Of a stretch of 64,000 nucleotides of DNA, positions 1 through 64,000 are shown piece after piece; the first letter of the stretch is position 1; each line of letters starts with the position of its first letter. Below the pieces are notes generated by a model. That model had not been told where the DNA came from and ran no database searches. It was given only the letters and a program-made list of their open reading frames with translations. The translations under genes and the position numbers were made by a program. This DNA comes from Micromonospora sp. NBC_00421 (GTDB lineage: Bacteria > Actinomycetota > Actinomycetes > Mycobacteriales > Micromonosporaceae): the NCBI RefSeq assembly GCF_036017915.1, contig NZ_CP107929.1:434001-498000 (forward strand), read 5' to 3'.

Positions 1-565
1 ACGCCACCCGCCCGGCGTGCCCCGCCCACCCGGGCGTCGCGCTGCCGGGTGCTGCGGTGCGCGGTGCTGCGGTGCGCGGTGCTGCGGTGCGCGGTGCTGC
101 GGTGCGCGGTGCTGCGGTGCGCGGTGCTGCGCTGCCGGCCGGTGCGGTGCCGGCCGGTGCGGTGCCGGCCGGTGCGGTGCCGGGGGCCCGGCCGGTGGGC
201 GTGGTCAGCCGGACCGCGGCCAGCCAGGCGGGCCAGGCCATCCAGGTCCAGGCCAGCGGGATGATCAACGGCACCCCGGCCAGCTTCGGCCCCAACTCGC
301 CTGAGTAGTCGTAGCTGCCGAACGGAAAACCGGTCGCCACCCCCAGCGCCTCGATCGCGAACCCGCCGCCGGTGGCCACCGCGACCAGCGCCACCGCCGC
401 CCGGGGGCCCCGGGTGAGCAGCGCGTGCCCCACCGAGAGCAGGTAGCCGAGCACGACCGTGGCGACGGTGAGGCGGGCCCGGGTGACCCCGGTGGTGAGC
501 GGATAGCAGATCTGGGTCAGCACCAGGACGGCCAGCAGCAGCCACGGGACGTGCCGGCGGGTCAT
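1..565 (-). CDS. CruF-type carotenoid hydratase, 3' end cut by window
   Basis: Integral membrane protein of the carotenoid biosynthesis (CruF/DUF422) family, whose members hydrate the terminal double bonds of acyclic C40/C50 carotenoids. About 188 codons are visible. They start MTRRHVPWLLLAVLVL, contain roughly four hydrophobic helices, and carry the family segment FPFGSYDYS followed by LGPKLAGVPLIIPLAWTW. The ATG at 565 overlaps the stop of the GNAT gene as ATGA, so translation is probably coupled. The frame continues to base 1 through in-frame 15-bp tandem repeats (units A-P-A-G-T and A-P-R-T-A), which look like an expandable loop placed after the conserved core. The family call is fairly secure. 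The exact substrate is inferred, helped by a CrtA-like gene two places upstream in the same run. Confidence 0.8.
   Translation of the reverse strand, partial: MTRRHVPWLLLAVLVLTQICYPLTTGVTRARLTVATVVLGYLLSVGHALLTRGPRAAVALVAVATGGGFAIEALGVATGFPFGSYDYSGELGPKLAGVPLIIPLAWTWMAWPAWLAAVRLTTPTGRAPGTAPAGTAPAGTAPAGSAAPRTAAPRTAAPRTAAPRTAAPRTAAPGSATPGWAGHAGRVA
51..185. repeat. two in-frame 15-bp tandem repeat arrays inside the CruF-type gene
   Basis: Five perfect copies of a 15-bp unit (gctgcggtgcgcggt on the plus strand) fill 51-125. About three copies of a related unit (ggtgcggtgccggcc) fill 141-185. On the coding minus strand they encode A-P-R-T-A and A-P-A-G-T pentapeptides without breaking the frame. 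Perfect identity between copies suggests recent slippage or ongoing length variation. Confidence 0.9.
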
Positions 566-1131
566 GACGCGGTCGGGCCGGACGTGTCGGGGCGGGGCAA
601 CGGCAGGTCGCGGCCGAGCACCCCGAACGGTCGTTCGTCGCCGGGGAACCGGAAGTGCCGCAGGACGTCGACGAAGCCGAACCGCCGGTAGAGCCGCCAG
701 GCCCGCGACGCCTGCTCGTCGGCCTCCGGGGTGGACAGCAGGGTGGTGCCGCCCTCGGCGAGGCTGAGCAGGGCGGTGAGCTGCCGGGCACCCACACCGT
801 GCCCCTGCGCGGGCGGCCGGACGTGCAACTCGACCACCTCGAAGCAGTGGGTCAGCCAACGCTGTCGGGCGTCCGGGTCCAGCGCCCGGTAGACCTGGTC
901 GTGCCACCACTGTCCACCCGCGCCGAGGTAGCCGTACCCGAAGCCGGCCAGGTGGCCCTCGGTGGTGAGGCTGGCGACGGCGCGGAACCCGGGTCGTCGG
1001 GCGTGGGTGGCGATGTAACCGCGTCGGGCCTCCAGCAGCTCGCTGCGGTAGCCCATCGCCTCCCCGTACACCGCGACCACGTCGTCGAGCCGCCGGACGA
1101 GATCCTCCGGCGTCCACCGCACCAACCTCAT
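562..1131 (-). CDS. GNAT family N-acetyltransferase
   Basis: Predicted acetyl-CoA-dependent N-acetyltransferase of 189 aa; substrate unknown. The acetyl-CoA binding motif A is visible as ELHVRPPAQGHGVGARQL (R/Q-x-x-G-x-G/A pattern), followed by a helix and the late motif YRRFGFVDV, typical of GNAT C-termini. The ATG at 1131 is preferred because the minus strand carries GAGAGGACG about 5-8 nt before it; the frame is open further upstream but that part reads like shadow sequence. The gene starts 10 bp after the CrtA-like stop and its own stop overlaps the CruF start (ATGA), so all three probably share one transcript. Whether it acts on carotenoids or is a passenger cannot be told. Confidence 0.8.
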   Translation of the reverse strand: MRLVRWTPEDLVRRLDDVVAVYGEAMGYRSELLEARRGYIATHARRPGFRAVASLTTEGHLAGFGYGYLGAGGQWWHDQVYRALDPDARQRWLTHCFEVVELHVRPPAQGHGVGARQLTALLSLAEGGTTLLSTPEADEQASRAWRLYRRFGFVDVLRHFRFPGDERPFGVLGRDLPLPRPDTSGPTAS

Positions 1132-1141
1132 GCGCGTCCTC

Positions 1142-1861
1142 TCACGGTTGCGGATCACCGTCGGCGACCCATCCCAGCACCGACCGGTCACCGACCACTG
1201 CGCGCACCTCGAAACGCGCGAACAGCTCCTCCGCGTACCACCCCTCGGTGGGGGTGCGGGTGATCGCCGCGCGGTGCTCCGGGTGACGGTACGCGAACGC
1301 CACGAGGTCCGTCGGGTCGCGCCACACGCTGACCGTGCCCTGCCAGCCCAGCGGCGCCTCACCCACCCCGAAGCGGGCGAGCAGCCCCGGCGCGGCGTGC
1401 AGCGCTGCCGCGACCGGCGGGACGGCCTTCCAGAAGGTGAGCGCGCGGCGGGGACGCAACCGGGCCCGGGTCAGCGCCAGCACCGGTCCGTCGACCCGGC
1501 CACCCGCCGGATCGCCGAACGGACGCCGGCCCGACCACTCGCCCCGGCTGGTCACCGGGCGCAGCTCCAACCGGGCCGAGGCGCGGGCGATCCGGGCCCA
1601 GGAACGGCCCACCGGGGAGGTGTCGAAGCCGGCCGCCGCAGCGGGAGAATCCCACACCACCAGGGCGGCCCACCGGGTCAGGTCGGCGTCCCCCGGGCCG
1701 AAGCCGGTGCCGGTCCCGGTGCCGAGCAGCTTGCCGAACCGTACGCCGGGAGTGCGCCGCAGCCGGCCCGGGTGCCGGGCCATCCGCACCAACGCCTGAC
1801 CGAGGGCGGCCCGGTGCACCCGCCACACGTGCAGGGTGACCAGCTCCGGGGTGGTGTTCAC
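1142..1861 (-). CDS. CrtA-like (spheroidene monooxygenase-like) protein
   Basis: A 239-aa protein resembling the CrtA/spheroidene monooxygenase family, heme-dependent enzymes that oxygenate acyclic carotenoids. Recognisable stretches are RFGKLLGTGTGTGFGPGDAD, WAALVVWDS, the repeated LTRARLRPRRALTFWKAVPP and GVGEAPLGWQGTVSVWRD, then FAYRHPEHRAAI near the C-terminus. The GTG at 1861 overlaps the preceding YbaK-type stop as GTGA. Actinobacterial members are widely annotated by this name without biochemical proof, so 'carotenoid monooxygenase' is family knowledge. The nearby CruF-type gene makes a role in carotenoid tailoring plausible. Confidence 0.7.
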   Translation of the reverse strand: MNTTPELVTLHVWRVHRAALGQALVRMARHPGRLRRTPGVRFGKLLGTGTGTGFGPGDADLTRWAALVVWDSPAAAAGFDTSPVGRSWARIARASARLELRPVTSRGEWSGRRPFGDPAGGRVDGPVLALTRARLRPRRALTFWKAVPPVAAALHAAPGLLARFGVGEAPLGWQGTVSVWRDPTDLVAFAYRHPEHRAAITRTPTEGWYAEELFARFEVRAVVGDRSVLGWVADGDPQP

Positions 1862-2346
1862 GCCACTTCGGCGGGGGTGCCACCGGTGATCCGCAGCAGC
1901 TCCGGGTAGCTGGTCGGGAAGACGGCCTGCGGTACGCCACCGGCGGCCCACACCTCGGCGTACCCGGTCAGGGCGGTGTCGACCAGGGTGCGCAGCGGCC
2001 CGGGGTGACCGACCGGGGCGACCCCGCCGATCACCTGGCCGGTGTGCTCCCGGACGAAGTCGGGGGTGGCCCGGCGCAGGTGGGTCACCCCGAGCTGGGC
2101 GGCCAGGCCGGCGGTGTCCACCCGGTGCGCGCCGGAGGTGAGCACCAGCAGCGGTACGCCGTCGGCGTCGAAGACCAGCGAGTTGGCGATCGCGCCGACG
2201 GCGACGCCGAGCGCGTCGGCCGCCGCGGCGGCGGTGTGCACCGCCTCGGGCAGCAGGCGGACCCGGCTGGCCGCGCCGGAGCCGTCCCGCGCGCCCGCGT
2301 CGTCGAGCGCCCGCTGCACCGCCTGCACGTTCGGGTGTGATTGCAT
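1858..2346 (-). CDS. YbaK/EbsC-type aminoacyl-tRNA deacylase
   Basis: A 162-aa protein of the YbaK/EbsC family, cytoplasmic trans-editing domains that hydrolyse mischarged aminoacyl-tRNAs such as Cys-tRNA(Pro). Visible family features are IANSLVFDADGVPLLVLTSG, HRVDTAGLAAQLG and the glycine-rich GGVAPVGHPGPLRTLVD loop near the editing pocket. It is a free-standing domain of the usual length. The ATG at 2346 is preceded on the minus strand by GGGGAG, about 9 nt away. A GAGAAT box 6 nt before the ATG could also be a -10 element for a leaderless transcript, so this gene may start a subunit of the run. It overlaps the CrtA-like gene by 4 bp. Substrate specificity is not readable from sequence. Confidence 0.85.
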   Translation of the reverse strand: MQSHPNVQAVQRALDDAGARDGSGAASRVRLLPEAVHTAAAAADALGVAVGAIANSLVFDADGVPLLVLTSGAHRVDTAGLAAQLGVTHLRRATPDFVREHTGQVIGGVAPVGHPGPLRTLVDTALTGYAEVWAAGGVPQAVFPTSYPELLRITGGTPAEVA

Positions 2347-2404
2347 GGGTCCATTCTCCCCGGTCCGCCCGGACGCCCCGCACCCGGTGGTCGGCCGGGG
2401 TGGG

Positions 2405-3217
2405 TCAGCGGGCGGGCGGCGGCCCGGGGCGGGTGCCGGGCCAGTCCGGGGTGGCGCGGACCCGGCCGTCGGCGGTCACCAGCAGCGCCTCGTGGTCGGC
2501 CAGGCCGGTCAGCCAGGTCAGCGCGTCGTCGGCGTCCCGGGTCATCGCCGCGGTGGCGTACACGTCGGCCCAGAGCAGTTCCGGCCCGACCACGGTGACC
2601 GACCGCAGCGCGGTCGCCGGCCGGCCGGTGAGCGGGTCGACGATGTGCGCGCCGCGCCGAGCGGTGCCCGAGGTGGCGACCGCGCCGTCGCGCCGGTCCA
2701 GTACGTCCAGCAGGTGGCCGGGGCGGTCCGGGTCCTCGATGCCGACCCGCCAGGCCGGCCGGTCCGCCCCGGCGTGCAGCAGCACGTCGCCACCAGCGTT
2801 GAGGCAGCGGTCGTGCCCGGTCAGGTCGGCCAGCCGGCCGGCCGCCCGCTGCACCGCCCACCCCTTGACCAGACCGGACGGGTCGTACCCGGCACCGCCG
2901 CCGGGCAGCGGGAGCCGCCGGGCGTCGAACCGGCCGCCGGTGCGCAGCCGGGCCAGCTCGCACAGCTCCGCCACCTCCCGGACCAGCGGGCTCGCGGTGG
3001 CCGGGTCCGGCGCCCGGCCGGCCAGCCGCCCGATCTCGGTGTCCGGCCGGTAGGTGCTGCACGTCGCGTCGACCGCGCGCAACTCGGCGAAGACCCGCTC
3101 CACCCGGGCGGCGACCGCGTCGTCGTGCACGTCCGGGCCGCGCAGGTGCACGCTCACCGGCAGCCCCATCACCTGCACCACCCAGGCCCGTCGGTCCGAC
3201 TCCGCCGTCAGGTCCAT
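2405..3217 (-). CDS. apbE: FAD:protein FMN transferase (ApbE)
   Basis: ApbE family enzyme that transfers FMN from FAD to a threonine of partner proteins, Mg2+-dependent. In 270 aa the standard landmarks appear in order: MGLPVSVHL near the N-terminus, DATCSTYRPDTEIGRL, GGRFDARR, DPSGLVKGWAVQRA, CLNAGGDVLLHA, SGTARRGAHIVDPLTGRP and DVYATAAM. No lipobox or signal peptide is seen, so it is probably cytoplasmic or has lost the usual anchor. ATG 3217 is chosen; GTG 3229, which overlaps the upstream stop as GTGA, would add four residues and is equally possible. The neighbour upstream is an FMN-binding-domain protein with the threonine acceptor motif, an obvious substrate. Confidence 0.9.
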   Translation of the reverse strand: MDLTAESDRRAWVVQVMGLPVSVHLRGPDVHDDAVAARVERVFAELRAVDATCSTYRPDTEIGRLAGRAPDPATASPLVREVAELCELARLRTGGRFDARRLPLPGGGAGYDPSGLVKGWAVQRAAGRLADLTGHDRCLNAGGDVLLHAGADRPAWRVGIEDPDRPGHLLDVLDRRDGAVATSGTARRGAHIVDPLTGRPATALRSVTVVGPELLWADVYATAAMTRDADDALTWLTGLADHEALLVTADGRVRATPDWPGTRPGPPPAR

Positions 3218-3225
3218 CGTCGCGC

Positions 3226-3729
3226 TCACTTCAGGTGGGCCGCGTCGATGGCGGCCTGGAGGGACTCGCGGTAGCCGTCGCTGGTGACTGTCGCCCCGGA
3301 CACGGTGTCGATCCGGGCGCTCTGCGCGGTGAGCGTCGACTGCCGCAGGATCGGCACCGCGTGGTCGTTGATCTGCTGGTCCCGGAAGTTGCCGTCGGGC
3401 ACCTGGAGCGCCGTGACGTCGGTGATCCGCCCGCCCGCCACGGTGATCCGGACCTGCACCGGCCCCCACCGGGTCTGCGCCACCGACCCGTCGTACCTCC
3501 CGCCGCCGCTGCTGTTCCCGTTGCTGCCGTTGCTTCCGCTCGGCGAGTCCGAGTCCGAGTCCGGGTCCGAGCCGGTGGACGTACCCCCGGCGCCGGGGAC
3601 GGCGCCGCCGCTGTCGCCGGCGGCGACAGTGCTGGTCCCCCCACCGACGCCCATGGTGCTGGTCCGGTAGCTGAACAGCAGCACCAGGGCGGCCACCGTG
3701 GAGAGCAGCCAGATGGTGATCCGTCGCAC
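3226..3729 (-). CDS. FMN-binding domain protein, predicted covalent flavoprotein
   Basis: A 167-aa protein with an N-terminal hydrophobic anchor (ITIWLLSTVAALVLLF, residues 4-19), a Ser/Gly/Asp/Asn-rich linker (about 35-77) and a C-terminal FMN-binding domain (about 80-167). The acceptor motif DTVSGATVTSDG lies at 141-152; by family knowledge the threonine of SGAT (residue 147) receives FMN from ApbE. It is therefore likely a membrane-tethered, extracytoplasmic electron carrier between the flavocytochrome encoded upstream and an unknown acceptor. The GTG at 3729 has a strong GGAGGGAGGA ribosome site. The linker contains alternating D-S dipeptides coded by near-perfect short repeats. Confidence 0.9.
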   Translation of the reverse strand: MRRITIWLLSTVAALVLLFSYRTSTMGVGGGTSTVAAGDSGGAVPGAGGTSTGSDPDSDSDSPSGSNGSNGNSSGGGRYDGSVAQTRWGPVQVRITVAGGRITDVTALQVPDGNFRDQQINDHAVPILRQSTLTAQSARIDTVSGATVTSDGYRESLQAAIDAAHLK

Positions 3730-3749
3730 GGATCCTCCCTCCCCGCCCG

Positions 3750-5147
3750 TCACCAGGCGAAGCGTTCGTGATGGACGTACCGTTCGGGCACCCCGGCGGC
3801 CCGGGTCGCGGCCCGCACCGCGTCGATCCAGCCGTCCGGGCCGCACAGGTAGACGTCGTGGCCGGCGATGCCGGGGGAGAGCCGGCGCAGCGCCTCGGCG
3901 TCCGGCAGCCCCGCCGCGTAGCCGGGCAGCCAGGCCGGCTGCCGGCCGCGCGGGCCGACCAGGTAGTGGACCCGCACGCCACGTTCGGCCGCTAGTCGCT
4001 CCAGCTCCGCCCGGAAGGCCAGCTCCTGCGGGGTACGCACGCGGTAGAGCAGCACCGCCTGTCCCGGCGCGTACGGCAGTTCCCAGAGCAGGGCCAGCAG
4101 CGGGGTGATGCCGATCCCGCAGGCGAGCATGGTGATCCCGCCGCCGCGCCAGTGCTCCCCGGTCAGCCGCCCGTACGGGCCCTCCAGCAGCACCCGGGTG
4201 CCCGGTCGCAGGGCGGCCACCCCGGAGCTGTCGTCGCCGAGGTCCTTGACGGTGATCCGCATGAGGTCACCCGTCGGCGGGGCGGACAGCGAGTAGGGGT
4301 GGGCCCGGGACCAGCCGGGACCGGTCAGGAAGCGCCAGCCGAAGAACTGTCCGGCCCGTACCGGCAGCCGGTCCAGGCCCCGCCCGCGCAACCAGACCGA
4401 GGTGACGCCAGGTGCCTCGGGGACCACTGCGGCCACCTCGACCCGGTGCCGCAGCGAGCGGTACGCCGGCAGGCCGAGCCGGAACACCAGGACACTGCCC
4501 AGCGCCCCCAGGTAGGCCGTCCACCAGTACGCCCGCGCGGCGGCCGAGGCGACGAAGTCCGCACCGGTCCACAACTGGTGCGGCAGCGCCAACCCGACCC
4601 CCAGGTACGCGTACAGGTGCAGCAGGTGCCAGGACTCGTAGCGCAGCCGGCGGCGGGCCGTCCGGACCGAGGTGACCACCACCAGCACCAGCAGGGCCAG
4701 CGCGGCGGTGGCCAACAGCATCCCCGGGTACCCGGTGACCAGCAGCCAGAGCTGTGTCACGGGGTTCTCCCCGGCGGTCCCGGCGTACCCGAGGGTGGTC
4801 AGCAGCACGTGGGCCAGCAGCAGGTGGAACGAGGTGAAGCCGGCCAGCCGGTGCCAGCGGGCGAGCCGGTCCTGGCCGAAGCGCCGTTCGACCAGCGGCA
4901 CCCGGGCCATCAGCACCACCTGGACGAGCATCAGGTCGGCGCTGAGCAGGCCGGTGAGCCGACCGGCGGAGGTGAGGCCGGCGGCCACCCCGGAGAGCAG
5001 TTCCTGCACCCCCCGGTCGGCGGTCCAGAGCGCGGTGACGACCAGCAGGCTGAGCACGGCCGCGCTGCCGGCCAGGTCGGCCCACCAGCCGGGGGCGGTG
5101 GGCAACGGCCGGCGGGGGGTACCTCGGTCCAGGACGGTGGCGCTCAT
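3750..5147 (-). CDS. ferric-reductase-like transmembrane flavocytochrome with FAD/NAD(P)H domain
   Basis: A 465-aa membrane oxidoreductase. The N-terminal half (about 20-225) has six or so helices with histidines suited to ligate heme (WHRLAGFTSFHLLLAH and YESWHLLHLYAY...LPH), the ferric-reductase/NOX transmembrane fold. The C-terminal half is a ferredoxin-reductase module with RAHPYSLSAPP for FAD, CGIGITPLL for NAD(P)H and YLCGPDGWI near the end. It should move electrons from cytoplasmic NAD(P)H across the membrane. ATG 5147 begins MSATVLDRG. It leads the leftward run and lies 20 bp before the FMN-binding gene, making that flavoprotein the likely electron acceptor. Ferric iron as final substrate is not demonstrated. 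Confidence 0.88.
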   Translation of the reverse strand: MSATVLDRGTPRRPLPTAPGWWADLAGSAAVLSLLVVTALWTADRGVQELLSGVAAGLTSAGRLTGLLSADLMLVQVVLMARVPLVERRFGQDRLARWHRLAGFTSFHLLLAHVLLTTLGYAGTAGENPVTQLWLLVTGYPGMLLATAALALLVLVVVTSVRTARRRLRYESWHLLHLYAYLGVGLALPHQLWTGADFVASAAARAYWWTAYLGALGSVLVFRLGLPAYRSLRHRVEVAAVVPEAPGVTSVWLRGRGLDRLPVRAGQFFGWRFLTGPGWSRAHPYSLSAPPTGDLMRITVKDLGDDSSGVAALRPGTRVLLEGPYGRLTGEHWRGGGITMLACGIGITPLLALLWELPYAPGQAVLLYRVRTPQELAFRAELERLAAERGVRVHYLVGPRGRQPAWLPGYAAGLPDAEALRRLSPGIAGHDVYLCGPDGWIDAVRAATRAAGVPERYVHHERFAW

Positions 5148-5309
5148 CCGAGGGTGGTCTCGGCGGGTCCTTCTCTCATGGCCCCACCCTGCGAGCAGGA
5201 CCTCGGCTCCGGCTTTGCCGCCGCTGTGCGCGGGCTGGGAATCGTCGGTGGCACGCCGTACGCCGGACGTTGCGTTTTCGTCGGGGGCAGGGTGTACTGT
5301 CAGGGTAGT
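5148..5309. other. divergent intergenic region between flavocytochrome operon and SOS locus
   Basis: No gene is seen. The stretch must hold the leftward promoter of the flavocytochrome run and the upstream part of the rightward SOS promoter, but no convincing -35/-10 pair for the leftward unit was recognised. Confidence 0.5.
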
Positions 5310-5325
5310 TAGAACGAGTGTTCGA
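5310..5325 (+). promoter_or_regulatory. LexA (SOS) box
   Basis: TAGAACGAGTGTTCGA matches the actinobacterial/Gram-positive LexA consensus TCGAAC-N4-GTTCGA with one mismatch in the left half. It is followed by the mutasome genes, the expected LexA targets. A perfect 8-bp inverted repeat (GGGTGTAC 5290-5297, GTACACCC 5333-5340) and an inner pair (CGAGTG 5315-5320, CACTCG 5328-5333) bracket it. The first gene begins 325 bp downstream. Confidence 0.85.
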
Positions 5326-5649
5326 TTCACTCGTACACCCGTTCCAACGCCCCCGGGGGCGGTGTTTCGCGGCACCGACCCGGGCAGGTGCGGTTTCGCG
5401 GACCGCACCGGGTTCCGGGCAGTCGCGAGCCCGGTCCCGTCAAGGCAGGTCGTCGCCCGCCGCCCACGACCCCCGGGCGGCGGGCGACGAACCCGCCGGT
5501 TCGCCGGCCGGGTGTGGTGTGGGGAAGCATCCGCACCCGGCCGGTCCCCATCGGTGCGTCTTCCTCCGCACCACCCGCCCCGGGCGTCGCGCCGGTGGAT
5601 CTCCTCCACCGCGCGTCCCGCCCGACCCGGTCACGCGGAGGAGACAGTC
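5326..5649. other. long leader between LexA box and first mutasome gene
   Basis: About 324 bp with no gene I can support. If transcription starts at the LexA-controlled promoter, the message has an unusually long 5' leader ending in a good ribosome site (GGAGGAG) before 5650. No riboswitch family was recognised. Confidence 0.4.
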
Positions 5650-6099
5650 ATGCCGACCAACCCGGCCCAGGCGCCGACGGTGCCCGCGCACGTGCTGCCG
5701 CACCGCACCCCGACCCAACTCCTCACGATCGCCCGGCGCGGGCTGGCCGAGGCCGCCCAGACCCGCCCCGACGGGCTGCGCTACGCCGCCGCCCACCTGG
5801 CCGCGCTGCGTGCCGCCGCCGCCCTGCTGGCCGCCCGGGCCCGCCCCGCGCCCGCCCGCCGACGCCGGATCACCAGCGTCTGGGTGCTGCTCGCCACGGT
5901 CGCCCCCGAGTTGGACGAGTGGTCCCGCTACTTCGCCGCCGCCGCCGGCAAACGGGCCGCCGCCGAGGCCGGCATCCCCCGGGTGGTGAGCGCCCGGGAG
6001 GCCGACGACCTGCTCCGGGCCGCCGGGCAGTTCGTGGCGGTGGTGGAGCACGCCCTCGGGCTGGCCCACCAACCCGCCCTCGACGGCCTCGCCGCCTGA
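5650..6099 (+). CDS. SAV_6107-type HEPN-like helical protein of the mutasome locus
   Basis: A 149-aa alpha-helical, Ala/Arg-rich protein (LLTIARRGLAEAAQTRPDGLRYAAAHLAALRAAAALLAAR at about 22-60, then TSVWVLLATVAPELDEWSRYFAAAAGKRAAAEAGI). It resembles the actinobacterial SAV_6107 family, described as HEPN-like and commonly placed beside imuB/dnaE2. Its function is not known. ATG 5650 follows GGAGGAGACAGTC, a strong ribosome site. It is the first gene after the LexA box, so it is probably damage-induced with ImuA', ImuB and DnaE2. I see no R-x4-6-H nuclease motif of toxin-type HEPN proteins, so RNase activity is not supported. Confidence 0.75.
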   Translation: MPTNPAQAPTVPAHVLPHRTPTQLLTIARRGLAEAAQTRPDGLRYAAAHLAALRAAAALLAARARPAPARRRRITSVWVLLATVAPELDEWSRYFAAAAGKRAAAEAGIPRVVSAREADDLLRAAGQFVAVVEHALGLAHQPALDGLAA

Positions 6100-6272
6100 T
6101 CCGGCCCGCACCCGGTCCCGGTCCGGCCGGGTCGCCGCCCGACGGACACCTGACCGACCGTGTCCGGGTCCCGCCGGTCTGCCGCCTGCGGAACACCTGA
6201 TCCGGCCGCGTCCGGGTCCCCGTCGGCCGATGAACATCTGATCCACGCAACGACACGACGGGGGTTGGTCCG

Positions 6273-7064
6273 ATGGCGGGCCGCATGGTGGGCGGTTCCG
6301 CCGCACTGGCCGCTCTGGTACGCCCGGCGAGCGCCCCGGATCCGACGGGCGGTCACCGGGTGCTCCCGGTGGCACCCGAGCTGACCGGCCTGCTGCCGCA
6401 CCGGGGGCTGCGCCGGGGCAGCACGATCGCCGTCACCACCGGCCAGCCCCGGCGCAGTGGCGGCACCTCCCTGGTGCTCGCGCTGCTCGCCGAGGCGTCC
6501 CGGGCCGGATCGTGGTGCGCGGTGGTCGGGGTGCCCACCTTCGGGGCCGGCGCCGCCGCCGAGGTCGGCATCGCCCTGGACCGACTGGCCCTGGTGCCCC
6601 ACCCCGGCCCGGAGTGGCCCACCGTGGTGGCAGCACTGATCGACGGGGTCGACGTGGTGGTGACCGCCGTGCCGCACACCGTCTCCGCCCCGGTCGCCGA
6701 CCGGCTGGCCGCCCGCGCCCGGCAACGCGGCTGCGTGCTCGTCCCGTACGGCCGGTGGACCGGTGCGGACGTCACGCTCCAGGTGGTCCGTGGGGTATGG
6801 GCGGGGCTCGGGCCGGGTCGGGGCCGACTGCGCCGTCGGGAGGTCACCGTGTCGGCACGCGGACGCGGGGCGGCGGCCCGCCCGAAGGAGATCACCATGT
6901 GGTTGCCCGGCGACGGGCTCACCCGGGTCATCCCGCGCGCCGCACCGTCCGGTTCCCCCGCGTCCACCGCCGCGTCCGGTTCCGCCGGTTCCGCCGCCGG
7001 TTCCGCCGCCGGTTCCGCCGCCGGGGTCCGGTCGGGCGGGTTCACCGTGGTCGGGTCGGCGTGA
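6273..7064 (+). CDS. ImuA'-like RecA-fold accessory protein
   Basis: A 263-aa protein at the ImuA' position directly before imuB. It has a degenerate RecA-type nucleotide-binding core: TIAVTTGQPRRSGGTSLVLALL resembles Walker A but lacks the conserved lysine, and DGVDVVVTAVP resembles a Walker B strand. In mycobacteria ImuA' links RecA to ImuB/DnaE2 in induced mutagenesis. The C-terminal third is low-complexity, including in-frame GSAAGSAAGSAAG coded by 12-bp repeats at about 6980-7022. ATG 6273 is used; ATG 6285 is a close alternative. The stop overlaps the imuB start as GTGA. The 173-bp gap before it has two imperfect copies of a roughly 50-bp segment and no gene. Confidence 0.75.
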   Translation: MAGRMVGGSAALAALVRPASAPDPTGGHRVLPVAPELTGLLPHRGLRRGSTIAVTTGQPRRSGGTSLVLALLAEASRAGSWCAVVGVPTFGAGAAAEVGIALDRLALVPHPGPEWPTVVAALIDGVDVVVTAVPHTVSAPVADRLAARARQRGCVLVPYGRWTGADVTLQVVRGVWAGLGPGRGRLRRREVTVSARGRGAAARPKEITMWLPGDGLTRVIPRAAPSGSPASTAASGSAGSAAGSAAGSAAGVRSGGFTVVGSA

Positions 7065-8839
7065 CCCGCGCGCCGGTACGCACCCTGCTGCTCTGGTGCC
7101 CGGACTGGCCGGTGCTCGCCGCCGAGATCGTCGACGGGGTGCCCGCCATCGGCCCGGTGGCGGTGCTGCACGCCAACCGGGTGGTGGCCTGCTCCGCATC
7201 CGCCCGTGCCGCCGGGGTACGCCGTGGCCTGCGCCGCCGGGAGGCCCAGGGGCGCTGCTCCACGCTGACCGTCGTGGACCACGATCCCGGTCGGGACGCC
7301 CGTGCCTTCGAACCGGTCGTCGCCGCCGTCGAGGAGGTCGTCGCCGGGGTCGAGGTGGTCCGTCCCGGCGTCTGCGCGCTCGCCGCCCGGGGCCCCGCCC
7401 GTTACCTCGGTGGTGAGGAGGCCGCCGCCGAGCGGATCGTCGAACAGGTCGCCCAGTCCTGTGCGGTGGAGAGCCAGGTCGGCATCGCCGACGGGATCTT
7501 CGCCGCCGGCCTCGCCGCGCGCACCGGGCAGGTGGTGCCGCCGGGCGGGACACCGGGGTTCCTGGCCGGGCTGCCCGTCGAGGCGATCGGCCGGCCGGCC
7601 CTGGCCGACCTGCTGCGCCGGCTCGGCGTACGGACTTTGGGCGACTTCGCCGCGCTACCCGCCGGTGACGTGCTGGCCCGGTTCGGCTTCGACGGGGCGC
7701 TCGCCCACCGGCTCGCCGCCGGGTACGACCACCGACCGCTCGCCGTCCGGCAGCCCCCGGTCGACCTGACGGTCACCGCCCACCACGACGAGCCCCTCGA
7801 CCGGGTCGACGCGGCGGCCTTCGCAGCCCGGGTGCTCGCCGAACGGCTGCACGACCGGCTGGCCGGGCACGGGCTGGCCTGCACCCGGCTCGGCATCGAG
7901 GCGGTCACCGCGCACGGCCAGGAACTGCACCGGGTGTGGCGGCACGACGGGCTGCTCACCGCCGCCGCCATCGCCGACCGGGTGCGCTGGCAGCTCGACG
8001 GCTGGCTCTCCGGCAGCACCGGTCGGCCCGGTGCCCGACCGGCCCGACCCACCGCCGGGATCGTCCGGCTGCGGCTGGTCCCCGACGGGCTGCTGGCCCG
8101 GGGAGGGCTGCAACCCGGCCTGTGGGGGGAGGCCGGCGAGGAACGGGAGCGGGCGCACCGGGCGTTGAGCCGGGTGCAGGGCCTCCTCGGCCCGGAGGCG
8201 GTGGTCACCGCCGTGCTCGGCGGCGGTCGGTCCCCGGCCGACCAGACCCGGCTGGTCCCGTGGGGTGACGAGCGCCTCCCCACCCGCCCCGGCCCGCCCC
8301 CACCGCCGGGCGTCCCCGTCCCTCACCCACTGGACGGGCCTCCTGCCGGGTCGCCGGTTTCTGCCGTGCTGCCGGTTTCTGCCATGCCGGTGGTGGGTGG
8401 GTCGTCAGCCATGCCGGTGGTGGGTGGGTCTACTGCTGGGCTGGTGGTGGGCGGGCCTGCCCCGGTCAGGCAGGGGCGGGGCGGTACCGGGCAGCGGCGG
8501 GGGAGTCCCGTGCCGCCATGGCCGGGGCGACTGCCGCCACCCGCGCCGGCCGTGGTGCTGCCCGTCCCGCTCACCGCGAGCGTGCACGACGCCGCCGGGG
8601 AACCGGTGCTGGTCAGCGCCCGGCTGGCGATCAGCGCCGCCCCCGCCCGGCTGGTCGTCGGCGGCACCACGCCGGCGGAGATCGTCGGCTGGGCCGGTCC
8701 GTGGCCGGTGGACGAGCGGTGGTGGGCCCCCGCCGAGGCCCGCCGCCGGGCCCGGTTCCAGGTCTGCCTGGCCGACGGTGCCGCCCTGCTGTTGGCCGTC
8801 GAGGCGGGCCGGTGGCTGGTGGAGGCGATCTATGACTGA
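7061..8839 (+). CDS. imuB: ImuB, catalytically dead Y-family polymerase
   Basis: A 592-aa Y-family polymerase homologue that acts as a hub bringing DnaE2 and ImuA' to the beta clamp in mutagenic lesion bypass. The fold is clear (GIADGIFAAGLAAR, PVEAIGRPALADLLRRLGVRTLGDFAALP), but the catalytic acids are gone. The usual HVDMDAFF is LLWCPDWPVLA (residues 10-20), and the SLDE segment reads VRPGVCALAAR (100-110). Residues about 405-475 form a Pro/Gly linker with a repeated PVVGGS motif absent from the core family. GTG 7061 overlaps the ImuA' stop. The C-terminal domain (about 500-592) ends ...GRWLVEAIYD. Confidence 0.9.
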   Translation: MTRAPVRTLLLWCPDWPVLAAEIVDGVPAIGPVAVLHANRVVACSASARAAGVRRGLRRREAQGRCSTLTVVDHDPGRDARAFEPVVAAVEEVVAGVEVVRPGVCALAARGPARYLGGEEAAAERIVEQVAQSCAVESQVGIADGIFAAGLAARTGQVVPPGGTPGFLAGLPVEAIGRPALADLLRRLGVRTLGDFAALPAGDVLARFGFDGALAHRLAAGYDHRPLAVRQPPVDLTVTAHHDEPLDRVDAAAFAARVLAERLHDRLAGHGLACTRLGIEAVTAHGQELHRVWRHDGLLTAAAIADRVRWQLDGWLSGSTGRPGARPARPTAGIVRLRLVPDGLLARGGLQPGLWGEAGEERERAHRALSRVQGLLGPEAVVTAVLGGGRSPADQTRLVPWGDERLPTRPGPPPPPGVPVPHPLDGPPAGSPVSAVLPVSAMPVVGGSSAMPVVGGSTAGLVVGGPAPVRQGRGGTGQRRGSPVPPWPGRLPPPAPAVVLPVPLTASVHDAAGEPVLVSARLAISAAPARLVVGGTTPAEIVGWAGPWPVDERWWAPAEARRRARFQVCLADGAALLLAVEAGRWLVEAIYD

Positions 8840-8910
8840 CCGGTGGCCTGCGCTGGTCCCGCCCGCTTCGGCTCTGTTCGGGCCGGTCGGACCCCTGCGG
8901 GCGGGGCCCG

Positions 8911-9210
8911 TGTCGGTCGACTGCGTGTCGGTCGACTGCGCGCCGGTCGACTGCGCGCCGGTCGACTGCGCGCCGGTCGGGCTCGGGCTGGTCGGGTTCG
9001 GGCTGGTCGGGTTCGGGGCGGCCCTGTTCGGGGCGGCCCTGTTGGGGTCGGTCGGGTTCGGTGACCGGCGCTCCCGCTGCCGGTCGGTGCGGTGCTCCGC
9101 ACGGGGTCGCCTTGTGTGGGGTCGCCTTGTGTGGGGTCGCCTTGCGCGGGGTTGCCCTGCGCGGGGTTGCCCTGCGCGGGGTTGCCCTGCGCGGGGTCGC
9201 CCTGCGTCTC
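8911..9210. repeat. twenty phased 15-bp minisatellite units
   Basis: Units at 8911, 8926, 8941, 8956 and so on to 9060 drift from tgtcggtcgactgcg through ggctggtcgggttcg to gggcggccctgttcg. A second block, 9106-9210, has gtcgccttgtgtggg then gttgccctgcgcggg. The 45 bp between the blocks keeps them exactly in 15-bp phase. No frame gives the A(D/N)LXX pentapeptide-repeat consensus, so a coding origin is possible but not shown. Confidence 0.88.
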
Positions 9211-9225
9211 GACGATGTTGCCGCA

Positions 9226-9275
9226 TGAGCGGTATGCCGCTGAGGCATAAATATGCCTCAGCGGCATACCGCTCA
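9226..9275. repeat. long palindromic element, copy 1
   Basis: A perfect inverted repeat with 24-bp arms (9226-9249 and 9252-9275) around a two-base AA centre. The arm reads TGAGCGGTATGCCG then CTGAGGCATA. A second member with matching framework lies at 25678-25725. No T-tract follows, so a simple terminator is unlikely. It lies 143 bp before dnaE2. Confidence 0.95.
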
Positions 9276-9314
9276 CCGGGAAGACCATCCCTGTCCGCGG
9301 TGTCATCACCCCGC

Positions 9315-9400
9315 CACGCGATCGGCCGCAGAAGGCACGCGATCGGCCGCAGAAGGACGGCCCGCTCCGCTGGGTCAGCCCGCACCGCTGGGTCAGCCGG
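9315..9400. repeat. two tandem duplications in the dnaE2 leader
   Basis: A perfect 21-bp direct repeat (9315-9335, 9336-9356, core ACGCGATCGGCCGCAG) is followed by an 18-bp near-repeat (9365-9382, 9383-9400, core CCGCTGGGTCAGCC). They lie between the palindrome and the dnaE2 start. Confidence 0.85.
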
Positions 9401-9418
9401 CACAGCCGGGGCGACCGG

Positions 9419-12400
9419 ATGAGCTTCCACAACCCGAAGTTGCCCTGGTCGGAGCTGGAACGGGTGTTGTCCGGACGATCCACCACCGACGGCGACGCGG
9501 GCCACCACCCCCGTGACGACCACCCCCGTGACGACCGTCCCCAGGGCGGCGGGCCCAGAGGCGGCGGGCCCCGGGGCAGTGAGGCCCAGGGCGGCGGGCC
9601 CCGGGGCAGTGAGGCCCAGGACAGCGGGGGTCGGGGCGGCGGGGCCCAAGGCGGGCGGCGGGGCGGGGAACGGCACCTGCACGTGGTGGACCCGCTCGCC
9701 GGGGCCGACGGCGGCGACTCGCCGGCCTGGAGCCGGCGCCGCGAGCGGTACGCGCCTCCCGAGCTGACCCGTCCGGACGGCACCGTTCCCTACGCCGAAC
9801 TGCACGCGCACACCAACTTCAGTTTCCTCGACGGGGCGAGCCACCCGGAAGAGCTGGCCGAGGAGGCCGCCCGGTTGGGGTTGACCGCGCTCGCCGTGAC
9901 CGACCACGACGGGTTCTACGGCGTGGTCCGGTTCGCCGAGGCGGCCCGTACGCTGCGTCTGCCGACGGTCTTCGGTGCGGAGCTGTCGCTGGGGCTGCCC
10001 GGCCCGCAGCAGGGCGAACCGGACCCGTCGGGCCGGCACCTGCTGGTGCTCGCCCACGGCCACGAGGGGTACGCGCGACTCGCGTCGGTCATCTCCCGGG
10101 CCCAGCTGCGCGGTGGGGAGAAGGGCCGCCCGGTCTACGGGGAACTGGAGCAGGTCGCCGCCGAGCTGCGGGACCACGTGCTGGTGCTGACCGGCTGCCG
10201 CAAGGGGCACGTGCCGGCGGCGCTGCTCACCGAGGGGGTCGACGCGGCGGCCCGGGAGCTGGACCGGCTCACCGCGCTGTTCGGCGCGGAGACGGTGGCG
10301 GTGGAGCTGACCGACCACGGGCACCCGGTCGACGCCGACCGTAACGACGCCCTCGCCGAGCTGGCGGCCACCGCCGGGCTACCCACGGTGGCCAGCAACA
10401 ACGTGCACTACGCCAGCCCGGGTCGACGGCGGCTGGCGACCACCCTGGCCGCCGTCCGGGCCCGGCGCAGCCTGGACGAGATCGACGGCTGGCTGCCCGC
10501 CGCGGCCACCGCCCACCTGCGCAGCGGTGCGGAGATGGCAGCCCGTTTCGCCGGGTACCCGGGTGCCGTGGCGAGGGCCGCCGGGTTCGGCGCGGAACTC
10601 GCCTTCGACCTGCACCTGGTCGCGCCCCGGCTGCCGGCGTACCCGGTGCCGGCGGGGCACACCGAGATGAGCTGGTTGCGCCGGCTGACCATGGACGGCG
10701 CCCGGGAGCGCTACGGCCCGCCCGAGGCGCACCCGGAGGCGTACGCGCAGTTGGAGCACGAGCTGCGGATGATCGACGAGCTGGGCTTCCCCGGCTACTT
10801 CCTGGTGGTCTACGACATCGTGGCGTTCTGCCGCGCGCAGGACATCTACTGCCAGGGCCGGGGTTCAGCGGCCAACTCGGCGGTCTGCTACGCGTTGCGG
10901 ATCACCAACGTCGATGCCGTCCGGCACCGGCTGCTCTTCGAGCGGTTCCTCGCCCCGGAACGCGACGGGCCGCCCGACATCGACGTGGACATCGAGTCCG
11001 ACCGGCGGGAGGAGGTGATCCAGCACGTCTACGCCCGGTACGGCCGGGAACACACCGCCCAGGTCGCCAACGTCATCTCGTACCGGCCCCGGTCGGCGGT
11101 GCGGGACGTGGCGAAGGCGTTCGGTTTCTCGCCCGGCCAGCAGGACGCCTGGAGCAAGCAGATCGACCGCTGGGGCCCGGTCGCGGCGGTGGACGTCGAG
11201 GGCATTCCCGAGCAGGTGGTGGCGTACGCCAACGAGTTGACGGGGGCCTCGGGGCGGTGGGCGGGCTTTCCCCGGCACCTGGGCATCCACTCCGGTGGGA
11301 TGGTGATCTGCGACCGGCCGGTGATCGAGGTGTGCCCGGTGGAGTGGGGGCGGATGCCCGGGCGCAGCGTGCTCCAGTGGGACAAGGACGACTGCGCGGC
11401 GGTCGGGCTGGTCAAGTTCGACCTGCTCGGCCTGGGCATGCTCTCCGCCCTGCACTACGGCTACGACCTGATCGGCCAGCGCCTCGATCTGGGGGACATG
11501 ACGTTGGACGACCCCGAGGTCTACGACATGCTCTGCCGGGCCGACTCGGTGGGGGTGTTCCAGGTGGAGAGCCGGGCCCAGATGGCCACCCTGCCCCGGC
11601 TGAAACCGCGCGAGTTCTACGACCTGGTGGTGGAGGTGGCGCTGATCCGGCCCGGCCCGATCCAGGGCGGTTCGGTGCACCCGTACATCAGGCGCAAGAA
11701 CGGCCAGGAGCCGGTGACGTACCCGCATCCGCTGATGCGCAACGCGCTGGAGAAGACCCTCGGCGTGCCGCTGTTCCAGGAGCAGCTGATGCAGCTCGCC
11801 ATCGACCTGGCCGGCTTCGACGCGGCCGGGGCCGACGAACTGCGTCGGGCGATGGGGGCGAAACGGTCGGTGCAGCGGATGGCGCAGCTCGCCGACCGGC
11901 TCTACGCCGGGATGGCCGAGCGGGGGATCACCGGCGAGCTGGCCGACGACGTCTACCGCAAGCTCACCGCCTTCGCCAGCTACGGCTTCCCGGAGAGCCA
12001 CGCGATGAGCTTCGCCTACCTGGTGTACGCCAGCTCGTGGCTCAAACGCCACCACCCGGCGGCGTTCCTGGCCGCCCTGCTCAACGCCCAGCCGATGGGC
12101 TTCTACTCGCCACAGACGCTGGTCGACGACGCCCGCCGGCACGGCGTCGAGGTCCGTCGGCCGGACGTCAACGCCAGCGGGGCGGGGGCGGTGCTGGAGT
12201 CCACCCCGCAGACCCGGTGGGGGAGCGTGCCGGGGGAGCCGCCGCACGCCTGGGGGCTGGGCGGGCCGGCCGTCCGGCTCGGGCTGGGCAGCGTCCGTAC
12301 CCTCGGTGACGGGGTGGCCGGGCGGATCGAGGCGGAGCGGACGGCGCACGGGGCGTACCGGGACATGCCGGATCTGGCCCGGCGGGTCGGTCTGACCGCC

Positions 12401-12967
12401 GGGCAGCTGGAGGCGCTGGCCACCGCGGACGCCTTCGCCTGTTTCGGGCTGACCCGGCGGCAGGCGCTCTGGGCGGCCGGGGCGGCGGCCCAGGACCGGC
12501 CGGGTCGGCTGCCCGGCACGGTGACCGGCGCGGCGGCGCCCACCCTGCCCGGGATGGAGGCGGTGGACCGGCTCGTCGCCGACGTCTGGGCCACCGGGCT
12601 GTCCCCGGAGAGCCACCCGGCCCGGTTCGTCCGGGACCGGCTCGACGCGCTGGGCGCGGTGCCGATCGCCCGGCTCGGTCAGGTGGAACCGGGTCGGCGG
12701 ATCCGGGTCGGCGGGATCGTGACCCACCGGCAGCGCCCCGCGACCGCCGGCGGGGTCACCTTCCTCAACCTGGAGGACGAGACCGGAATGCTCAATGTCA
12801 CGTGCTCCCCGGGGCTGTGGCAGCGCTATCGTCGAATCGCCCGCACCAGCGTCGCCCTCGTGGTCCGTGGTCGGTTGCAGCGGCACGAGGGGGTCACCAA
12901 CCTCACCGCCGACCGGCTGGACCCGATCACGCCGCCGGTCGCGCCCGCCTCCCGCGACTTCCGGTGA
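9419..12967 (+). CDS. dnaE2: error-prone DNA polymerase DnaE2
   Basis: A 1182-aa C-family polymerase responsible for damage-induced mutagenesis with ImuA' and ImuB. In order: a non-conserved N-terminal linker (about 20-85), a PHP domain (YAELHAHTNFSFLDGAS at about 122, VTDHDGFYG), the polymerase core with the acidic motif PDIDVDIESDRR, fingers with YGFPESHAMSFA, helix-hairpin-helix and a C-terminal OB fold (VGGIVTHRQRPATAGGVTFLNLED). The linker holds in-frame repeats (G-G-P-R-G-S-E-A-Q), including a duplicated 30-bp unit near 9550-9620. ATG 9419 has only a weak ribosome site. It is separated from imuB by the repeat island, so it may be read through or have its own promoter. Confidence 0.95.
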   Translation: MSFHNPKLPWSELERVLSGRSTTDGDAGHHPRDDHPRDDRPQGGGPRGGGPRGSEAQGGGPRGSEAQDSGGRGGGAQGGRRGGERHLHVVDPLAGADGGDSPAWSRRRERYAPPELTRPDGTVPYAELHAHTNFSFLDGASHPEELAEEAARLGLTALAVTDHDGFYGVVRFAEAARTLRLPTVFGAELSLGLPGPQQGEPDPSGRHLLVLAHGHEGYARLASVISRAQLRGGEKGRPVYGELEQVAAELRDHVLVLTGCRKGHVPAALLTEGVDAAARELDRLTALFGAETVAVELTDHGHPVDADRNDALAELAATAGLPTVASNNVHYASPGRRRLATTLAAVRARRSLDEIDGWLPAAATAHLRSGAEMAARFAGYPGAVARAAGFGAELAFDLHLVAPRLPAYPVPAGHTEMSWLRRLTMDGARERYGPPEAHPEAYAQLEHELRMIDELGFPGYFLVVYDIVAFCRAQDIYCQGRGSAANSAVCYALRITNVDAVRHRLLFERFLAPERDGPPDIDVDIESDRREEVIQHVYARYGREHTAQVANVISYRPRSAVRDVAKAFGFSPGQQDAWSKQIDRWGPVAAVDVEGIPEQVVAYANELTGASGRWAGFPRHLGIHSGGMVICDRPVIEVCPVEWGRMPGRSVLQWDKDDCAAVGLVKFDLLGLGMLSALHYGYDLIGQRLDLGDMTLDDPEVYDMLCRADSVGVFQVESRAQMATLPRLKPREFYDLVVEVALIRPGPIQGGSVHPYIRRKNGQEPVTYPHPLMRNALEKTLGVPLFQEQLMQLAIDLAGFDAAGADELRRAMGAKRSVQRMAQLADRLYAGMAERGITGELADDVYRKLTAFASYGFPESHAMSFAYLVYASSWLKRHHPAAFLAALLNAQPMGFYSPQTLVDDARRHGVEVRRPDVNASGAGAVLESTPQTRWGSVPGEPPHAWGLGGPAVRLGLGSVRTLGDGVAGRIEAERTAHGAYRDMPDLARRVGLTAGQLEALATADAFACFGLTRRQALWAAGAAAQDRPGRLPGTVTGAAAPTLPGMEAVDRLVADVWATGLSPESHPARFVRDRLDALGAVPIARLGQVEPGRRIRVGGIVTHRQRPATAGGVTFLNLEDETGMLNVTCSPGLWQRYRRIARTSVALVVRGRLQRHEGVTNLTADRLDPITPPVAPASRDFR

Positions 12968-13059
12968 AGTGATCCACATTACGGTTTTCCGGGCCGGGAG
13001 ACGGGAGAATTCCGGCACGCGCGGGCAGAGCGGCCCACGTGTGGCAAGGGGGATGACCA

Positions 13060-13239
13060 GTGACGATGGACAGCACGTACACCGGTGGACTGGCGAACGC
13101 CCGGCGCACCCGGCTGGGTGCCGGTTGGACGCCCGCCCAGGACGCCGAGCCGCGCGAGTACCAGGTGACCGAGGGTCCGGTGGCCAACGACCGCCGGTCC
13201 CGTGCCGAGGAGGACCCGGCCGGCGGCGGGGAGATCTGA
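13060..13239 (+). CDS. small orphan protein, 59 aa
   Basis: I do not recognise this protein. Starting at GTG 13060 it reads VTMDSTYTGGLANARRTRLG, then GAGWTPAQDAEPREYQVTEGP, ending EEDPAGGGEI. It is hydrophilic, with no signal peptide, membrane segment or cysteine. GCAAGGGGGATGACCA just upstream provides a ribosome site; ATG 13066 is a possible alternative start. Codon third positions are strongly G/C, consistent with real coding. It is monocistronic by position, between dnaE2 and the methyltransferase. Confidence 0.6.
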   Translation: MTMDSTYTGGLANARRTRLGAGWTPAQDAEPREYQVTEGPVANDRRSRAEEDPAGGGEI

Positions 13240-13287
13240 GCCGTCGACGACGGCACCACCAGCGGGAGGTCGGGCGGTCCGGGTGAC

Positions 13288-13293
13288 TAGGCT
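13288..13293 (+). promoter_or_regulatory. -10 box TAGGCT, leaderless start of methyltransferase
   Basis: TAGGCT lies 7 nt before GTG 13301 and there is no ribosome site, the arrangement of a leaderless transcript. Confidence 0.6.
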
Positions 13294-13300
13294 CGACCGG

Positions 13301-14053
13301 GTGGAACAGAGCCCCCGAGGCCGGTTCGCCGGGCCGCCGCTGACCCCCCGTACCGCCGTCGTCTGGTCGGTGCTCGCCGCCGAGCTGGACCGGCGGGCCG
13401 ACGTCGAGCTGACCGTGCTCGACGTGGGTGGCGGCACCGGCGGGTTCGCCGTGCCGCTCGCCCAGGCCGGCCACCGGGTCACCGTGGTCGACGCCAGCCC
13501 CGACGCGCTCGCCGCGCTCACCCGCCGGGCCGCCGAGGCCGGGGTGGCCGACCGGGTACGTGCCGTGCAGGGCGACGGCGACGCGCTGACCGGCCTGGTC
13601 GAACCGGCCTCCGTCGACCTGGTGCTGTGCCACTCGGTGCTGGAGGTGGTCGACGACCCGACGCCGGTGGCGACCGCGCTGGCCGACGCACTGCGCCCCG
13701 GGGGCGCGGCGAGTGTGCTGGTCCCCGGGCGGGCCGCCGCCGTGCTGGGCCGGGCGATGAACGGCCAGATGGACGTCGCCGCCGCGCTGGCCGCCGCCGC
13801 CGACGGCGCCGCCGGCCCCCGCGACACCCTGCGCCGCCGGTTCGACGCCGAGGAGGCCGCCGCGCTGTTGCGCGCCGCCGGCCTCACCGTGGAGGAGATC
13901 CACGGGGTACGCGTCCTGGCAGATCTGCTGCCCGCCACCGTCGCCGACGGTCAGCCGGCTGCCCTGGTGGAGCTGGAACGGGCGCTGGCCGGGCGCTCGC
14001 CGTACCGGGATCTCGCCGCCCAGCTGCACCTGTTCGCCCGCCGGCCGGCATGA
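13301..14053 (+). CDS. class I SAM-dependent methyltransferase
   Basis: A 250-aa Rossmann-fold methyltransferase. Motif I is LTVLDVGGGTGGFAVPLAQ, the acidic second strand is VTVVDASPDAL, and VDLVLCHSVLEVVDDP is the motif IV region. The substrate is not evident; the layout resembles CmoA/SmtA-like tRNA-modifying enzymes, but nothing decides this. GTG 13301 is chosen because of the TAGGCT box 7 nt before it; GTG 13283 in the same frame would add six residues. Its stop overlaps the next start (ATGA), so it is translationally coupled to the phosphodiesterase gene. Confidence 0.82.
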   Translation: MEQSPRGRFAGPPLTPRTAVVWSVLAAELDRRADVELTVLDVGGGTGGFAVPLAQAGHRVTVVDASPDALAALTRRAAEAGVADRVRAVQGDGDALTGLVEPASVDLVLCHSVLEVVDDPTPVATALADALRPGGAASVLVPGRAAAVLGRAMNGQMDVAAALAAAADGAAGPRDTLRRRFDAEEAAALLRAAGLTVEEIHGVRVLADLLPATVADGQPAALVELERALAGRSPYRDLAAQLHLFARRPA

Positions 14054-15279
14054 CCGCCGTGCCGTCGGCCGGGGCGCCGGTGCCGCCGCCCGGTGCGTCC
14101 GGGCCCCGGGCCGTCGTGCCCGCGTCCCCCGCCGATCCGCTGGCGGTGGTGTCGCCGCGCTACGGCGGGGGCAGCCTGGCCGACGTGCTACCCAGCGTGC
14201 TGGCCGTGCTCGGCGTGCCGGGCGCGGTCGACCTGCTCGGGCTGGTCCCCGGCCTGACCGGGGTGCGCCGGGTCGCCGTGCTGCTCGTCGACGGCCTCGG
14301 CTGGTACCAGCTCCCCACCGCCGCCCGGTACGCCCCGACCCTGACCGGGCTGGCCGCGACGCTGGGTCGCCCGCTGACCTCCGGGTTCCCCTCCACCACC
14401 CCGACCAGCCTGGTGACCCTGGGTTCGGGTGCGGCTCCCGGGGCGCACGGCGTGCTCGGGTTCACCGTCCGGGTGCCCGGCACCGACCGGGTGCTCAACC
14501 ACATCGACTGGACCGGTGAACCGGACCCGCTGCGCTGGCAGCCGGTACGCACCCAGTGGCAGCGGGCCCGCGCCGCAGGGGTCGCGGTGACCGTGGTGAG
14601 CCGCCCCGAGTACGCCGGCAGCGGGCTGACCCTGGCCGCCAACCGGGGTGGCGACTACCGGGGGGCCGCCGGGGTGGACGCCCTGGCCCGGACGATGCTG
14701 GCGGCGCTGGCCGCCGGGACCGGCCCCACCCTGGTCTCCGGCTACCACCCCGACCTGGACCGGCACGGGCATCTCAGCGGGGTCGACTCGACGCCGTGGC
14801 GGATCGCCGTCGCCGAGGTGGACGGCCTGCTCGCCCGGCTGGTCGACGGGTTGCCGTCGGACGCCGCGTTGCTGGTCACCGCCGACCACGGTCAGCTCGA
14901 CGTGCCCGCCGGACACCGCTTCGACCTGGACACCGACCTGCGGCTGCGGGCCGGTGTGCGGGTGGTCGCCGGGGAGCCCCGGGTGCGTTACCTGCACGTC
15001 GAACCGGGTGCGGCGAACGACGTGGTGGCCACCTGGTCGGCGGTGCTCGGGTCGGCCGCCCGGGTGCGCACCCGCGAGGAGATGGTGGCCGAGGGCTGGT
15101 TCGGCCCGGTCGGCGAGGACCATCTGCACCGGGTCGGCGACGTGGTGGTGACCTGCCGCGACACGTACGCGGTGCTGGCCACCCGGTCCGAGCCGCCGGC
15201 GGTCTCCCGGCTGGTGGCGTACCACGGGGCGGACACCGCGGCGGAGATGACCGTGCCGCTGCTGGTGGTCCGGGGCTGA
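14050..15279 (+). CDS. alkaline-phosphatase-superfamily nucleotide pyrophosphatase/phosphodiesterase
   Basis: A 409-aa member of the type I phosphodiesterase/nucleotide pyrophosphatase branch of the alkaline phosphatase superfamily, which uses two metals and a threonine nucleophile. The metal and nucleophile sites are visible: LLVDGLGWYQL (Asp), SGFPSTTPTSLVTLGSG (Thr), GYHPDLDRHGHLSG (Asp/His), LLVTADHGQLD (Asp-His) and a late H in YLHVEP. No export signal is seen, so it is probably cytoplasmic. It overlaps the methyltransferase gene by 4 bp. Substrate unknown. Confidence 0.85.
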   Translation: MTAVPSAGAPVPPPGASGPRAVVPASPADPLAVVSPRYGGGSLADVLPSVLAVLGVPGAVDLLGLVPGLTGVRRVAVLLVDGLGWYQLPTAARYAPTLTGLAATLGRPLTSGFPSTTPTSLVTLGSGAAPGAHGVLGFTVRVPGTDRVLNHIDWTGEPDPLRWQPVRTQWQRARAAGVAVTVVSRPEYAGSGLTLAANRGGDYRGAAGVDALARTMLAALAAGTGPTLVSGYHPDLDRHGHLSGVDSTPWRIAVAEVDGLLARLVDGLPSDAALLVTADHGQLDVPAGHRFDLDTDLRLRAGVRVVAGEPRVRYLHVEPGAANDVVATWSAVLGSAARVRTREEMVAEGWFGPVGEDHLHRVGDVVVTCRDTYAVLATRSEPPAVSRLVAYHGADTAAEMTVPLLVVRG

Positions 15280-15356
15280 CGCTCGCCGCCTGGCCGCCCG
15301 GCCGCCCGGCCGCCTGGCCGTGGGCGGCTGCCGGGGCGACTGTCGTACCGGGCGAC

Positions 15357-15362
15357 TAGCCT
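15357..15362 (+). promoter_or_regulatory. -10 box TAGCCT of dinB
   Basis: TAGCCT sits 6 nt before ATG 15369 (3 nt before an adjacent in-frame GTG) with no ribosome site, suggesting a leaderless dinB message. No LexA box is seen here. Confidence 0.6.
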
Positions 15363-15368
15363 GCGGTG

Positions 15369-16628
15369 ATGGGTCGGAGTCAGTCGCTGCCGCGTGGTGG
15401 TGACCCGCGCTTCGGGCCCGACGCCGACGACTCGGCCAGCCCGATCCTGCACGTCGACATGGATGCCTTCTTCGCCGCCGTCGAGGTGCGCCACCGCCCC
15501 GAGCTGCGGGGCCGGCCGGTGGTGGTCGGCGGGGTCGGGCCACGCGGCGTGGTCAGCTCCGCCAGCTACGAGGCCCGCCGGTACGGCGTCCGCAGCGCGA
15601 TGCCGACCGCCCGGGCGCGGGCGCTCTGCCCCGGCGCGGTCTACCTGGCACCTGACTTCGCCCGCTACCGGGCGGCCTCCGACGCGGTGATGCGGATCTT
15701 CCGGGACGTCACCCCGCTGGTCGAGCCGCTCTCCCTCGACGAGGCGTTCCTCGACGTGACGGGGGCCCGCCGGTTGTTCGGCCCGCCGGCCGCCATCGCC
15801 CGGCGGATTCGCGCCCGGGTGACGGCCGAGCTGGGGCTGACCTGTTCGGTCGGGGTGGCTCCGAGCAAGTTCGTGGCGAAGCTCGGCTCCACCCGGGCCA
15901 AGCCGGACGGTCTGCTCGTGGTGCCTGCCGACCGGGTGCTGGAGTTCCTCCATCCGCTGCCGGTCGACGCGCTGTGGGGGGTGGGGGAGCGGTCCGCCGA
16001 GACGCTGCGTCGGCTCGGCCTGCGCACCATCGGTGACCTGGCCGAGGCGCCCGTGGGGATGCTCCGCAAGGCGCTCGGCGTGGCGTCCGCGACCCATCTG
16101 CACGAGCTGGCCCGGGGGCGGGACCCGCGCCCGGTCAGCCCGGAGCAGGTGGAGAAGTCGATCGGGGCCGAGGTGACCTTCGACGTCGACGTGGTCGACC
16201 CGCAGCAGATCCGCCGCGCCCTGCTCGCCCTCAGCGAGAAGGTGGGCAGCCGGCTGCGCGGGGCCGGTCAGGTCGGCCGGACGGTCTCGCTCAAGGTACG
16301 ACTGTCCGATTTCCGTACCGTCAACCGGTCCCGGACCCTCGGCGTGACGACCGACGTGGCCCGGGAGATCTTCGACACCTCGTGGGGTCTCTGGACGGTT
16401 CTCGCCCCTGGTGAGCCGGTCCGGCTGGTCGGCGTCCGGGTGGAGGGCCTGGCCGGGGTGGCCGACACGCCGAGGCAGCTCACCCTCGGCGCACCCGAGC
16501 GGGGCTGGCGGGAGGCGGAGACCGCCGCCGACGCGGCGGCTGCCCGTTTCGGGCGGTCCGTCATAGGTCCGGCCAGTCTGCTCGGCAAACGTGATCCCCG
16601 GCCCGGGGAAAATAGCAGTCGACCGTAG
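15369..16628 (+). CDS. dinB: DNA polymerase IV (DinB)
   Basis: An active-type Y-family translesion polymerase of 419 aa. Catalytic acids are intact: ILHVDMDAFFAAVE (D30, D32) and PLSLDEAFLDVTGA (D124, E125). These are the residues missing in ImuB elsewhere in this window. The thumb (LGVASATHLHELARGRDPRPV) and little finger (QVGRTVSLKVRLSDFRTVNRS) follow. The C-terminus carries GPASLLGKRDPRP and no obvious canonical clamp motif, though RQLTL at about 378 is a fair clamp-binding candidate. ATG 15369 is favoured by the TAGCCT box. It is isolated from the LexA-controlled mutasome. Confidence 0.95.
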   Translation: MGRSQSLPRGGDPRFGPDADDSASPILHVDMDAFFAAVEVRHRPELRGRPVVVGGVGPRGVVSSASYEARRYGVRSAMPTARARALCPGAVYLAPDFARYRAASDAVMRIFRDVTPLVEPLSLDEAFLDVTGARRLFGPPAAIARRIRARVTAELGLTCSVGVAPSKFVAKLGSTRAKPDGLLVVPADRVLEFLHPLPVDALWGVGERSAETLRRLGLRTIGDLAEAPVGMLRKALGVASATHLHELARGRDPRPVSPEQVEKSIGAEVTFDVDVVDPQQIRRALLALSEKVGSRLRGAGQVGRTVSLKVRLSDFRTVNRSRTLGVTTDVAREIFDTSWGLWTVLAPGEPVRLVGVRVEGLAGVADTPRQLTLGAPERGWREAETAADAAAARFGRSVIGPASLLGKRDPRPGENSSRP

Positions 16629-16661
16629 GTCGTCCCGCTTTCCGACGCGCGAGCCCCCTCG

Positions 16662-16667
16662 TAGACT
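16662..16667 (+). promoter_or_regulatory. -10 box TAGACT upstream of the DUF3040 gene
   Basis: TAGACT in the 115-bp gap after dinB; a transcript from here would have a leader of about 70 nt before GTG 16744. Confidence 0.45.
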
Positions 16668-16743
16668 TGGCGGCAAGCAGCCGGTTGGCTGCCACGGTCT
16701 GTCGGCCCGACCGGGCCGACCAACGTGACCGGGGAGGAGTGCC

Positions 16744-17139
16744 GTGCCGCTCTCGGAGCACGAGCAGCGGCTGTTCGAGCAGATCGAGCGGTCGCTTGCC
16801 GAGGACCCCAAATTCGCCTCGGCCGTGCGCGCCAGTGACCCGCGTTTCCATACGCGACGTCGCCTGCTCGTCGCTGCCGGCGTGGTCGTCGTCGGCCTGG
16901 CCCTGTTGGTCTACGGGGCGGTGATCAAGACTCCGCCGCTGGCAGTGGCGGGGTTCGTCGTCATGCTGGCCGCGTTGGGCTATGCGGTGCAGTCGCACCG
17001 GCGGGCGCAGTCACCGGACCTGCACGTGGTGGGTGGCACGACGAGTCGTCGCCGTCCGCGTGGCCGGGGCGGTCGTCGGCCGTCGTTGCTGGACCGGATG
17101 GAAGATCGGTGGCGGCAGCGTCCGGAGGGACATCGCTGA
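16744..17139 (+). CDS. DUF3040 membrane protein
   Basis: A 131-aa actinobacterial DUF3040 protein. It starts VPLSEHEQRLFEQIERSLAE, the family's hallmark, followed by RFHTRRR and two transmembrane helices (about 40-57 and 63-80), and ends in a basic Arg-rich tail. Function unknown; members are typically near division genes. GTG 16744 has GGGGAGGAG 7 nt upstream. It is single-gene, ended by two strong inverted repeats before the convergent transglutaminase gene. Confidence 0.88.
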   Translation: MPLSEHEQRLFEQIERSLAEDPKFASAVRASDPRFHTRRRLLVAAGVVVVGLALLVYGAVIKTPPLAVAGFVVMLAALGYAVQSHRRAQSPDLHVVGGTTSRRRPRGRGGRRPSLLDRMEDRWRQRPEGHR

Positions 17140-17140
17140 A

Positions 17141-17165
17141 CCCGTCCACCCCAGAGGTGGACGGG
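17141..17165 (+). terminator. hairpin terminator after the DUF3040 gene
   Basis: CCCGTCCACC (17141-17150) pairs perfectly with GGTGGACGGG (17156-17165) across a five-base loop, 2 bp after the stop. There is no U-run, as is common in high-GC actinobacteria. Confidence 0.7.
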
Positions 17166-17276
17166 CGTCACCGACGACGGTGGGTGCCGGACGCAGTCCG
17201 GCCACCTCCGTCGCATCATCACGTCCGCACCCGTGCCGTCCTCCCGGCTCGCCCCTTCCCTCCCCACCCCGGCTCG

Positions 17277-17336
17277 CCCGCCCCATGGGCGTGAGCCCCA
17301 AGCACCCGCCCCACGGGCGTGTGCCCATGGGGCGGG
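17277..17336. terminator. bidirectional inverted repeat between convergent genes
   Basis: A perfect 14-bp pair, CCCGCCCCATGGGC (17277-17290) and GCCCATGGGGCGGG (17323-17336), flanks a 32-base spacer. It ends 5 bp before the transglutaminase stop and likely stops transcription from both sides. Confidence 0.6.
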
Positions 17337-17341
17337 GGCGG

Positions 17342-19810
17342 TCAGGCGCGGCGGGTGGCGAGCAGCCGGCGGGGGTTCCAGCGCAGCAGCAGGCGGCGGA
17401 GCCGGCCGGAGGCCGTCACCAGTCGCGCGGAGTTGTCGCCGAGCGAGGTGCGCCAACGCAGCAGCACCGAGGGGGGCAGCACGGCGGCGAGGAGCCGGGT
17501 ACGCCGGTCGGCGCGGGCGGCGAGGGTGCCGCGTACCGTCCGCAACGCCGGGTGCAGTGGTTCGCCGGTGAGCGGATCCCGGGCGTACCGGGCGCGTTCC
17601 TCGGCCCGGCCGAGCAACCGCACCGCAGTGGCCGAGTCGGCGTCCGCGCCGATCGCCTCCCGGGCCAGCCGCTCGGCGGTCGCCCGGGGCGTCTCCGTCC
17701 GGTCGATCGGAACCCGGTAGTCGACCAGGGTGTCGAGCAGTTCGTCCCAGGCGGCGTGGGCGTCCGCCCGGGCCCGGTCCGCGTCCGCACCCAGCACCGT
17801 CATCGGGATGCTCCCGCCCGCCCCGTCGTCGGGGGCCGCGCCGGCCTGCGCCGCCACGGGTGGGCGGTGCCGGCGCTGACGCAGCGTACGCCGACGCAGG
17901 GCTGGTACGGCCAGCAGCGCGAGCAGTGCGAGCAGCCCGGCAGCCGTCCACCACGGCCAGGTCGGGGCGCGTTCGACGGGAGCGTTGGCGGTCGCGTCGA
18001 AACCCTGGTCGACGTCCCGGTCGATCTCGTCGTCGCGCTGCGGTCCGGCAGTCGCGCCCGGGTCGCCCGGGGCAGCCGGTGTGGTGGTGTCCGACGGCTC
18101 CGGGTCCGGGGCGTCGGAGTCCGGCGCCCACGCCGACCGGGTCGACCCCTGTACGCCGTACGCGGGGGTGGCGTCGAACGGCACCCAGCCGAACTGGTCG
18201 AAGTAGACCTCCGTCCAGGAGTGCAGGTTCCGGTTGGTGAGCGTGTAGGTGTCGCCGGTGGCGTTGCTGCCGTTGGTGAAGCCGAACGCCACCCGGGCGG
18301 GGATGCCGGCGACCCGTACCAACCAGGCCAGCGCCGCCGCGTACTGCTGGCAGTAGCCGGCCTTGTTGGTGAGGAAGTCGACGATCTCCTGCCCGCTGGT
18401 GCCGCCCTGGGTGCTCAACGAGTAGCGGAAGCCGTTCTCCTGGGAGAAGTAGTCGTAGATCGCCCGGACCCTGTCGTAGTCGGTGGACTTCCCCTCCACC
18501 AACCGGTCGACGAGCAGACCGACCTCCCGTACGTCCGGGGTGCGGGTCTGCTGCAGCCGGATCGGGTGCTCGGCCGGCAACGGCCGGGCCCGGCGCAGCG
18601 CCGCCGGGGTGTACGTCGAGCGCACGTACTCGAACGAGTAGCGCTTGCCACGGGAGTTGTCCCGGTTGGAGAAGACCACCCCGAGATTCTGGTCGTACGA
18701 CCAGTTGCCGTTGAGCCCGTCGAAGCCGACCGGGTCGGTGTAGAGCGGCACGAAGGGCATGTTCAACGTCCGGTTGACCTCCACGGTCGCCCGGTAGGTC
18801 TGCTGCTGCACCCCCGGCCCGGCCCGGTCCGCCGGGTCGGGCAGTTCCCGGTTGACCGGCCGGCCGTTGGGCGGGCGCACCCGGAAGCCGTCCGGGCGTA
18901 GTTCGTCGGCGACGCCGAAGCGCAGGTAGAACGGGTTCTTCTCGGTGGTGGTGACCTTGACCATGTCGGCCACCTCGGACTGGTTGAGCTGCCCGCTGAG
19001 CGCTGCGAAGAGGTCGATCCGGCCGGGGCCGCCGCCCTGCCCGGCGCGTCCGTTGCCGGTGCCGTTACCGGCGGTGCTGAACTGGTCCAGCAGCCCGCCG
19101 CTCATCCCCGGTACGGCAAGCGGCAGCACCACGGCCAGCGCCACCCCGACCACCGCCAGCCGGCGGCCGGCGGCGGCCAGCGGGGAGGACTCCCAGACGT
19201 CCACGTCCCGGCCCTCGCCGGTGAACCGGCGGCCGAACCGGCGTACCCGGTCGACGTTGTCGGTGACCAGCAGCCAGAGGTAGCCGGCGGCGCCGACCAC
19301 GAACGGCAACGCGGGGACACTGTCCACGTAGACCGCGACCGGCACCGAGTAGATGGCCAGCATCGGCAGCCCGGCCAGGGCCGGCCGGCGCAGCCCGACG
19401 GCGAGCACGTCGACCACGACCGCCACCGCGCCCACCCCGAGCACGCTGATGAACAGCAGCGGGGTGGTGTCGGGCACCTTCACCCCGTAGGAGCGCATGT
19501 CCTGCAACGAGCCCTGCGCCAGCTCACCGAAGTGGGCAAGCGTCCCCGGCGTGGGCAGGAAGGCGATCAGCTCGCCGCCGCCCGGGAAGAGCCAGGTCAG
19601 GGCGAGCAGGAGACCGGCGAGCATGCCCAGCACCTGACCCCAGAGCGGGGCCCGGACCAGTCGGGTGAGCGCCGCCGCGCCGGCCACCACGGCGACCGCG
19701 ATGGCCGACTGGATCAGCCAGGTCCACTGCTGGAAGATCGACGACAGCGGGGCCGCGGCGAGCAGGGTCGCCACGGCGGCCACGAAGCCGAGGTTCCGGG
19801 ACGCGATCAC
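17342..19810 (-). CDS. TgpA-type transmembrane transglutaminase-like protein
   Basis: A large membrane protein (822 aa) with about six N-terminal helices (1-200), an extracytoplasmic transglutaminase/protease-like domain (about 430-560) and one further helix near 650 before a cytoplasmic tail. The catalytic triad is visible: Cys in AGYCQQYAAALAWLVR, His in RNLHSWTEVYF, Asp in GWVPFDATP. With MoxR and DUF58 upstream it forms the conserved triad linked to cell-envelope processes. The exact role is unknown. GTG 19810 is chosen for its GAGAGGG ribosome site; GTG 19885 would add 25 residues that look unconserved. It is last in the operon, 126 bp after DUF58. Confidence 0.87.
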   Translation of the reverse strand: MIASRNLGFVAAVATLLAAAPLSSIFQQWTWLIQSAIAVAVVAGAAALTRLVRAPLWGQVLGMLAGLLLALTWLFPGGGELIAFLPTPGTLAHFGELAQGSLQDMRSYGVKVPDTTPLLFISVLGVGAVAVVVDVLAVGLRRPALAGLPMLAIYSVPVAVYVDSVPALPFVVGAAGYLWLLVTDNVDRVRRFGRRFTGEGRDVDVWESSPLAAAGRRLAVVGVALAVVLPLAVPGMSGGLLDQFSTAGNGTGNGRAGQGGGPGRIDLFAALSGQLNQSEVADMVKVTTTEKNPFYLRFGVADELRPDGFRVRPPNGRPVNRELPDPADRAGPGVQQQTYRATVEVNRTLNMPFVPLYTDPVGFDGLNGNWSYDQNLGVVFSNRDNSRGKRYSFEYVRSTYTPAALRRARPLPAEHPIRLQQTRTPDVREVGLLVDRLVEGKSTDYDRVRAIYDYFSQENGFRYSLSTQGGTSGQEIVDFLTNKAGYCQQYAAALAWLVRVAGIPARVAFGFTNGSNATGDTYTLTNRNLHSWTEVYFDQFGWVPFDATPAYGVQGSTRSAWAPDSDAPDPEPSDTTTPAAPGDPGATAGPQRDDEIDRDVDQGFDATANAPVERAPTWPWWTAAGLLALLALLAVPALRRRTLRQRRHRPPVAAQAGAAPDDGAGGSIPMTVLGADADRARADAHAAWDELLDTLVDYRVPIDRTETPRATAERLAREAIGADADSATAVRLLGRAEERARYARDPLTGEPLHPALRTVRGTLAARADRRTRLLAAVLPPSVLLRWRTSLGDNSARLVTASGRLRRLLLRWNPRRLLATRRA

Positions 19811-19936
19811 GGCGTCACCCTCTCTGTCGTCGGACACCGGCGCTGACGCGCGGCGCGGCGTGCTGGTCGCCGGTGCCGTGCCCACCGGTGTGGCCAGGGG
19901 TGCGCGGACGGTGCGGTCGCGGGACCGGCCGGCGGC

Positions 19937-21235
19937 TCACCGCACACCCCCGGCGACCGTCTCGGCGAGCGCCGCGCGCAGCGCGAAGCCCTGCGAACCG
20001 CGCCCGGCCTGGGGCCAGAGCGCCGGCAGTTGACCGTCGTGGTTCACCCCGATGACCCGCCAGCCGCCCTGCAACAGGGCCAACACGGCGGCGGCGTGGG
20101 CCTGTTCGGCCTCGAACCGTGCCCGCTCCGGCAGGCTGAGCCAGGTGGAGCTGTGCAGCACGAAGCCGACGCAGGTCGCGCCGCTGCCGCGCAGCCCGCT
20201 CAGCAGCTCCGCCTCGCTCGTGGTCAGCGACCCGAACAGCGCGATGATCAGGCCCCCGTCGGCGCGTTGCCGGACCCGCTGCACCAGGCTCGCGACGTCG
20301 CCTCGCTGGTCGAGCCGGACGTCGGCGAGGTGGTCGAGGAGCAGGCCGTCCCCGGTGGCCTCGGTGGCGTCGACGTCCACTCCGTCCCCGGTCACCAGGC
20401 GCAGCTTGTAGCCGGCCTGCCGCAGGTGGGTGGCGATGCTGGCGGCGGCAGAGACCGACCACTCGAAACTGGCCGTCGGGCCGTCGCCCCGGTGACCGTG
20501 CGCCCGGGTGTCCAGCAGCACGGTGGCCCGGCTCTCCCAGGGCTGCTCCTCGCGGCGCACCATCAGCTCACCGGTGCGGGCTGTCGACTTCCAGTGCACC
20601 CGGCGCAGGTCGTCGCCCATCCGGTACTCCCGGGTGGCGGTGTCGTCCTCGCCGTGCACGGCCACCGACCGGGCCCGGCTGTCGCCGCTGCCGGCGTACT
20701 CGCCGGGCAGGCGTACCGAGGGCAGCGGGGTGACCTGGGGGATCACGGTGAGCTGTTCGGTGCTGGGGAAGGCCCGGCTCAGCTCGCACAGCCCGAAGGG
20801 GTCGGTCATCCGGACCACCAACGGACCCACCTCGTACCGGCCGCGCACGTCGGCACGGACGGTGTACGCCACCGAGCTGGCCTGGTGCGCGCCGAGCCGT
20901 TCCAGCACCACCCGCGGCCGGCTGCCCAGCGCGTACGGCAGCCGGTCCTCCAGCAGCAGGGTGCCGGTGGGCAGCCGGGACATGTTCTGCAACCGCAGCA
21001 CCACCCGGGAGCTGGCCCCGACCGGCACCCGGTGCGGGTCCAGCGAGCGGTTGCAGGCCAGCTTGTAGCGGGTCCGCCCGACGTACAGCGCGGCGAGCAG
21101 CGGCAGGACGCCGAGCAGCACCGCCACCCGGAGCAGGTCCCGTTCGCCGAGGATGCCGGCGGAGACCGCCGCGGCGATCGCCGCCGCCAGGAACGAACGG
21201 CCCCGGGTGGTCAGGCCACGCAGCCCGGCACGCAC
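19937..21235 (-). CDS. DUF58 domain protein
   Basis: A 432-aa protein with two N-terminal helices (about 14-50) and a DUF58 domain whose signature appears as DDTATREYRMGDDLRRVHWKSTART. A vWA-like fold follows. DUF58 proteins occur with MoxR AAA+ ATPases and are thought to be their clients or adaptors in assembling membrane or metal-containing complexes. The GTG at 21235 lies one base after the MoxR stop (TGA-C-GTG), indicating coupling, with GGAGG upstream. Function inferred only from this arrangement. Confidence 0.88.
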   Translation of the reverse strand: MRAGLRGLTTRGRSFLAAAIAAAVSAGILGERDLLRVAVLLGVLPLLAALYVGRTRYKLACNRSLDPHRVPVGASSRVVLRLQNMSRLPTGTLLLEDRLPYALGSRPRVVLERLGAHQASSVAYTVRADVRGRYEVGPLVVRMTDPFGLCELSRAFPSTEQLTVIPQVTPLPSVRLPGEYAGSGDSRARSVAVHGEDDTATREYRMGDDLRRVHWKSTARTGELMVRREEQPWESRATVLLDTRAHGHRGDGPTASFEWSVSAAASIATHLRQAGYKLRLVTGDGVDVDATEATGDGLLLDHLADVRLDQRGDVASLVQRVRQRADGGLIIALFGSLTTSEAELLSGLRGSGATCVGFVLHSSTWLSLPERARFEAEQAHAAAVLALLQGGWRVIGVNHDGQLPALWPQAGRGSQGFALRAALAETVAGGVR

Positions 21236-21236
21236 G

Positions 21237-22295
21237 TCACGGCCTCCGTGGCTCGAACGGCGGGCGGCCGTTGCCGGCGGCGGGCCGGGGCGTGTCGTAC
21301 CCGGTGGGGCGCTTACGGTCCGGCGGCAGGACCAGCCGGTGCACCAGCTCGGCGACGATCGCGTCGGTGGTGCGGCGGGCCAACTGGGCGTCCGCGGTGG
21401 GGATGATCCGGTGGGCCAGCACCGGCACCGCGAGCGCCTGGAGGTCGTCGGGCAGCACGTAGTCGCGCCCCTCCAGGGCAGCCACCGCGCGGGCCGTGCG
21501 CAACAACTGGAGGGTGGCCCGGGGGGACGCGCCAAGCCGCAGGTCGGGGGCCTCCCGGGTGGCGGTGACCAGGTCGACGGCGTACTGCTTGACGGCATCG
21601 GCGACGTGCACGTTGCGGACGGTGGCGATCAGTTGGCGGACCGTGTCGGCGTCGGAGACCGGCCGCAACTCCTGGAGGGGGTCGGCGGCGCCGTGTCCGT
21701 CCAGCATGGCCAGCTCGGCCTCCGGGCCCGGGTATCCCATCGCGATCCGGGCGGTGAACCGGTCCCGCTGTGCCTCCGGGAGGGGGTACGTCCCCTCCAT
21801 CTCGATCGGGTTCTGGGTGGCGATCACCATGAACGGCGTCTGGAGCTGGTAGGTGACCCCGTCGACCGTGACCTGCCGCTCCTCCATGCACTCCAGCAGG
21901 GCGGACTGGGTCTTCGGCGAGGCCCGGTTGATCTCGTCGCCGACGACCAGGTTGGCGAAGACCGCGCCCGGCCGGAACTCGAAGTCGTGCGTCTCCTGGT
22001 TGTAGACGCTGACCCCGGTGACGTCGCTGGGCAGCAGGTCGGGGGTGAACTGGATCCGCCGCACCGAGCAGTCGATGGACCGGGCGAGCGCCTTGGCCAA
22101 CTTGGTCTTGCCGACCCCGGGGACGTCCTCGATCAGCAGGTGACCCTCGGCGAGCAGGACGGCCAGGGCGAGCCGCACCGTGGCTGTCTTGCCCTCGATG
22201 ACCTGCTCGATGTTGGCCACGATGGCCTCGCTGGCGGCGCGGAACTCGTCGTGCGGCAGCACGCCGCCCACCTCGTCCCAGGTCTGTTGTGTCAC
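21237..22295 (-). CDS. MoxR family AAA+ ATPase
   Basis: A 352-aa MoxR-type AAA+ chaperone. Walker A is IEDVPGVGKTKLAKALA, Walker B is LVVGDEINRASPKTQ, and MVIATQNPIEMEGTYPLPEAQRDRF gives sensor 1 and the arginine finger region. The first gene of the triad, it presumably remodels complexes containing the DUF58 and transglutaminase-like partners. GTG 22295 follows GAGGAGAAGG. A TAGCCT box on the minus strand at 22406-22401 may be its promoter, giving a leader of about 100 nt. Confidence 0.93.
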   Translation of the reverse strand: MTQQTWDEVGGVLPHDEFRAASEAIVANIEQVIEGKTATVRLALAVLLAEGHLLIEDVPGVGKTKLAKALARSIDCSVRRIQFTPDLLPSDVTGVSVYNQETHDFEFRPGAVFANLVVGDEINRASPKTQSALLECMEERQVTVDGVTYQLQTPFMVIATQNPIEMEGTYPLPEAQRDRFTARIAMGYPGPEAELAMLDGHGAADPLQELRPVSDADTVRQLIATVRNVHVADAVKQYAVDLVTATREAPDLRLGASPRATLQLLRTARAVAALEGRDYVLPDDLQALAVPVLAHRIIPTADAQLARRTTDAIVAELVHRLVLPPDRKRPTGYDTPRPAAGNGRPPFEPRRP

Positions 22296-22400
22296 GGGCC
22301 TTCTCCTCGTCGCGACGGCAGCTCGGAAAAGAGCACCTGGACCCGTCCTTCGGTTCGCAACGGGAAGCCTCGTCTGCCGCAGGAATCGCACTGGCCTCTC

Positions 22401-22406
22401 AGGCTA
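22401..22406 (-). promoter_or_regulatory. candidate -10 box (TAGCCT) of the MoxR operon
   Basis: On the minus strand TTAGCCT reads toward MoxR. The -35 region is not canonical. Proposed only from the box and its place in a 414-bp divergent gap. Confidence 0.4.
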
Positions 22407-22466
22407 ACCATGTTTACGGTGATCGCCGACCCCTGCCGGAAGTCAGCCGGTCACGCGGCGGATATT

Positions 22467-22488
22467 CGTCAGGTCGGGGGACCTGACG
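22467..22488. repeat. 9-bp perfect inverted repeat between moxR and leuS
   Basis: CGTCAGGTC (22467-22475), GGGG loop, GACCTGACG (22480-22488). It lies about 70 bp before the leuS -10 box, fit for an operator or a hairpin. No regulator is identified. Confidence 0.55.
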
Positions 22489-22555
22489 CGCCCGGGTGGT
22501 GACGGAAGGTGATCGGCAGGCCGGACGCGGCCCGCAGCCGGCGGATCCGACGGGG

Positions 22556-22561
22556 TACACT
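22556..22561 (+). promoter_or_regulatory. -10 box (TACACT) of the leuS leader
   Basis: TACACT is 7 nt before the leader-peptide ATG, so transcription would begin at or next to that ATG and the leader peptide would be translated from a leaderless message. Confidence 0.65.
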
Positions 22562-22568
22562 GCCGGAC

Positions 22569-22607
22569 ATGGCCGGAGTCTTCCTGCTTCTTACCGGGCC
22601 GTGCTGA
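22569..22607 (+). CDS. leucine-rich leader peptide (12 codons) of leuS
   Basis: ATG 22569 to TGA 22605-22607 encodes M-A-G-V-F-L-L-L-T-G-P-C. Three consecutive leucine codons (CTG, CTT, CTT at 22584-22592) stand out because CTT is rare in this G/C-ending genome. The stop codon lies inside the left arm of a hairpin that leads to an intrinsic terminator ahead of leuS. This is the layout of a ribosome-stalling attenuator that senses charged tRNA(Leu). Proposed from sequence alone. Confidence 0.75.
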   Translation: MAGVFLLLTGPC

Positions 22608-22657
22608 TGCGCTGACGCGCGACAGCACGGCGGCCCCTCCTGCGCGAGGGGCTTTTT
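22596..22657 (+). promoter_or_regulatory. leuS attenuator: pause/antiterminator hairpin plus intrinsic terminator
   Basis: The first hairpin pairs GCCGTGCTG (22598-22606) with CAGCACGGC (22623-22631). The second, GCCCCTC (22633-22639) with GAGGGGC (22646-22652), is followed by five T (22653-22657), a textbook intrinsic terminator. GGGCC (22596-22600) can instead pair with GGCCC (22632-22636), which overlaps the terminator's 5' arm, so an alternative fold that blocks the terminator is available. It lies 53 bp before the leuS start. No T-box consensus is present. Confidence 0.75.
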
Positions 22658-22709
22658 CGTGCCCTGAGCAGGTGCCCCGGATCCGACATGACCGCGCCAA
22701 GGAGAAGCC

Positions 22710-25574
22710 ATGACTGAGGCAGCCGCACCGGCGGGCGACATTCCCCCGTTCCGGTACACCGCGGCCCTGGCCGACGAGATCGAGCGTCGGTGGCAGGACA
22801 CCTGGGCGCGGGAGGGCACCTTCCACGCCCCGAACCCGGCCGGTCCGCTTGCCGATCCGGGCCACCCGCGGGCGGGCGCGGAGAAGCTGTACGTGCTTGA
22901 CATGTTCCCCTACCCGTCCGGTGCCGGGCTGCACGTCGGTCACCCGCTGGGCTACATCGGCACCGACTGTTTCGCCCGTTACCAGCGGATGGCCGGGCGC
23001 AACGTGCTGCACGCGATGGGCTTCGACGCGTTCGGCCTGCCCGCCGAGCAGTACGCGGTGCAGACCGGCACCCATCCCCGGACGACCACGGTGGCCAACA
23101 TCGAGCGGTACCGGGCGCAGCTGCGCCGGCTGGGGCTGGCCCACGACGAGCGGCGCTCGGTGGCCACCATCGACACCGATTTCTACCGGTGGACCCAGTG
23201 GATCTTCCTGCAGGTCTTCAACTCCTGGTACGACTCCGACGCCGCGAGGGCCCGCCCGATCGCCGAGCTGATCGCCGAGTTCGCCGCCGGGGACCGGCCC
23301 ACCCCGGACGGCCGCGCCTGGGCCGAGCTGACCGACGCCGAGCGGCGGCAGATCGTCGACGACCACCGGCTGGCGTACGTCTCGCAGGCGCCGGTGAACT
23401 GGTGCCCGGGGCTGGGCACCGTGCTGGCCAACGAGGAGGTCACCGCCGACGGCCGCTCCGACCGGGGCAACTTCCCGGTCTTCAAGCGCAACCTGAAGCA
23501 GTGGATGATGCGGATCACCGCCTACGGTGACCGGCTGCTGGACGACCTGGACACGCTGGACTGGCCCGAGTCGATCAAGCTGATGCAGCGCAACTGGATC
23601 GGCCGGTCCACCGGCGCGCACATCGACTTCGCGGCCCCGACCACTGGTTCCGGCTCTGCCGGCGAAGCCCGCATCAGAGTTTTCACCACCCGGCCGGACA
23701 CCATCTTCGGCGCCACCTACCTGGTGCTGGCCCCCGAGCACGCGCTTGTCGACGCGCTGGTGCCGGGCACCTGGCCGGCCGGCACCAGGGACGCCTGGAC
23801 CGGCGGGCACGCCAGCCCCCGGGCGGCCGTCGAGGCGTACCGGAAGGCGGCGGCGGCCAGGACCGACGTGGAGCGGCAGGCCGACACCAGGGAGAAGACA
23901 GGCGTCTTCGTCGGGGCGTACGCCACCCACCCGGTCACCGGCGGGCAGATCCCGATCTTCATCGCCGACTACGTGCTGGCCGGCTACGGCACCGGCGCGA
24001 TCATGGCGGTGCCCGCGCAGGACGAGCGGGACTGGGCGTTCGCCGAGGTCTTCGAACTGCCGATCGTGCGCACCGTGCAGCCCGCCGAGGGGTTCGACGG
24101 TGCGGCGTACACCGGGGACGGGCCGGCGATCAACAGCGCTGCGCCCGAGCGTGGCCTGGACCTGGACGGGCTGGGGGTGGCCGAGGCCAAGGCGGCGATC
24201 ATCGAGTGGTTGGAGGCCAACGGCCACGGCGTCGGGGCGGTCACCTGGCGGCTGCGGGACTGGCTGTTCTCCCGGCAGCGCTACTGGGGCGAGCCGTTCC
24301 CGATCGTGTACGACGAGACCGGGGCGGCCATCGCGCTGCCCGAGTCGATGCTGCCTGTCGAACTGCCCGAGGTGGACGACTTCTCGCCGAAGACCTTCGA
24401 CCCCGACGATGCCGACAGCAACCCGGAGACCCCCCTGTCGCGGCGGCGCGACTGGGTCGAGGTGGAGCTGGACCTGGGCGACGGGCCGAAGCGGTACACC
24501 CGGGAGACCAACGTGATGCCGCAGTGGGCCGGCTCCTGCTGGTACGAGCTGCGCTACCTGGACCCGACCAACGCCGACCGGTTCGTCGACGCCGAGAACG
24601 AGCGCTACTGGATGGGGCCGCGCGCCGAGGGCGACTGCGGGGGCACCGACCTGTACGTCGGCGGGGCCGAGCACGCCGTGCTGCACCTGTTGTACGCCCG
24701 GTTCTGGCACAAGGTGCTGTACGACCTGGGGCACGTGTCGTCGTTCGAGCCGTACCGCAAGCTGTTCAACCAGGGCATGATCCAGGCGTACGCGTTCCGC
24801 GACCCCCGGGGTACGCCGGTGCCGGCGGAGGAGGTCGTCGAGGTCGACGGTCGGTGGCTGCACGGCGAGCAGGAGGTCACCCGCGAGTACGGCAAGATGG
24901 GCAAGTCGCTGCGTAACGTGGTCACCCCGGACGACATGTGCGCGGCGTACGGCGCGGACACCTTCCGGGTGTACGAGATGTCGATGGGCCCGCTGGAGGT
25001 GTCCCGCCCCTGGGACACCCGGGCGGTGGTCGGGTCGTACCGGTTCCTGCAGCGGGTCTGGCGGGCCGTGCTCGACGAACAGACCGGCACGCTGCGGGTC
25101 ACCGACGCGCCCGCCGACGCCGAGACCCGCCGGCTGCTGCACCGGGTCGTCGACGGGGTCCGGGTCGACATGGAGGGCATCCGGTTCAACACCGCCATCG
25201 CCAAGCTGATCGAGCTGACCAACGCGGTGACCCGGCTGCCGGAGACCCCCCGCGAGGTGGCCGAACCGCTGGTGCTGATGCTGGCCCCGTTCGCCCCGCA
25301 CGTCGCCGAGGAGCTGTGGCGCACGCTGGGCCACGACACCTCCCTGGCGTACGCGGACTTCCCGACCGCCGACCCGGCCCTGCTGCTCGCCGAGACGGTC
25401 ACCTACCCGGTGCAGGTCAACGGCAAGGTCCGGGGCCGGATCGAGGTGCCCGCCGACGCGTCGCAGGAGGCCGTCCGGGCGGCGGCCCTGGAAGCGGTCG
25501 CGTCCGCGCTGGCCGGTAGGGAACCCCGCAAGGTCATAGTGGTGCCGGGCCGGTTGGTCTCGGTCGTCGCCTGA
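22710..25574 (+). CDS. leuS: leucyl-tRNA synthetase
   Basis: A full-length (954 aa) class I synthetase that charges tRNA(Leu). The HIGH-type motif is [16 protein letters not shown] (about 69-84). The CP1 editing domain spans about 270-480, with threonine-rich [21 protein letters not shown]. The KMSKS-type loop is [16 protein letters not shown], with Gly in place of the first Ser. An anticodon-binding helical domain and a small C-terminal domain ([15 protein letters not shown]) complete it. ATG 22710 follows AAGGAG. It is monocistronic by position, controlled by the leader described upstream. Confidence 0.97.
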
Positions 25575-25619
25575 CGGTGCGGCCGGGCCACCCGTCCGGT
25601 CGGGGACGCGTCGGGTCCG

Positions 25620-25637
25620 GGCGGCCGTCGGGCCGCC
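25620..25637 (+). terminator. GC hairpin downstream of leuS
   Basis: GGCGGCC (25620-25626) and GGCCGCC (25631-25637) with a GTCG loop, 45 bp after the leuS stop. It lacks a U-run, so terminator function is probable but not certain. Confidence 0.5.
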
Positions 25638-25677
25638 GTAGCGCAGAGTGACGACAGGTCGGATGTATGTCGACCCG

Positions 25678-25725
25678 GAGTGGTATGCCGGAGAGTCATA
25701 TTTATGACTCTCCGGCATACCACTC
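25678..25725. repeat. long palindromic element, copy 2
   Basis: A perfect inverted repeat with 23-bp arms (25678-25700, 25703-25725) around TT. The arm reads GAGTGGTATGCCG then GAGAGTCATA. Versus copy 1 it differs at several arm positions, and each difference is matched by a complementary change in the other arm. It lies between the convergent leuS and TVP38-type genes. Confidence 0.95.
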
Positions 25726-25987
25726 GCACCGCATAGCTATCCCCGGTGCCCGGACCGGTTCTGGCGGAGGGGCCGCAGGTGGCGCATCGGTAGGCCTGTT
25801 CCGGCAGCCGCCCACCAGGTCGGTCGCACCGGTCGGCGAGCACTCCGGTGACCGGTGCGACCACCAGGGCGTGGGCAATCATGGGTGCGGACAGCGTCGG
25901 GCGGGCGTCGGCGGGCGGCGGGCGGGCAGGCAGGGGGCGGCGGGCGGGCGTCGGGCGGCGGACAGCGGCGGGAGCATTCGGCCGGTG
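25726..25987. other. 262 bp without a supported gene
   Basis: GC-rich sequence with G-runs (ggcgggcggcgggcgggc near 25906-25945) between palindrome copy 2 and the TVP38-type stop. Minus-strand frames give MFS-like short words but no start, length or motif worth calling. Confidence 0.5.
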
Positions 25988-26746
25988 TCAGGAGCCAGGG
26001 TCGGTGATGACCCGCCGGCGTCGGCGTTCGGCCTGCCACCAGCGGTACGCCAGCACCGCGCTGGCGATCAGCCCGAGACTGGCCGGGGCGGCGGCGTACC
26101 AGTTGATCCGGCCGGGGGAGCTGACCGCCGCGCCGATCGCGGCGTAGCCGAAGGCGGTCGGGGCGGAGGCCAGCACGCTGCCGACCAGGAACGGCAGCAC
26201 CCGCGCCCCGGTGGTGCCGTAGCCGTAGCTGACCAGTCCGAACCCGGAGATCGGCAACAGCCGTACGGTGATCACGCCGAGCACGCTCTGCCGGGCGAAC
26301 CAGCCGTCCAGGCGGGCCAGCCGGCCGCGTACCCGCTCGGCGACGAACTCCCGGCCGAGCACCCGGCCGACGGCGAAGCCGAGCGCGGCGGCCAGCAGCG
26401 CCGCGCCGAGCGCGTACGTCCCGCCCTCCAGCGGGCCGAAGACGGCCCCCGCTGCGAGCGTGACGAAGGTACGCGGGACCAGCGCCACCAGCAGCAGCGC
26501 CCCGACGACGATCCCGGCGACCGGGGCGTAGCCGCCGAGGGAGTCGGCGAGCCGGGGCAGCGCGGCGACGTCGGGCCGGGGTGCCACCAGCAGCAGTACG
26601 GCGAACCCGACGAGCATCACCAGCAACAGGACGAACCGACGCGCCGACGGCTGGCCGAGCAACCGCCACCCGACGGCGATCGTTGCCGCCCGGCGGGAGG
26701 TCATGTCCGCCCGGCGGGAGGTCATGTCCGGGCGGCGGGAGGTCAT
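25988..26746 (-). CDS. TVP38/TMEM64 (DedA-like) membrane protein
   Basis: A 252-aa polytopic protein of the TVP38/SNARE-associated family (VTT domain), recognised by LVALVPRTFVTLAAGAVFGPLEGG, LGREFVAERVRGRLARLD and ITVRLLPISGFGLVSYGYG, the reentrant-loop proline/arginine motif. The family includes lipid scramblases. About five hydrophobic segments. The ATG at 26746 overlaps the GatD stop (ATGA). The N-terminus is a threefold in-frame repeat M-T-S-R-R-A/P-D in which each unit has its own ATG (26746, 26725, 26704), so the true first residue is ambiguous. Its linkage to GatD/MurT suggests a role at the membrane during wall synthesis, which is inference. Confidence 0.85.
   Translation of the reverse strand: MTSRRPDMTSRRADMTSRRAATIAVGWRLLGQPSARRFVLLLVMLVGFAVLLLVAPRPDVAALPRLADSLGGYAPVAGIVVGALLLVALVPRTFVTLAAGAVFGPLEGGTYALGAALLAAALGFAVGRVLGREFVAERVRGRLARLDGWFARQSVLGVITVRLLPISGFGLVSYGYGTTGARVLPFLVGSVLASAPTAFGYAAIGAAVSSPGRINWYAAAPASLGLIASAVLAYRWWQAERRRRRVITDPGS
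26684..26746 (-). repeat. triplicated 21-bp start-codon unit
   Basis: Three 21-bp units beginning ATGACCTCCCGCCG on the minus strand at 26746, 26725 and 26704. Each encodes M-T-S-R-R plus two residues, giving three in-frame start codons. Confidence 0.9.
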
Positions 26747-27465
26747 GTCCGGGCGGCGGCGGCCACCGCGGCGCGGCGCTCGGTGCGCAGCCGGTCCGCC
26801 CAGGTGTCGTCCAGCGGCGGAAGCTGGTGGGTGCCGGTCGCCCAGCGCAGCAGCAGATCGGCCAGGGCCGGGTTACGGGCCAGGGCCGGACCGTGCGAGT
26901 AGGTGCCCAGCAGGCTGCCCCGCCAGGCCCCCTCGGTGACACCGTCGTTGCCGACCCCGGCGCTGACCCGGGCCAGCGGCGACACGCCGGGGCCGAGGTG
27001 GGTCCGACCGCCGTGGTTCTCGAACCCGGACAGCGCCGGCACGCCCAGCCTCGGGTCGATCTCGCCGGCCAGCTCGCCGACCGCCCGGGTCGGACCCCGG
27101 TCGGAGGAGATGTCGAGCAGCTCCAACCCGGCGCACTTGGTGCCCTTGGCGAAGAAGGAGGTGCCGAGGAGTTGGTAGCCGGCGCAGACGCCGAAGACCA
27201 CCGAGCCCTGGGCGACGGCCCGGTGCAGGCCGCCGTCGGCGAGCAGCCGCTGCGCGCCGAGCGCCTGCGGGCCGTCCTCACCGCCACCGATCAGGTAGAT
27301 GTCGGCGGTGGCGGGCAGCCGCTGGTCGGAGCGGACCTCCAGCACCTCGACCGGCATCCCGCGCTGCTGCGCCCGACGGGCCAGGATCAGCAGGTTGCCC
27401 CGGTCGCCGTAGGTGGAGAGCAGGTCGGGGTAGATCCAGACGATACGCAGGCTCTCAGTTGACAC
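26743..27465 (-). CDS. gatD: lipid II isoglutaminyl synthase, glutaminase subunit GatD
   Basis: A 240-aa class I glutamine amidotransferase that supplies ammonia to MurT for amidating the D-Glu of lipid II. Nucleophile Cys lies in VVFGVCAGYQLLG and the catalytic His in LGTYSHGPALARNPALAD. The N-terminus (IVWIYPDLLSTYGDRGN) is characteristic of GatD rather than cobyric acid synthase. GTG 27465 has GGAGTTGG upstream and overlaps the murT stop by 11 bp, indicating strict coupling. In actinobacteria the amidation affects cross-linking and lysozyme sensitivity (family knowledge). Confidence 0.93.
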   Translation of the reverse strand: MSTESLRIVWIYPDLLSTYGDRGNLLILARRAQQRGMPVEVLEVRSDQRLPATADIYLIGGGEDGPQALGAQRLLADGGLHRAVAQGSVVFGVCAGYQLLGTSFFAKGTKCAGLELLDISSDRGPTRAVGELAGEIDPRLGVPALSGFENHGGRTHLGPGVSPLARVSAGVGNDGVTEGAWRGSLLGTYSHGPALARNPALADLLLRWATGTHQLPPLDDTWADRLRTERRAAVAAAART

Positions 27466-28717
27466 GGTCCAACTCCGCTCGGATGTCCTGGAAGGCGGTG
27501 TAGTTCGCGATGACCTCCAGCCGGCCCGGCGGGACCGCCCGGACCGCCTCGCCGAACGCCCGGACGTGCTGGAACGGCACGCCGTTGACGTCGAGCCGGA
27601 CCGCCAGGTCGTACGCCCGGTCGCCGGTGATCAGCACCTGCCGGCCGCGCAGCGGGGCGAAGTCGACGTCGAACAGCCAGGAGGTGTCCAACCCGTCGGG
27701 GTCGCGGGCGTTGATGGAGAGCAGGGTGGGCGCCTCGTCGGCCATGTCGAACGCCTCCAGCCAGCTGGCCGGGTTCTTGGCCAGCAGCAGCCGGATGTTG
27801 CGGCCGTCCCGGTCGACCTGGGCGTAGCGGCCGGCGACCGAGGTCACCGTGTGCAGCCGGGAGACCGCGTCGACGGGGCGTACCCCGAACTCGGCGGCGA
27901 CGGCGAGGGCGGTGGCCGCGTTGCCGAGGTTGACCTTGCCGGGGAGCTGGAGGGTCACCTTGTGCCAGGCCCCGGTGGGGTCGAGCACGCCGTCGTCCTC
28001 CACCGTCCACTGCGCGTCCGGGCGGCGCAGCGGGCAGCCGCTGCACCACCACTGCTCGCCGGAGCGCTGGATGGTGGAGCCGCACTCGGGGCAGACCCAG
28101 GAGTCGTCGTGCCAGCGCTGTCCGGCGCTGAACCAGGTGACGTGCGGCGGGCGGATGCCCTGCGCCGGGTCGGCCGGCGGGGTGGCCGCCCAGACCACCA
28201 GCGGGTCGTCGGCGTTGGCGACCACCCGTACGTCGGTGTGCCGGACCAGGGCGGCCCGCCAGAGCTGCGCCATCATGGCCACCTCCTTGGCCCGGTCGAG
28301 CTGGTCACGGGAGAGGTTGAGCAGGGCCACCACGTGCGGCTCGGTGGCCTCCAGCACCTGCGCGAGGTAGTGCTCGTCGACCTCCAGCACCGCGTACGGG
28401 GTGCTGCCGGCCTTGGCCAGCGCCGAGGTGTGCCCGGTGGGCATGTTGGCACCGAAGGAGTTGGTGGCGACCCGGCCGAGCACGCCGACGGCGGCGGCGC
28501 TGAGCCGGGTGGTGGTGGTCTTGCCGTTGGTGCCGGAGACCAGCGCGATGGCGCGTCCGGCCGATAGGTGGGCCAGCAGGTCCGGATCGATCTTCAGGCC
28601 GATCCAACCGCCGATCACCGAGCCGTCGCCCCGCCCGGCGGCGCGCGACAGCGCCGCGGCTGTCCGCGACACCGAGCTGGCCACCTTCGCCCGCAGGGGC
28701 ATCTTCGCGTCAGTCAC
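27455..28717 (-). CDS. murT: lipid II isoglutaminyl synthase, ligase subunit MurT
   Basis: A 420-aa Mur-ligase-like enzyme that, with GatD, converts the alpha-carboxyl of D-Glu in lipid II to an amide. The ATP loop is ALVSGTNGKTTTTRL; LEVDEHYLAQV and LLNLSRDQLDR follow. The MurT-specific Cys4 ribbon is present as CPECG...CSGC (about 205-225), and the C-terminal DUF1727 domain ends RAELDRVN. GTG 28717 is preceded by TAACCT with a 7-nt gap, a leaderless arrangement. It is divergent from mraZ and the whole division cluster, with MraZ-like boxes between. Confidence 0.94.
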   Translation of the reverse strand: MTDAKMPLRAKVASSVSRTAAALSRAAGRGDGSVIGGWIGLKIDPDLLAHLSAGRAIALVSGTNGKTTTTRLSAAAVGVLGRVATNSFGANMPTGHTSALAKAGSTPYAVLEVDEHYLAQVLEATEPHVVALLNLSRDQLDRAKEVAMMAQLWRAALVRHTDVRVVANADDPLVVWAATPPADPAQGIRPPHVTWFSAGQRWHDDSWVCPECGSTIQRSGEQWWCSGCPLRRPDAQWTVEDDGVLDPTGAWHKVTLQLPGKVNLGNAATALAVAAEFGVRPVDAVSRLHTVTSVAGRYAQVDRDGRNIRLLLAKNPASWLEAFDMADEAPTLLSINARDPDGLDTSWLFDVDFAPLRGRQVLITGDRAYDLAVRLDVNGVPFQHVRAFGEAVRAVPPGRLEVIANYTAFQDIRAELDRVN

Positions 28718-28724
28718 CCGAGCG

Positions 28725-28730
28725 AGGTTA
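28725..28730 (-). promoter_or_regulatory. -10 box (TAACCT) of murT-gatD
   Basis: On the minus strand TAACCT ends 7 nt before GTG 28717, with no ribosome site. Confidence 0.6.
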
Positions 28731-28868
28731 CCGGACCCCCGCGCCCGCCAGATCGCCGCCGACGGCGAACCGTTCGGTCGGGGTGGGCCGGGCGTCCGGT
28801 CGGTGGACGCTCCGCCGGATGGAGTCGATCGATGTCGGGTTGTGGACGCCGGGCGGGGCGCTCCGCCC

Positions 28869-28884
28869 CTCCACTTCCCTCCAC
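28869..28884 (-). promoter_or_regulatory. inverted pair of MraZ-type boxes, murT side
   Basis: On the minus strand the 16-mer GTGGAGGGAAGTGGAG gives two TGGAG boxes 10 bp apart. It is the exact reverse complement of 28947-28962 and lies about 140 bp upstream of the murT -10 box. Confidence 0.55.
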
Positions 28885-28946
28885 CGCTCCTGACGTGCGG
28901 TTTTGTCCATGACGGCGACGCGCCGGGCGGGCGATTCTGGTTGCAG

Positions 28947-28972
28947 GTGGAGGGAAGTGGAGTAGAGTGGGG
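28947..28972 (+). promoter_or_regulatory. MraZ operator: three TGGRG boxes at 10-bp spacing
   Basis: TGGAG (28948), TGGAG (28958) and TGGGG (28968) repeat with exactly 10-bp period. The known MraZ operator is a set of TGGGN boxes separated by 5 nt, the same geometry. It lies 85 bp before mraZ, consistent with autorepression of the cluster. Confidence 0.7.
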
Positions 28973-29056
28973 CGCATTGGTGAGGCCGGGAGGGCCCACC
29001 GGCCCGGGGGGTCAGCGGCGCCGCGAACGCCGCTCAGGGCGAGGGGGGTTGGGCCG

Positions 29057-29488
29057 ATGTTCCTCGGCACCCACACTCCGCGCCTGGACGAAAAGGGCCG
29101 GTTGATCCTTCCGGCCAAGTTCCGGGACGAGCTGGCGGGGGGTGTCGTGATCACCAAAGGACAGGATCGCTGTCTCTACGTCTTCCCCACCCCCGAGTTC
29201 CAGCGGATCGCCGACCAGTTGCGCGCGCAGCCGATGACGAACAAGGCGGCCCGGGCCTACAGCCGGGTCTTCTTCGCCAGTGCGCACGACGAGGTTCCCG
29301 ACAAGCAGGGCCGGGTCACCATCCCGGCCCACCTGCGGTCCTACGCCGCGCTCGACCGGGATCTGGTGGTGATCGGGGCGTCCACCCGGGTGGAGATCTG
29401 GGACCGGGCGGCCTGGGACACCTACCTCGCCGACAGCGAAGACGACTTCGCCGACATCGAGGAGGGGGTGCTGCCCGGCGGTCTGTAG
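29057..29488 (+). CDS. mraZ: transcriptional regulator MraZ
   Basis: A 143-aa double-AbrB-type DNA-binding protein, first gene of the dcw cluster and its repressor in other bacteria. Both halves show the family motif: [18 protein letters not shown] (about 9-26) and [19 protein letters not shown] (about 81-99). The start [15 protein letters not shown] is the standard MraZ N-terminus; ATG 29057 follows GAGGGGGGTTGG. The ten-bp-spaced boxes upstream are its probable operator. Confidence 0.96.
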
Positions 29489-29537
29489 GGCGTGGCGACG
29501 CCCGACGTACTGCGAGATCTCCAGCCGCTTTCGAGTT

Positions 29538-29563
29538 CCTGGCGCCCCTTCCCCGGTGCCAGG
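29538..29563 (+). other. hairpin between mraZ and rsmH
   Basis: CCTGGCGCC and GGTGCCAGG form a 9-bp stem (one G-U) with an eight-base loop in the 210-bp gap. It could be a partial terminator or an mRNA-processing element. No U-run. Confidence 0.45.
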
Positions 29564-29698
29564 TGCACGATCTCCACTCCGGGTCGGTGAGCCGGAGCCG
29601 GAGCGGGAGCGGATGGGGATCTGGCGGTACGACGGTGCGGCATCGTCCGACGAGCAGAGCGCGACACGAAGAGCAGGTATTCCACAGTGGGGGTCGAC

Positions 29699-30808
29699 AT
29701 GGGGGAGCTACGCGGCACGCACGTGCCGGTGCTGCTCGAGCGGTGTCTCGAGCTGCTGGCCCCCGCGCTGGACCGGGGCGGCCGTACGGTCCACGTCGAT
29801 GCCACGCTGGGGCTGGCCGGGCACGCAGAGGCGGTGCTGGAACGGCATCCGCGCACGGTGCTGATCGGTCTGGACCGGGACACCGAGGCCCTGGCGCACG
29901 CCCGGGTCCGGCTCGCCCGGTTCGCCGACCGGATCCACCTGGAGCACGCCGTCTACGACGAACTGCCCGAGGTGGTGAGGCGGCTGGGCTACCCGGGCAT
30001 CGACGGGGTGCTGTTCGACCTGGGCGTCTCCTCGTTGCAGCTCGACGCGCCCGACCGCGGGTTCGCCTATGCCCAGGACGCGCCGCTGGACATGCGGATG
30101 GACCAGACCCGGGGGGTGACCGCCGAGGAGGTGGTCAACAGCTACTCCCACCCGGATCTGGCCCGGGTGCTGCGGGTCTACGGCGAGGAGAAGTTCGCCG
30201 GCCGGATCGCCTCGGCGATCCTGCGGGAGCGGGAGCAGGGCCGGATCACCTCGTCGGCCCGGTTGGCCGAGTTGGTCAGGGAGAGCATTCCGGCACCAGC
30301 GCGACGAACCGGGGGACATCCGGCCAAGAGAACGTTTCAGGCTTTACGGATCGAGGTAAACAGGGAACTGGCAGTGCTGGAGCAGGCGCTGCCGGCTGCC
30401 CTCGACACGCTCGACGTGGGCGGTCGCATGGTGGTCCTGTCCTACCACTCGCTGGAGGACCGGCTCACCAAGCAGGCGCTCGCCGACCGGGTCCGCAGCA
30501 AGGGCCCGATCGACCTCCCGGTGGAACTGCCCGGGTCGGGTCCGACGTTCCGGCTGCTCAGCCGGGGTGCCGAACTCGCCGGGGAGGTGGAGGTCACCGC
30601 GAACCCGCGGGCCGCATCCGTGCGGTTGCGGGCCGCGGAGCGGCTCGACCCGACCACCGGGCAGCAGGGGCGGACCGACCGCGAACGGTCCCGCCGACGG
30701 GTCAGGGCGATGCACCAACCGGGGACGGGGTCGACACCGGGTTCCACAGTGGACCAGGGGCCGACGCCGGGGGATGGCAGGACGGACGAACAGGGGGAGG
30801 GGACATGA
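29699..30808 (+). CDS. rsmH: 16S rRNA C1402 N4-methyltransferase RsmH
   Basis: A 369-aa SAM-dependent methyltransferase (MraW) acting on 16S r[20 protein letters not shown] opens the domain, [15 protein letters not shown] is motif I, and [32 protein letters not shown] and [12 protein letters not shown] are family landmarks. The C-terminal 50 residues are a disordered extension ([19 protein letters not shown]...). ATG 29699 is preferred over GTG 29687, as GTGGGGG lies at ribosome-site distance and homologues start M-G-E-L-R-G. The stop overlaps the next gene (ATGA). Confidence 0.95.
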
Positions 30809-31401
30809 ACGTCAACAAGCGTGACGGCCGCGACGCGGTCGTCGGGCAGCGCGCACCGCGGTCGGGGGGCCGGACCACGGCGCAGCGCACGACCCGTACC
30901 GCGATGCCGGCGGACCTCGCCGGTCGGCAGGGGGAGGCACGCCGGGGGGCGCGCGAGTTCCCCACCCAGGGCAGCGCCGCGCTGCGGCCGGCCGAGCAGC
31001 CGGCCACCCGGACCACCGCCACCCGGCCGCCCCGACTGCGGGTGGCACCGCCGCCGCCGGTCCGGGTGCCCCGGGCGCCGTTCGCGGCGCTCATCGTGGT
31101 GCTGGTGGTCGGTGGGGTGCTGGGCATCCTCGCGGTCAACACGAAGATCAACGAGAACGCCTTCCGGCTCCAGCAGCTCCAGCAGCAGCAGGCCCGTCTC
31201 GACGTCGACCAGCAGCAGCTGGAGAAGCAGATCGAGGAGTACAAGGAGCCGGGCAACCTGACCGCCGAGGCCCGCAAGCTGGGCCTGGTGGAGGCGGGCG
31301 AGCCGGCGTACATCCGGCTGCCGGACGGCCGGCTGATCGGCGTGCCGCAACCGGCCGACGGCCAGCCGGCGATCACCAGCCAGCAGGGCGACGGGGGGTA
31401 G
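30805..31401 (+). CDS. FtsL-like septum protein
   Basis: A 198-aa bitopic membrane protein in the FtsL position between rsmH and ftsI. It has a basic, proline-rich cytoplasmic part (1-88), one transmembrane helix ([19 protein letters not shown], about 92-110), then a short coiled coil rich in Gln/Leu ([20 protein letters not shown], about 120-139) and a tail. By analogy it assembles with FtsQ and DivIC to activate FtsW/FtsI. Sequence identity in this family is low, so the call rests on topology and context. ATG 30805 is coupled to rsmH (ATGA). Confidence 0.82.
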
Positions 31402-31406
31402 CACCC

Positions 31407-33797
31407 GTGCCGCCGAGGTCGGACGAACCGCGCCGGGACGCCACGGGCTCCCGGCGCGGTGCGGTTCGTGGTGGAGCCGCCCGGTCCGGCGAGCCACGCC
31501 CAGGGGAGCCACAGTCCGGGCAGCCGAGGGCCGGGCAACAACGGTCCGGGCAACCCCGGTCGGGGGAGCCGAGGGCCGGGCAACCCCGGTCGGGGGAGCC
31601 GAGGGCCGGGCAACCACGGGCCGGGGAGCCACGGGCCGGGGACGTCGGTGGGATCTCCGACGCGCGGGCGTACACCCCGCGGGGCCGGACCATCCGGGAG
31701 AGCAGCGAGGACCGGGGCGGGCAGCGACGTACTCCGCGCGCCGGGCGGTCCGGCGACCCGTTCCGCCCTGCCCTCCAAGTGCTCGACGGTGGTCGGGCCG
31801 CCGCCAACCGGGCCGGCCGCCGGGAGGCCGCCGCCGACCGGACCGGCCGCCGGGGGGAGGCCGCCACCGGTCGCACCGGCGTGATCAGGACCGTGCCGCC
31901 GCGGGCCGCCCCCGACGACGACGAGTTCGCCGAGCCGCCCGCACCGCGCCGTCGGCCCGGGCGCACCACCCCGCGCCGGGGTGACGTGCCCGGCCGTACC
32001 CCGCGCCGCACCGAGATGCCCCGCCGTACCGACCGGCCGGCCGGCCGGCGACCGGTGCGCAAGCCGCGCCGCCCGCCGAAGCTCGCCGAACCCCGTCGCC
32101 GGCTGCGGCTGGGCACCGTGCTCGTGCTGGCGATCTTCGCCGTGATCGGCATCCGGCTGGTCGTCCTGCAGGCCGTGGACACCCCGGCGTACGCCGGGGG
32201 TGGCGTCAGCGGCCGGCTCACCCGGATCGACCTGCTGGCCCCGCGCGGGTCGATCGAGGACCGCACCGGCGCGCCGCTGGCCCGCAGCGTCGAGGCGCGG
32301 TACGTCTTCGTCGACCCGACCCTGGTGAAGGACCGGACGGAGACCGCGAAGCTGCTCTCCCCACTGCTCGGCATCCCGGTCTCCGAGCTGGCCGAGAAGA
32401 TGAAGCGCAAGGGCGGCCTCCAGTTCCGGTACCTGGCCCGGGGTGTCGACATCGCGCAGGCCAAGCAGATCGAGGCGCTCGACCTGGCCGGCATCGGCAC
32501 CCACCGCGACGAACGCCGCGAGGTGCCCGGCGGTGACCTGGCCGCCAACCTGGTCGGCTTCACCAGTCTGGACATGGACGGACTGGAGGGGTTGGAGGCC
32601 CGCTACGACGACCTGCTGCGCGGGCAGGACGGCCGGCGGGTGTACGAGGCCGGCGCGGGCGACCTGAACGCGGCGATTCCCGGCGGCTACAGCCAGACCA
32701 CCGCCCCCAAGCCGGGCAGCTCGCTGGTGCTCACCATCGACCGGGACCTCCAGTTCCAGACGCAGCAGATCCTCAGCAGGCAGATGGCCCAGACCCGGGG
32801 CGCGATCGGCGCGGCGGTGGTGCTCGACGCCAAGACCGGTGACGTGCTGGCCCAGGCCAGCAACCCGACCTACAACGCGGCCACCCCGGACCGGAGCCGG
32901 CCCACCGACCGGGAGGACGCGGCCAGCAGCTTCGTGGTCGACCCGGGCTCGGTGCACAAGGCGATCACCTACGGCGCGGCGTTGCAGGAGGGCGTCATCA
33001 CGCCGGACAGCGCCTGGCCGGTCGCGAACACCATCACCAAGGGCGACGTCACCTTCCGCGACACCCACCCGGCCGAGGGCAAGAAGCTGAGCGTGGCCGG
33101 GATGCTGGCCTACTCGTCGAACGTCGGCACCATCGAGATCGGCGACCGGCTCGGTCCGGACCGGCTGATCGACTACCAGAAGCGGTTCGGGTTGGGGCAG
33201 CCCACCGGCGAGGGGATGCCCGGCGAGGCGTCGGGCCGGCTGCTCCCGGCCGACAAGTGGAGCGGCTCGTCGTACGGGTCGGTGCCGATCGGGCACAGCG
33301 TCGACGCCACACCACTGCAGATGGCCGCCGCGTACGCCACCATCGCCAACGACGGCACCTACGTGCAGCCGCACCTGATCAAGGAGGTGGTCGGGGCGGA
33401 CGGCAAGCGCACCCCGTCCGCCGCCCCGGTCACCCGCTCGGTGCTCAGCCCGAGCAACGCCGCCGCGCTGCGTACCCTGCTGGAGGCGGTCACCACCGTC
33501 GACGGCGCGACAGGCCTGGCCGCCGCGGTGCCCGGCTACCGGATCGCCGGCAAGACCGGCACCGGGCTGCGCTACGTCGACGGCAAGCAGCAGCCCGGCG
33601 AGGTGGGTTCGTTCATCGGGATGGCCCCGGCGGAGGCCCCCCGGTACGTGGTGGCGGTCTTCGTCTGGAATCCCGAGGGCGGTGGCGGCGCGGTCGTCGC
33701 CCCGGCGTTCCGCGAGATGATGGGCTTCACGCTGCGTCACTACCGGGTCCCGCCGTCGCGCGGGAAATCCCCCAACTTCGAGGTCTTTCCGCGCTGA
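31407..33797 (+). CDS. ftsI: septal transpeptidase FtsI (PBP3) with repeat-bearing N-terminus
   Basis: A 796-aa class B penicillin-binding protein, well above the usual 580-650 aa because of a long cytoplasmic N-terminus (1-230). That part carries ten G-E/Q-P-R-A/S pentapeptides (28-77) and a basic Arg/Pro region. Then come a membrane anchor (LGTVLVLAIFAVIGIRLVVL), the PBP dimerisation domain and the transpeptidase domain with SxxK (PGSVHKAI), SxN (YSSNVGT) and KTG (IAGKTGTGL). It cross-links septal peptidoglycan with FtsW. GTG 31407 has GGGGGG 8 nt upstream and sits 5 bp after the ftsL-like stop. Confidence 0.95.
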   Translation: MPPRSDEPRRDATGSRRGAVRGGAARSGEPRPGEPQSGQPRAGQQRSGQPRSGEPRAGQPRSGEPRAGQPRAGEPRAGDVGGISDARAYTPRGRTIRESSEDRGGQRRTPRAGRSGDPFRPALQVLDGGRAAANRAGRREAAADRTGRRGEAATGRTGVIRTVPPRAAPDDDEFAEPPAPRRRPGRTTPRRGDVPGRTPRRTEMPRRTDRPAGRRPVRKPRRPPKLAEPRRRLRLGTVLVLAIFAVIGIRLVVLQAVDTPAYAGGGVSGRLTRIDLLAPRGSIEDRTGAPLARSVEARYVFVDPTLVKDRTETAKLLSPLLGIPVSELAEKMKRKGGLQFRYLARGVDIAQAKQIEALDLAGIGTHRDERREVPGGDLAANLVGFTSLDMDGLEGLEARYDDLLRGQDGRRVYEAGAGDLNAAIPGGYSQTTAPKPGSSLVLTIDRDLQFQTQQILSRQMAQTRGAIGAAVVLDAKTGDVLAQASNPTYNAATPDRSRPTDREDAASSFVVDPGSVHKAITYGAALQEGVITPDSAWPVANTITKGDVTFRDTHPAEGKKLSVAGMLAYSSNVGTIEIGDRLGPDRLIDYQKRFGLGQPTGEGMPGEASGRLLPADKWSGSSYGSVPIGHSVDATPLQMAAAYATIANDGTYVQPHLIKEVVGADGKRTPSAAPVTRSVLSPSNAAALRTLLEAVTTVDGATGLAAAVPGYRIAGKTGTGLRYVDGKQQPGEVGSFIGMAPAEAPRYVVAVFVWNPEGGGGAVVAPAFREMMGFTLRHYRVPPSRGKSPNFEVFPR
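31488..31637 (+). repeat. ten in-frame 15-bp units in ftsI
   Basis: Ten consecutive pentapeptide units alternate G-Q-P-R-S and G-E-P-R-A. The unit GGGCAACCCCGGTCG shares its first 11 bases with the minus-strand form (GGGCAACCCCGCGCA) of the intergenic array at 9151-9195. Confidence 0.88.
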
Positions 33798-33874
33798 CCG
33801 GGAACGGCGGGACATCATCGGTGAGTGCCGACGAACCATCGGGGCGGCTGTGCGGCCGGAACCGGACGACCGGG

Positions 33875-33880
33875 TAGGGT
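33875..33880 (+). promoter_or_regulatory. -10 box (TAGGGT) of murE
   Basis: TAGGGT lies 8 nt before GTG 33889, in the 91-bp gap after ftsI. No ribosome site: likely internal leaderless promoter. Confidence 0.55.
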
Positions 33881-33888
33881 CTGACGCC

Positions 33889-35412
33889 GTGCCCGGCAAT
33901 CCACGCCCCCGTACCGTGCCCGGAGTCCGGCTCGGCGACCTCGCCGACCGGCTCGCCGTAGCGCCGCCGACCGACGCCGCCGAGCTGGTCGTGACCGGGG
34001 TGACCCACGCCAGCCAGGAGGTCCGCCCCGGCGACCTGTACGCCGCGCTGCCCGGCGCCCGTCGGCACGGCGCGGAGTTCGCCGCCGGTGCCGCCAAAGC
34101 CGGTGCGGTGGCGGTGCTGACCGACCCGGCCGGTGCCGCGGCGGCCGGCGCGACAGGGCTGCCCGTCCTGGTGACGCCGGACCCCCGGGCCGTGCTGGGC
34201 GAGCTGGCCGCCGCGGTCTACGGCGACCCGACCGACGGACTCACCGTGATCGGGGTGACCGGCACCGCCGGCAAGACCTCCACCGCCTACCTGATCGAGT
34301 CCGGGCTGCGCGCCGCCGGCCACGTCACCGGCCTGATCGGCACGGTGGAGACCCGGCTGGGCGACCTGGTGATCGACAGCGTCCGGACCACCCCGGAGGC
34401 CACCGACCTGCACGCCCTGCTCGCCGCCGCCCGGGAACGCGGGGTGACCGCGGTGGTCATGGAGGTGTCCAGCCACGCGCTGGCGATGGGGCGGGTCGGC
34501 GGGGTCCGGTTCACCGTCGGCGGCTACACCAACTTCGGCTCCGACCACCTCGACTTCCACGCCGACTCGGCGGACTACTTCGCGGCCAAGGCGAAGCTCT
34601 TCGACGGGCGCTGCCGGGTCGAGGTGCTCAACCACGACGACCCGGCGCTGCGGCCGCTGTTCCGGCCGGCGACGGTCAGCTACTCCGCGGCCGGCGACCC
34701 GACCGCCACCTGGTGGGCCGACCGGGTCGGTGGTGAGGGCTACGCCCAGCGGTTCACCGCACACGGCCCGGACGACCTCGTCCTGCCCGCCGGGGTGGCG
34801 CTGCCCGGCCGGCACAACGTGGCGAACGCGCTGCTCGCCGTGGCCACCCTCGTCGCCGCCGGGGTCGACCCGACGACCGCCGCCGCCGGGGCGGCCGCCT
34901 GCGGCGGGGTGCCCGGCCGGCTGGAACTGGTCAGTGGGGACGCCCCGGTGCGCGGGGTGGTCGACTACGCGCACAAGACCGACGCCGTGGTGGCCGCCCT
35001 GGCCGCGCTGCGCGGCACCGGCACCGGGCGGCTGATCTGCGTCATCGGCGCCGGGGGTGACCGGGACCGGGGCAAGCGGCCGGTGATGGGCGCCGCCGCC
35101 GCCCGGGGGGCCGACGTGGTGCTGGTGACCGACGACAACCCGCGTACCGAGGACCCGGCGACGATCCGGGCCGAGGTGCTGGCCGGCGCGTACGGCGTCG
35201 CGGCCGCCGCCCGGATCATCGAGGTGCCGGGGCGGCGGGAGGCGATCGCCGAGGCGGTACGGCTGGCCGAGCCGGGCGACGTGGTGGCGCTGCTCGGCAA
35301 GGGACACGAACGCGGTCAGGAGATCGCCGGCGAGGTGCACCCGTTCGACGACCGCACCGAGCTGGCGGAGGCGCTGCGCGTCCGCTTCGGCGACCTGGCG
35401 GGTCGACGGTGA
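33889..35412 (+). CDS. murE: UDP-MurNAc-tripeptide synthetase (mDAP-adding) MurE
   Basis: A 507-aa Mur ligase adding meso-diaminopimelate to UDP-MurNAc-L-Ala-D-Glu. The ATP loop is VIGVTGTAGKTSTAYL, VMEVSSHALAMGRV and TNFGSDHLDFH give the central domain, and DNPRTE (about 423) is the DAP-recognition motif that separates it from Lys-adding enzymes. So the wall is probably DAP-type. GTG 33889 is favoured by the upstream TAGGGT box. The stop overlaps murF (GTGA). Confidence 0.96.
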   Translation: MPGNPRPRTVPGVRLGDLADRLAVAPPTDAAELVVTGVTHASQEVRPGDLYAALPGARRHGAEFAAGAAKAGAVAVLTDPAGAAAAGATGLPVLVTPDPRAVLGELAAAVYGDPTDGLTVIGVTGTAGKTSTAYLIESGLRAAGHVTGLIGTVETRLGDLVIDSVRTTPEATDLHALLAAARERGVTAVVMEVSSHALAMGRVGGVRFTVGGYTNFGSDHLDFHADSADYFAAKAKLFDGRCRVEVLNHDDPALRPLFRPATVSYSAAGDPTATWWADRVGGEGYAQRFTAHGPDDLVLPAGVALPGRHNVANALLAVATLVAAGVDPTTAAAGAAACGGVPGRLELVSGDAPVRGVVDYAHKTDAVVAALAALRGTGTGRLICVIGAGGDRDRGKRPVMGAAAARGADVVLVTDDNPRTEDPATIRAEVLAGAYGVAAAARIIEVPGRREAIAEAVRLAEPGDVVALLGKGHERGQEIAGEVHPFDDRTELAEALRVRFGDLAGRR

Positions 35413-36821
35413 TCGCGCTGAGCCTGGCCGAGGTCGCCTCGGCGGTCGGCGGTCGGCTGCACGCCGCCGACCCGGACGCCCGGGTCACCGGCCCGGTCGA
35501 GTTCGACTCCCGCAAGGTCGTCGCCGGTGCGCTCTTCGTGGCCTTCCCCGGCGAGCGGGTCGACGGGCACGACTACGCCGCCGGCGCGGTCGCCGCCGGT
35601 GCGGTGGCGGTGCTCGGCACCCGGGAGCTGCCCGGGGTGCCGATGGTGCTGGTGGACGACGCGCTGGCCGCGCTGGGCCGGCTGGCCCGTGCCGTGGTGG
35701 ACCGGCTGCCCGGCCTCACCGTGATCGGGCTGACCGGTTCGTCGGGCAAGACCACCACCAAGGACCTGATCGCCCAGCTCGCCGTGCGACTCGGCCCGAC
35801 GGTGGCCCCGCCCGGGTCGTTCAACAACGAGCTGGGCCACCCGTACACCGCGTTGCAGGCCACCGCGCAGACCCGGTACCTGGTGATGGAGAAGGGCGCC
35901 CGGGGCGTCGGGCACGTCCGCTACCTCTGCGACGTGGTGCCGCCGCGGATCTCGGTGGTGCTCAACGTCGGGGTGGCGCACCTGGGTGAGTTCGGCTCGG
36001 TGGAGAACATCGCCCTGGCCAAGGGGGAGCTGGTGGAGGCGCTGCCGGCCGAGGGGCTGGCCGTGCTCAACGCCGACGACCCACTGGTCGCCGCGATGGC
36101 GTCCCGCACCGCCGCCCGGGTGGTCCGCTACGGCGAGTCGGCCGACGCCGACGTCCACGCCGTGGACGTGACCCTGGACGGGCGGGGTCGGCCGGCGTAC
36201 ACCCTGGTCACCCCGGAGGGGACCGCGCCGGTGCGGCTCGGCCTGACCGGCCGGCACCAGGTCTCCAACTCGCTCGCCGCGGCGGCGGTCGCCCGGGAGC
36301 TGGGCATGCCGCTGGCCGAGCTGGCGGCGGCCCTGGGTGACCTGGGGCTGGTCTCCACCCGCCGGATGGACGTCTTCACGCGGTCCGACGGGGTGACCGT
36401 GATCGACGACTCGTACAACGCCAATCCGGCCTCGACGGCGGTGGCGCTGCGCGCGCTGGCCGGGATGCACCGGGGCGGGCGGACGTTCGCCGCGCTCGGC
36501 TACATGGCCGAGCTGGGCGCGTACGAGGACGAGGGGCACCGGGAGGTCGGCCGGCTCGCGGCCGAACTCGGTGTCGACCGGCTGCTCGTGGTGGGTGAGC
36601 CGGCCGCGCCGATCCACGAGGGCGCGACAGCGGTAAGTGACTGGGGAGGAGAGTCGGTGCTGCTCACCGATCAGGCGGCGGCCGTCGAGGTGCTGCGCAG
36701 CGAGCTACGACCGGGCGACGTCGTCCTGGTGAAGGGCTCCCGGTACCGCACCTGGGAGGTGGCCGACGCGCTGCGTGCCGACGGCGATGGTGACGGGGCC
36801 GGCGCGGGGGGTGCCGCGTGA
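35409..36821 (+). CDS. murF: UDP-MurNAc-tripeptide D-Ala-D-Ala ligase MurF
   Basis: A 470-aa Mur ligase that completes the UDP-MurNAc-pentapeptide. Visible are [19 protein letters not shown] in the N-domain, the ATP loop [46 protein letters not shown] and [21 protein letters not shown] 35409 overlaps the murE stop and the murF stop overlaps mraY (GTGA on both sides), so the three are translated as a chain. Confidence 0.96.
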
Positions 36822-37954
36822 GGGCGGTCATCGTCGCCATCGGGGTGGCGTTCCTGGTCTCGCTGCTGGCCACCCCGCTGGCGATCAAGGTGTTCGCCCG
36901 GCTCAAGGCCGGCCAGCCGATCCGCTCGGGACTCGGGCTGGCCAGCAACGAGGGCAAGAAGGGCACACCGACGATGGGCGGCGTGGTCTTCATCCTGGCC
37001 ACGGTGATCGCGTACGTCGCCGGTCACCTCGCCCTGACCACCCTGCCGGACGCGCAGATCGCCCAGGTCGAGCCGACCATCACCGCGCTGGTGCTGCTGG
37101 GCCTGATGGTCTTCTCCGGGGCGGTCGGCTTCATCGACGACTTCCTCAAGGTGCGCAAGCGGCACAGCGGCGGGCTGAACAAGCGCGGCAAGCTGTTCGG
37201 GCAGATCCTGGTCGGGGCGATCTTCGGGGTGGTCGCGCTCTACTTCCCGAGCAGCATGACCGACGCCAGCGGCGCGACGACCAACACCGAGACAGTGGGC
37301 AGCAGCACGCTGAGCTTCATCCGGGACATCCCGGCCCTGGAGATCGGCAAGATCGCCTCGGTGATCGTGATCATCCTGGTGGTGATGGCGGCGACCAACG
37401 GGGTCAACCTCACCGACGGTCTGGACGGGCTGGCCACCGGCGCGTCGGTGATGGTGCTCGCCGCGTACGCGCTGATCGCGTTCTGGCAGTACCGGCACTG
37501 GTGCGCCGACCCGACGTACACCGCCAACCCGGACAACTACTGCTACGCCGTCCGGGACCCGCTGGAGATCGCGCTGATCGCCGGGGCGGCGGCCGGGGCC
37601 TGCGTGGGCTTCCTGTGGTGGAACACCTCGCCGGCCCGGATCTTCATGGGCGACACCGGCGCGCTGGGCCTCGGCGGCCTGATCGCCGGGATGGCGATGT
37701 CCACCCGGACGGTCCTGCTGCTGCCCATCCTCGGCGGGCTCTTCGTGATCATCACGATGTCCGTGGTGATCCAGATCATCTCCTTCCGGACCACCGGCAA
37801 GCGGGTGTTCCGGATGTCGCCGCTGCAGCACCACTTCGAGTTGGCCGGCTGGAGCGAGGTCAACATCGTGGTCCGGTTCTGGATCATCGCGGGCATCGGG
37901 GTGGCCATCGCGCTCGGCCTGTTCTACAGCGACTTCCTGGCCAGCATGGGCTGA
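36818..37954 (+). CDS. mraY: phospho-MurNAc-pentapeptide transferase MraY
   Basis: A 378-aa polytopic enzyme that makes lipid I from UDP-MurNAc-pentapeptide and undecaprenyl phosphate at the inner membrane face. About ten helices; [12 protein letters not shown], the catalytic [48 protein letters not shown] and [11 protein letters not shown] are all present. A periplasmic insert ([17 protein letters not shown]) is longer than in model proteins. It is followed by an intrinsic terminator rather than by murD, the usual next gene. Confidence 0.96.
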
Positions 37955-38001
37955 CCCGGCCGCGGACACTCCTGACGGTGCGTCCCACGCCCGACCACGA
38001 G

Positions 38002-38036
38002 AAGGGGGTTCCTCACTACCGGAGGCGCCCCCTTTT
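38002..38036 (+). terminator. intrinsic terminator after mraY
   Basis: AAGGGGG (38002-38008) pairs with CCCCCTT (38028-38034) and CCTC (38011-38014) with GAGG (38022-38025), then TTTT. It is one of very few T-tailed terminators in the window and cuts the dcw cluster in two. Confidence 0.85.
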
Positions 38037-38091
38037 CGCATTTCGACACGCCGACCGGGGGGAACGGCCGGAACGGGCCGCCGGTAACGGC

Positions 38092-38097
38092 GATGAT
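38092..38097 (+). promoter_or_regulatory. candidate -10 box (GATGAT) of ftsW
   Basis: GATGAT sits 6 nt before GTG 38104, after the terminator. It is weaker than the TANNNT boxes elsewhere but in the same position. Confidence 0.4.
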
Positions 38098-38103
38098 GGG
38101 CGG

Positions 38104-39633
38104 GTGGGGGAGGACCGAGGCACGAGCAGCGGCACGACGACGCAGACCCAGCCGCGGCGGGTCACCGGCGCGGGGCGTACCGCCGACCCGCCCGGGGCGC
38201 TGGCCGGGCTGGGGCCGGCCGGCGGCCTGGCGGCGCTGCGCGGCCTGCTGGCCCGCCCGTTGGCCTCCTACTACCTGCTGCTGTCCAGCGCCGGTCTGCT
38301 GCTGCTGATCGGCCTGACCATGGTCTTCTCGGCGACCAGCGTGCGGGACTACGCCGAGGCGGGCGACGCCGCGGCCTCGGTGACCAAACAGGCGATCTTC
38401 GCGGTGATCGGCATCGTCGCGTTCTGGGCCTGTCAGCGGCTGCCGGCCAGCACCTTCCGCTCGCTGGGCCGGCCCCTGCTCGGGGGCGCGGTGGTGCTGC
38501 TGCTGGTGCTCAACCTGCTGGGGGCACTGGACGCGTTGTTCGGGCTGGAGTCCCTCGGGCCGCTGCAGGCCGACCTGCTCTGGCTCTACCTCGGGCCGAT
38601 CCAGGTGCAGCCGGCCGAGTTGGCCAAACTGGCGCTGGTGCTGTGGGGCGCGCACGTGGTGGCCCGCAAGGGCGCCGCGCTGGGCTGGTGGAAGGAGTTG
38701 GCCACCCCGCTGTTCCCGGTGGTCGGCCTGCTCTTCGTGCTGGTCGGCTACAACGACCTGGGCAGCATGCTCTGCCTGCTGGCCATCGTGGTCGGGCTGC
38801 TCTGGGCGGCCGGGGTGCGGCTGCGGGTCTTCGCCGCCCTCTCCGCGGTCGGCCTGGTCGGCATCGGCCTGCTGGTGGCGGTGGCCTCGCTCGGGGCCGG
38901 CTCCGGCGCGCGGGGCAAGGAGAACTACCGGCTGGCCCGGCTCACCTCGTTCCTCGACACGCCCGACCCGGCGAAGTGCGTCGAGGACGCCTGCTGGCAG
39001 ATGGTCCAGGCCCGCAACGCCATCGAACACGGCGGCTGGTTCGGCGTCGGTCTCGGCAAGGGCAGCCTCAAGTTCGGCTGGCTGCCGGCCGCCCACAACG
39101 ACTTCATCTTCGCCGTCATCGCCGAGGAGCTGGGCGTGGTCGGCTGCACCGTCATCCTGGTGCTCTTCGCCGTGCTGGCCTACACCGGGCTGCGGATCGC
39201 CCGCCGGGTCGCCGACCCGTTCCGCCGGCTGGCCGCCACCGCCGTCACCGCCTGGCTGGTCGGCCAGGCCGTGATCAACATCGGTGGGGTGACCAAGCTG
39301 CTGCCGCTGACCGGGGTGCCGCTGCCGTTCATCTCCGACGGCGGCAGCGCCCTGGTCGTCACCCTGGCGGCGGTCGGCATGCTCGCCTCCTTCGCCCGCG
39401 CCGAACCCGACGCGGCGCGAGCCCTGCACGCCCGTCCGCCCGCCCGATGGGTCCGACTAGTCTGGGCCCCGTTGCCGCCGCTTCCCGGCGCGCGGAGCCG
39501 ACCGGCGCCGCCGTCGGCTGCCCCGGGGTCCGTACCCCGGACGCGCGGGCGGCGACCCGACGATCAGGCCGTACCGCGCGGCGTCCGGCAGGACCGGGCC
39601 CGGGGCGGGTCGGCGAGCGAGAGGAGACGCTGA
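38104..39633 (+). CDS. ftsW: peptidoglycan glycosyltransferase FtsW
   Basis: A 509-aa SEDS-family polymerase that extends septal glycan with FtsI as partner. After a disordered cytoplasmic start (1-55) come about ten helices. IQVQPAELAKLALVLW, HNDFIFAVIAEELG and LTGVPLPFISDGGSALV are the SEDS signatures around the catalytic Asp region. The C-terminal tail (about 460-509) is Pro/Arg-rich. GTG 38104 is chosen because it follows a -10-like box and the reading frame further upstream crosses the terminator. It overlaps murG by one base (TGATG). Confidence 0.94.
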   Translation: MGEDRGTSSGTTTQTQPRRVTGAGRTADPPGALAGLGPAGGLAALRGLLARPLASYYLLLSSAGLLLLIGLTMVFSATSVRDYAEAGDAAASVTKQAIFAVIGIVAFWACQRLPASTFRSLGRPLLGGAVVLLLVLNLLGALDALFGLESLGPLQADLLWLYLGPIQVQPAELAKLALVLWGAHVVARKGAALGWWKELATPLFPVVGLLFVLVGYNDLGSMLCLLAIVVGLLWAAGVRLRVFAALSAVGLVGIGLLVAVASLGAGSGARGKENYRLARLTSFLDTPDPAKCVEDACWQMVQARNAIEHGGWFGVGLGKGSLKFGWLPAAHNDFIFAVIAEELGVVGCTVILVLFAVLAYTGLRIARRVADPFRRLAATAVTAWLVGQAVINIGGVTKLLPLTGVPLPFISDGGSALVVTLAAVGMLASFARAEPDAARALHARPPARWVRLVWAPLPPLPGARSRPAPPSAAPGSVPRTRGRRPDDQAVPRGVRQDRARGGSASERRR

Positions 39634-40739
39634 TGGGTCCGCTGCGTTCGGTGGTGCTCTGTGGAGGGGGCACCGGTGGGCACATCTACCCGCTGCTCGC
39701 CTTCGCCGACTGCCTGCGCCGACACGACCCGGGCGTCCGGATCACCTGCCTCGGCACCCCCAAGGGGCTGGAGAACGAGCTGATCCCGCCGGCCGGCTAC
39801 GACCTGCGGACGATCCCGGCCTACCAGCTGCCCCGCTCGGTCAACCTGGGCCTGGTCCGGACCCCGGACCGGATGTGGAAGGCGGCCCGCGCCGCCGGCA
39901 AGGTGATCGACGAGGTCGCCGCCGACGTGGTCGTCGGCTTCGGCGGGTACGTCTCGGTGCCCGGTTACCTGGCCGCCTGGCGGCGCGAGATGCCGATCGT
40001 GATCCACGAGGTGAACGTCCCGCCGGGGGTGGCCAACCGGCTCGGCATGAAGTTCACCAGGAACCTCGCGGTCGGCTTCCCGCACCAGCCGGCCCAGTCC
40101 GAGGCGCTGCGCGACGCCCGGGTGGTCGGCGTGCCGCTGCGCCGGGGCATCGCCGGGCTGGACCGCAACGCCGCCCGCGCCGCCGCCCGCGCCCACTTCG
40201 GACTCCGCCCCGACCTGCCGGTGCTCTTCGTCGCCGGGGGCTCGCAGGGGGCCCGGTCGATCAACCTGGCGGTCTCCGGCGCGGCCAAGGAACTGGCCCG
40301 CAACGGCGTGCAGGTGCTGCACGTGATGGGCGCCCGCAACGAGCCGGTGCCGATCCCCACCGACCTCCCGGTGCCCTACGTGGCGTTGCCCTACCTGTCC
40401 GAGATGGAGCTGGGCTACGCCGCCGCCGACCTGATGCTGGCCCGGGGCGGGGCGATGACCTGCGCCGAGGTGGCCGCGATCGGCCTGCCCACCATCTACG
40501 TGCCGTACCCGCACTCCAACCAGGAGCAGAAGCGCAACGCGCTGCCCGTGGTGGAGGCCGGGGGCGGGTTGCTCGTGGACGACGCGGAGCTGACCCCGGC
40601 CTGGTTGGAGCGCACCGTGCTCCCGCTGCTGCGCGACCCGCAGCGGCTGCACGCGATGGGCGCCGCCGCCGCGGCGTACGGCCGGCGCGACGGCGACGTG
40701 GCCCTGCTCAACTTCGTCTACGAGGCGGTGGCCCGGTGA
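39633..40739 (+). CDS. murG: lipid II-forming GlcNAc transferase MurG
   Basis: A 368-aa GT28 glycosyltransferase that adds GlcNAc to lipid I. The N-terminal loop is VVLCGGGTGGHIYPLLAFAD, VVVGFGGYVSVPGYLAAW and IHEVNVPPGVANRL follow, and the second Rossmann domain has FVAGGSQGARSIN and ARGGAMTCAEVAAIGLPTI, PYPHSNQEQKRNA. The EVN where model enzymes have EQN is a conservative variant. ATG 39633 with GAGGAGA upstream. Confidence 0.96.
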   Translation: MGPLRSVVLCGGGTGGHIYPLLAFADCLRRHDPGVRITCLGTPKGLENELIPPAGYDLRTIPAYQLPRSVNLGLVRTPDRMWKAARAAGKVIDEVAADVVVGFGGYVSVPGYLAAWRREMPIVIHEVNVPPGVANRLGMKFTRNLAVGFPHQPAQSEALRDARVVGVPLRRGIAGLDRNAARAAARAHFGLRPDLPVLFVAGGSQGARSINLAVSGAAKELARNGVQVLHVMGARNEPVPIPTDLPVPYVALPYLSEMELGYAAADLMLARGGAMTCAEVAAIGLPTIYVPYPHSNQEQKRNALPVVEAGGGLLVDDAELTPAWLERTVLPLLRDPQRLHAMGAAAAAYGRRDGDVALLNFVYEAVAR

Positions 40740-40770
40740 GCCGGGCGGCCGCGACGGGAAGGTACCTGGC

Positions 40771-42249
40771 ATGAACACCGCGCAGTTCACCCCGGCCGGC
40801 ACGCTCACCGCGGAGGACCTGGGCCGGATCCATCTGATCGGGGTGGGCGGGGTCGGCATGAGCGGCCTGGCCCGGCTCTTCCTCACCCGGGGCCTGCCGG
40901 TCTCCGGCAGCGAGCTGCGCGAGTGGCCGTCGCTGGCCGGGATGCGGGCGCTGGGCGGCACCATCCACATGAGCCACGAGGCGACCAACCTCGACGGGGT
41001 GGACACCGTGGTCTACTCCTCGGCCATCCCGCAGGACCACCTGGAGATGGTCGAGGCCCGGCGACGCGGGCTGCGGGTGCTGCACCGCTCCGAGGCGCTC
41101 GCCGCGGCGATGACCGGCCGGCGGACCGTTGCGGTGGCCGGCACCCACGGTAAGACCACCACCACCTCGATGGTGACCATGGTGCTCCAGCAGGCCGGGG
41201 TCGACCCGTCCTTCGTGATCGGCGGGGAGATCTCCGAGGTGGGCTCGGGGGCCCACCACGGCACCGGTGAGCACTTCGTGGTCGAGGCGGACGAGAGCGA
41301 CAGGTCGTTCCTGATCTACCGACCGTACGTCTCGATCATCACCAACGTCGAGGCCGACCACCTGAACACCTACGGTGACCTGGCCAACCTGGAGGCGGCA
41401 TTCGCCGATTTCGCCCGGCTGACCGACCCGGCCGGGTTCGTCATCACCTGCGCCGACGACCCGGGCGGCCGGCGGCTGGCCGAGACGTTGCGCGCCGAGG
41501 GCCGGCGGGTCTGGACGTACGGCGAGGCGGCCGACGCCGACCTGCGGCTGTCCGAGATGGCCTCGTCCGCCCAGGGGGTGCGCTACCTGGCGGCGCTCGA
41601 CGGCCGTTCGTTGGGGGAGATCCGGCTGCCGGTGCCGGGGCGGCACATGGGGCTCAACAGCGCCTCGGCGGTGCTCGCCGCCCACCTGCTGGGCCTGCCG
41701 GTGGCGGCGGCGGAGGCGGCGCTCGCCGCGTTCCCGGGGGTGCGCCGGCGCTTCGAGCGCAAGGGTGTCGCCGACGGGGTGCTGGTCTACGACGAGTACG
41801 CCTACCACCCGACCTCGATGACCCTGGCCCTGCGGACGCTGCGCGAGGTGGCCGGCGACGGCCGGCTGATCGTGGTCTTCCAGCCGTACCGGCTGTACCG
41901 CACCCGGGATCTCCAGGCCGAGATCGCCGCCGCCCTGGGCATCGCCGACGAGCTGGTGCTGCTGGAGGTCTTCGGCCCCGGCGAGCTGCGCCAGCCGGGC
42001 GAGGGGTCGGCGGCGTTGCTGGCGGCGGTGCCGCTCGACGCCGCGCACAAGGTCTTCGTGGACTCGTTCGACGACGCGCCGGTGGAGGTGGCCCGCCGGG
42101 CCCGCCCCGGCGACGTGGTGGTGACCATGGGCGCCCCGCCGATCTCGCTGCTGGGTGACCAGCTGCTCGACGCGCTGACCGCCCGGGCCGGGGACGCCGC
42201 GGACCCGACCGTTACGGGTCCGGACGGCGCGGCCGCCACGACCGGATGA
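40771..42249 (+). CDS. murC: UDP-MurNAc-L-alanine ligase MurC
   Basis: A 492-aa Mur ligase adding the first amino acid of the stem peptide. IGVGGVGMSGLARLF is the UDP-substrate Rossmann motif, AVAGTHGKTTTTSMV the ATP loop, VEADESDRSF and ITNVEADHLNTYG the central domain. The late motif reads YDEYAYHPTSM where model enzymes have a DYAHHPTE-type sequence, a divergence also worth noting for annotation. ATG 40771 with GGGAAGG upstream. The stop overlaps ftsQ (ATGA). Confidence 0.96.
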   Translation: MNTAQFTPAGTLTAEDLGRIHLIGVGGVGMSGLARLFLTRGLPVSGSELREWPSLAGMRALGGTIHMSHEATNLDGVDTVVYSSAIPQDHLEMVEARRRGLRVLHRSEALAAAMTGRRTVAVAGTHGKTTTTSMVTMVLQQAGVDPSFVIGGEISEVGSGAHHGTGEHFVVEADESDRSFLIYRPYVSIITNVEADHLNTYGDLANLEAAFADFARLTDPAGFVITCADDPGGRRLAETLRAEGRRVWTYGEAADADLRLSEMASSAQGVRYLAALDGRSLGEIRLPVPGRHMGLNSASAVLAAHLLGLPVAAAEAALAAFPGVRRRFERKGVADGVLVYDEYAYHPTSMTLALRTLREVAGDGRLIVVFQPYRLYRTRDLQAEIAAALGIADELVLLEVFGPGELRQPGEGSAALLAAVPLDAAHKVFVDSFDDAPVEVARRARPGDVVVTMGAPPISLLGDQLLDALTARAGDAADPTVTGPDGAAATTG

Positions 42250-43061
42250 GTCCGGGGCCGGCGCGGGGTCGTACCGCAGGCGCGGACGGCGGCTCCCGAC
42301 GTGGCCCGGTACGGCGCTGGCAGCTCGTCCGGGCGGGCAGCGACGCGGTGCCGCCGTCCACCCGGCGGTTCATGGCCCGGGCCCGGCAGCGGCGGATGCG
42401 CGCTGCCCTGCCCTGGGCGGTGCTGGCCGGGGTGCTGGTCCTCGCCGGCCTGGTGGCCTGGGCGGTGCTCGGCTCCGGCCTGTTCGGGGTGCGCGAGGTC
42501 CGGGTGGAGGGGGCCAGACTGGTCACCCCGGTCGAGGTACGCGACGCGGCGGCGGTGCCGGACGGGGCGCCGCTGGCCCGGGTGGACCTGGCCGCGACGG
42601 CCCGGCGGATCGGTGGCCTGGCCCCCGTGGAGCGGGCCACGGTCCGCCGGGACTGGCCGGGCACGTTGGTGGTGACCGTGGTGGAGCGGACCGGGGTGGC
42701 GGTGGTGCCCCGCGACGACCGGTTCGTGGTGCTCGACCGGAGCGGGGTGGTGTTCCGGACGCTGGCCCGTCCCCCGGAGGGTCTGCCGGTGGTGCGGCTG
42801 GCCACCCCGGGGCCGGACGATCCGGGCACCCGGGCGGCGTTGCAGGTGCTGGCCGTGCTGACCCCGCAGTTGCGGACCCTCCTGGTCGAGGTGACCGTCG
42901 AGGGGCTGGCCCGGATCGGGCTGACCCTGCGCGACGGACGGACGGTGGTGTGGGGCGACGCCACCCGGGGCGAGGACAAGGCTCGGGTGGCGACGGCGCT
43001 GCTCGGTCGCAAGGCCGACACGATCGACGTGAGCGCGCCGGACGTGGTCACCCTCAGATGA
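42246..43061 (+). CDS. ftsQ: division protein FtsQ/DivIB
   Basis: A 271-aa bitopic protein. A basic cytoplasmic region (1-56) precedes one membrane helix (ALPWAVLAGVLVLAGLVAWAVL, about 57-78). It is followed by a POTRA domain (SGLFGVREVRVEGARLVTPVEVRDAA) and the FtsQ beta domain ending KADTIDVSAPDVVTLR. It joins the FtsL-like and DivIC proteins in controlling septal synthesis. ATG 42246 overlaps murC. Confidence 0.93.
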   Translation: MSPGPARGRTAGADGGSRRGPVRRWQLVRAGSDAVPPSTRRFMARARQRRMRAALPWAVLAGVLVLAGLVAWAVLGSGLFGVREVRVEGARLVTPVEVRDAAAVPDGAPLARVDLAATARRIGGLAPVERATVRRDWPGTLVVTVVERTGVAVVPRDDRFVVLDRSGVVFRTLARPPEGLPVVRLATPGPDDPGTRAALQVLAVLTPQLRTLLVEVTVEGLARIGLTLRDGRTVVWGDATRGEDKARVATALLGRKADTIDVSAPDVVTLR

Positions 43062-43166
43062 GGTCCCCGACGAACGTGAGTCGGCTCGCTCCCGGCGGCG
43101 ACACGCCGGTGGGGTCCTTGGCTGACGGCGTGGGGACGCTTACGTTGCCCCGAAGAGGATCAGTGG

Positions 43167-43203
43167 TTGACATAACTGTAAGCCTCTAGTAGAGGGTTAG
43201 GGT
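43167..43203 (+). promoter_or_regulatory. ftsZ promoter region with TTGACA and CCTCTAGTAGAGG palindrome
   Basis: TTGACA (43167-43172) is a perfect -35 box in an AT-richer patch. The palindrome CCTCT-AGT-AGAGG occupies 43183-43195, where the -10 would be expected (TAGAGG at 43190 with 17-bp spacing). TAGGGT follows at 43198. The message would have a leader of about 95 nt. The palindrome may be an operator overlapping the -10; no regulator is known from the sequence. Confidence 0.65.
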
Positions 43204-43299
43204 TCAGCTCTGATCCTCGCTGGTGACAGCTCGTCGACCACCGGTGTGGGCCACGCCGACCGGGGCGGTGCGAGCCAATCTCGAAGGGAAGGACCGGAG

Positions 43300-44415
43300 A
43301 TGACACCTCCGCACAACTACCTGGCGGTCATCAAGGTCGTCGGCATCGGCGGCGGCGGCGTCAACGCCGTCAACCGGATGATCGAGGTTGGGCTCAAGGG
43401 CGTCGAGTTCATCGCGATCAACACCGACGCGCAGGCGCTGTTGATGAGTGACGCCGACGTCAAGCTCGACGTCGGTCGGGAGCTGACCCGGGGGCTCGGC
43501 GCGGGTGCCAACCCGGACGTCGGCAAGAACGCCGCCGAGGACCACCGCGACGAGATCGAGGAGGTGCTCAAGGGCGCCGACATGGTCTTCGTCACCTGCG
43601 GCGAGGGCGGCGGCACCGGCACCGGCGGGGCGCCGGTGGTGGCCAACATCGCCCGTAAGCTCGGTGCGCTGACCATCGGCGTGGTGACCCGGCCGTTCTC
43701 CTTCGAGGGAAAGCGCCGCCAGGTGCAGGCCGAGTCGGGGATAGACGAACTGCGCAACCAGTGCGACACCCTGATCGTCATCCCGAACGACCGGCTGCTG
43801 GCCCTGGGCGACCGCGGGATCAGCATGATGGATGCCTTCCGCACCGCCGACCAGGTGCTGCTCTCCGGTGTCCAGGGCATCACCGACCTGATCACCACCC
43901 CGGGCCTGATCAACCTGGACTTCGCCGACGTCAAGAGCGTGATGAGTGGGGCGGGCAGCGCGCTGATGGGCATCGGCAGCGCCCGGGGCGAGAACCGGGC
44001 GGTCGAGGCGGCCGAGGCGGCCATCTCCAGCCCGCTGCTGGAGCAGAGCATGGACGGCGCGCGGGGCGTGCTGCTCTCCATCGCCGGTGGCTCCGACCTG
44101 GGCCTTTTCGAGATCAACGATGCGGCGCAGCTGGTCACCGACGCGGCCCACCCGGACGCCAACATCATCTTCGGTGCGGTCATCGACGACGCGCTCGGCG
44201 ACGAGGTGCGGGTCACCGTGATCGCCGCCGGCTTCGACGGCGGCACGCCCGCGTACAAGGCGGTCGAGTCGCCGCGCAAGAGCAACCAGAACCAGCCGAC
44301 GACGCAGACCCCGACGGTCTCCGCGCCGGCCACCATGCCGCCGCCGCAGCAGTCGCCGCGCCGGGTGCTCTTCGACGACGTCGATGTGCCCGACTTCCTC
44401 AAGAACGGCTCCTGA
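43300..44415 (+). CDS. ftsZ: cell division GTPase FtsZ
   Basis: A 371-aa tubulin homologue forming the Z ring. [17 protein letters not shown] and the tubulin signature [17 protein letters not shown] bind GTP, the T7 loop [24 protein letters not shown] follows, then a short Pro/Gln linker and the conserved tail [11 protein letters not shown] that contacts SepF and other partners. ATG 43300 has GAAGGGAAGGA upstream; an in-frame GTG/ATG further up would lack a ribosome site. Confidence 0.98.
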
Positions 44416-44522
44416 GCCCCGCCGATGACGAGCAACCCCGCTGGTGGGCCCACCGCCCCGCCGACGACGAGCAGTTCCTGTGGTGGCCGCGCCGCCCCGC
44501 CGACGACCGGGCGGCCCGGCCG
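44416..44522. repeat. ftsZ-yggS spacer with three imperfect 39-bp repeats (pgeF absent)
   Basis: Starting with CCCCGCCGATGACGAG, then two copies beginning CCCCGCCGACGAC, about 39 bp apart. A 33-codon frame from ATG 44425 ends in an ATGA overlap with yggS, but its composition is pure repeat, so I do not call it a gene. The peptidoglycan-editing factor gene pgeF commonly sits here in actinobacteria and is not present. Confidence 0.6.
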
Positions 44523-45269
44523 ATGACCGGTCGACCCGACCCGGTGCGTCCGGAGCGCCGTGCCGAGTTGGCGGCCGGGCTGGCCGTGGTGCGTACCCGG
44601 ATCGCCGACGCCTGCGTCGCCGCCGGCCGGGATCCGGCCGAGGTGACCATGATCGCGGTGACCAAGACCTACCCGGCGGGTGACGCGGTCGCGCTGGCCG
44701 GGCTCGGCGTCGGTGACCTGGGGGAGAACCGGGACCAGGAGGCCGCGCCGAAGGCGGCCGAGGTGGCGGCGGCGGGGGTGACCCCGCGCTGGCACTTCAT
44801 CGGTCAACTGCAACGTAACAAGGCCCGTTCGGTGGTCCGCTACGCCGACGTGGTGCATTCCGTGGACAGCGTCCGGCTGGCCCGCGCGCTGGCCACCGCC
44901 GCCGAATCCGGCCGGGACCGTCCGCTGGAGGCGTTGGTGCAGGTCAGCATCGACGGTGACCCCGATCGGGGTGGCGCCCTGCCGGGCTCCGCCGACCCCG
45001 ACCGGGGGCTCGACCCGGTGGCCGGGGCGCTGGCCGGGGCGGGGGCGCTGCGGCTGGCCGGATTGATGGCGGTGGCGCCGCTGGGCTGGGAACCCGAGCG
45101 GGCCTTCGCCCGGTTGGCCGAGGTGGCGGCGGCGTTCCGGGCCCGTCATCCGGCGGCCACCGTGCTCTCCGCCGGGATGAGCGGTGACCTGGAGGTGGCG
45201 ATCGGGTACGGGGCGACACATGTCCGCGTCGGCAGCGCGTTGCTCGGAATGCGTTCCACGCTGCGGTAG
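44523..45269 (+). CDS. yggS: YggS family PLP homeostasis protein
   Basis: A 248-aa cytoplasmic PLP-binding protein with an alanine racemase-like barrel and no known catalysis; family members buffer pyridoxal phosphate. [16 protein letters not shown] carries the PLP lysine, and [28 protein letters not shown] and [26 protein letters not shown] are the family blocks. An insertion around 150-165 ([20 protein letters not shown]) is unusual and repetitive. ATG 44523 overlaps a mini frame (ATGA). Confidence 0.92.
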
Positions 45270-45273
45270 CCTG
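45268..45273 (+). promoter_or_regulatory. candidate -10 box (TAGCCT) of sepF
   Basis: TAGCCT overlaps the yggS stop. The 193-bp gap to sepF contains an AT-rich patch (AAATTACATCAGTGTTGTTC) unusual for this DNA, which may be a regulator site. Confidence 0.45.
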
Positions 45274-45462
45274 GCCCCGGTAGGAGCAAATTACATCAGT
45301 GTTGTTCAGGAGCGGCGTCCCGAGGTCGGGGGCCACGACGGGCGAGCCGCGAATCGCGCGTCGGGGGATTGCCGTTCCGATCCGGTGGGCAGGGAAGTCC
45401 ACTCGCGATCATGGCGACACGGCACGGGGGTGCGTGCCGCACGGCGGACGGAAGGGCGCGGG

Positions 45463-46188
45463 ATGGGTGCACTGCGCAAGGCGGGGGTCTGGCTCGGGCT
45501 CGTCGAGGAAGACGACGAGCGCGGCTACGACGAGGGCTACGACAAGCCCGGCTACCGCGAGTCGCGGTACCGGTCGAGCCGGTACTCCGAGGAGTTCGCC
45601 GACGACGACGAGGACGACGCGGAGGAGCCGCCGGCGCCGCGTCCGCGCCTGGGTGACCGGGGCCGGCTGGCCGACCGGTCGAGTCGGACGGTGGAGGCCG
45701 ACCGCGCCGACGACGAGCGGGCCGAGCGGTCGGACCGGGCTGAGCGGGCCGAGCGGTCGGACCGGGCCGAGCGGGCGAGCGTCCGGTCGATCACCCGGTC
45801 CGGTGGGTCGGAGACCTCGGGCGCGTTGAGCTACCACACCCGGGACAATCTCGCCCTGGCGCCGCAGGCGTCGCCCCGCGAGCGGCCGGTCGTGGCCGAG
45901 GAGGAGCAGCGCTACCAGATCACCACGCTGCACCCGACCACCTACCGGGAGGCGCGGACCATCGGCGAGCACTTCCGCGACGGCGTCCCGGTGATCATCA
46001 ACCTCACCGAGATGGACGAGGCCGACGCCCGCCGTCTGGTGGACTTCGCCGCCGGGCTCGCGTTCGGGCTGCGCGGTACGATCGAGCGCGTGACCAACCG
46101 GGTGTTCCTGCTCTCACCGGCCAACGTCCAGGTCACCGCCGAGGACAAGGCCAAGATCGCTGAGGGCGGCTTCTTCTCCCTGAGCTAA
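45463..46188 (+). CDS. sepF: cell division protein SepF
   Basis: A 241-aa membrane anchor for FtsZ. It begins [17 protein letters not shown], the amphipathic membrane-targeting start, followed by a charged linker (20-125) with repeats of D-R-A-E-R-A/S (about 83-105). The SepF core (about 150-230) has [45 protein letters not shown] and [12 protein letters not shown]. The ATG at 45463 has GGGCGCGGG upstream. It lies in the usual yggS-sepF-yggT-divIVA order. Confidence 0.95.
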
Positions 46189-46217
46189 GTCCACCCGAAC
46201 GAGGGACGTCGTCTGCC

Positions 46218-46523
46218 GTGTTGTCGATCGTGTTCCAACTTCTGTACCTGATTTTGTACCTCTTCCTTATTGTGTTGTTGGCCCGATTCGTTCTCAGTGC
46301 CGTCCTCCAGTACGGTCGTCGGTGGCAACCGGGGCGTGGCGCGTCCGCCGGGCTCGAGTCCGTGTGGAGCGTCACTGATCCGCCTCTCAAGGCGTTGAGG
46401 CGGGTGATCCCCCCACTGCGAATTGGTACCGTGAGCATCGACCTGGCCTCCCTTGTGCTCCTGGTTATCCTGTTCGTGCTGATGAGGTTTGTGTTAGATC
46501 CGCTGATCAGGAACTTCTCCTGA
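46218..46523 (+). CDS. YggT family membrane protein
   Basis: A 101-aa protein with two helices ([20 protein letters not shown] at about 2-21 and [20 protein letters not shown] at about 75-94) and the family loop [20 protein letters not shown]. YggT proteins sit beside sepF and divIVA and are linked to division and osmotic tolerance. GTG 46218 with GAGGGACG upstream. The codon use is visibly more AT-rich than neighbours because of Phe/Leu/Ile runs. Confidence 0.92.
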
Positions 46524-46566
46524 CCAGCGCGCGCTTTCGCGGCCGCAACTGACCCGAGGAGTTTCG

Positions 46567-47367
46567 ATGCCGCTGACACCGGCCGACGTGCACAACGTCG
46601 CCTTCAAAAAGCCGCCGATCGGCAAGCGGGGGTACGACGAGGAGGAGGTCGACGCCTTCCTGGACGAGGTCGAGCGTGAGCTTGCCCGTCTGATCGAGGA
46701 GAACAACGAGCTGCGCGCCCAGGTGGAGCGCGGCGGTCGTGGCGGGGCCCCTGCCGGCCCCGGTGGCGACGCCCGGCTCGCCGCCGAGCTCAACGACGTC
46801 AAGGCCCAGCTCGACCGGGTGCAGCGCGACAAGGCCGCCGCCGAGCAGGCCGCCCGCGCGATGCAGGCAGAGCTGGAGCAGGTCCGCACCACCGGTGGCC
46901 CGGCCGTCGGTGGCGACGGCGAGCAGCAGGCGCTGCGGGTGCTCATGATGGCCCAGCGCACCGCCGACGACCACGTCTCCGACGCCCGTCGCGAGGCCGA
47001 CCAGCTGCTCTCCGAGGCCCGTTCCAAGGCCGAGGAGGTCACCCGGGAGGCGCGGGCCAAGGCCGACGCGCTGGAGCGCGACGCCCGCCAGCGGCACCAG
47101 GAGGCCATGGGCGGCCTGGACGCCAAGCGGACCGCACTGCAGAAGCACATCGAGGAGCTCAAGCAGTTCGAGCGCGAGTACCGCACCCGGCTCAAGGCCT
47201 ACCTGGAGAGCCAGCTGCGCGACCTCGACGGTCGGGGTCAGGGCCTGGAGGCCGAGATGACCCGCACCGAGGGCACCCGTGCCGTCGGTGGCAACGGGCT
47301 CGCCGCGGCGAGCCTCGCCGGCTCGTACGGTGGCAGTCGTTCCGGCGCCCTCGAAGCCGGCCGCTGA
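46567..47367 (+). CDS. divIVA: polar growth coiled-coil protein DivIVA (Wag31)
   Basis: A 266-aa cytoskeletal protein marking curved membrane and recruiting the polar wall machinery. [20 protein letters not shown] and [20 protein letters not shown] form the conserved N-terminal membrane-binding dimer. A Gly/Ala/Pro linker (about 58-70) and a long coiled coil (about 75-225, with repeated [14 protein letters not shown] and [18 protein letters not shown]) follow. ATG 46567 with GAGGAG upstream. A strong 14-bp hairpin ends the cluster after it. Confidence 0.96.
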
Positions 47368-47372
47368 TCCAC

Positions 47373-47404
47373 GGTCGGCGACCGTCGCCCGACGGTCGCC
47401 GACC
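47373..47404 (+). terminator. strong hairpin terminator after divIVA
   Basis: Perfect 14-bp arms, GGTCGGCGACCGTC (47373-47386) and GACGGTCGCCGACC (47391-47404), with loop GCCC, 6 bp after the stop. No U-run. Confidence 0.75.
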
Positions 47405-47437
47405 CAGCCACGACCCACGACGCGGCGGGGGTGAGCC

Positions 47438-48349
47438 GTGCTAGTCGCCAGTCTGCTGCTCATCCTCGGCGCGGTCGTACTGCTGGTGTTCGGCCTCGTC
47501 GAGGGTTCCAGCTCGCTGTTGACCAGTTCCATAGCGGCCAGTCTGCTGGCCGCCGTCGCGTTGGTGGCCGGTGCCCGCCAGGCAGCCGCCACCAGGGCGA
47601 GGGCGGCGGAGCGGGCCGACTCGGGTGATCGGCCGGCGGGTCCGCCCCGCACGACCGCCCCGCCGACCGCGACCGAGTCGTCGGAGACCCCGACGACGTA
47701 CGTCCCGACGACGATCGGTACCGGTGGTGCCGGGTGGCGGCAACCACCCGGCCCGCCGGCAGCCGGCGGGCCCGTCGATGTTTCCCCCCGCCCTGACGTC
47801 GATGCCTGGAAGCCCGAGGCGGAGGCTCCGTGGGACCCTGTCGTGGTGTCCGCCCCACCGGATCCGACGGCCCCCGGACAGCCGGCCCCGCCGACCGGCC
47901 GGCAGCCGGCGACCGACCTCGGCCGGGACGCCGGAACCGAACCCGCCTGGCCCGACGCGGACGACCCTGCCCGATACGGCACGGAAGATCCTGCCCGGCA
48001 CGACGATTCTGCCCGGTACGACGATTCTGCCCGGCACGACGCGGACGATCCCGGCTGGGACGCCCCGGACGACCTCGCGCCGCCCTGGGAGCGCCCGGGT
48101 GACGCCGCCTCGCCGTGGGACCCGCCGGCCCAGCGGGTGCCGCCCGGTGACGCCGCCCGGGTGGCCCGGCTCGACGCCGAGGTGCTGGTGGTCGACGGGC
48201 ATCCCCGCTACCACCTTCTTTCCTGCGCCCACCTGATCGAGCGGGAGCACGAGCCGCTGCCGGTCTCCGAGGCGATCTCCCTCGGGTTCACCCCGTGCGG
48301 TCTGTGCAATCCGGACACCGCCCTGCTCGCCGACACCTACCCCCGCTGA
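47438..48349 (+). CDS. membrane protein with C-terminal zinc-binding-like motif
   Basis: Not a named family that I recognise. 303 aa: two N-terminal helices (LVASLLLILGAVVLLVFGLV at about 2-21 and a second at 28-47), a long disordered Pro/Asp/Ala region with near-repeats of D-P-A-R-Y / D-D-S-A-R-Y (about 175-205), and a compact C-terminal domain (about 250-303). That domain reads HPRYHLLSCAHLIE then ISLGFTPCGLCNPDT. The H-x3-C and P-C-x-x-C spacing resembles the Ada/Zn-ribbon fold. GTG 47438 start. It lies after divIVA and may belong to the division neighbourhood, but it is separated by a terminator. Confidence 0.75.
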   Translation: MLVASLLLILGAVVLLVFGLVEGSSSLLTSSIAASLLAAVALVAGARQAAATRARAAERADSGDRPAGPPRTTAPPTATESSETPTTYVPTTIGTGGAGWRQPPGPPAAGGPVDVSPRPDVDAWKPEAEAPWDPVVVSAPPDPTAPGQPAPPTGRQPATDLGRDAGTEPAWPDADDPARYGTEDPARHDDSARYDDSARHDADDPGWDAPDDLAPPWERPGDAASPWDPPAQRVPPGDAARVARLDAEVLVVDGHPRYHLLSCAHLIEREHEPLPVSEAISLGFTPCGLCNPDTALLADTYPR

Positions 48350-48360
48350 GGTTGGGGTCG

Positions 48361-48666
48361 ATGCCCACGGACGACACGTTGACCGTCGCGGTACGGGTCA
48401 AGCCCGGTGCGTCCCGGCCCCGGGTCGGCGGCTGCTTCGCCGGTCCGCACGGTCCGGCCCTGGTGATCGCGGTGACCGCCCCGGCGGTGGACGGTCGGGC
48501 CACCGAGGCGGCCCGTCGGGCGCTGGCCGGGGCGCTGGGTGTCCGCCCGGCGGTGGTGGCGCTGCGTACCGGGGCGACGAGCCGGGACAAACTCTTCCTG
48601 GTCGACCGTCCGACGCCCGGCCTGGTCGAGTTGCTGCGCCGGCTGCGCGACGGAACGGACGGGTGA
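48361..48666 (+). CDS. DUF167 (YggU) family protein
   Basis: A 101-aa DUF167 domain protein: TVAVRVKPGASRPRVGG, VTAPAVDGRATEAARRALAGALG and LRTGATSRDKLFLVD are the three family blocks. Function unknown; the fold suggests a nucleic-acid or protein-binding role. ATG 48361 is 11 bp after the previous stop, so co-transcription is likely. It is followed by the antiporter gene 22 bp on. Confidence 0.9.
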   Translation: MPTDDTLTVAVRVKPGASRPRVGGCFAGPHGPALVIAVTAPAVDGRATEAARRALAGALGVRPAVVALRTGATSRDKLFLVDRPTPGLVELLRRLRDGTDG

Positions 48667-48688
48667 CGGCGCCTCGGGTGGGGCGCCC

Positions 48689-50191
48689 GTGACGCCGGGG
48701 TTGGATCTGGCGCTGCTCCTCGGCGCGGCCGTGTTGCTGGTGGCGGTCGGTGCGGTGCGGTTCTCCACCCGGCTGGGCGTGCCGAGCCTCCTGGTCTATC
48801 TGGCGCTCGGGGTGGCGATCGGCGAGGCCGGGTTGGGCATCCGGTTCGACGACGCCGAACTGACCCGGGTGCTCGGCTTCTGCGCGCTGATCGTGATCAT
48901 CGCGGAGGGTGGGCTCACCGCCCGGTGGAGCACCCTGCGCCCGGTGCTCGGGTTGGCCGGCGCGTTGTCCACGGTCGGCGTGCTGGTCAGCATCGTCGTC
49001 GTCGGTCTGGTGGTGCACCTGCTGCTCGGGCTGGACTGGCGACTGGCGCTGCTCTACGGCGCGGTGCTCTCCTCCACCGACGCGGCGGCGGTCTTCGCCA
49101 CCCTGCGCCGGCTGCGGCTGCCGCCCCGGCTGGTGGCCACCCTGGAGGCCGAGTCGGGCATGAACGACGCCCCGGTGGTGATCCTGGTGGTGCTGCTGTC
49201 CCGTAGCGGCCCGATCGAGCACCCGTGGTGGTTCGAGGTCTTCCTGGTCGGCTACGAGCTGGGGGTGGGTGCCGCGGTGGGGCTGGCCGCCGGGCTGGCC
49301 GGCCGGTTCACGTTGCGGCGGGCTGCGCTGCCGTCGTCCGGGCTGTATCCGATCGCCGCCGTCGGGTTCACCGTGCTGGCGTACGCCGCCGGAGCGGTGC
49401 TGCACGCCTCCGGGTTCCTCGCCGTCTACGTGGCAGGGGTGCTGCTCGGCAACGCCCGGCTGCCGCACCGACAGGCGATCCTGGGGTTCGCCGACGGGTT
49501 GGCCTGGCTGGCCCAGATCGGGCTGTTCGTGCTGCTCGGTCTGCTGGCCACGCCGGAGCGGTTGCACACCGCGCTGCTGCCGGCGGTGGTGACCGGCCTG
49601 GCCCTGCTGTTGCTGGCCCGGCCGCTGTCGGTGCTGGTCTCCGCGTTGCCGTTCCGGGTCCCCCTGCGCGAGCAGGTCTTCCTGTCCTGGGCCGGGCTGC
49701 GTGGTGCGGTGCCGATCGTGCTGGCCACCATCCCGCTGTCGGCCCGGGTGCCCGGGGCGGACCGGCTGTTCGACGCGGTCTTCGTGCTGGTGGTGATCTT
49801 CACGGTGCTCCAGGCGGGGACGCTCGCGTCGGCCGCCCGCCGGCTGCGGGTGACCGCCCCGGCGGAGTTGGCGGAGATCCGGGTGGAGACCGCCCCGTTG
49901 GAGCGGATGCGGGCGGACCTGCTCCAGTTGGAGGTGCCGGCGGGCTCCCGGTTGGCCGGGGTGCACGTCGACGAGTTGCGGCTGCCGGTGGGGGCCTCGG
50001 TGACCCTGGTGCTGCGCGACGGGGTGGGCTTCGTGCCTGCTGCGGGCACCCGGCTCAAGACCGGGGACAGCTTGTTGATCGTGGCGACCGCCGGAGTGCG
50101 GGACGAGGCGGAGCGCCGGCTGCGGGCGGTCAGCCGGCGGGGCCGGCTGGCGAGGTGGTTCGGCGAGTACGGCGAGGATCGGGACGGTTGA
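48689..50191 (+). CDS. CPA1-type K+(Na+)/H+ antiporter with TrkA-C domain
   Basis: A 500-aa transporter with about twelve helices and a C-terminal cytosolic TrkA-C-like domain (about 400-485, RMRADLLQLEVPAGSRLAG and ASVTLVLRDGVGFVPAAGTRLKTGDSLLIVAT). The transport core contains LYGAVLSSTDAAAVFATLR and LEAESGMNDAPVVILVV, the paired acidic motif of CPA1 exchangers, and SWAGLRGAVPIVLA. The layout matches NhaP2/CvrA potassium/proton antiporters. GTG 48689 is used; the ion preference is inferred from layout. Confidence 0.9.
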   Translation: MTPGLDLALLLGAAVLLVAVGAVRFSTRLGVPSLLVYLALGVAIGEAGLGIRFDDAELTRVLGFCALIVIIAEGGLTARWSTLRPVLGLAGALSTVGVLVSIVVVGLVVHLLLGLDWRLALLYGAVLSSTDAAAVFATLRRLRLPPRLVATLEAESGMNDAPVVILVVLLSRSGPIEHPWWFEVFLVGYELGVGAAVGLAAGLAGRFTLRRAALPSSGLYPIAAVGFTVLAYAAGAVLHASGFLAVYVAGVLLGNARLPHRQAILGFADGLAWLAQIGLFVLLGLLATPERLHTALLPAVVTGLALLLLARPLSVLVSALPFRVPLREQVFLSWAGLRGAVPIVLATIPLSARVPGADRLFDAVFVLVVIFTVLQAGTLASAARRLRVTAPAELAEIRVETAPLERMRADLLQLEVPAGSRLAGVHVDELRLPVGASVTLVLRDGVGFVPAAGTRLKTGDSLLIVATAGVRDEAERRLRAVSRRGRLARWFGEYGEDRDG

Positions 50192-50210
50192 TCTGCTAGT
50201 CTTCTTTTTG

Positions 50211-50227
50211 CCCCAATTGGGGGTTTT
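50211..50227 (+). terminator. short hairpin with T-tail after the antiporter
   Basis: CCCCAATTGGGG followed by G-TTTT, preceded by a pyrimidine/T run (CTTCTTTTT). The stem is short but the flanking AT-rich tract is exceptional in this DNA. Confidence 0.55.
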
Positions 50228-50413
50228 AGGGGCTGAGCAGCGGTGCGACAGTGCGGTACGTTGTCGGACGCCTGTACGTTCCGTATTCTTGCCAACCTCC
50301 GGAGTGCGCGGCCACCGTTGCCGTGCGCCCGTTTTGTTACCTGGGTACGCCACGTCGGCGGACCCTGTCCGGGCACCGCCGACCGCCGCGTCCCGCGGCT
50401 GAGGGAGCTGACG

Positions 50414-50845
50414 ATGGCGAAGCCAGCCGACACCAGGACCGCCGGTCGTAAACCAGCGGCGAAGGCCACTCCGAAGGCGACCCGCAGCGCGGCGGAGACC
50501 GAGAAGATCCGGGCGGCCCTGGCGGCCCGACGGGACGAGCTGCGTGCCGAGTACGATCAGACGCTGAGCGAGATCACCGAGCTGCAGCGCGACCGGTTGA
50601 CCGACTCGGCCGGGGACGACCAGGCCGACACCGGCACCAAGACGTTCGAGCGCGAGCAGGAGATCTCCCTCGCCAACAGCATCCGGGAACGGATCACCCA
50701 GGTCGAGCGCGCTCTGGAGCGGCTCGACGAGGGCGGCTACGGATGGTGCGAGCGGTGCGGGAACCCGATCCCGGTGGAGCGGCTCGCCGCCTTCCCGTCG
50801 GCGACCCTCTGCGTGACCTGCAAGCAGCTGGCGGAGCGGCGCTGA
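50414..50845 (+). CDS. DksA/TraR-type zinc finger protein
   Basis: A 143-aa protein with a basic Lys/Ala N-terminus, a coiled-coil hairpin (about 30-100, KIRAALAARRDELRAEYDQ and NSIRERITQVERALERL) and a Cys4 zinc finger (WCERCGNPIPVERLAAFPS then LCVTCKQL). Family members bind the RNA polymerase secondary channel or stand as rRNA/stress regulators. The acidic tip DDQADTG replaces the D-x-x-D-x-A of E. coli DksA, so activity may differ. ATG 50414 has GAGGGAG upstream; about 220 bp of leader precede it, with no other gene. Confidence 0.9.
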   Translation: MAKPADTRTAGRKPAAKATPKATRSAAETEKIRAALAARRDELRAEYDQTLSEITELQRDRLTDSAGDDQADTGTKTFEREQEISLANSIRERITQVERALERLDEGGYGWCERCGNPIPVERLAAFPSATLCVTCKQLAERR

Positions 50846-50910
50846 CGTCCACTCCCCGGTGACCTCGCGAGACGGCGGACCGCGCCGTCCGGACAGTCGA
50901 TGGGGAGTCG

Positions 50911-51561
50911 ATGACCACAGCAACGACCGCCGGATCCGGCACCACCGAGCCGGGTGGCGGCACGCCCCGCCGCAGGGCGGTCGTGGTCCTCGTCAGCATC
51001 GCGTCGGTCGCGCTGCTGACGGATCTGCTCACCAAGCACCTCGCCCTGCAACTGCTCGACGACCGGGGGCCGGTCCGCCTGCTCGGCGGGGCGGTCTACC
51101 TCACCCTCACCCGCAACAGCGGGGCGGCGTGGAGCATCGGCGCCGGCCACACCTGGGTGTTCCCGCTGATCACCATCGGGGTGGTCGGCTGGATCGGCTG
51201 GATGGCGCTGCGGTTGCGCTCGCTGCCCTGGGCGGTCTCCCTCGGCCTGGTGCTGGGTGGCGCGCTGGGCAACCTCACCGACCGGATCTTCCGGGCCCCC
51301 GGCCACTTCGTCGGTCACGTGGTGGACATGGTCAGCCTCTTCGACCCGTACGGCCAGGTGTGGCCGGTGTTCAACCTGGCCGACAGCTGCCTGGTCGCCG
51401 GGGTGCTGCTGGCCGTGCTGCTGGAACTGACCGGTCGCCAGCGCGACGGGCGGCGGGTCGGCGGCAGGGGTGACGAGGTGTCCGCCGGGTCGACGTCCGG
51501 CGGCGGCCCGGTCGCCGCCGGGTCGGACCCGACCGATGTCGAGCCGAGGGAGCGGGCATGA
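50911..51561 (+). CDS. lspA: lipoprotein signal peptidase LspA
   Basis: A 216-aa aspartic membrane peptidase that removes signal peptides from lipoproteins. Four helices; the sequence blocks [24 protein letters not shown] (catalytic Asp) and [15 protein letters not shown] (second Asp) are all intact. Residues 170-216 are a disordered Gly/Ser tail absent in model enzymes. ATG 50911 follows GGGGAG. The stop overlaps the pseudouridine synthase start (ATGA), the standard lspA-rluD arrangement. Confidence 0.96.
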
Positions 51562-52502
51562 CCTCCACCTTCGCCGCGGGCGGCGACCACCGTTCGCTGC
51601 CCGTCCCGGACGGCCTCGACGGGATGCGGCTGGACCAGGCGGTGTCCCGGCTCTTCGGCCTGTCCCGCACCGCCGCCGCCGCGCTCGTCGACGCCGGTGA
51701 CGCGCTCGTCGACGGCGCGGCCCGGCAGAACTCGCACAAGGTCAAGGCCGGTTCCTGGCTGGAGGTGACGCTGCCCGCCCCGGTCGCCCCGCCGACCGTG
51801 GTGCCGCAGGCGGTCCCCGGGCTGACCGTGGTCTACGCCGACGACGACATCGTGGTGGTCGACAAGCCGGTCGGGGTGGCGGCCCATCCCAGCCCCGGCT
51901 GGACCGGCCCGACCGTGATCGGTGGCCTCGCCGCGATCGGCCACCGGATCTCCACCAGCGGGGCCGCCGAGCGGCAGGGCGTGGTGCACCGGTTGGACGT
52001 GGGCACCACCGGGATCATGGCGGTGGCCAAGAGCGAGCAGGCGTACACCGCGCTGAAGCGGGCGTTCAAGTACCGCGAGGTGGAGAAGCGTTACCACGCG
52101 GTGGTCCAGGGGCACCCCGACCCGTCGCGCGGCACCATCGACGCCCCGATCGACAGGCACCCGCACCACGACTACCGCTGGGCGGTGGTCTCCGACGGCA
52201 AGCCGAGCATCACCCACTACGACACGATCGAGGCGTTCCCGGCGGCCAGCCTGCTCGACGTCCGGCTGGAGACGGGGCGTACCCACCAGATCCGGGTGCA
52301 CTTCTCGACCCTGCGGCACCCGTGCGTCGGCGATCTCACCTACGGCGCCGACCCGACCCTGTCGGCCCGGCTCGAACTGCGCCGACAGTGGCTGCACGCC
52401 CGGTCGTTGACCTTCGCGCACCCGCGTACCGGCGACGATGTCACCTTCGTCAGCGAATACCCGGACGACCTGGCCCGCGCGCTGACGATCCTGCGCGACT
52501 GA
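51558..52502 (+). CDS. RluA/RluD-type pseudouridine synthase
   Basis: A 314-aa enzyme that converts uridines in large-subunit rRNA to pseudouridine. An N-terminal S4 RNA-binding domain ([25 protein letters not shown]) is followed by the catalytic domain with [19 protein letters not shown] (catalytic Asp in HRLD), [15 protein letters not shown] and [16 protein letters not shown] 51558 is coupled to lspA. The exact rRNA site is inferred from family only. Confidence 0.93.
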
Positions 52503-52506
52503 CCCG

Positions 52507-53364
52507 GTGCGGCACGATCCGTCGGGCGGTGTCTCCGGGCCGGGCACCGACCCGGAGACCGTCGACCCGGTGACCACCGACCCGCCCGTCGACCCGTCCC
52601 GGCAGGCGCGGTGGCTGGTCACCGCAGCGGTGCTCGCCGTCGGCGCGGTGCTGCTCACCGTCGGCTGGCTGGCCCGCCGGCCCGCACCGGTCGGCGACCG
52701 CACGGTCGGGCAGGTCACCCGGGTCGGGGTGCTGCCGGGTGACTCGCTGCCCGGCTACGCCATCGCCAGCCGGGCCGAACTCGCCGCGCTGACCGCCGGG
52801 GCGTACGCGCTGGTGAGCTTCGACAGCTACCTCGCGCCGGACCGGCTGCCGGTGCTGCTGGCCGACGTCGAGGTCGCGGCGGTGGTGGTCCGGGTGCCGC
52901 TGCCCGGCCGGCAGACCGAGGTGGTCCGGCTGCCGGCGCAGCTGCTGCCGCAGGACGTCACCGCCGGGATGGCCGGCCTCGCCGACCGCAAGGACCGGGA
53001 GGCCGCCGACCAGCGGATCCGGGCCGCCGGCACCACCGACCCCACCAGCCGCCGGGGGTACGAGACCGGGGCGCAGGTCGCCCGGGCGGAGGCGGCCGGC
53101 TACCGGTCGGCCTGCGCCTGCGTCTATGCGGCGGTGGTCCGGGCCGAGGCGGCCACCCTGCGCGCCCTGGCCGGCCGCGGCGGGGTCCGGGTGCTCGACC
53201 CCGCGCCCGAGGTGACCCGGCTGGACCGGACGGTGTTCCTACCGCCGCTGCCCGAGCAGCGGGAGGTGGCCCGGCCGCCCGCCGACACGGCCGCGACGGT
53301 GGGCGCCGCGATGGCGAGCCGGGTACCGCGATGGGCGATTCGTCGGAAGGGGCACCCGGTGTGA
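52507..53364 (+). CDS. membrane-anchored protein of unknown function
   Basis: I do not recognise a family. 285 aa: a disordered N-terminus (1-33), one helix (WLVTAAVLAVGAVLLTVGWL, about 37-56), and an extracytoplasmic alpha/beta domain including VGVLPGDSLPGYAIASRAEL, YALVSFDSYLAPDRLPVLL and an alpha-helical stretch ending CACVYAAVVRAEAATLRALA. Two cysteines sit as C-A-C. GTG 52507 lies 4 bp after the pseudouridine synthase stop, so it is co-transcribed. It is followed by about 207 bp without a gene. Confidence 0.75.
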   Translation: MRHDPSGGVSGPGTDPETVDPVTTDPPVDPSRQARWLVTAAVLAVGAVLLTVGWLARRPAPVGDRTVGQVTRVGVLPGDSLPGYAIASRAELAALTAGAYALVSFDSYLAPDRLPVLLADVEVAAVVVRVPLPGRQTEVVRLPAQLLPQDVTAGMAGLADRKDREAADQRIRAAGTTDPTSRRGYETGAQVARAEAAGYRSACACVYAAVVRAEAATLRALAGRGGVRVLDPAPEVTRLDRTVFLPPLPEQREVARPPADTAATVGAAMASRVPRWAIRRKGHPV

Positions 53365-53530
53365 CCGTCCCGACACCGTCGCCGAGGGTGGCCGGACCGG
53401 ACCGGTGGGTGCCGACCCCCGCTCCGACCTCCCCGGACTCCCGTCGCAGCGGGTCGTCCGGCCGGTTGCCCTAAGTATTGTTCCCTGGGGATGTGTGCAG
53501 ACCGGTGTGGTCCGAATAGGGTTTCGTTCG

Positions 53531-53536
53531 TAGCCT
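53531..53536 (+). promoter_or_regulatory. candidate -10 box (TAGCCT) of the ParA-like gene
   Basis: TAGCCT in an AT-richer patch (GAATAGGGTTTCGTTCG). Transcription from here would give a leader of about 30 nt containing GGGAGGGCG before TTG 53572. Confidence 0.5.
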
Positions 53537-53571
53537 GTCAGGCGGAGATCGACGGCGCGGGAGGGCGAGCC

Positions 53572-55239
53572 TTGGACGGCACCGAGACCGGCTGGGGCCG
53601 GTCGGCCGAACCGGCACCGCGATGGCGGGCGCTCTTCGAGCGCGCCCGCCTCGGCGGACGGGCCGCCGAACAGGCGGAACCGGACCGCCGCAGCGAGGAC
53701 GCGGCCCGCGAGTCGCTGGCCGGCCGTGCGCCCGGTGGCGGCTGGTCCGGACGGGGATCGGCCGCCGTGCCCCCGCCCGCCGACCCGGCCTACGGTGCCG
53801 ATCCGGGCTACGGTGCCGGCCCGGGTTTCGGTGCCGACCCGGCCTACGGTGCAGATCCGGGCTTCGGTGCCGACCCGGGTTACCGTGCCGGGGCCAGCTA
53901 CCGGGTCGAGCCGGCGTACCGGGCCGACCCCGGTTACCCGGCGGATCCCAGCTATCCGGCGGACCCCAACTATTCAGCCGATCCCGGTTACCCCGCGACT
54001 CCCGGCTACTCAGCCGATCCCGGTTACCGCGCCGATCCCGGCTATCCGGTCGACCCCGGTTACCGGGCGGCCCCCGGGTACGCGGCCGACCCCGGGTACC
54101 CGTCGGAGCCGGCCCACCCGCCGGAGCCACCTGTCGTCCCGTCCCGCTACGCGCTGCTGGACCGCGGCTACCGGCCCGAGCCACCCCCCGAGTCCCGGTA
54201 CGCGTTGCTGGACAACGGCTACCGTGCGCCGGGCTACGCGCCGCCGGAACCGGGGTACCAGCCGCCCCAACCGGCGTACCCCGAGCCCGGTTACCCGGCC
54301 GAGCCGGCGTACCAGCCGGAGCAGCCGGCCTACCCGCCCGCGGTGGTCGCCGACCGGGGCTATCCGGCTCGCGTGGAGCCGGCCCGGGTCGAGCCCGCCC
54401 GCATCGAGTGGCGTCAGCAGGGTCCGCAGGACGAGCAGGAGCGGGCCGCCGGGATCCTCCGCCGCGATCTGGGCACCCCCCGGGTGCTCGCCTTCGCCAA
54501 CCCCAAGGGCGGCGTGCACAAGACCACCGCCACGGTGCTCGCCGCCGCCACCGTCGGCAGCGTCCGGGGTCGGGGCGTGCTCGCCTGGGACGACAACGAG
54601 CTGCGCGGCACCCTCGGCCTACGCGCCGGCAGCGCCCGGCACGCCCGGACGATCCGGCACCTGATCAGCGACCTGGCGCACATCGAGATCCGGGACGGCG
54701 CCGAGCTGCTGGAGTCCCTCGACGACTACCTGCGGCACGCCTCCGACGGCTCGTACGACGTGCTGGCCGGGGAGGAGAGCCCCCGGTTCGCCCAACGCCT
54801 CGACCAGTTCACCGTCAAGCGGGTGCTGGAGCTGCTGCGGCGTACCCACGACGTGGTCTGCGTGGACACCGGCAACAACGTGGAGAGCCCCAACTGGCGC
54901 ACCGTCATGCACGCCGCCGACCAGCTCGTGGTGACCACCGTGCCGCGCGAGGACGCCGCGTTCAGCGCCGACTGGATGCTCGACCTGCTGCACGAGGAGG
55001 GGATGGGCGAGCTGGCCGACAACGCGATCACCCTGATCTCCTGCCCCACCCCGGGCCGGTCGACCCTCCAGGACGACCTGGAGCGGCACTTCGCCACCCG
55101 GACCCGGGCCGTCGCGGTGGTGCCGTACGACCCGGTGCTGGAGACCGGGTCGTCGATCGAGTACCACCAGCTCCAGGCGGAGACCCGGGCCGCCTGGCTG
55201 CGGGCCGCCTCGGTGATGCTGGAGCCGTTCGCCCGCTGA
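53572..55239 (+). CDS. MinD/ParA-like ATPase with long hexapeptide-repeat N-terminus
   Basis: A 555-aa protein. Residues 72-182 are about eighteen hexapeptides of type [YF]-x-A-D-P-x; 183-270 is Tyr/Pro-rich (SRYALLDRGYRPEPP then SRYALLDNGYRAPG). The ATPase domain (about 295-555) has the deviant Walker A ANPKGGVHKTTATVLAA (lysine about 312) and CVDTGNNVESPNWRT. It resembles the EspI-like ATPases of actinobacteria, some of them linked to type VII secretion, but no esx gene is nearby. TTG 53572 is chosen for its ribosome site and the TAGCCT box; ATG 53491 is the alternative. Confidence 0.8.
   Translation: MDGTETGWGRSAEPAPRWRALFERARLGGRAAEQAEPDRRSEDAARESLAGRAPGGGWSGRGSAAVPPPADPAYGADPGYGAGPGFGADPAYGADPGFGADPGYRAGASYRVEPAYRADPGYPADPSYPADPNYSADPGYPATPGYSADPGYRADPGYPVDPGYRAAPGYAADPGYPSEPAHPPEPPVVPSRYALLDRGYRPEPPPESRYALLDNGYRAPGYAPPEPGYQPPQPAYPEPGYPAEPAYQPEQPAYPPAVVADRGYPARVEPARVEPARIEWRQQGPQDEQERAAGILRRDLGTPRVLAFANPKGGVHKTTATVLAAATVGSVRGRGVLAWDDNELRGTLGLRAGSARHARTIRHLISDLAHIEIRDGAELLESLDDYLRHASDGSYDVLAGEESPRFAQRLDQFTVKRVLELLRRTHDVVCVDTGNNVESPNWRTVMHAADQLVVTTVPREDAAFSADWMLDLLHEEGMGELADNAITLISCPTPGRSTLQDDLERHFATRTRAVAVVPYDPVLETGSSIEYHQLQAETRAAWLRAASVMLEPFAR
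53785..54115 (+). repeat. 18-bp repeat array coding for [YF]-x-A-D-P-x hexapeptides
   Basis: About eighteen imperfect 18-bp units in frame with the ATPase gene, varying at the first base pairs of each codon and keeping Tyr/Phe and Pro. It probably encodes a disordered, tyrosine-spaced low-complexity segment. Confidence 0.85.
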
Positions 55240-55295
55240 GCGGCTGTACGGGCTCCGCCGCCCCGCCGCACCGCTACGCCTGAGAGGATCATCGG

Positions 55296-56210
55296 GTGAG
55301 CCCGGACACCCCCGATCCGCACCGCCCCGCCGACGCCCCGGCGGGTGCCGTGCCGACCCCGGACGCCCTCACCACCGGGCCACCGGCCGGCGGGACAGCG
55401 GCCGACGGGCCACCGGCCGACGGGACAGCGGCCGCGTCCGGGTACGACCCGGGTGGGTCGTACCTGCCGTGGCCGCCGCCGTACGCCGGGCTGCCGCAGC
55501 CTCCCGACGCGCGGCCCCGGCACACCACGGCGGTGGCGTTCGCCCTCGCGTGCGGCCTGACCGCGCTCGGGGCGTTGCTGGGGCTGCTCTGGGCGGCGCT
55601 GGCTCCGGACACCCCGGTGCGCAAGACCGCCGAGGGGGCCGTCTACGCCCAACCCCAGCCGGAGCAGCCGATCGCCGCCGACGGCTGGTTCAGCCTGCTC
55701 GGGCTCGGCTTCGGGGTGCTCGCCGCGATCGCGGTGTGGACGCTGCTGCGCCGCCGACGCGGGCCGGCGCACCTGGCCGCGCTGACCGTCGGCGCGCTCG
55801 GTGCCGCCCTGGTCGCCTGGCAGGTGGGCCGCCGGATCGGGCTGGCCGGCTACCAGCGGCTGCTGGACACCGCCCCCGCCGGTACGCCGTTCGACAAGCC
55901 GGCAGACCTGCGGGCCGGTGGCATCGAACGGGTCTTCGGGGTGCTGCCGGTGCCGTACGGCAACCTGCTGCTGCCGGCGTTCGCCGCCGCCGTGACGTAC
56001 ACCCTGCTGGCCGGCTGGTCTCGTTGGCCGTCGCTGCGCCCGGAGCCGGAGCCCGGCGGACCCGAATGGCCGGGCGGACCCGAATGGCCCGGCGTCTCCG
56101 GTGCCCCCGGTGGGGTGGGCGGGGTCAGTTGGGGGTCGGCGGGGACGCCAGCTCCGACAGCGGCACCGGAACCGCCCGCACCTGACGCAGCAGGGCCGAC
56201 TCGCGGTTGA
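55296..56210 (+). CDS. DUF2567-type membrane protein
   Basis: A 304-aa protein with a disordered Pro/Ala-rich start (1-65) and four helices (about 70-92, 128-147, 154-172, 228-250). The segment GAVYAQPQPEQPIAADGWFSLLGLGFGVLAAI and the final GIERVFGVLPVPYGNLLLPAF fit the actinobacterial DUF2567 family. Function unknown. GTG 55296 follows GAGGAT-CATCGG, a possible leaderless arrangement. Its last 86 bp overlap the convergent LON-domain gene. Confidence 0.75.
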   Translation: MSPDTPDPHRPADAPAGAVPTPDALTTGPPAGGTAADGPPADGTAAASGYDPGGSYLPWPPPYAGLPQPPDARPRHTTAVAFALACGLTALGALLGLLWAALAPDTPVRKTAEGAVYAQPQPEQPIAADGWFSLLGLGFGVLAAIAVWTLLRRRRGPAHLAALTVGALGAALVAWQVGRRIGLAGYQRLLDTAPAGTPFDKPADLRAGGIERVFGVLPVPYGNLLLPAFAAAVTYTLLAGWSRWPSLRPEPEPGGPEWPGGPEWPGVSGAPGGVGGVSWGSAGTPAPTAAPEPPAPDAAGPTRG

Positions 56211-56820
56211 GCAGCCGCAGCTCGGCGCGGAGCCGGGCGGCGGTGTCGTCGATGGCGAGCAGCCGCTGCCGGTCCGCCACGGTCAGCACCGCGGTGGCCG
56301 CGACCAGGTGCGACAGCACCGTCGGGTCCTCCGGTAGCTGCTCGGACAGCTCCTCCGGGTCGGCCCGGATCAGCCCCAGGTACTGCCGGAACACCGCGAT
56401 CACCCGGGCCGCCAGTAGCTCCGCGGCCTCGTCCGGGCCGGTCGGCTCGGGCAGCCACTCGACGTCGGCGGTCAGGTAGGGGGCGGCCTCCCGGTCGACG
56501 TCGACGACCCGGAACCGCCGCCGACCCACCGTGACGATGTCGAAGCCCCCGTCGTCCAGCTCGGTGACCTGGCGCAGCTCGGCCGTGCAGCCCACCTCGT
56601 GCAGGGTCACCTCGCCGCCGCCCGGGGTGGTCCCCGGGCCCGGGGCGACCTCCCAGCCGGAACGGATCGCCACCACACCGAACTCCCGGGGCACCCCCTC
56701 GGGCCGTCCGACCAGGTCCCGCACCAGGTGGCGGTAACGCTCCTCGAAGATGTGCAACGGCAGCACCAGACCTGGGAAGAGCACCGTTGCGAGGGGAAAC
56801 ACCGGCAGCCGTGCGGTCAC
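56125..56820 (-). CDS. LON N-terminal (substrate-binding) domain protein
   Basis: A 231-aa stand-alone LON N-domain. [26 protein letters not shown] is the domain's hallmark and [28 protein letters not shown] continues it; no ATPase or protease part follows. Stand-alone members occur widely and their role is unsettled. GTG 56820 is preceded by TACGCT with a 7-nt gap on the minus strand, a leaderless arrangement. It is divergent from hisD and overlaps the DUF2567 gene tail to tail. Confidence 0.9.
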
Positions 56821-56827
56821 GCGTCCG

Positions 56828-56833
56828 AGCGTA
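56828..56833 (-). promoter_or_regulatory. -10 box (TACGCT) of the LON-domain gene
   Basis: On the minus strand TACGCT ends 7 nt before GTG 56820; no ribosome site. Confidence 0.6.
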
Positions 56834-56913
56834 GCCCGATCCCGCGAGGTCGGCGTGTCCCGGCTCACCGTCCCGCGGTACGGGCGGCGCGGGTCGCCCC
56901 GGGAGCCGCCGCC

Positions 56914-56919
56914 TAGACT
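56914..56919 (+). promoter_or_regulatory. -10 box (TAGACT) of hisD
   Basis: TAGACT lies 7 nt before GTG 56927. The two leaderless starts on opposite strands are 107 bp apart. Confidence 0.6.
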
Positions 56920-56926
56920 CGGGAGC

Positions 56927-58249
56927 GTGTTGAATCGGATCGACCTGCGCGGCGGGTTCCGTGACCCGCGCCGCCTGCTGCCCCGTGCCCAGCTCGACGT
57001 CTCCGTGGCCGTCGAGCGGATCCGCCCGCTCGTCGAGGCGGTCCGGGACCATGGGTACCCGGCGATCCGGGAGGCGAGCGAGCGGTTCGACGGCATCAGC
57101 CCGCCGGTGCTGCGGGTGCCGACCGAGGCGATCACCGAGGCGGAGGGGACGCTCGACCCCGACGTGCGGGCCGCCCTGCTGGAGTCGATCGACCGGGCCC
57201 GGCGGGTGCACGACGACCAGCGCCGCACCGACCACACCACCCAGGTCGTGCCGGGCGGCACCGTCACCGAGCGCTGGGTGCCTGTCGACCGGGTCGGCCT
57301 CTACGTCCCCGGCGGGCTGGCGATGTACCCGTCGACCGTGGTGATGAACGTGGTCCCGGCCCAGGCGGCAGGGGTCCGCTCGCTGGTGGTGGTCAGCCCG
57401 CCGCAGCAGGACAACGGGGGCCTGCCGGACGCCCGGGTGCTCGCCGCCTGCGCGCTGCTCGGCGTCGACGAGGTGTACGCCGTCGGCGGCGCCCAGGCGG
57501 TCGCCATGCTGGCGTACGGCGCGGCGGTGGACCCCGAGGGCACCCTGCGCTGCGAGCCGGTCGACATGATCACCGGGCCGGGCAACATCTGGGTCACCGC
57601 CGCCAAGCGGCTGCTGCGCGGCGTGGTCGGCATCGACGCCGAGGCCGGCCCGACCGAGATCGCCGTGCTGGCCGACGACACCGCCGACCCGGCGCACGTC
57701 GCCGCCGACCTGATCAGCCAGGCCGAGCACGACCCGCTGGCGGCCAGCGTGCTGGTCACCCCGTCGGTCGAGCTGGCCGACGCGGTGGACCGGGAGCTGA
57801 CCCGGCAGGTGCCGGCCACCAAGCACGCCGAGCGGGTCGGCACCGCGCTCGGCGGGGAGCAGAGCGGCATCGTGCTGGTCGACGACCTCGACGCCGGGTT
57901 GCGGGTGGTCGACGCGTACGCCGCCGAGCACCTGGAGATCCAGACCCGGGACGCCCGCGAGTGGGCACTGCGGGTACGCAACGCCGGGGCGATCTTCGTG
58001 GGCGCCTGGGCGCCGGTCTCGCTCGGCGACTACTGCGCCGGCTCCAACCACGTGCTGCCCACCGGGGGCTGCGCCCGGCACTCGTCCGGCCTGTCCGTGC
58101 AGTCCTTCCTGCGCGGGGTGCACCTGGTGGAGTACACCCGGGAGGCGCTGCGCGACGTCGCGCCGCACGTGGTGACCCTGGCCAACGTGGAGGACCTGCC
58201 GGCGCACGGCCAGGCGGTCGCGGTGCGCTTCGTCGGGGAGTCGTCGTGA
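56927..58249 (+). CDS. hisD: histidinol dehydrogenase
   Basis: A 440-aa zinc enzyme that oxidises L-histidinol to L-histidine, the last step of the pathway. Landmarks: [80 protein letters not shown] and [20 protein letters not shown] with zinc/active-site histidines. GTG 56927 is chosen because of the TAGACT box; no ribosome site is seen. The stop overlaps hisC (GTGA). Head of the his run. Confidence 0.97.
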
Positions 58250-59319
58250 CCACCCTGGACGACCTGCCCGTCCGCGACGACCTGCGGGGCCGCTCGCCGT
58301 ACGGTGCGCCGCAGCTCGACGTGGCGGTCCGGCTGAACACCAACGAGAACTCCTACCCGCTCCCCGAGCCGGTGGTGGAGGCGATCGGCAAGGCGCTCGC
58401 CGCCGAGCTGCGGGACCTCAACCGTTACCCGGACCGCGACGCGCTGGCGCTCCGCGCCGACCTGGCCGGCTACCTGGGCGACGGGATCACCGCGGAGCAG
58501 GTCTGGGCGGCCAACGGCTCCAACGAGATCCAGCAGCAGCTGCTCCAGGCGTTCGGTGGGCCGGGGCGGTGTGCGCTGGGCTTCGTGCCGGCGTACTCGA
58601 TGCATCCGTTGCTGGCCCTGGGCACCGGCACCCGGTGGGTCCCGGCGCAGCGGGGGGTGGACTTCGGGCTGACCGCCGACGAGGCGGTCGCCGAGGTCCG
58701 GGCGCACCGCCCCGACGTGGTCTTCCTCTGCTCGCCGAACAACCCGACAGGCACCGCGCTCGACCCGGCGGTGGTCAGCGCCGTGCTGGACGCCACGCCC
58801 GGCATGGTGGTCGTCGACGAGGCGTACGCCGAGTTCGCCCGCCCCGGCACGGGTAACGCCCTGGCGCTGCTGCCCGGCCACCCGAGGCTGGTGGTGACCC
58901 GGACGATGAGCAAGGCGTTCGGCTTCGCCGGTGGCCGGCTGGGCTACCTGGTCGCCGATCCGGCGGTGGTGGCGGCGGTGCAGCTGGTCCGGCTGCCCTA
59001 TCACCTCTCGACGCTCACCCAGGCCGCCGCCCGCGCGGCGTTGGCGCACCGCGACGCCCTGCTCGGCACCGTCGACGCGATCAAGGTGCAGCGGGACCGG
59101 ATCGTGAGCACGCTGCGGTCCCGGGGGCACCGGGTGGCCGACAGCGACGCCAACTTCGTGCTCTTCGCCGTCGGCGGTGACCAGTCGGTGGCCTGGCAGA
59201 GCCTGCTCGACGCCGGGGTGCTGGTCCGGGACGTCGGCCTCCCCGGCTGGCTGCGGGTCACCGCCGGCACCCCCGCCGAGACCGACGCCTTCCTCACCGC
59301 GATGGAGAAACTGTCATGA
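58246..59319 (+). CDS. hisC: histidinol-phosphate aminotransferase
   Basis: A 357-aa class I/II PLP aminotransferase. [58 protein letters not shown] and [18 protein letters not shown] (PLP lysine) are present, all in the expected order. GTG 58246 overlaps hisD by 4 bp and the stop overlaps hisB (ATGA). Confidence 0.96.
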
Positions 59320-59927
59320 GTCGCACCGCCCGGGTGGAGCGGATCACCAAGGAGACCAAGGTCCTCGTCGAGATCGACCTCGACGGCACCGGCCAGGCCG
59401 AGATCAGCACCGGGGTCGGCTTCTACGACCACATGCTGCACCAGATCGCCCGGCACGGCGGCTTCGACCTGACCATCCGCACCGTCGGTGACCTGGAGAT
59501 CGACGCCCACCACACGATGGAGGACACCGCGCTGGCCCTGGGCGCCGCGTTCGACCAGGCGCTCGGTGACAAGGCCGGCATCCGGCGGTACGGCTCGGCC
59601 ACCGTCCCGATGGACGAGGTGCTCGTCCGGGCCGCCGTCGACCTGTCCGGCCGCCCGTACGTGGTGCACGACGAGCCGGCGCTGACCCCGTACATCGGGC
59701 CGGTCTACCCGACCAGCATGACCCGGCACATCTGGGAGTCCTTCGGCCAGTCGGCCCGGGTGACCCTGCACGTGGACGTGCTGCGGGCGGCCCGTCCCGG
59801 CGGCCACCCGGACGCGCACCACGTGGTGGAGGCCCAGTTCAAGGCGGTCTCCCGGGCGCTGCGGGAGGCCACCGCGCTCGACCCGCGCAACGCCGGTGTG
59901 GTGCCCAGCACCAAGGGCGCGCTGTGA
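59316..59927 (+). CDS. hisB: imidazoleglycerol-phosphate dehydratase
   Basis: A 203-aa monofunctional manganese dehydratase. The metal-binding histidine clusters are clear: [18 protein letters not shown] (about 45-62), [14 protein letters not shown] (about 70-83), [18 protein letters not shown] at the C-terminus. No phosphatase domain, as usual in actinobacteria. ATG 59316 overlaps hisC. Confidence 0.97.
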
Positions 59928-59994
59928 CCGGCACGCCCCGCCCCGGCCCGGCCCTGCGACGTGGCCCGGCGGACCGGGCCGGAGGGCGGCGCTG

Positions 59995-60165
59995 ATGGGC
60001 CCGGTGCTGCCGACCCTGCTGCTGATCCTCGCCGGCATCCTCGTCGGCGGGGCCTGGTCGTTGTACCGGCAGGACGCGCCGCGCGGTGCGATCGTGGTCA
60101 CCGGGCTGCTCGCCGTGCTGGCCACCGTCGGCGGCGTGCTCTGGCTGCTACCCGGGGAGGGCTGA
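59995..60165 (+). CDS. small two-helix membrane protein in the his operon
   Basis: 56 aa: MGPVLPTLLLILAGILVGG, then WSLYRQDAPRGAIV and VTGLLAVLATVGGVLWLLPG. Two helices with a short basic loop. I know of no function; a similar small membrane gene is often found between hisB and hisH in actinobacteria. ATG 59995 has GGAGGGCGG upstream and its stop overlaps hisH (TGATG). Confidence 0.75.
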   Translation: MGPVLPTLLLILAGILVGGAWSLYRQDAPRGAIVVTGLLAVLATVGGVLWLLPGEG

Positions 60166-60866
60166 TGAGCGAGCAGGTCGCCGGAGCCGACACGGGCACG
60201 GGCGGGCGGGTCGTCGGAGCCGACACCGGCACGGGCGGGCGCGGTAAGCGGATCGTGGTGCTCGACTACGGCTCGGGCAACCTGCGCTCGGCCGAGCGGG
60301 CCCTGGCCCACGCCGGGGCGGACGTGACGGTCACCGCCGACCTTGCCGCCGCCGCCGAGGCCGACGGGCTGGTGGTGCCGGGCGTCGGGGCGTACGCGGC
60401 CTGCATGGCCGGGATCGAGGCGTCGGGTGCCGGCCCGGTGATCGCCGAACGGGTCGCCGCCGGTCGGCCGGTGCTCGGCATCTGCGTGGGCATGCAGGTG
60501 CTCTTCGCGCACGGCGACGAGCACGGGGTGGTGACCAAGGGGCTGGGGTTGTTGCCGGGCGGGGTGACCCGGCTGCCCGCCGAGCGGTTGCCGCACATGG
60601 GCTGGAACACGGTGACGCCGCCTGCCGGTTCGGTGCTCTTCGCCGGGCTGCCCGCCGACAGCCGCTTCTACTTCGTGCACTCCTACGGGGTGCTCGACCA
60701 GCCGGCGTTGACCGCGGCGGGGGCCAGGGTCACCACCGCGCACCACGGCACGGACTTCGTCGCCGCGGTGGAGTGGGGTGCGCTGTCGGCCGCCCAGTTC
60801 CACCCGGAGAAGTCGGCCGAGACCGGTGCCGTGCTGCTGCGCAACTGGCTGGCCACGGTTGACTGA
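60165..60866 (+). CDS. hisH: imidazole glycerol phosphate synthase glutaminase subunit HisH
   Basis: A 233-aa class I glutaminase that feeds ammonia to HisF. Core: VVLDYGSGNLRSAERALAHA, VPGVGAYAACMAG, GICVGMQVLFAHGDEHG (nucleophile Cys) and SAAQFHPEKSAETG (His-x-Pro-Glu). The N-terminus has an extension (about 1-25) holding a duplicated G-A-D-T-G-T-G-G-R unit from a 33-bp repeat. ATG 60165 overlaps the preceding stop. HisF is not in this window. Confidence 0.95.
   Translation: MSEQVAGADTGTGGRVVGADTGTGGRGKRIVVLDYGSGNLRSAERALAHAGADVTVTADLAAAAEADGLVVPGVGAYAACMAGIEASGAGPVIAERVAAGRPVLGICVGMQVLFAHGDEHGVVTKGLGLLPGGVTRLPAERLPHMGWNTVTPPAGSVLFAGLPADSRFYFVHSYGVLDQPALTAAGARVTTAHHGTDFVAAVEWGALSAAQFHPEKSAETGAVLLRNWLATVD
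60177..60242 (+). repeat. 33-bp tandem duplication in the 5' end of hisH
   Basis: Two units, 60177-60209 and 60210-60242, differ at only a few bases and add eleven residues each to the N-terminus. Confidence 0.85.
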
Positions 60867-60890
60867 GAGCCGGACCGGGTCGGGGGCTCG

Positions 60891-61214
60891 GTGAGCAAGG
60901 AACGGGCCCGTCGGCGGGCCGTCCGGGAGGCGGAGGCGGCCCGCGACCGCGTCGTACGACAGCGCAAGCTGGCCCGTCGGCAGCGTCGCCGCGCCCTGGT
61001 CCGCCGGGTCACCCCGCAGTGGCGGCGGGGCCGGACGGGTCGACTTGCCCGGCGCAGCCGGGGGGAGCGGGCCGCCATCGTCGGGTTGACCGCGGCGGCG
61101 CTGGCGCTGATCTGGGTGTTCGTCGACGATCTCGCGCTGCGGTTGGTGCTTGTCGTGCTGTTGCTGCTGGTCCTGCCGGCGATCGTGGTGATCGCCCTGG
61201 ACCGTCGGATCTGA
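60891..61214 (+). CDS. small basic membrane protein
   Basis: 107 aa. The first half is strongly basic ([19 protein letters not shown] then [13 protein letters not shown]), then two adjacent helices ([18 protein letters not shown] at about 61-78, [20 protein letters not shown] at about 83-102). I do not recognise a family. GTG 60891 follows CGGGGG; it lies between hisH and priA and is probably co-transcribed. Function unknown. Confidence 0.75.
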
Positions 61215-61230
61215 TCGAGGAGTAGGAAAC

Positions 61231-61959
61231 GTGAGCCTGACCCTGTTGCCCGCTGTGGACGTCGCCGACGGCCAGGCCGTCCGGCTCGTGCAGGGCGCCG
61301 CCGGCAGCGAGACCGCCTACGGCGATCCGCTGGACGCGGCGCTGGCCTGGCAGAACGACGGCGCGGAGTGGATCCACCTGGTCGACCTGGACGCGGCCTT
61401 CGGCCGGGGCTCCAACGCCGCCCTCCTCGCCGAGGTGGTCGGCAAGCTGGACGTGCGGGTGGAGCTCTCCGGCGGCATCCGGGACGACGCGTCGCTGCGG
61501 GCCGCGCTCGGCACCGGGGCGGCCCGGGTGAACATCGGCACCGCCGCCCTGGAGGACCCGCAGTGGTGCGACCGGATCTGCGCCGAGTACGGCGACCGGG
61601 TGGCGATCGGCCTGGACGTGCGGGGTCGTACCCTCTCGGCGCGCGGCTGGACCCGCGACGGCGGTGACCTGTGGGAGGTGCTGGCCCGGCTGGACGCCGC
61701 CGGCGCGTCCCGGTACGTGGTGACCGACATCACCAAGGACGGCACGATGCGCGGGCCGAACCTGGACCTGCTCCGCGAGGTGTGTGCCCGCACCGACGCC
61801 CCGGTGATCGCCTCCGGCGGGGTCTCGACCCTGGACGACCTGCGCGCCCTGGCGACCCTGGAGTCGGCAGGCGTGGAGGGCGTGATCGCCGGCAAGGCGC
61901 TCTACGCGGGCGCGTTCACGGTGGCCGAGGCGCTGGCCACGCTCCGGGCCGCCGGGTGA
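61231..61959 (+). CDS. priA: bifunctional HisA/TrpF isomerase PriA
   Basis: A 242-aa (beta-alpha)8 barrel. [45 protein letters not shown] and [15 protein letters not shown] are HisA landmarks. The [13 protein letters not shown] loop with Trp is characteristic of actinobacterial PriA, which also performs the tryptophan-pathway PRA isomerase reaction. Dual activity is family knowledge; the window shows no trpF. GTG 61231 with AGGAG upstream. Confidence 0.93.
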
Positions 61960-62378
61960 CCGACGTCGAGCTGCTGCCGGGTGACGACGCGATCGTCACC
62001 CGGCTCGGCTCGGGCGGCCCCTGGGAGGCCGTGTACGGCTACTCCCGGGTGGTCCGGGCCGGTCGGTCGGCCTGGACGGCCGGCTGCACGTCCACGGTCG
62101 ACGGGGTGGTGACGCACGTCGGTGACGCCGCCGCGCAGACCGCGCAGGCGTTGCGGATCGGCCTGGCCGCCCTGGCCGAGGTGGGCGCGTCCGCCGCCGA
62201 CGTGGTGCGGACCCGGATGTACGTGACCGACCGGCTCTTCGCCGACGAGGTCGGCCGGGCGCACAACGCCGTCTTCGGCGCGATCCGGCCCGCCGCCACC
62301 ATGGTCGTGGTCGCCGGCCTGCTCGACCCCGACCACCTGGTGGAGATCGAGCTGGAGGCACACCTGCCCCCGGCCTGA
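61956..62378 (+). CDS. RidA family enamine/imine deaminase
   Basis: 140 aa of the YjgF/RidA family. [50 protein letters not shown] and [25 protein letters not shown] are the usual blocks, with the arginine that binds the substrate carboxylate (VRTRMYVTD). GTG 61956 overlaps the priA stop. It may protect the pathway from reactive enamines. Confidence 0.88.
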
Positions 62379-62448
62379 TCCTCCGGTCGGCGTCGTCCTC
62401 CGGTCGGCGACCCGGGCGGGTGACGGGGGCCACCTCCGGCCAGATGAG

Positions 62449-62477
62449 TTGTGCACAATTTAATTGCGGGCTACAGT
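62449..62477 (+). promoter_or_regulatory. ohrR promoter (-35 TTGTGC, -10 TACAGT)
   Basis: TTGTGC (62449-62454), 17-bp spacer, TACAGT (62472-62477), then 6 nt to GTG 62484. No ribosome site: leaderless. Confidence 0.7.
62456..62466 (+). promoter_or_regulatory. OhrR operator
   Basis: CAATTTAATTG is a perfect 11-bp palindrome in the -35/-10 spacer. OhrR operators in other bacteria are AT-rich inverted repeats of this CAATT/AATTG type. Confidence 0.75.
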
Positions 62478-62483
62478 TTCCGG

Positions 62484-62930
62484 GTGAGTGAGAATCTGGT
62501 GCTGCGTCGGCAGGTGTGCTTCGCCCTCTATGCGGCGTCCCGCGCGCTCACCGACGTCTACCGGCCCATCCTCGACGAGTTCGGGCTCACCTACCCGCAG
62601 TACCTGGTGCTGCTGGTGCTCTGGGAGCGGGGCGACGACCCACCCACGGTCTCCGAGCTGGGGGCGGCGCTGCGGCTCGACTCCGGCACGCTCTCCCCGC
62701 TGCTCAAGCGGTTGGCGGCGGCGGGCCTGGTGGTCCGCACCCGCTCCGCGCACGACGAACGCCGGGTGGAGGTGGGGCTCACCGCCGACGGCGCGGCCCT
62801 GCGCCAGCGGATGACCGACGTGCCGCTGCGGGTGGCCTGTGCCACCGGCCTCGACGAGGCCGAACTCGTCGCGTTGCGCGACATCCTCACCCGCGTCACC
62901 GAGACGATCCACCGACAGAAGGAGCAGTGA
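62484..62930 (+). CDS. ohrR: MarR family organic-peroxide sensor OhrR
   Basis: 148 aa. LRRQVCFALYAASRALTDVYRP carries the reactive cysteine (about residue 12) that senses organic hydroperoxides; the winged helix has TVSELGAALRLDSGTLSPLLKRLAAAGLV and RSAHDERRVEVGLT. It represses ohr in other bacteria and is released on cysteine oxidation. GTG 62484 with the leaderless promoter; the operator lies directly upstream. The downstream ohr confirms its role. Confidence 0.93.
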   Translation: MSENLVLRRQVCFALYAASRALTDVYRPILDEFGLTYPQYLVLLVLWERGDDPPTVSELGAALRLDSGTLSPLLKRLAAAGLVVRTRSAHDERRVEVGLTADGAALRQRMTDVPLRVACATGLDEAELVALRDILTRVTETIHRQKEQ

Positions 62931-62935
62931 TCCCC

Positions 62936-63367
62936 ATGCAGGTGCTCTACACCGCCTCCGCGACGGCCACCGGCGACGGCCGTGACGGCCACGTCCGCAC
63001 CTCCGACGCCACGGTCGAGCTGGACCTGGCCATCCCGAAGGAGATGGGCGGCGCGGGCGGCGCGGCCAACCCCGAGCAGCTCTTCGCCGCCGGCTACGCG
63101 GCCTGCTTCCACTCCGCGCTGCGCCTGGTCGCCCGCCGGGCCAAGGCCGACGTGACCGGCTCGGTCGTCGAGGCCGAGGTCGGCATCGGCCCGAACGGCA
63201 GCGGTGGCTTCGGCCTGGCCGTCACCCTGGTGGTGGACCTGCCTGCCGTCGAGCGCTCTGCCGCACAGCAGTTGGTCGAGGCCGCCCATCAGGTCTGCCC
63301 GTACTCGAACGCCACCCGGGGCAACATCGAGGTGGCGCTCACCGTGCGCGAGGCCGCCGCGGCCTGA
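62936..63367 (+). CDS. ohr: organic hydroperoxide reductase Ohr
   Basis: 143 aa of the OsmC/Ohr family. It begins MQVLYTASATATGDGRDG, the standard Ohr start. The two redox cysteines are visible in FAAGYAACFHSALRLVARR and EAAHQVCPYSNATRGNI. It reduces organic peroxides using lipoyl thiols. ATG 62936 is preferred over GTG 62927 because AAGGAG then has a proper spacing of 11 nt; the GTG would overlap the ohrR stop. Confidence 0.95.
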   Translation: MQVLYTASATATGDGRDGHVRTSDATVELDLAIPKEMGGAGGAANPEQLFAAGYAACFHSALRLVARRAKADVTGSVVEAEVGIGPNGSGGFGLAVTLVVDLPAVERSAAQQLVEAAHQVCPYSNATRGNIEVALTVREAAAA

Positions 63368-63413
63368 GCGCCGCACCGGCCCACCACCATCGCGTACGAG
63401 AGGACGACACCGG

Positions 63414-64000
63414 ATGACCAGCAACCGTGAGATCCACCTGGCCTCCCGCCCACAGGGGTGGCCGACCGCAGACGACTTCCGCCTCGTCGAGACCGAGGTG
63501 CCCACCCCGGGTCCGGGGCAGATCGTGGTCCGCAACCAGTTCATGTCGGTCGACCCGTACATGCGCGGCCGGATGAACGACGCCAAGTCCTACGTGCCGC
63601 CGTTCGCCCTGGACGCCCCGCTCGACGGCGGCGCGATCGGCGAGGTGGTGGCCGGTGGTGCCGACGGGATCAGTGTCGGCGACACCGTGCTGCACGGGCT
63701 CGGCTGGCGGGAGTACGCGCTGCTCGACGGTGCGTCCGCCCGCCGGGTCGACCCGACCGCCGCCCCGGTGAGTGCCTACCTGAGCGTGCTCGGGATGACC
63801 GGGCTGACCGCGTACGCCGGGCTGCTCGACGTGGCGGCGATGCAGCCGGGGGAGACCGTGTTCGTCTCCGGCGCGGCCGGCGCGGTGGGCAGCATGGTCG
63901 GCCAGATCGCCAAGCTCCGGGGTGCCGGCCGGGTGATCGGCAGCGCCGGTTCGCCGGCCAAGGTGAAGCGGCTGACGGCGCTCGGCTTCGACGCCGCCTT
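63414..64000 (+). CDS. zinc-independent MDR NADP-dependent oxidoreductase, 3' end cut
   Basis: 195 codons of an expected 330-340 are visible. The segment REIHLASRPQGWPTADDF, PGPGQIVVRNQFMSVDPYMRGRMN and GMTGLTAYAGLLDVA matches the leukotriene B4 12-hydroxydehydrogenase / curA-type branch of medium-chain dehydrogenases, followed by a Rossmann motif (VFVSGAAGAVGSMVGQIAKLRGA) for NADPH. ATG 63414 with GAGAGGACG upstream. Possibly linked to peroxide stress through ohr. It runs off the window end. Confidence 0.88.
   Translation, partial: MTSNREIHLASRPQGWPTADDFRLVETEVPTPGPGQIVVRNQFMSVDPYMRGRMNDAKSYVPPFALDAPLDGGAIGEVVAGGADGISVGDTVLHGLGWREYALLDGASARRVDPTAAPVSAYLSVLGMTGLTAYAGLLDVAAMQPGETVFVSGAAGAVGSMVGQIAKLRGAGRVIGSAGSPAKVKRLTALGFDAA

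Follow-up and report, generated by a model that had tools for sequence, protein, structure and literature searches.

A probable leucine-responsive attenuator with a leaderless-type leader ahead of leuS in Micromonospora sp. NBC_00421 and its relatives

The leuS gene of Micromonospora sp. NBC_00421 is preceded by a short leader frame with three adjacent Leu codons, a hairpin that overlaps the leader stop and an intrinsic terminator. With a probability of about 0.8, this arrangement is an attenuator of leuS transcription that works through a ribosome and responds to leucine, a homologue of the Streptomyces leuL2-leuS element, and it probably raises LeuS production when charged Leu-tRNA is short. 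Positions given below are those of the window, i.e. the whole stretch of 64,000 nucleotides that was analysed, and the features lie on the plus strand unless stated otherwise.

Organization of the leader region and its genomic background

The -10 box of the leader promoter, TACACT, was read from the sequence at 22556..22561, and 7 nt lie between it and the leader ATG at 22569, so that the predicted transcript begins at or beside this codon. The leader ORF (22569..22607), which has kin leaders in the family, encodes MAGVFLLLTGPC in 12 codons followed by a stop (ATG GCC GGA GTC TTC CTG CTT CTT ACC GGG CCG TGC TGA). Based on the codon pattern across copies, the Leu codons CTG CTT CTT (22584..22592) are the presumed control codons. 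The stop codon (22605-22607) falls in the 5' arm of hairpin P1 (GCCGTGCTG, 22598..22606), which pairs with the 3' arm CAGCACGGC (22623..22631) into a perfect stem of 9 bp; both arms were assigned by covariation. Flush with P1 in the predicted fold stands the terminator hairpin GGCCCCTC-CTGCGC-GAGGGGCT (22632..22653), with a stem of either 22632-22653, including a basal G-U pair, or 22633-22652, and its T5 tract at 22653..22657. The Shine-Dalgarno sequence AAGGAG of leuS is located at 22699..22704, and leuS itself at 22710..25574, encoding a leucyl-tRNA synthetase of 954 aa (TIGR00396, E=9.9e-264). Over the compared part, this protein has 94% identity with LeuS of Micromonospora cabrerizensis, in keeping with an origin in Micromonospora or close to it. 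A putative AAA ATPase gene (21237-22391, minus strand) is divergent from leuS and the leader; the label MoxR-like for its product is our own, as profiles gave weak chelatase-type matches only.

The initial annotation, made from the letters of the DNA, had described a 12-codon frame with three Leu codons, two of them CTT, 7 nt after TACACT, and a leader stop within a hairpin (22598-22631) directly followed by a terminator with five T. All of these are present in the sequence; this observation is confirmed, and the interpretation given to it is partly supported.

In folding of the RNA 22569-22657, P1 and the terminator formed flush with each other and none of 200 shuffled sequences was as stable (z=-4.25), while for the wider RNA 22556-22709 one of 200 was (z=-2.96). 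No Rfam family, T-box included, matched the window at the gathering score. The background was estimated from 864 kb of the same genome, i.e. the window and 40 further stretches. On both strands of this sample, ten leaderless-type short ORFs (6-25 codons, with TAnnnT 6-7 nt before the start) were found, and LLL occurs in the leuS leader only. In the coding-like frames of this sample, 259 of the 13697 Leu codons are CTT (1.9%), as are two of the three Leu codons of the window leader. A covariance model built from 71 members (the window element and 70 relatives) found one copy in the 7.2-Mb genome with E=7.1e-18, the sole other match having E=6.36. The window element is more than a chance arrangement.

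Under a strict terminator definition, six terminators were found in the 864 kb, including the one before leuS, which is the sole flush one; no others were found by this definition in the window and 48 loci. Looser definitions gave terminator-like sites with a flush stem in 5 of 38 and 12 of 91 cases when the leuS site was excluded, and in 17 of 137 under one further definition that did not exclude it, but this control is weak since many of the loose sites are probably not real terminators.

Conservation of leader, spacing and hairpins

A leader was called where TAnnnT stood 5-8 nt before an ATG or GTG that opened a short frame with LL. It was found upstream of leuS in 79 of the 80 other family genomes fetched (L082-L161), out of 149 such genomes from the family search. 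The sole fetched genome without it (L128, G030) keeps a -10-like box and a terminator before leuS. Two family genomes, G020 (98% complete) and G038 (94%), gave weak matches to the N-terminus of the window LeuS (E=2.9e-29 and 5.4e-13), which suggests that LeuS has been replaced there by another LeuS or that the assemblies carry a gap.

Outside the family, 42 of 86 loci of the class (27 + 59, with L182 unparsable) carry the leader, in ten other families by label. It is present in all 15 loci of family f19, 13 of which encode the peptide MRAVRLLLSEPR (the label 'Streptomyces-like' for f19 having been derived from the leader peptide), and in 15 of 15 loci of f20. None was found in the 14 loci of f2, which belongs to the same order, the 5 of f13 or the 13 of f18. 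Among the named loci L002-L019, 12 of 18 have the leader, including Micromonospora, Catellatospora, Pseudonocardia, Actinophytocola, Saccharopolyspora, Actinopolyspora, Geodermatophilus and Modestobacter, and L020-L024 gave no convincing leader (L020 being unparsable); these counts leave out L025-L081, mostly from other phyla, and named and other genomes may overlap in species. Together with the window, 134 copies were recognised (1 + 79 + 42 + 12), which are kin by descent, so that counts over them are not independent events.

At the level of the phylum, the covariance model matched 16 of 246 genomes under strict filters by which weak matches are lost. Two of these matches come from other classes, with the leaders MAAALLLSPPR (G422) and MRWNLLLR (G355), each shortly upstream of a frame that is LeuS-like by reading of its translation. 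The matches L262, L266 and L267 were left out of the confirmed copies. A degenerate copy in G230 (L265) encodes MASQQQRLIGPR, which has a run of glutamines and just one Leu codon (CTT); this copy retains the linker length, P1 and the terminator. The leaders MRAATLLLTGPHRPSRR (L250, G204) and MSTHTLLLGQPR (L251, G294) stand before a distant, shorter LeuS type with 47-48% identity, and the element is thus tied to two LeuS types. The initial annotation had placed a leaderless-type Leu leader and terminator ahead of leuS, and both proved to be conserved within and outside the family.

Of the 134 copies, 125 have CTT and 9 have CTC as their last Leu codon, and the penultimate one is CTC in 67, CTT in 45 and CTG in 22; both vary at the wobble base only. 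As LL was required by the search, the presence of Leu is partly built into these numbers, while the wobble pattern and the preference for CTT are not. Altogether, CTT makes up 188 of the 400 Leu codons of the leaders, compared with the 1.9% of the genome sample. The last Leu codon and the P1 5' arm are separated by exactly 5 nt in 130 of 134 copies, although the linkers take 44 distinct forms. The first base of the stop codon lies at P1+7 in 116 copies and at P1-2 in 14, and a ribosome at the stop would cover the P1 5' arm in both cases. The linker, the leader N-terminus and the P1 loop diverge across families, with the Leu codons, the 5-nt spacing and the stop position kept.

An alignment of the Micromonosporaceae leuS upstream regions, which had been proposed in the initial annotation together with a covariation analysis, likewise showed the Leu codons, the stop position and both hairpins to be kept. 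The loss of conservation in relatives that the annotation had named as a refutation was thus not observed. For the structure alignment, 71 of the 134 copies were picked for diversity, including the f19 copies L180, L205, L209 and L221. P1 was paired in 97.0% of cells, and four of its nine pairs showed double-sided changes. For P1 and the terminator together, 93.1% of cells were paired, as opposed to 36.1-62.3% for slid partners, and 45 cells carried double-sided changes against 14.1 in shuffles. The lowest terminator pairs are looser (75.9% for helix 2). Among the 121 parsed copies, the pair closing the CCCC/GGGG helix is of the Watson-Crick type in 77, where 44 would be expected if the two positions were independent (A-U 38, G-C 28, U-A 11); it is non-Watson-Crick in the other 44, 25 of them with A-C.

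The gap between P1 and the terminator is 0 nt in 60, 1 nt in 30, 2 nt in 35 and 3 nt in 3 of the 128 parsed copies, i.e. 0-2 nt in 125 of 128, and the loop within the unbroken P1 stem spans 9-51 nt. At least four consecutive T after the terminator were detected by script in 121 of 134 copies, and in L147 the terminator and T tract were seen by eye. Of the 12 copies lacking such a run nine are class loci, and the three f29 copies (L172, L194, L214) have no U tract at all.

In 127 of the 134 copies a -10 box was recorded 6 nt (78 copies) or 7 nt (49 copies) upstream of the leader start, and never at 5 or 8 nt, both of which were possible outcomes of a search that allowed 5-8 nt. Only a -10 box is claimed, because at least four of six matches to TTGACA were present at the -35 position in only 24 of 134 copies (two of six in the window) and a sigma-70 promoter scan of the window gave no promoter. 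A tetramer resembling a Shine-Dalgarno site was located 4-18 nt upstream of the leader start in 9 of 134 copies. The 6-7 nt promoter spacing suggests that the leader is transcribed leaderless, as RNA-seq has shown for the S. lividans copy. If this spacing is right, the element would offer a natural system for leader translation without a ribosome site.

Possible action of the leader ribosome on termination

The following course of events is proposed. Transcription would start at the leader ATG, where a ribosome would initiate without a Shine-Dalgarno site. When Leu-tRNA is plentiful, this ribosome would reach the stop inside the P1 5' arm and keep P1 open, so that the terminator would form and transcription would end. 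When Leu-tRNA is short, it would halt at the Leu codons, P1 would fold ahead of it and read-through into leuS would follow. Since the physiology asks that a stall raise leuS, P1 should oppose termination, and formed P1 presumably favours read-through in a response to leucine.

The effect of the ribosome on P1 was modelled by masking its footprint before folding in 133 copies, 108 of which have a third Leu codon. With the A site at the third-last, second-last and last Leu codon and at the stop, the mean probability of P1 was 0.98 (108 copies), 0.69, 0.27 and 0.01, respectively. The contrast between stall and stop held for at least one Leu codon with the 3' edge of the footprint at +10, +12, +13 and +15 nt; at +17 nt P1 was open in all states and the contrast was gone, so the result for P1 depends on the assumed edge of the ribosome. 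In these models the ribosome can plausibly switch P1. The terminator behaved differently from P1. Without a ribosome, both P1 (0.98) and the terminator (0.94) formed, and across all modelled states the terminator had a mean probability of 0.94-1.00, was below 0.2 in 0-4% of copies and was part of the minimum-energy fold in 130-132 of 133 copies (106-107 of 108 when the A site held the third-last codon). For the four ribosome positions given above its mean was 0.97-0.99, and over these and the ribosome-free state 1-4% of copies fell under 0.2. As it is favoured in every state, equilibrium folding gives no switch in the terminator itself.

An upstream region pairing strongly with either terminator arm was likewise not found relative to shuffles in the 132 of 134 copies that could be parsed. 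The largest excess for the 5' arm came from the leader codons (-4.6 vs -3.5 kcal/mol shuffled) and that for the 3' arm from the Leu run (-7.6 vs -5.9 kcal/mol), the terminator's own stability being -14.0 kcal/mol on average. Footprint folds, covariation and arm pairing thus revealed no conserved antiterminator sharing a terminator strand. Such an antiterminator had been part of the initial annotation's interpretation, in which GGGCC (22596-22600) pairs with GGCCC (22632-22636) and excludes the terminator. Both motifs are present in the window and complementary, and GGG before CCG also occurs in some relatives. However, the helix was paired in 51.4% of cells, within the 21.7-53.5% of slid controls, and showed no double-sided change, in contrast to P1; many relatives have CGAGCCG facing CTACCCC or CGACCCC. 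Neither conserved nor covarying, this pairing was rejected as a conserved switch. Given also a terminator with a mean probability of at least 0.94 in every modelled ribosome state and a 5' arm which no upstream region pairs much above shuffles, classical antitermination by these motifs is improbable.

P1 could also aid termination by stacking on the terminator, in which case a stall at the last CTT would open P1, weaken the terminator and permit read-through. Stacking would be possible at the flush junction (0 nt in 60 of 128 copies). With the footprint edge at +12 or beyond, P1 is opened by a ribosome stalled at the last Leu codon, for which 125 of 134 copies use the rare CTT. Against it, the terminator is stable on its own (mean -14.0 kcal/mol) and a ribosome at the stop opens P1 equally, which would make the starved and the fed state alike while the ribosome sits there; the stacking model is therefore unlikely. 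Regulation at the level of translation, by pairing of the Leu-codon run with the leuS Shine-Dalgarno site and its release by a halted ribosome, follows a proposal made for leuA (PMC1262725). In the window this pairing reaches -9.5 kcal/mol, although 12.5% of shuffled runs were as good, and over the 134 copies, with the leuS start picked by script, the mean was -7.50 compared with -7.66 kcal/mol for shuffled runs (mean quantile 0.52). Being no better than shuffled Leu runs, the pairing was rejected, and translational control of this kind is most improbable. Finally, the terminator may be constitutive or a decoy, with the short frame translated but giving no leucine response. According to PMC1262725, changing the leader codons of S. 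coelicolor ilvB had no effect, and with altered codons the attenuator-like ilvB and leuA leaders of this organism did not show the behaviour of classical attenuators. At leuS, many families retain the Leu codons, the 5-nt spacing and the stop position despite divergence of the linker, the N-terminus and the P1 loop, which makes a decoy quite unlikely, about as much so as the strand-sharing antiterminator.

In the attenuator favoured here, with P1 opposing termination, P1 and the terminator have no bases in common, and the preferred guess is that P1 acts by steric exclusion where the two abut: its duplex, lying at the terminator base, could occupy the exit channel that the terminator hairpin must invade. 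The steric principle, not the leuS case, is supported by structures of phage P7 antitermination (PMC6624301). In its full form the proposal describes an attenuator without strand competition, in which P1, formed upon a stall at Leu codons fixed 5 nt upstream, shares no base with the flush terminator and physically blocks the closing of its base in the RNA polymerase exit channel; it would combine this with a leaderless leader and rare CTT codons and would have governed leuS since before the split of the Actinomycetota classes carrying the element. This combination is offered tentatively and is less likely than not to be correct.

Comparison with known attenuators and leader peptides

Attenuators of leuS were predicted in 2005 for S. 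coelicolor and S. avermitilis and assigned to the classical type (PMC1262725). In S. lividans TK24, the leader LeuL2 was found by RNA-seq to be leaderless, with a hairpin and a U stretch before leuS (PMC8079986). The initial annotation had regarded a leaderless leader in this position as a notable variant, a case which this report from S. lividans had thus already covered. Its LeuL2, given there as MRAVRLLLSEPR, is letter for letter the leader of the 13 f19 loci mentioned above. With leuL2-leuS the window element shares leuS, a 12-codon leaderless-type LLL leader, a hairpin and a U tract, and P1 and the terminator of the f19 copies align with those of the window. The two differ in the end of the leader, which is PC in the window and PR in LeuL2, and in a P1 pair that is U-A in the window where the f19 copies have C-G. 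In view of LeuL2 and the 2005 predictions, the window element can be considered a relative of a known attenuator.

Classical ribosome-mediated attenuation of the trp type provides the general scheme for such elements. Trp-type attenuators have in common with the window element a leader rich in the regulatory residue, an intrinsic terminator and a downstream gene for the same amino acid. In contrast to them, P1 and the terminator of the window are adjacent and not overlapping, no conserved strand-sharing antiterminator is present, and most copies of the leuS leader are without a Shine-Dalgarno site. Actinobacterial trp attenuators have been described (PMC1262725). The LEU element of actinobacterial leuA has been described as a pseudoknot in which the Leu run is paired to the Shine-Dalgarno site (same source), and the leuA leader LeuL1 is leaderless in S. 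lividans and lacks a typical terminator (PMC8079986). A Leu-rich leader ORF is common to leuA and leuS, whereas the Shine-Dalgarno pairing is unsupported at leuS.

Leaderless polycysteine leader ORFs of mycobacteria were reportedly described by Canestrari et al. in 2020. They are likewise short, leaderless-type upstream ORFs with a residue run proposed to control downstream genes, but differ in the residue and in the genes. Related work is found in PMC4633059, and the authors of PMC1262725 detected no conserved terminator hairpins in the mycobacterial cys leaders.

Within the limited collection of literature searched, nothing on leuS was found by title or abstract start for Micromonospora leader peptides or attenuation, and the S. 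lividans report was the only one on leuL and leuS. What is added here is the breadth of the element, the 5-nt ruler, the preference for CTT and the missing strand competition. The flush junction is also described, the comparison with the 2005 paper being one with its text and not its figure. A leuS attenuator known from a few Streptomyces is in this way seen to be widely conserved and to have a ruler that can be measured, namely the 5 nt between last Leu codon and hairpin. It lacks a strand-sharing antiterminator of the kind required by models of attenuation. It makes testable the question of whether a hairpin that abuts a terminator, and shares no bases with it, can decide termination.
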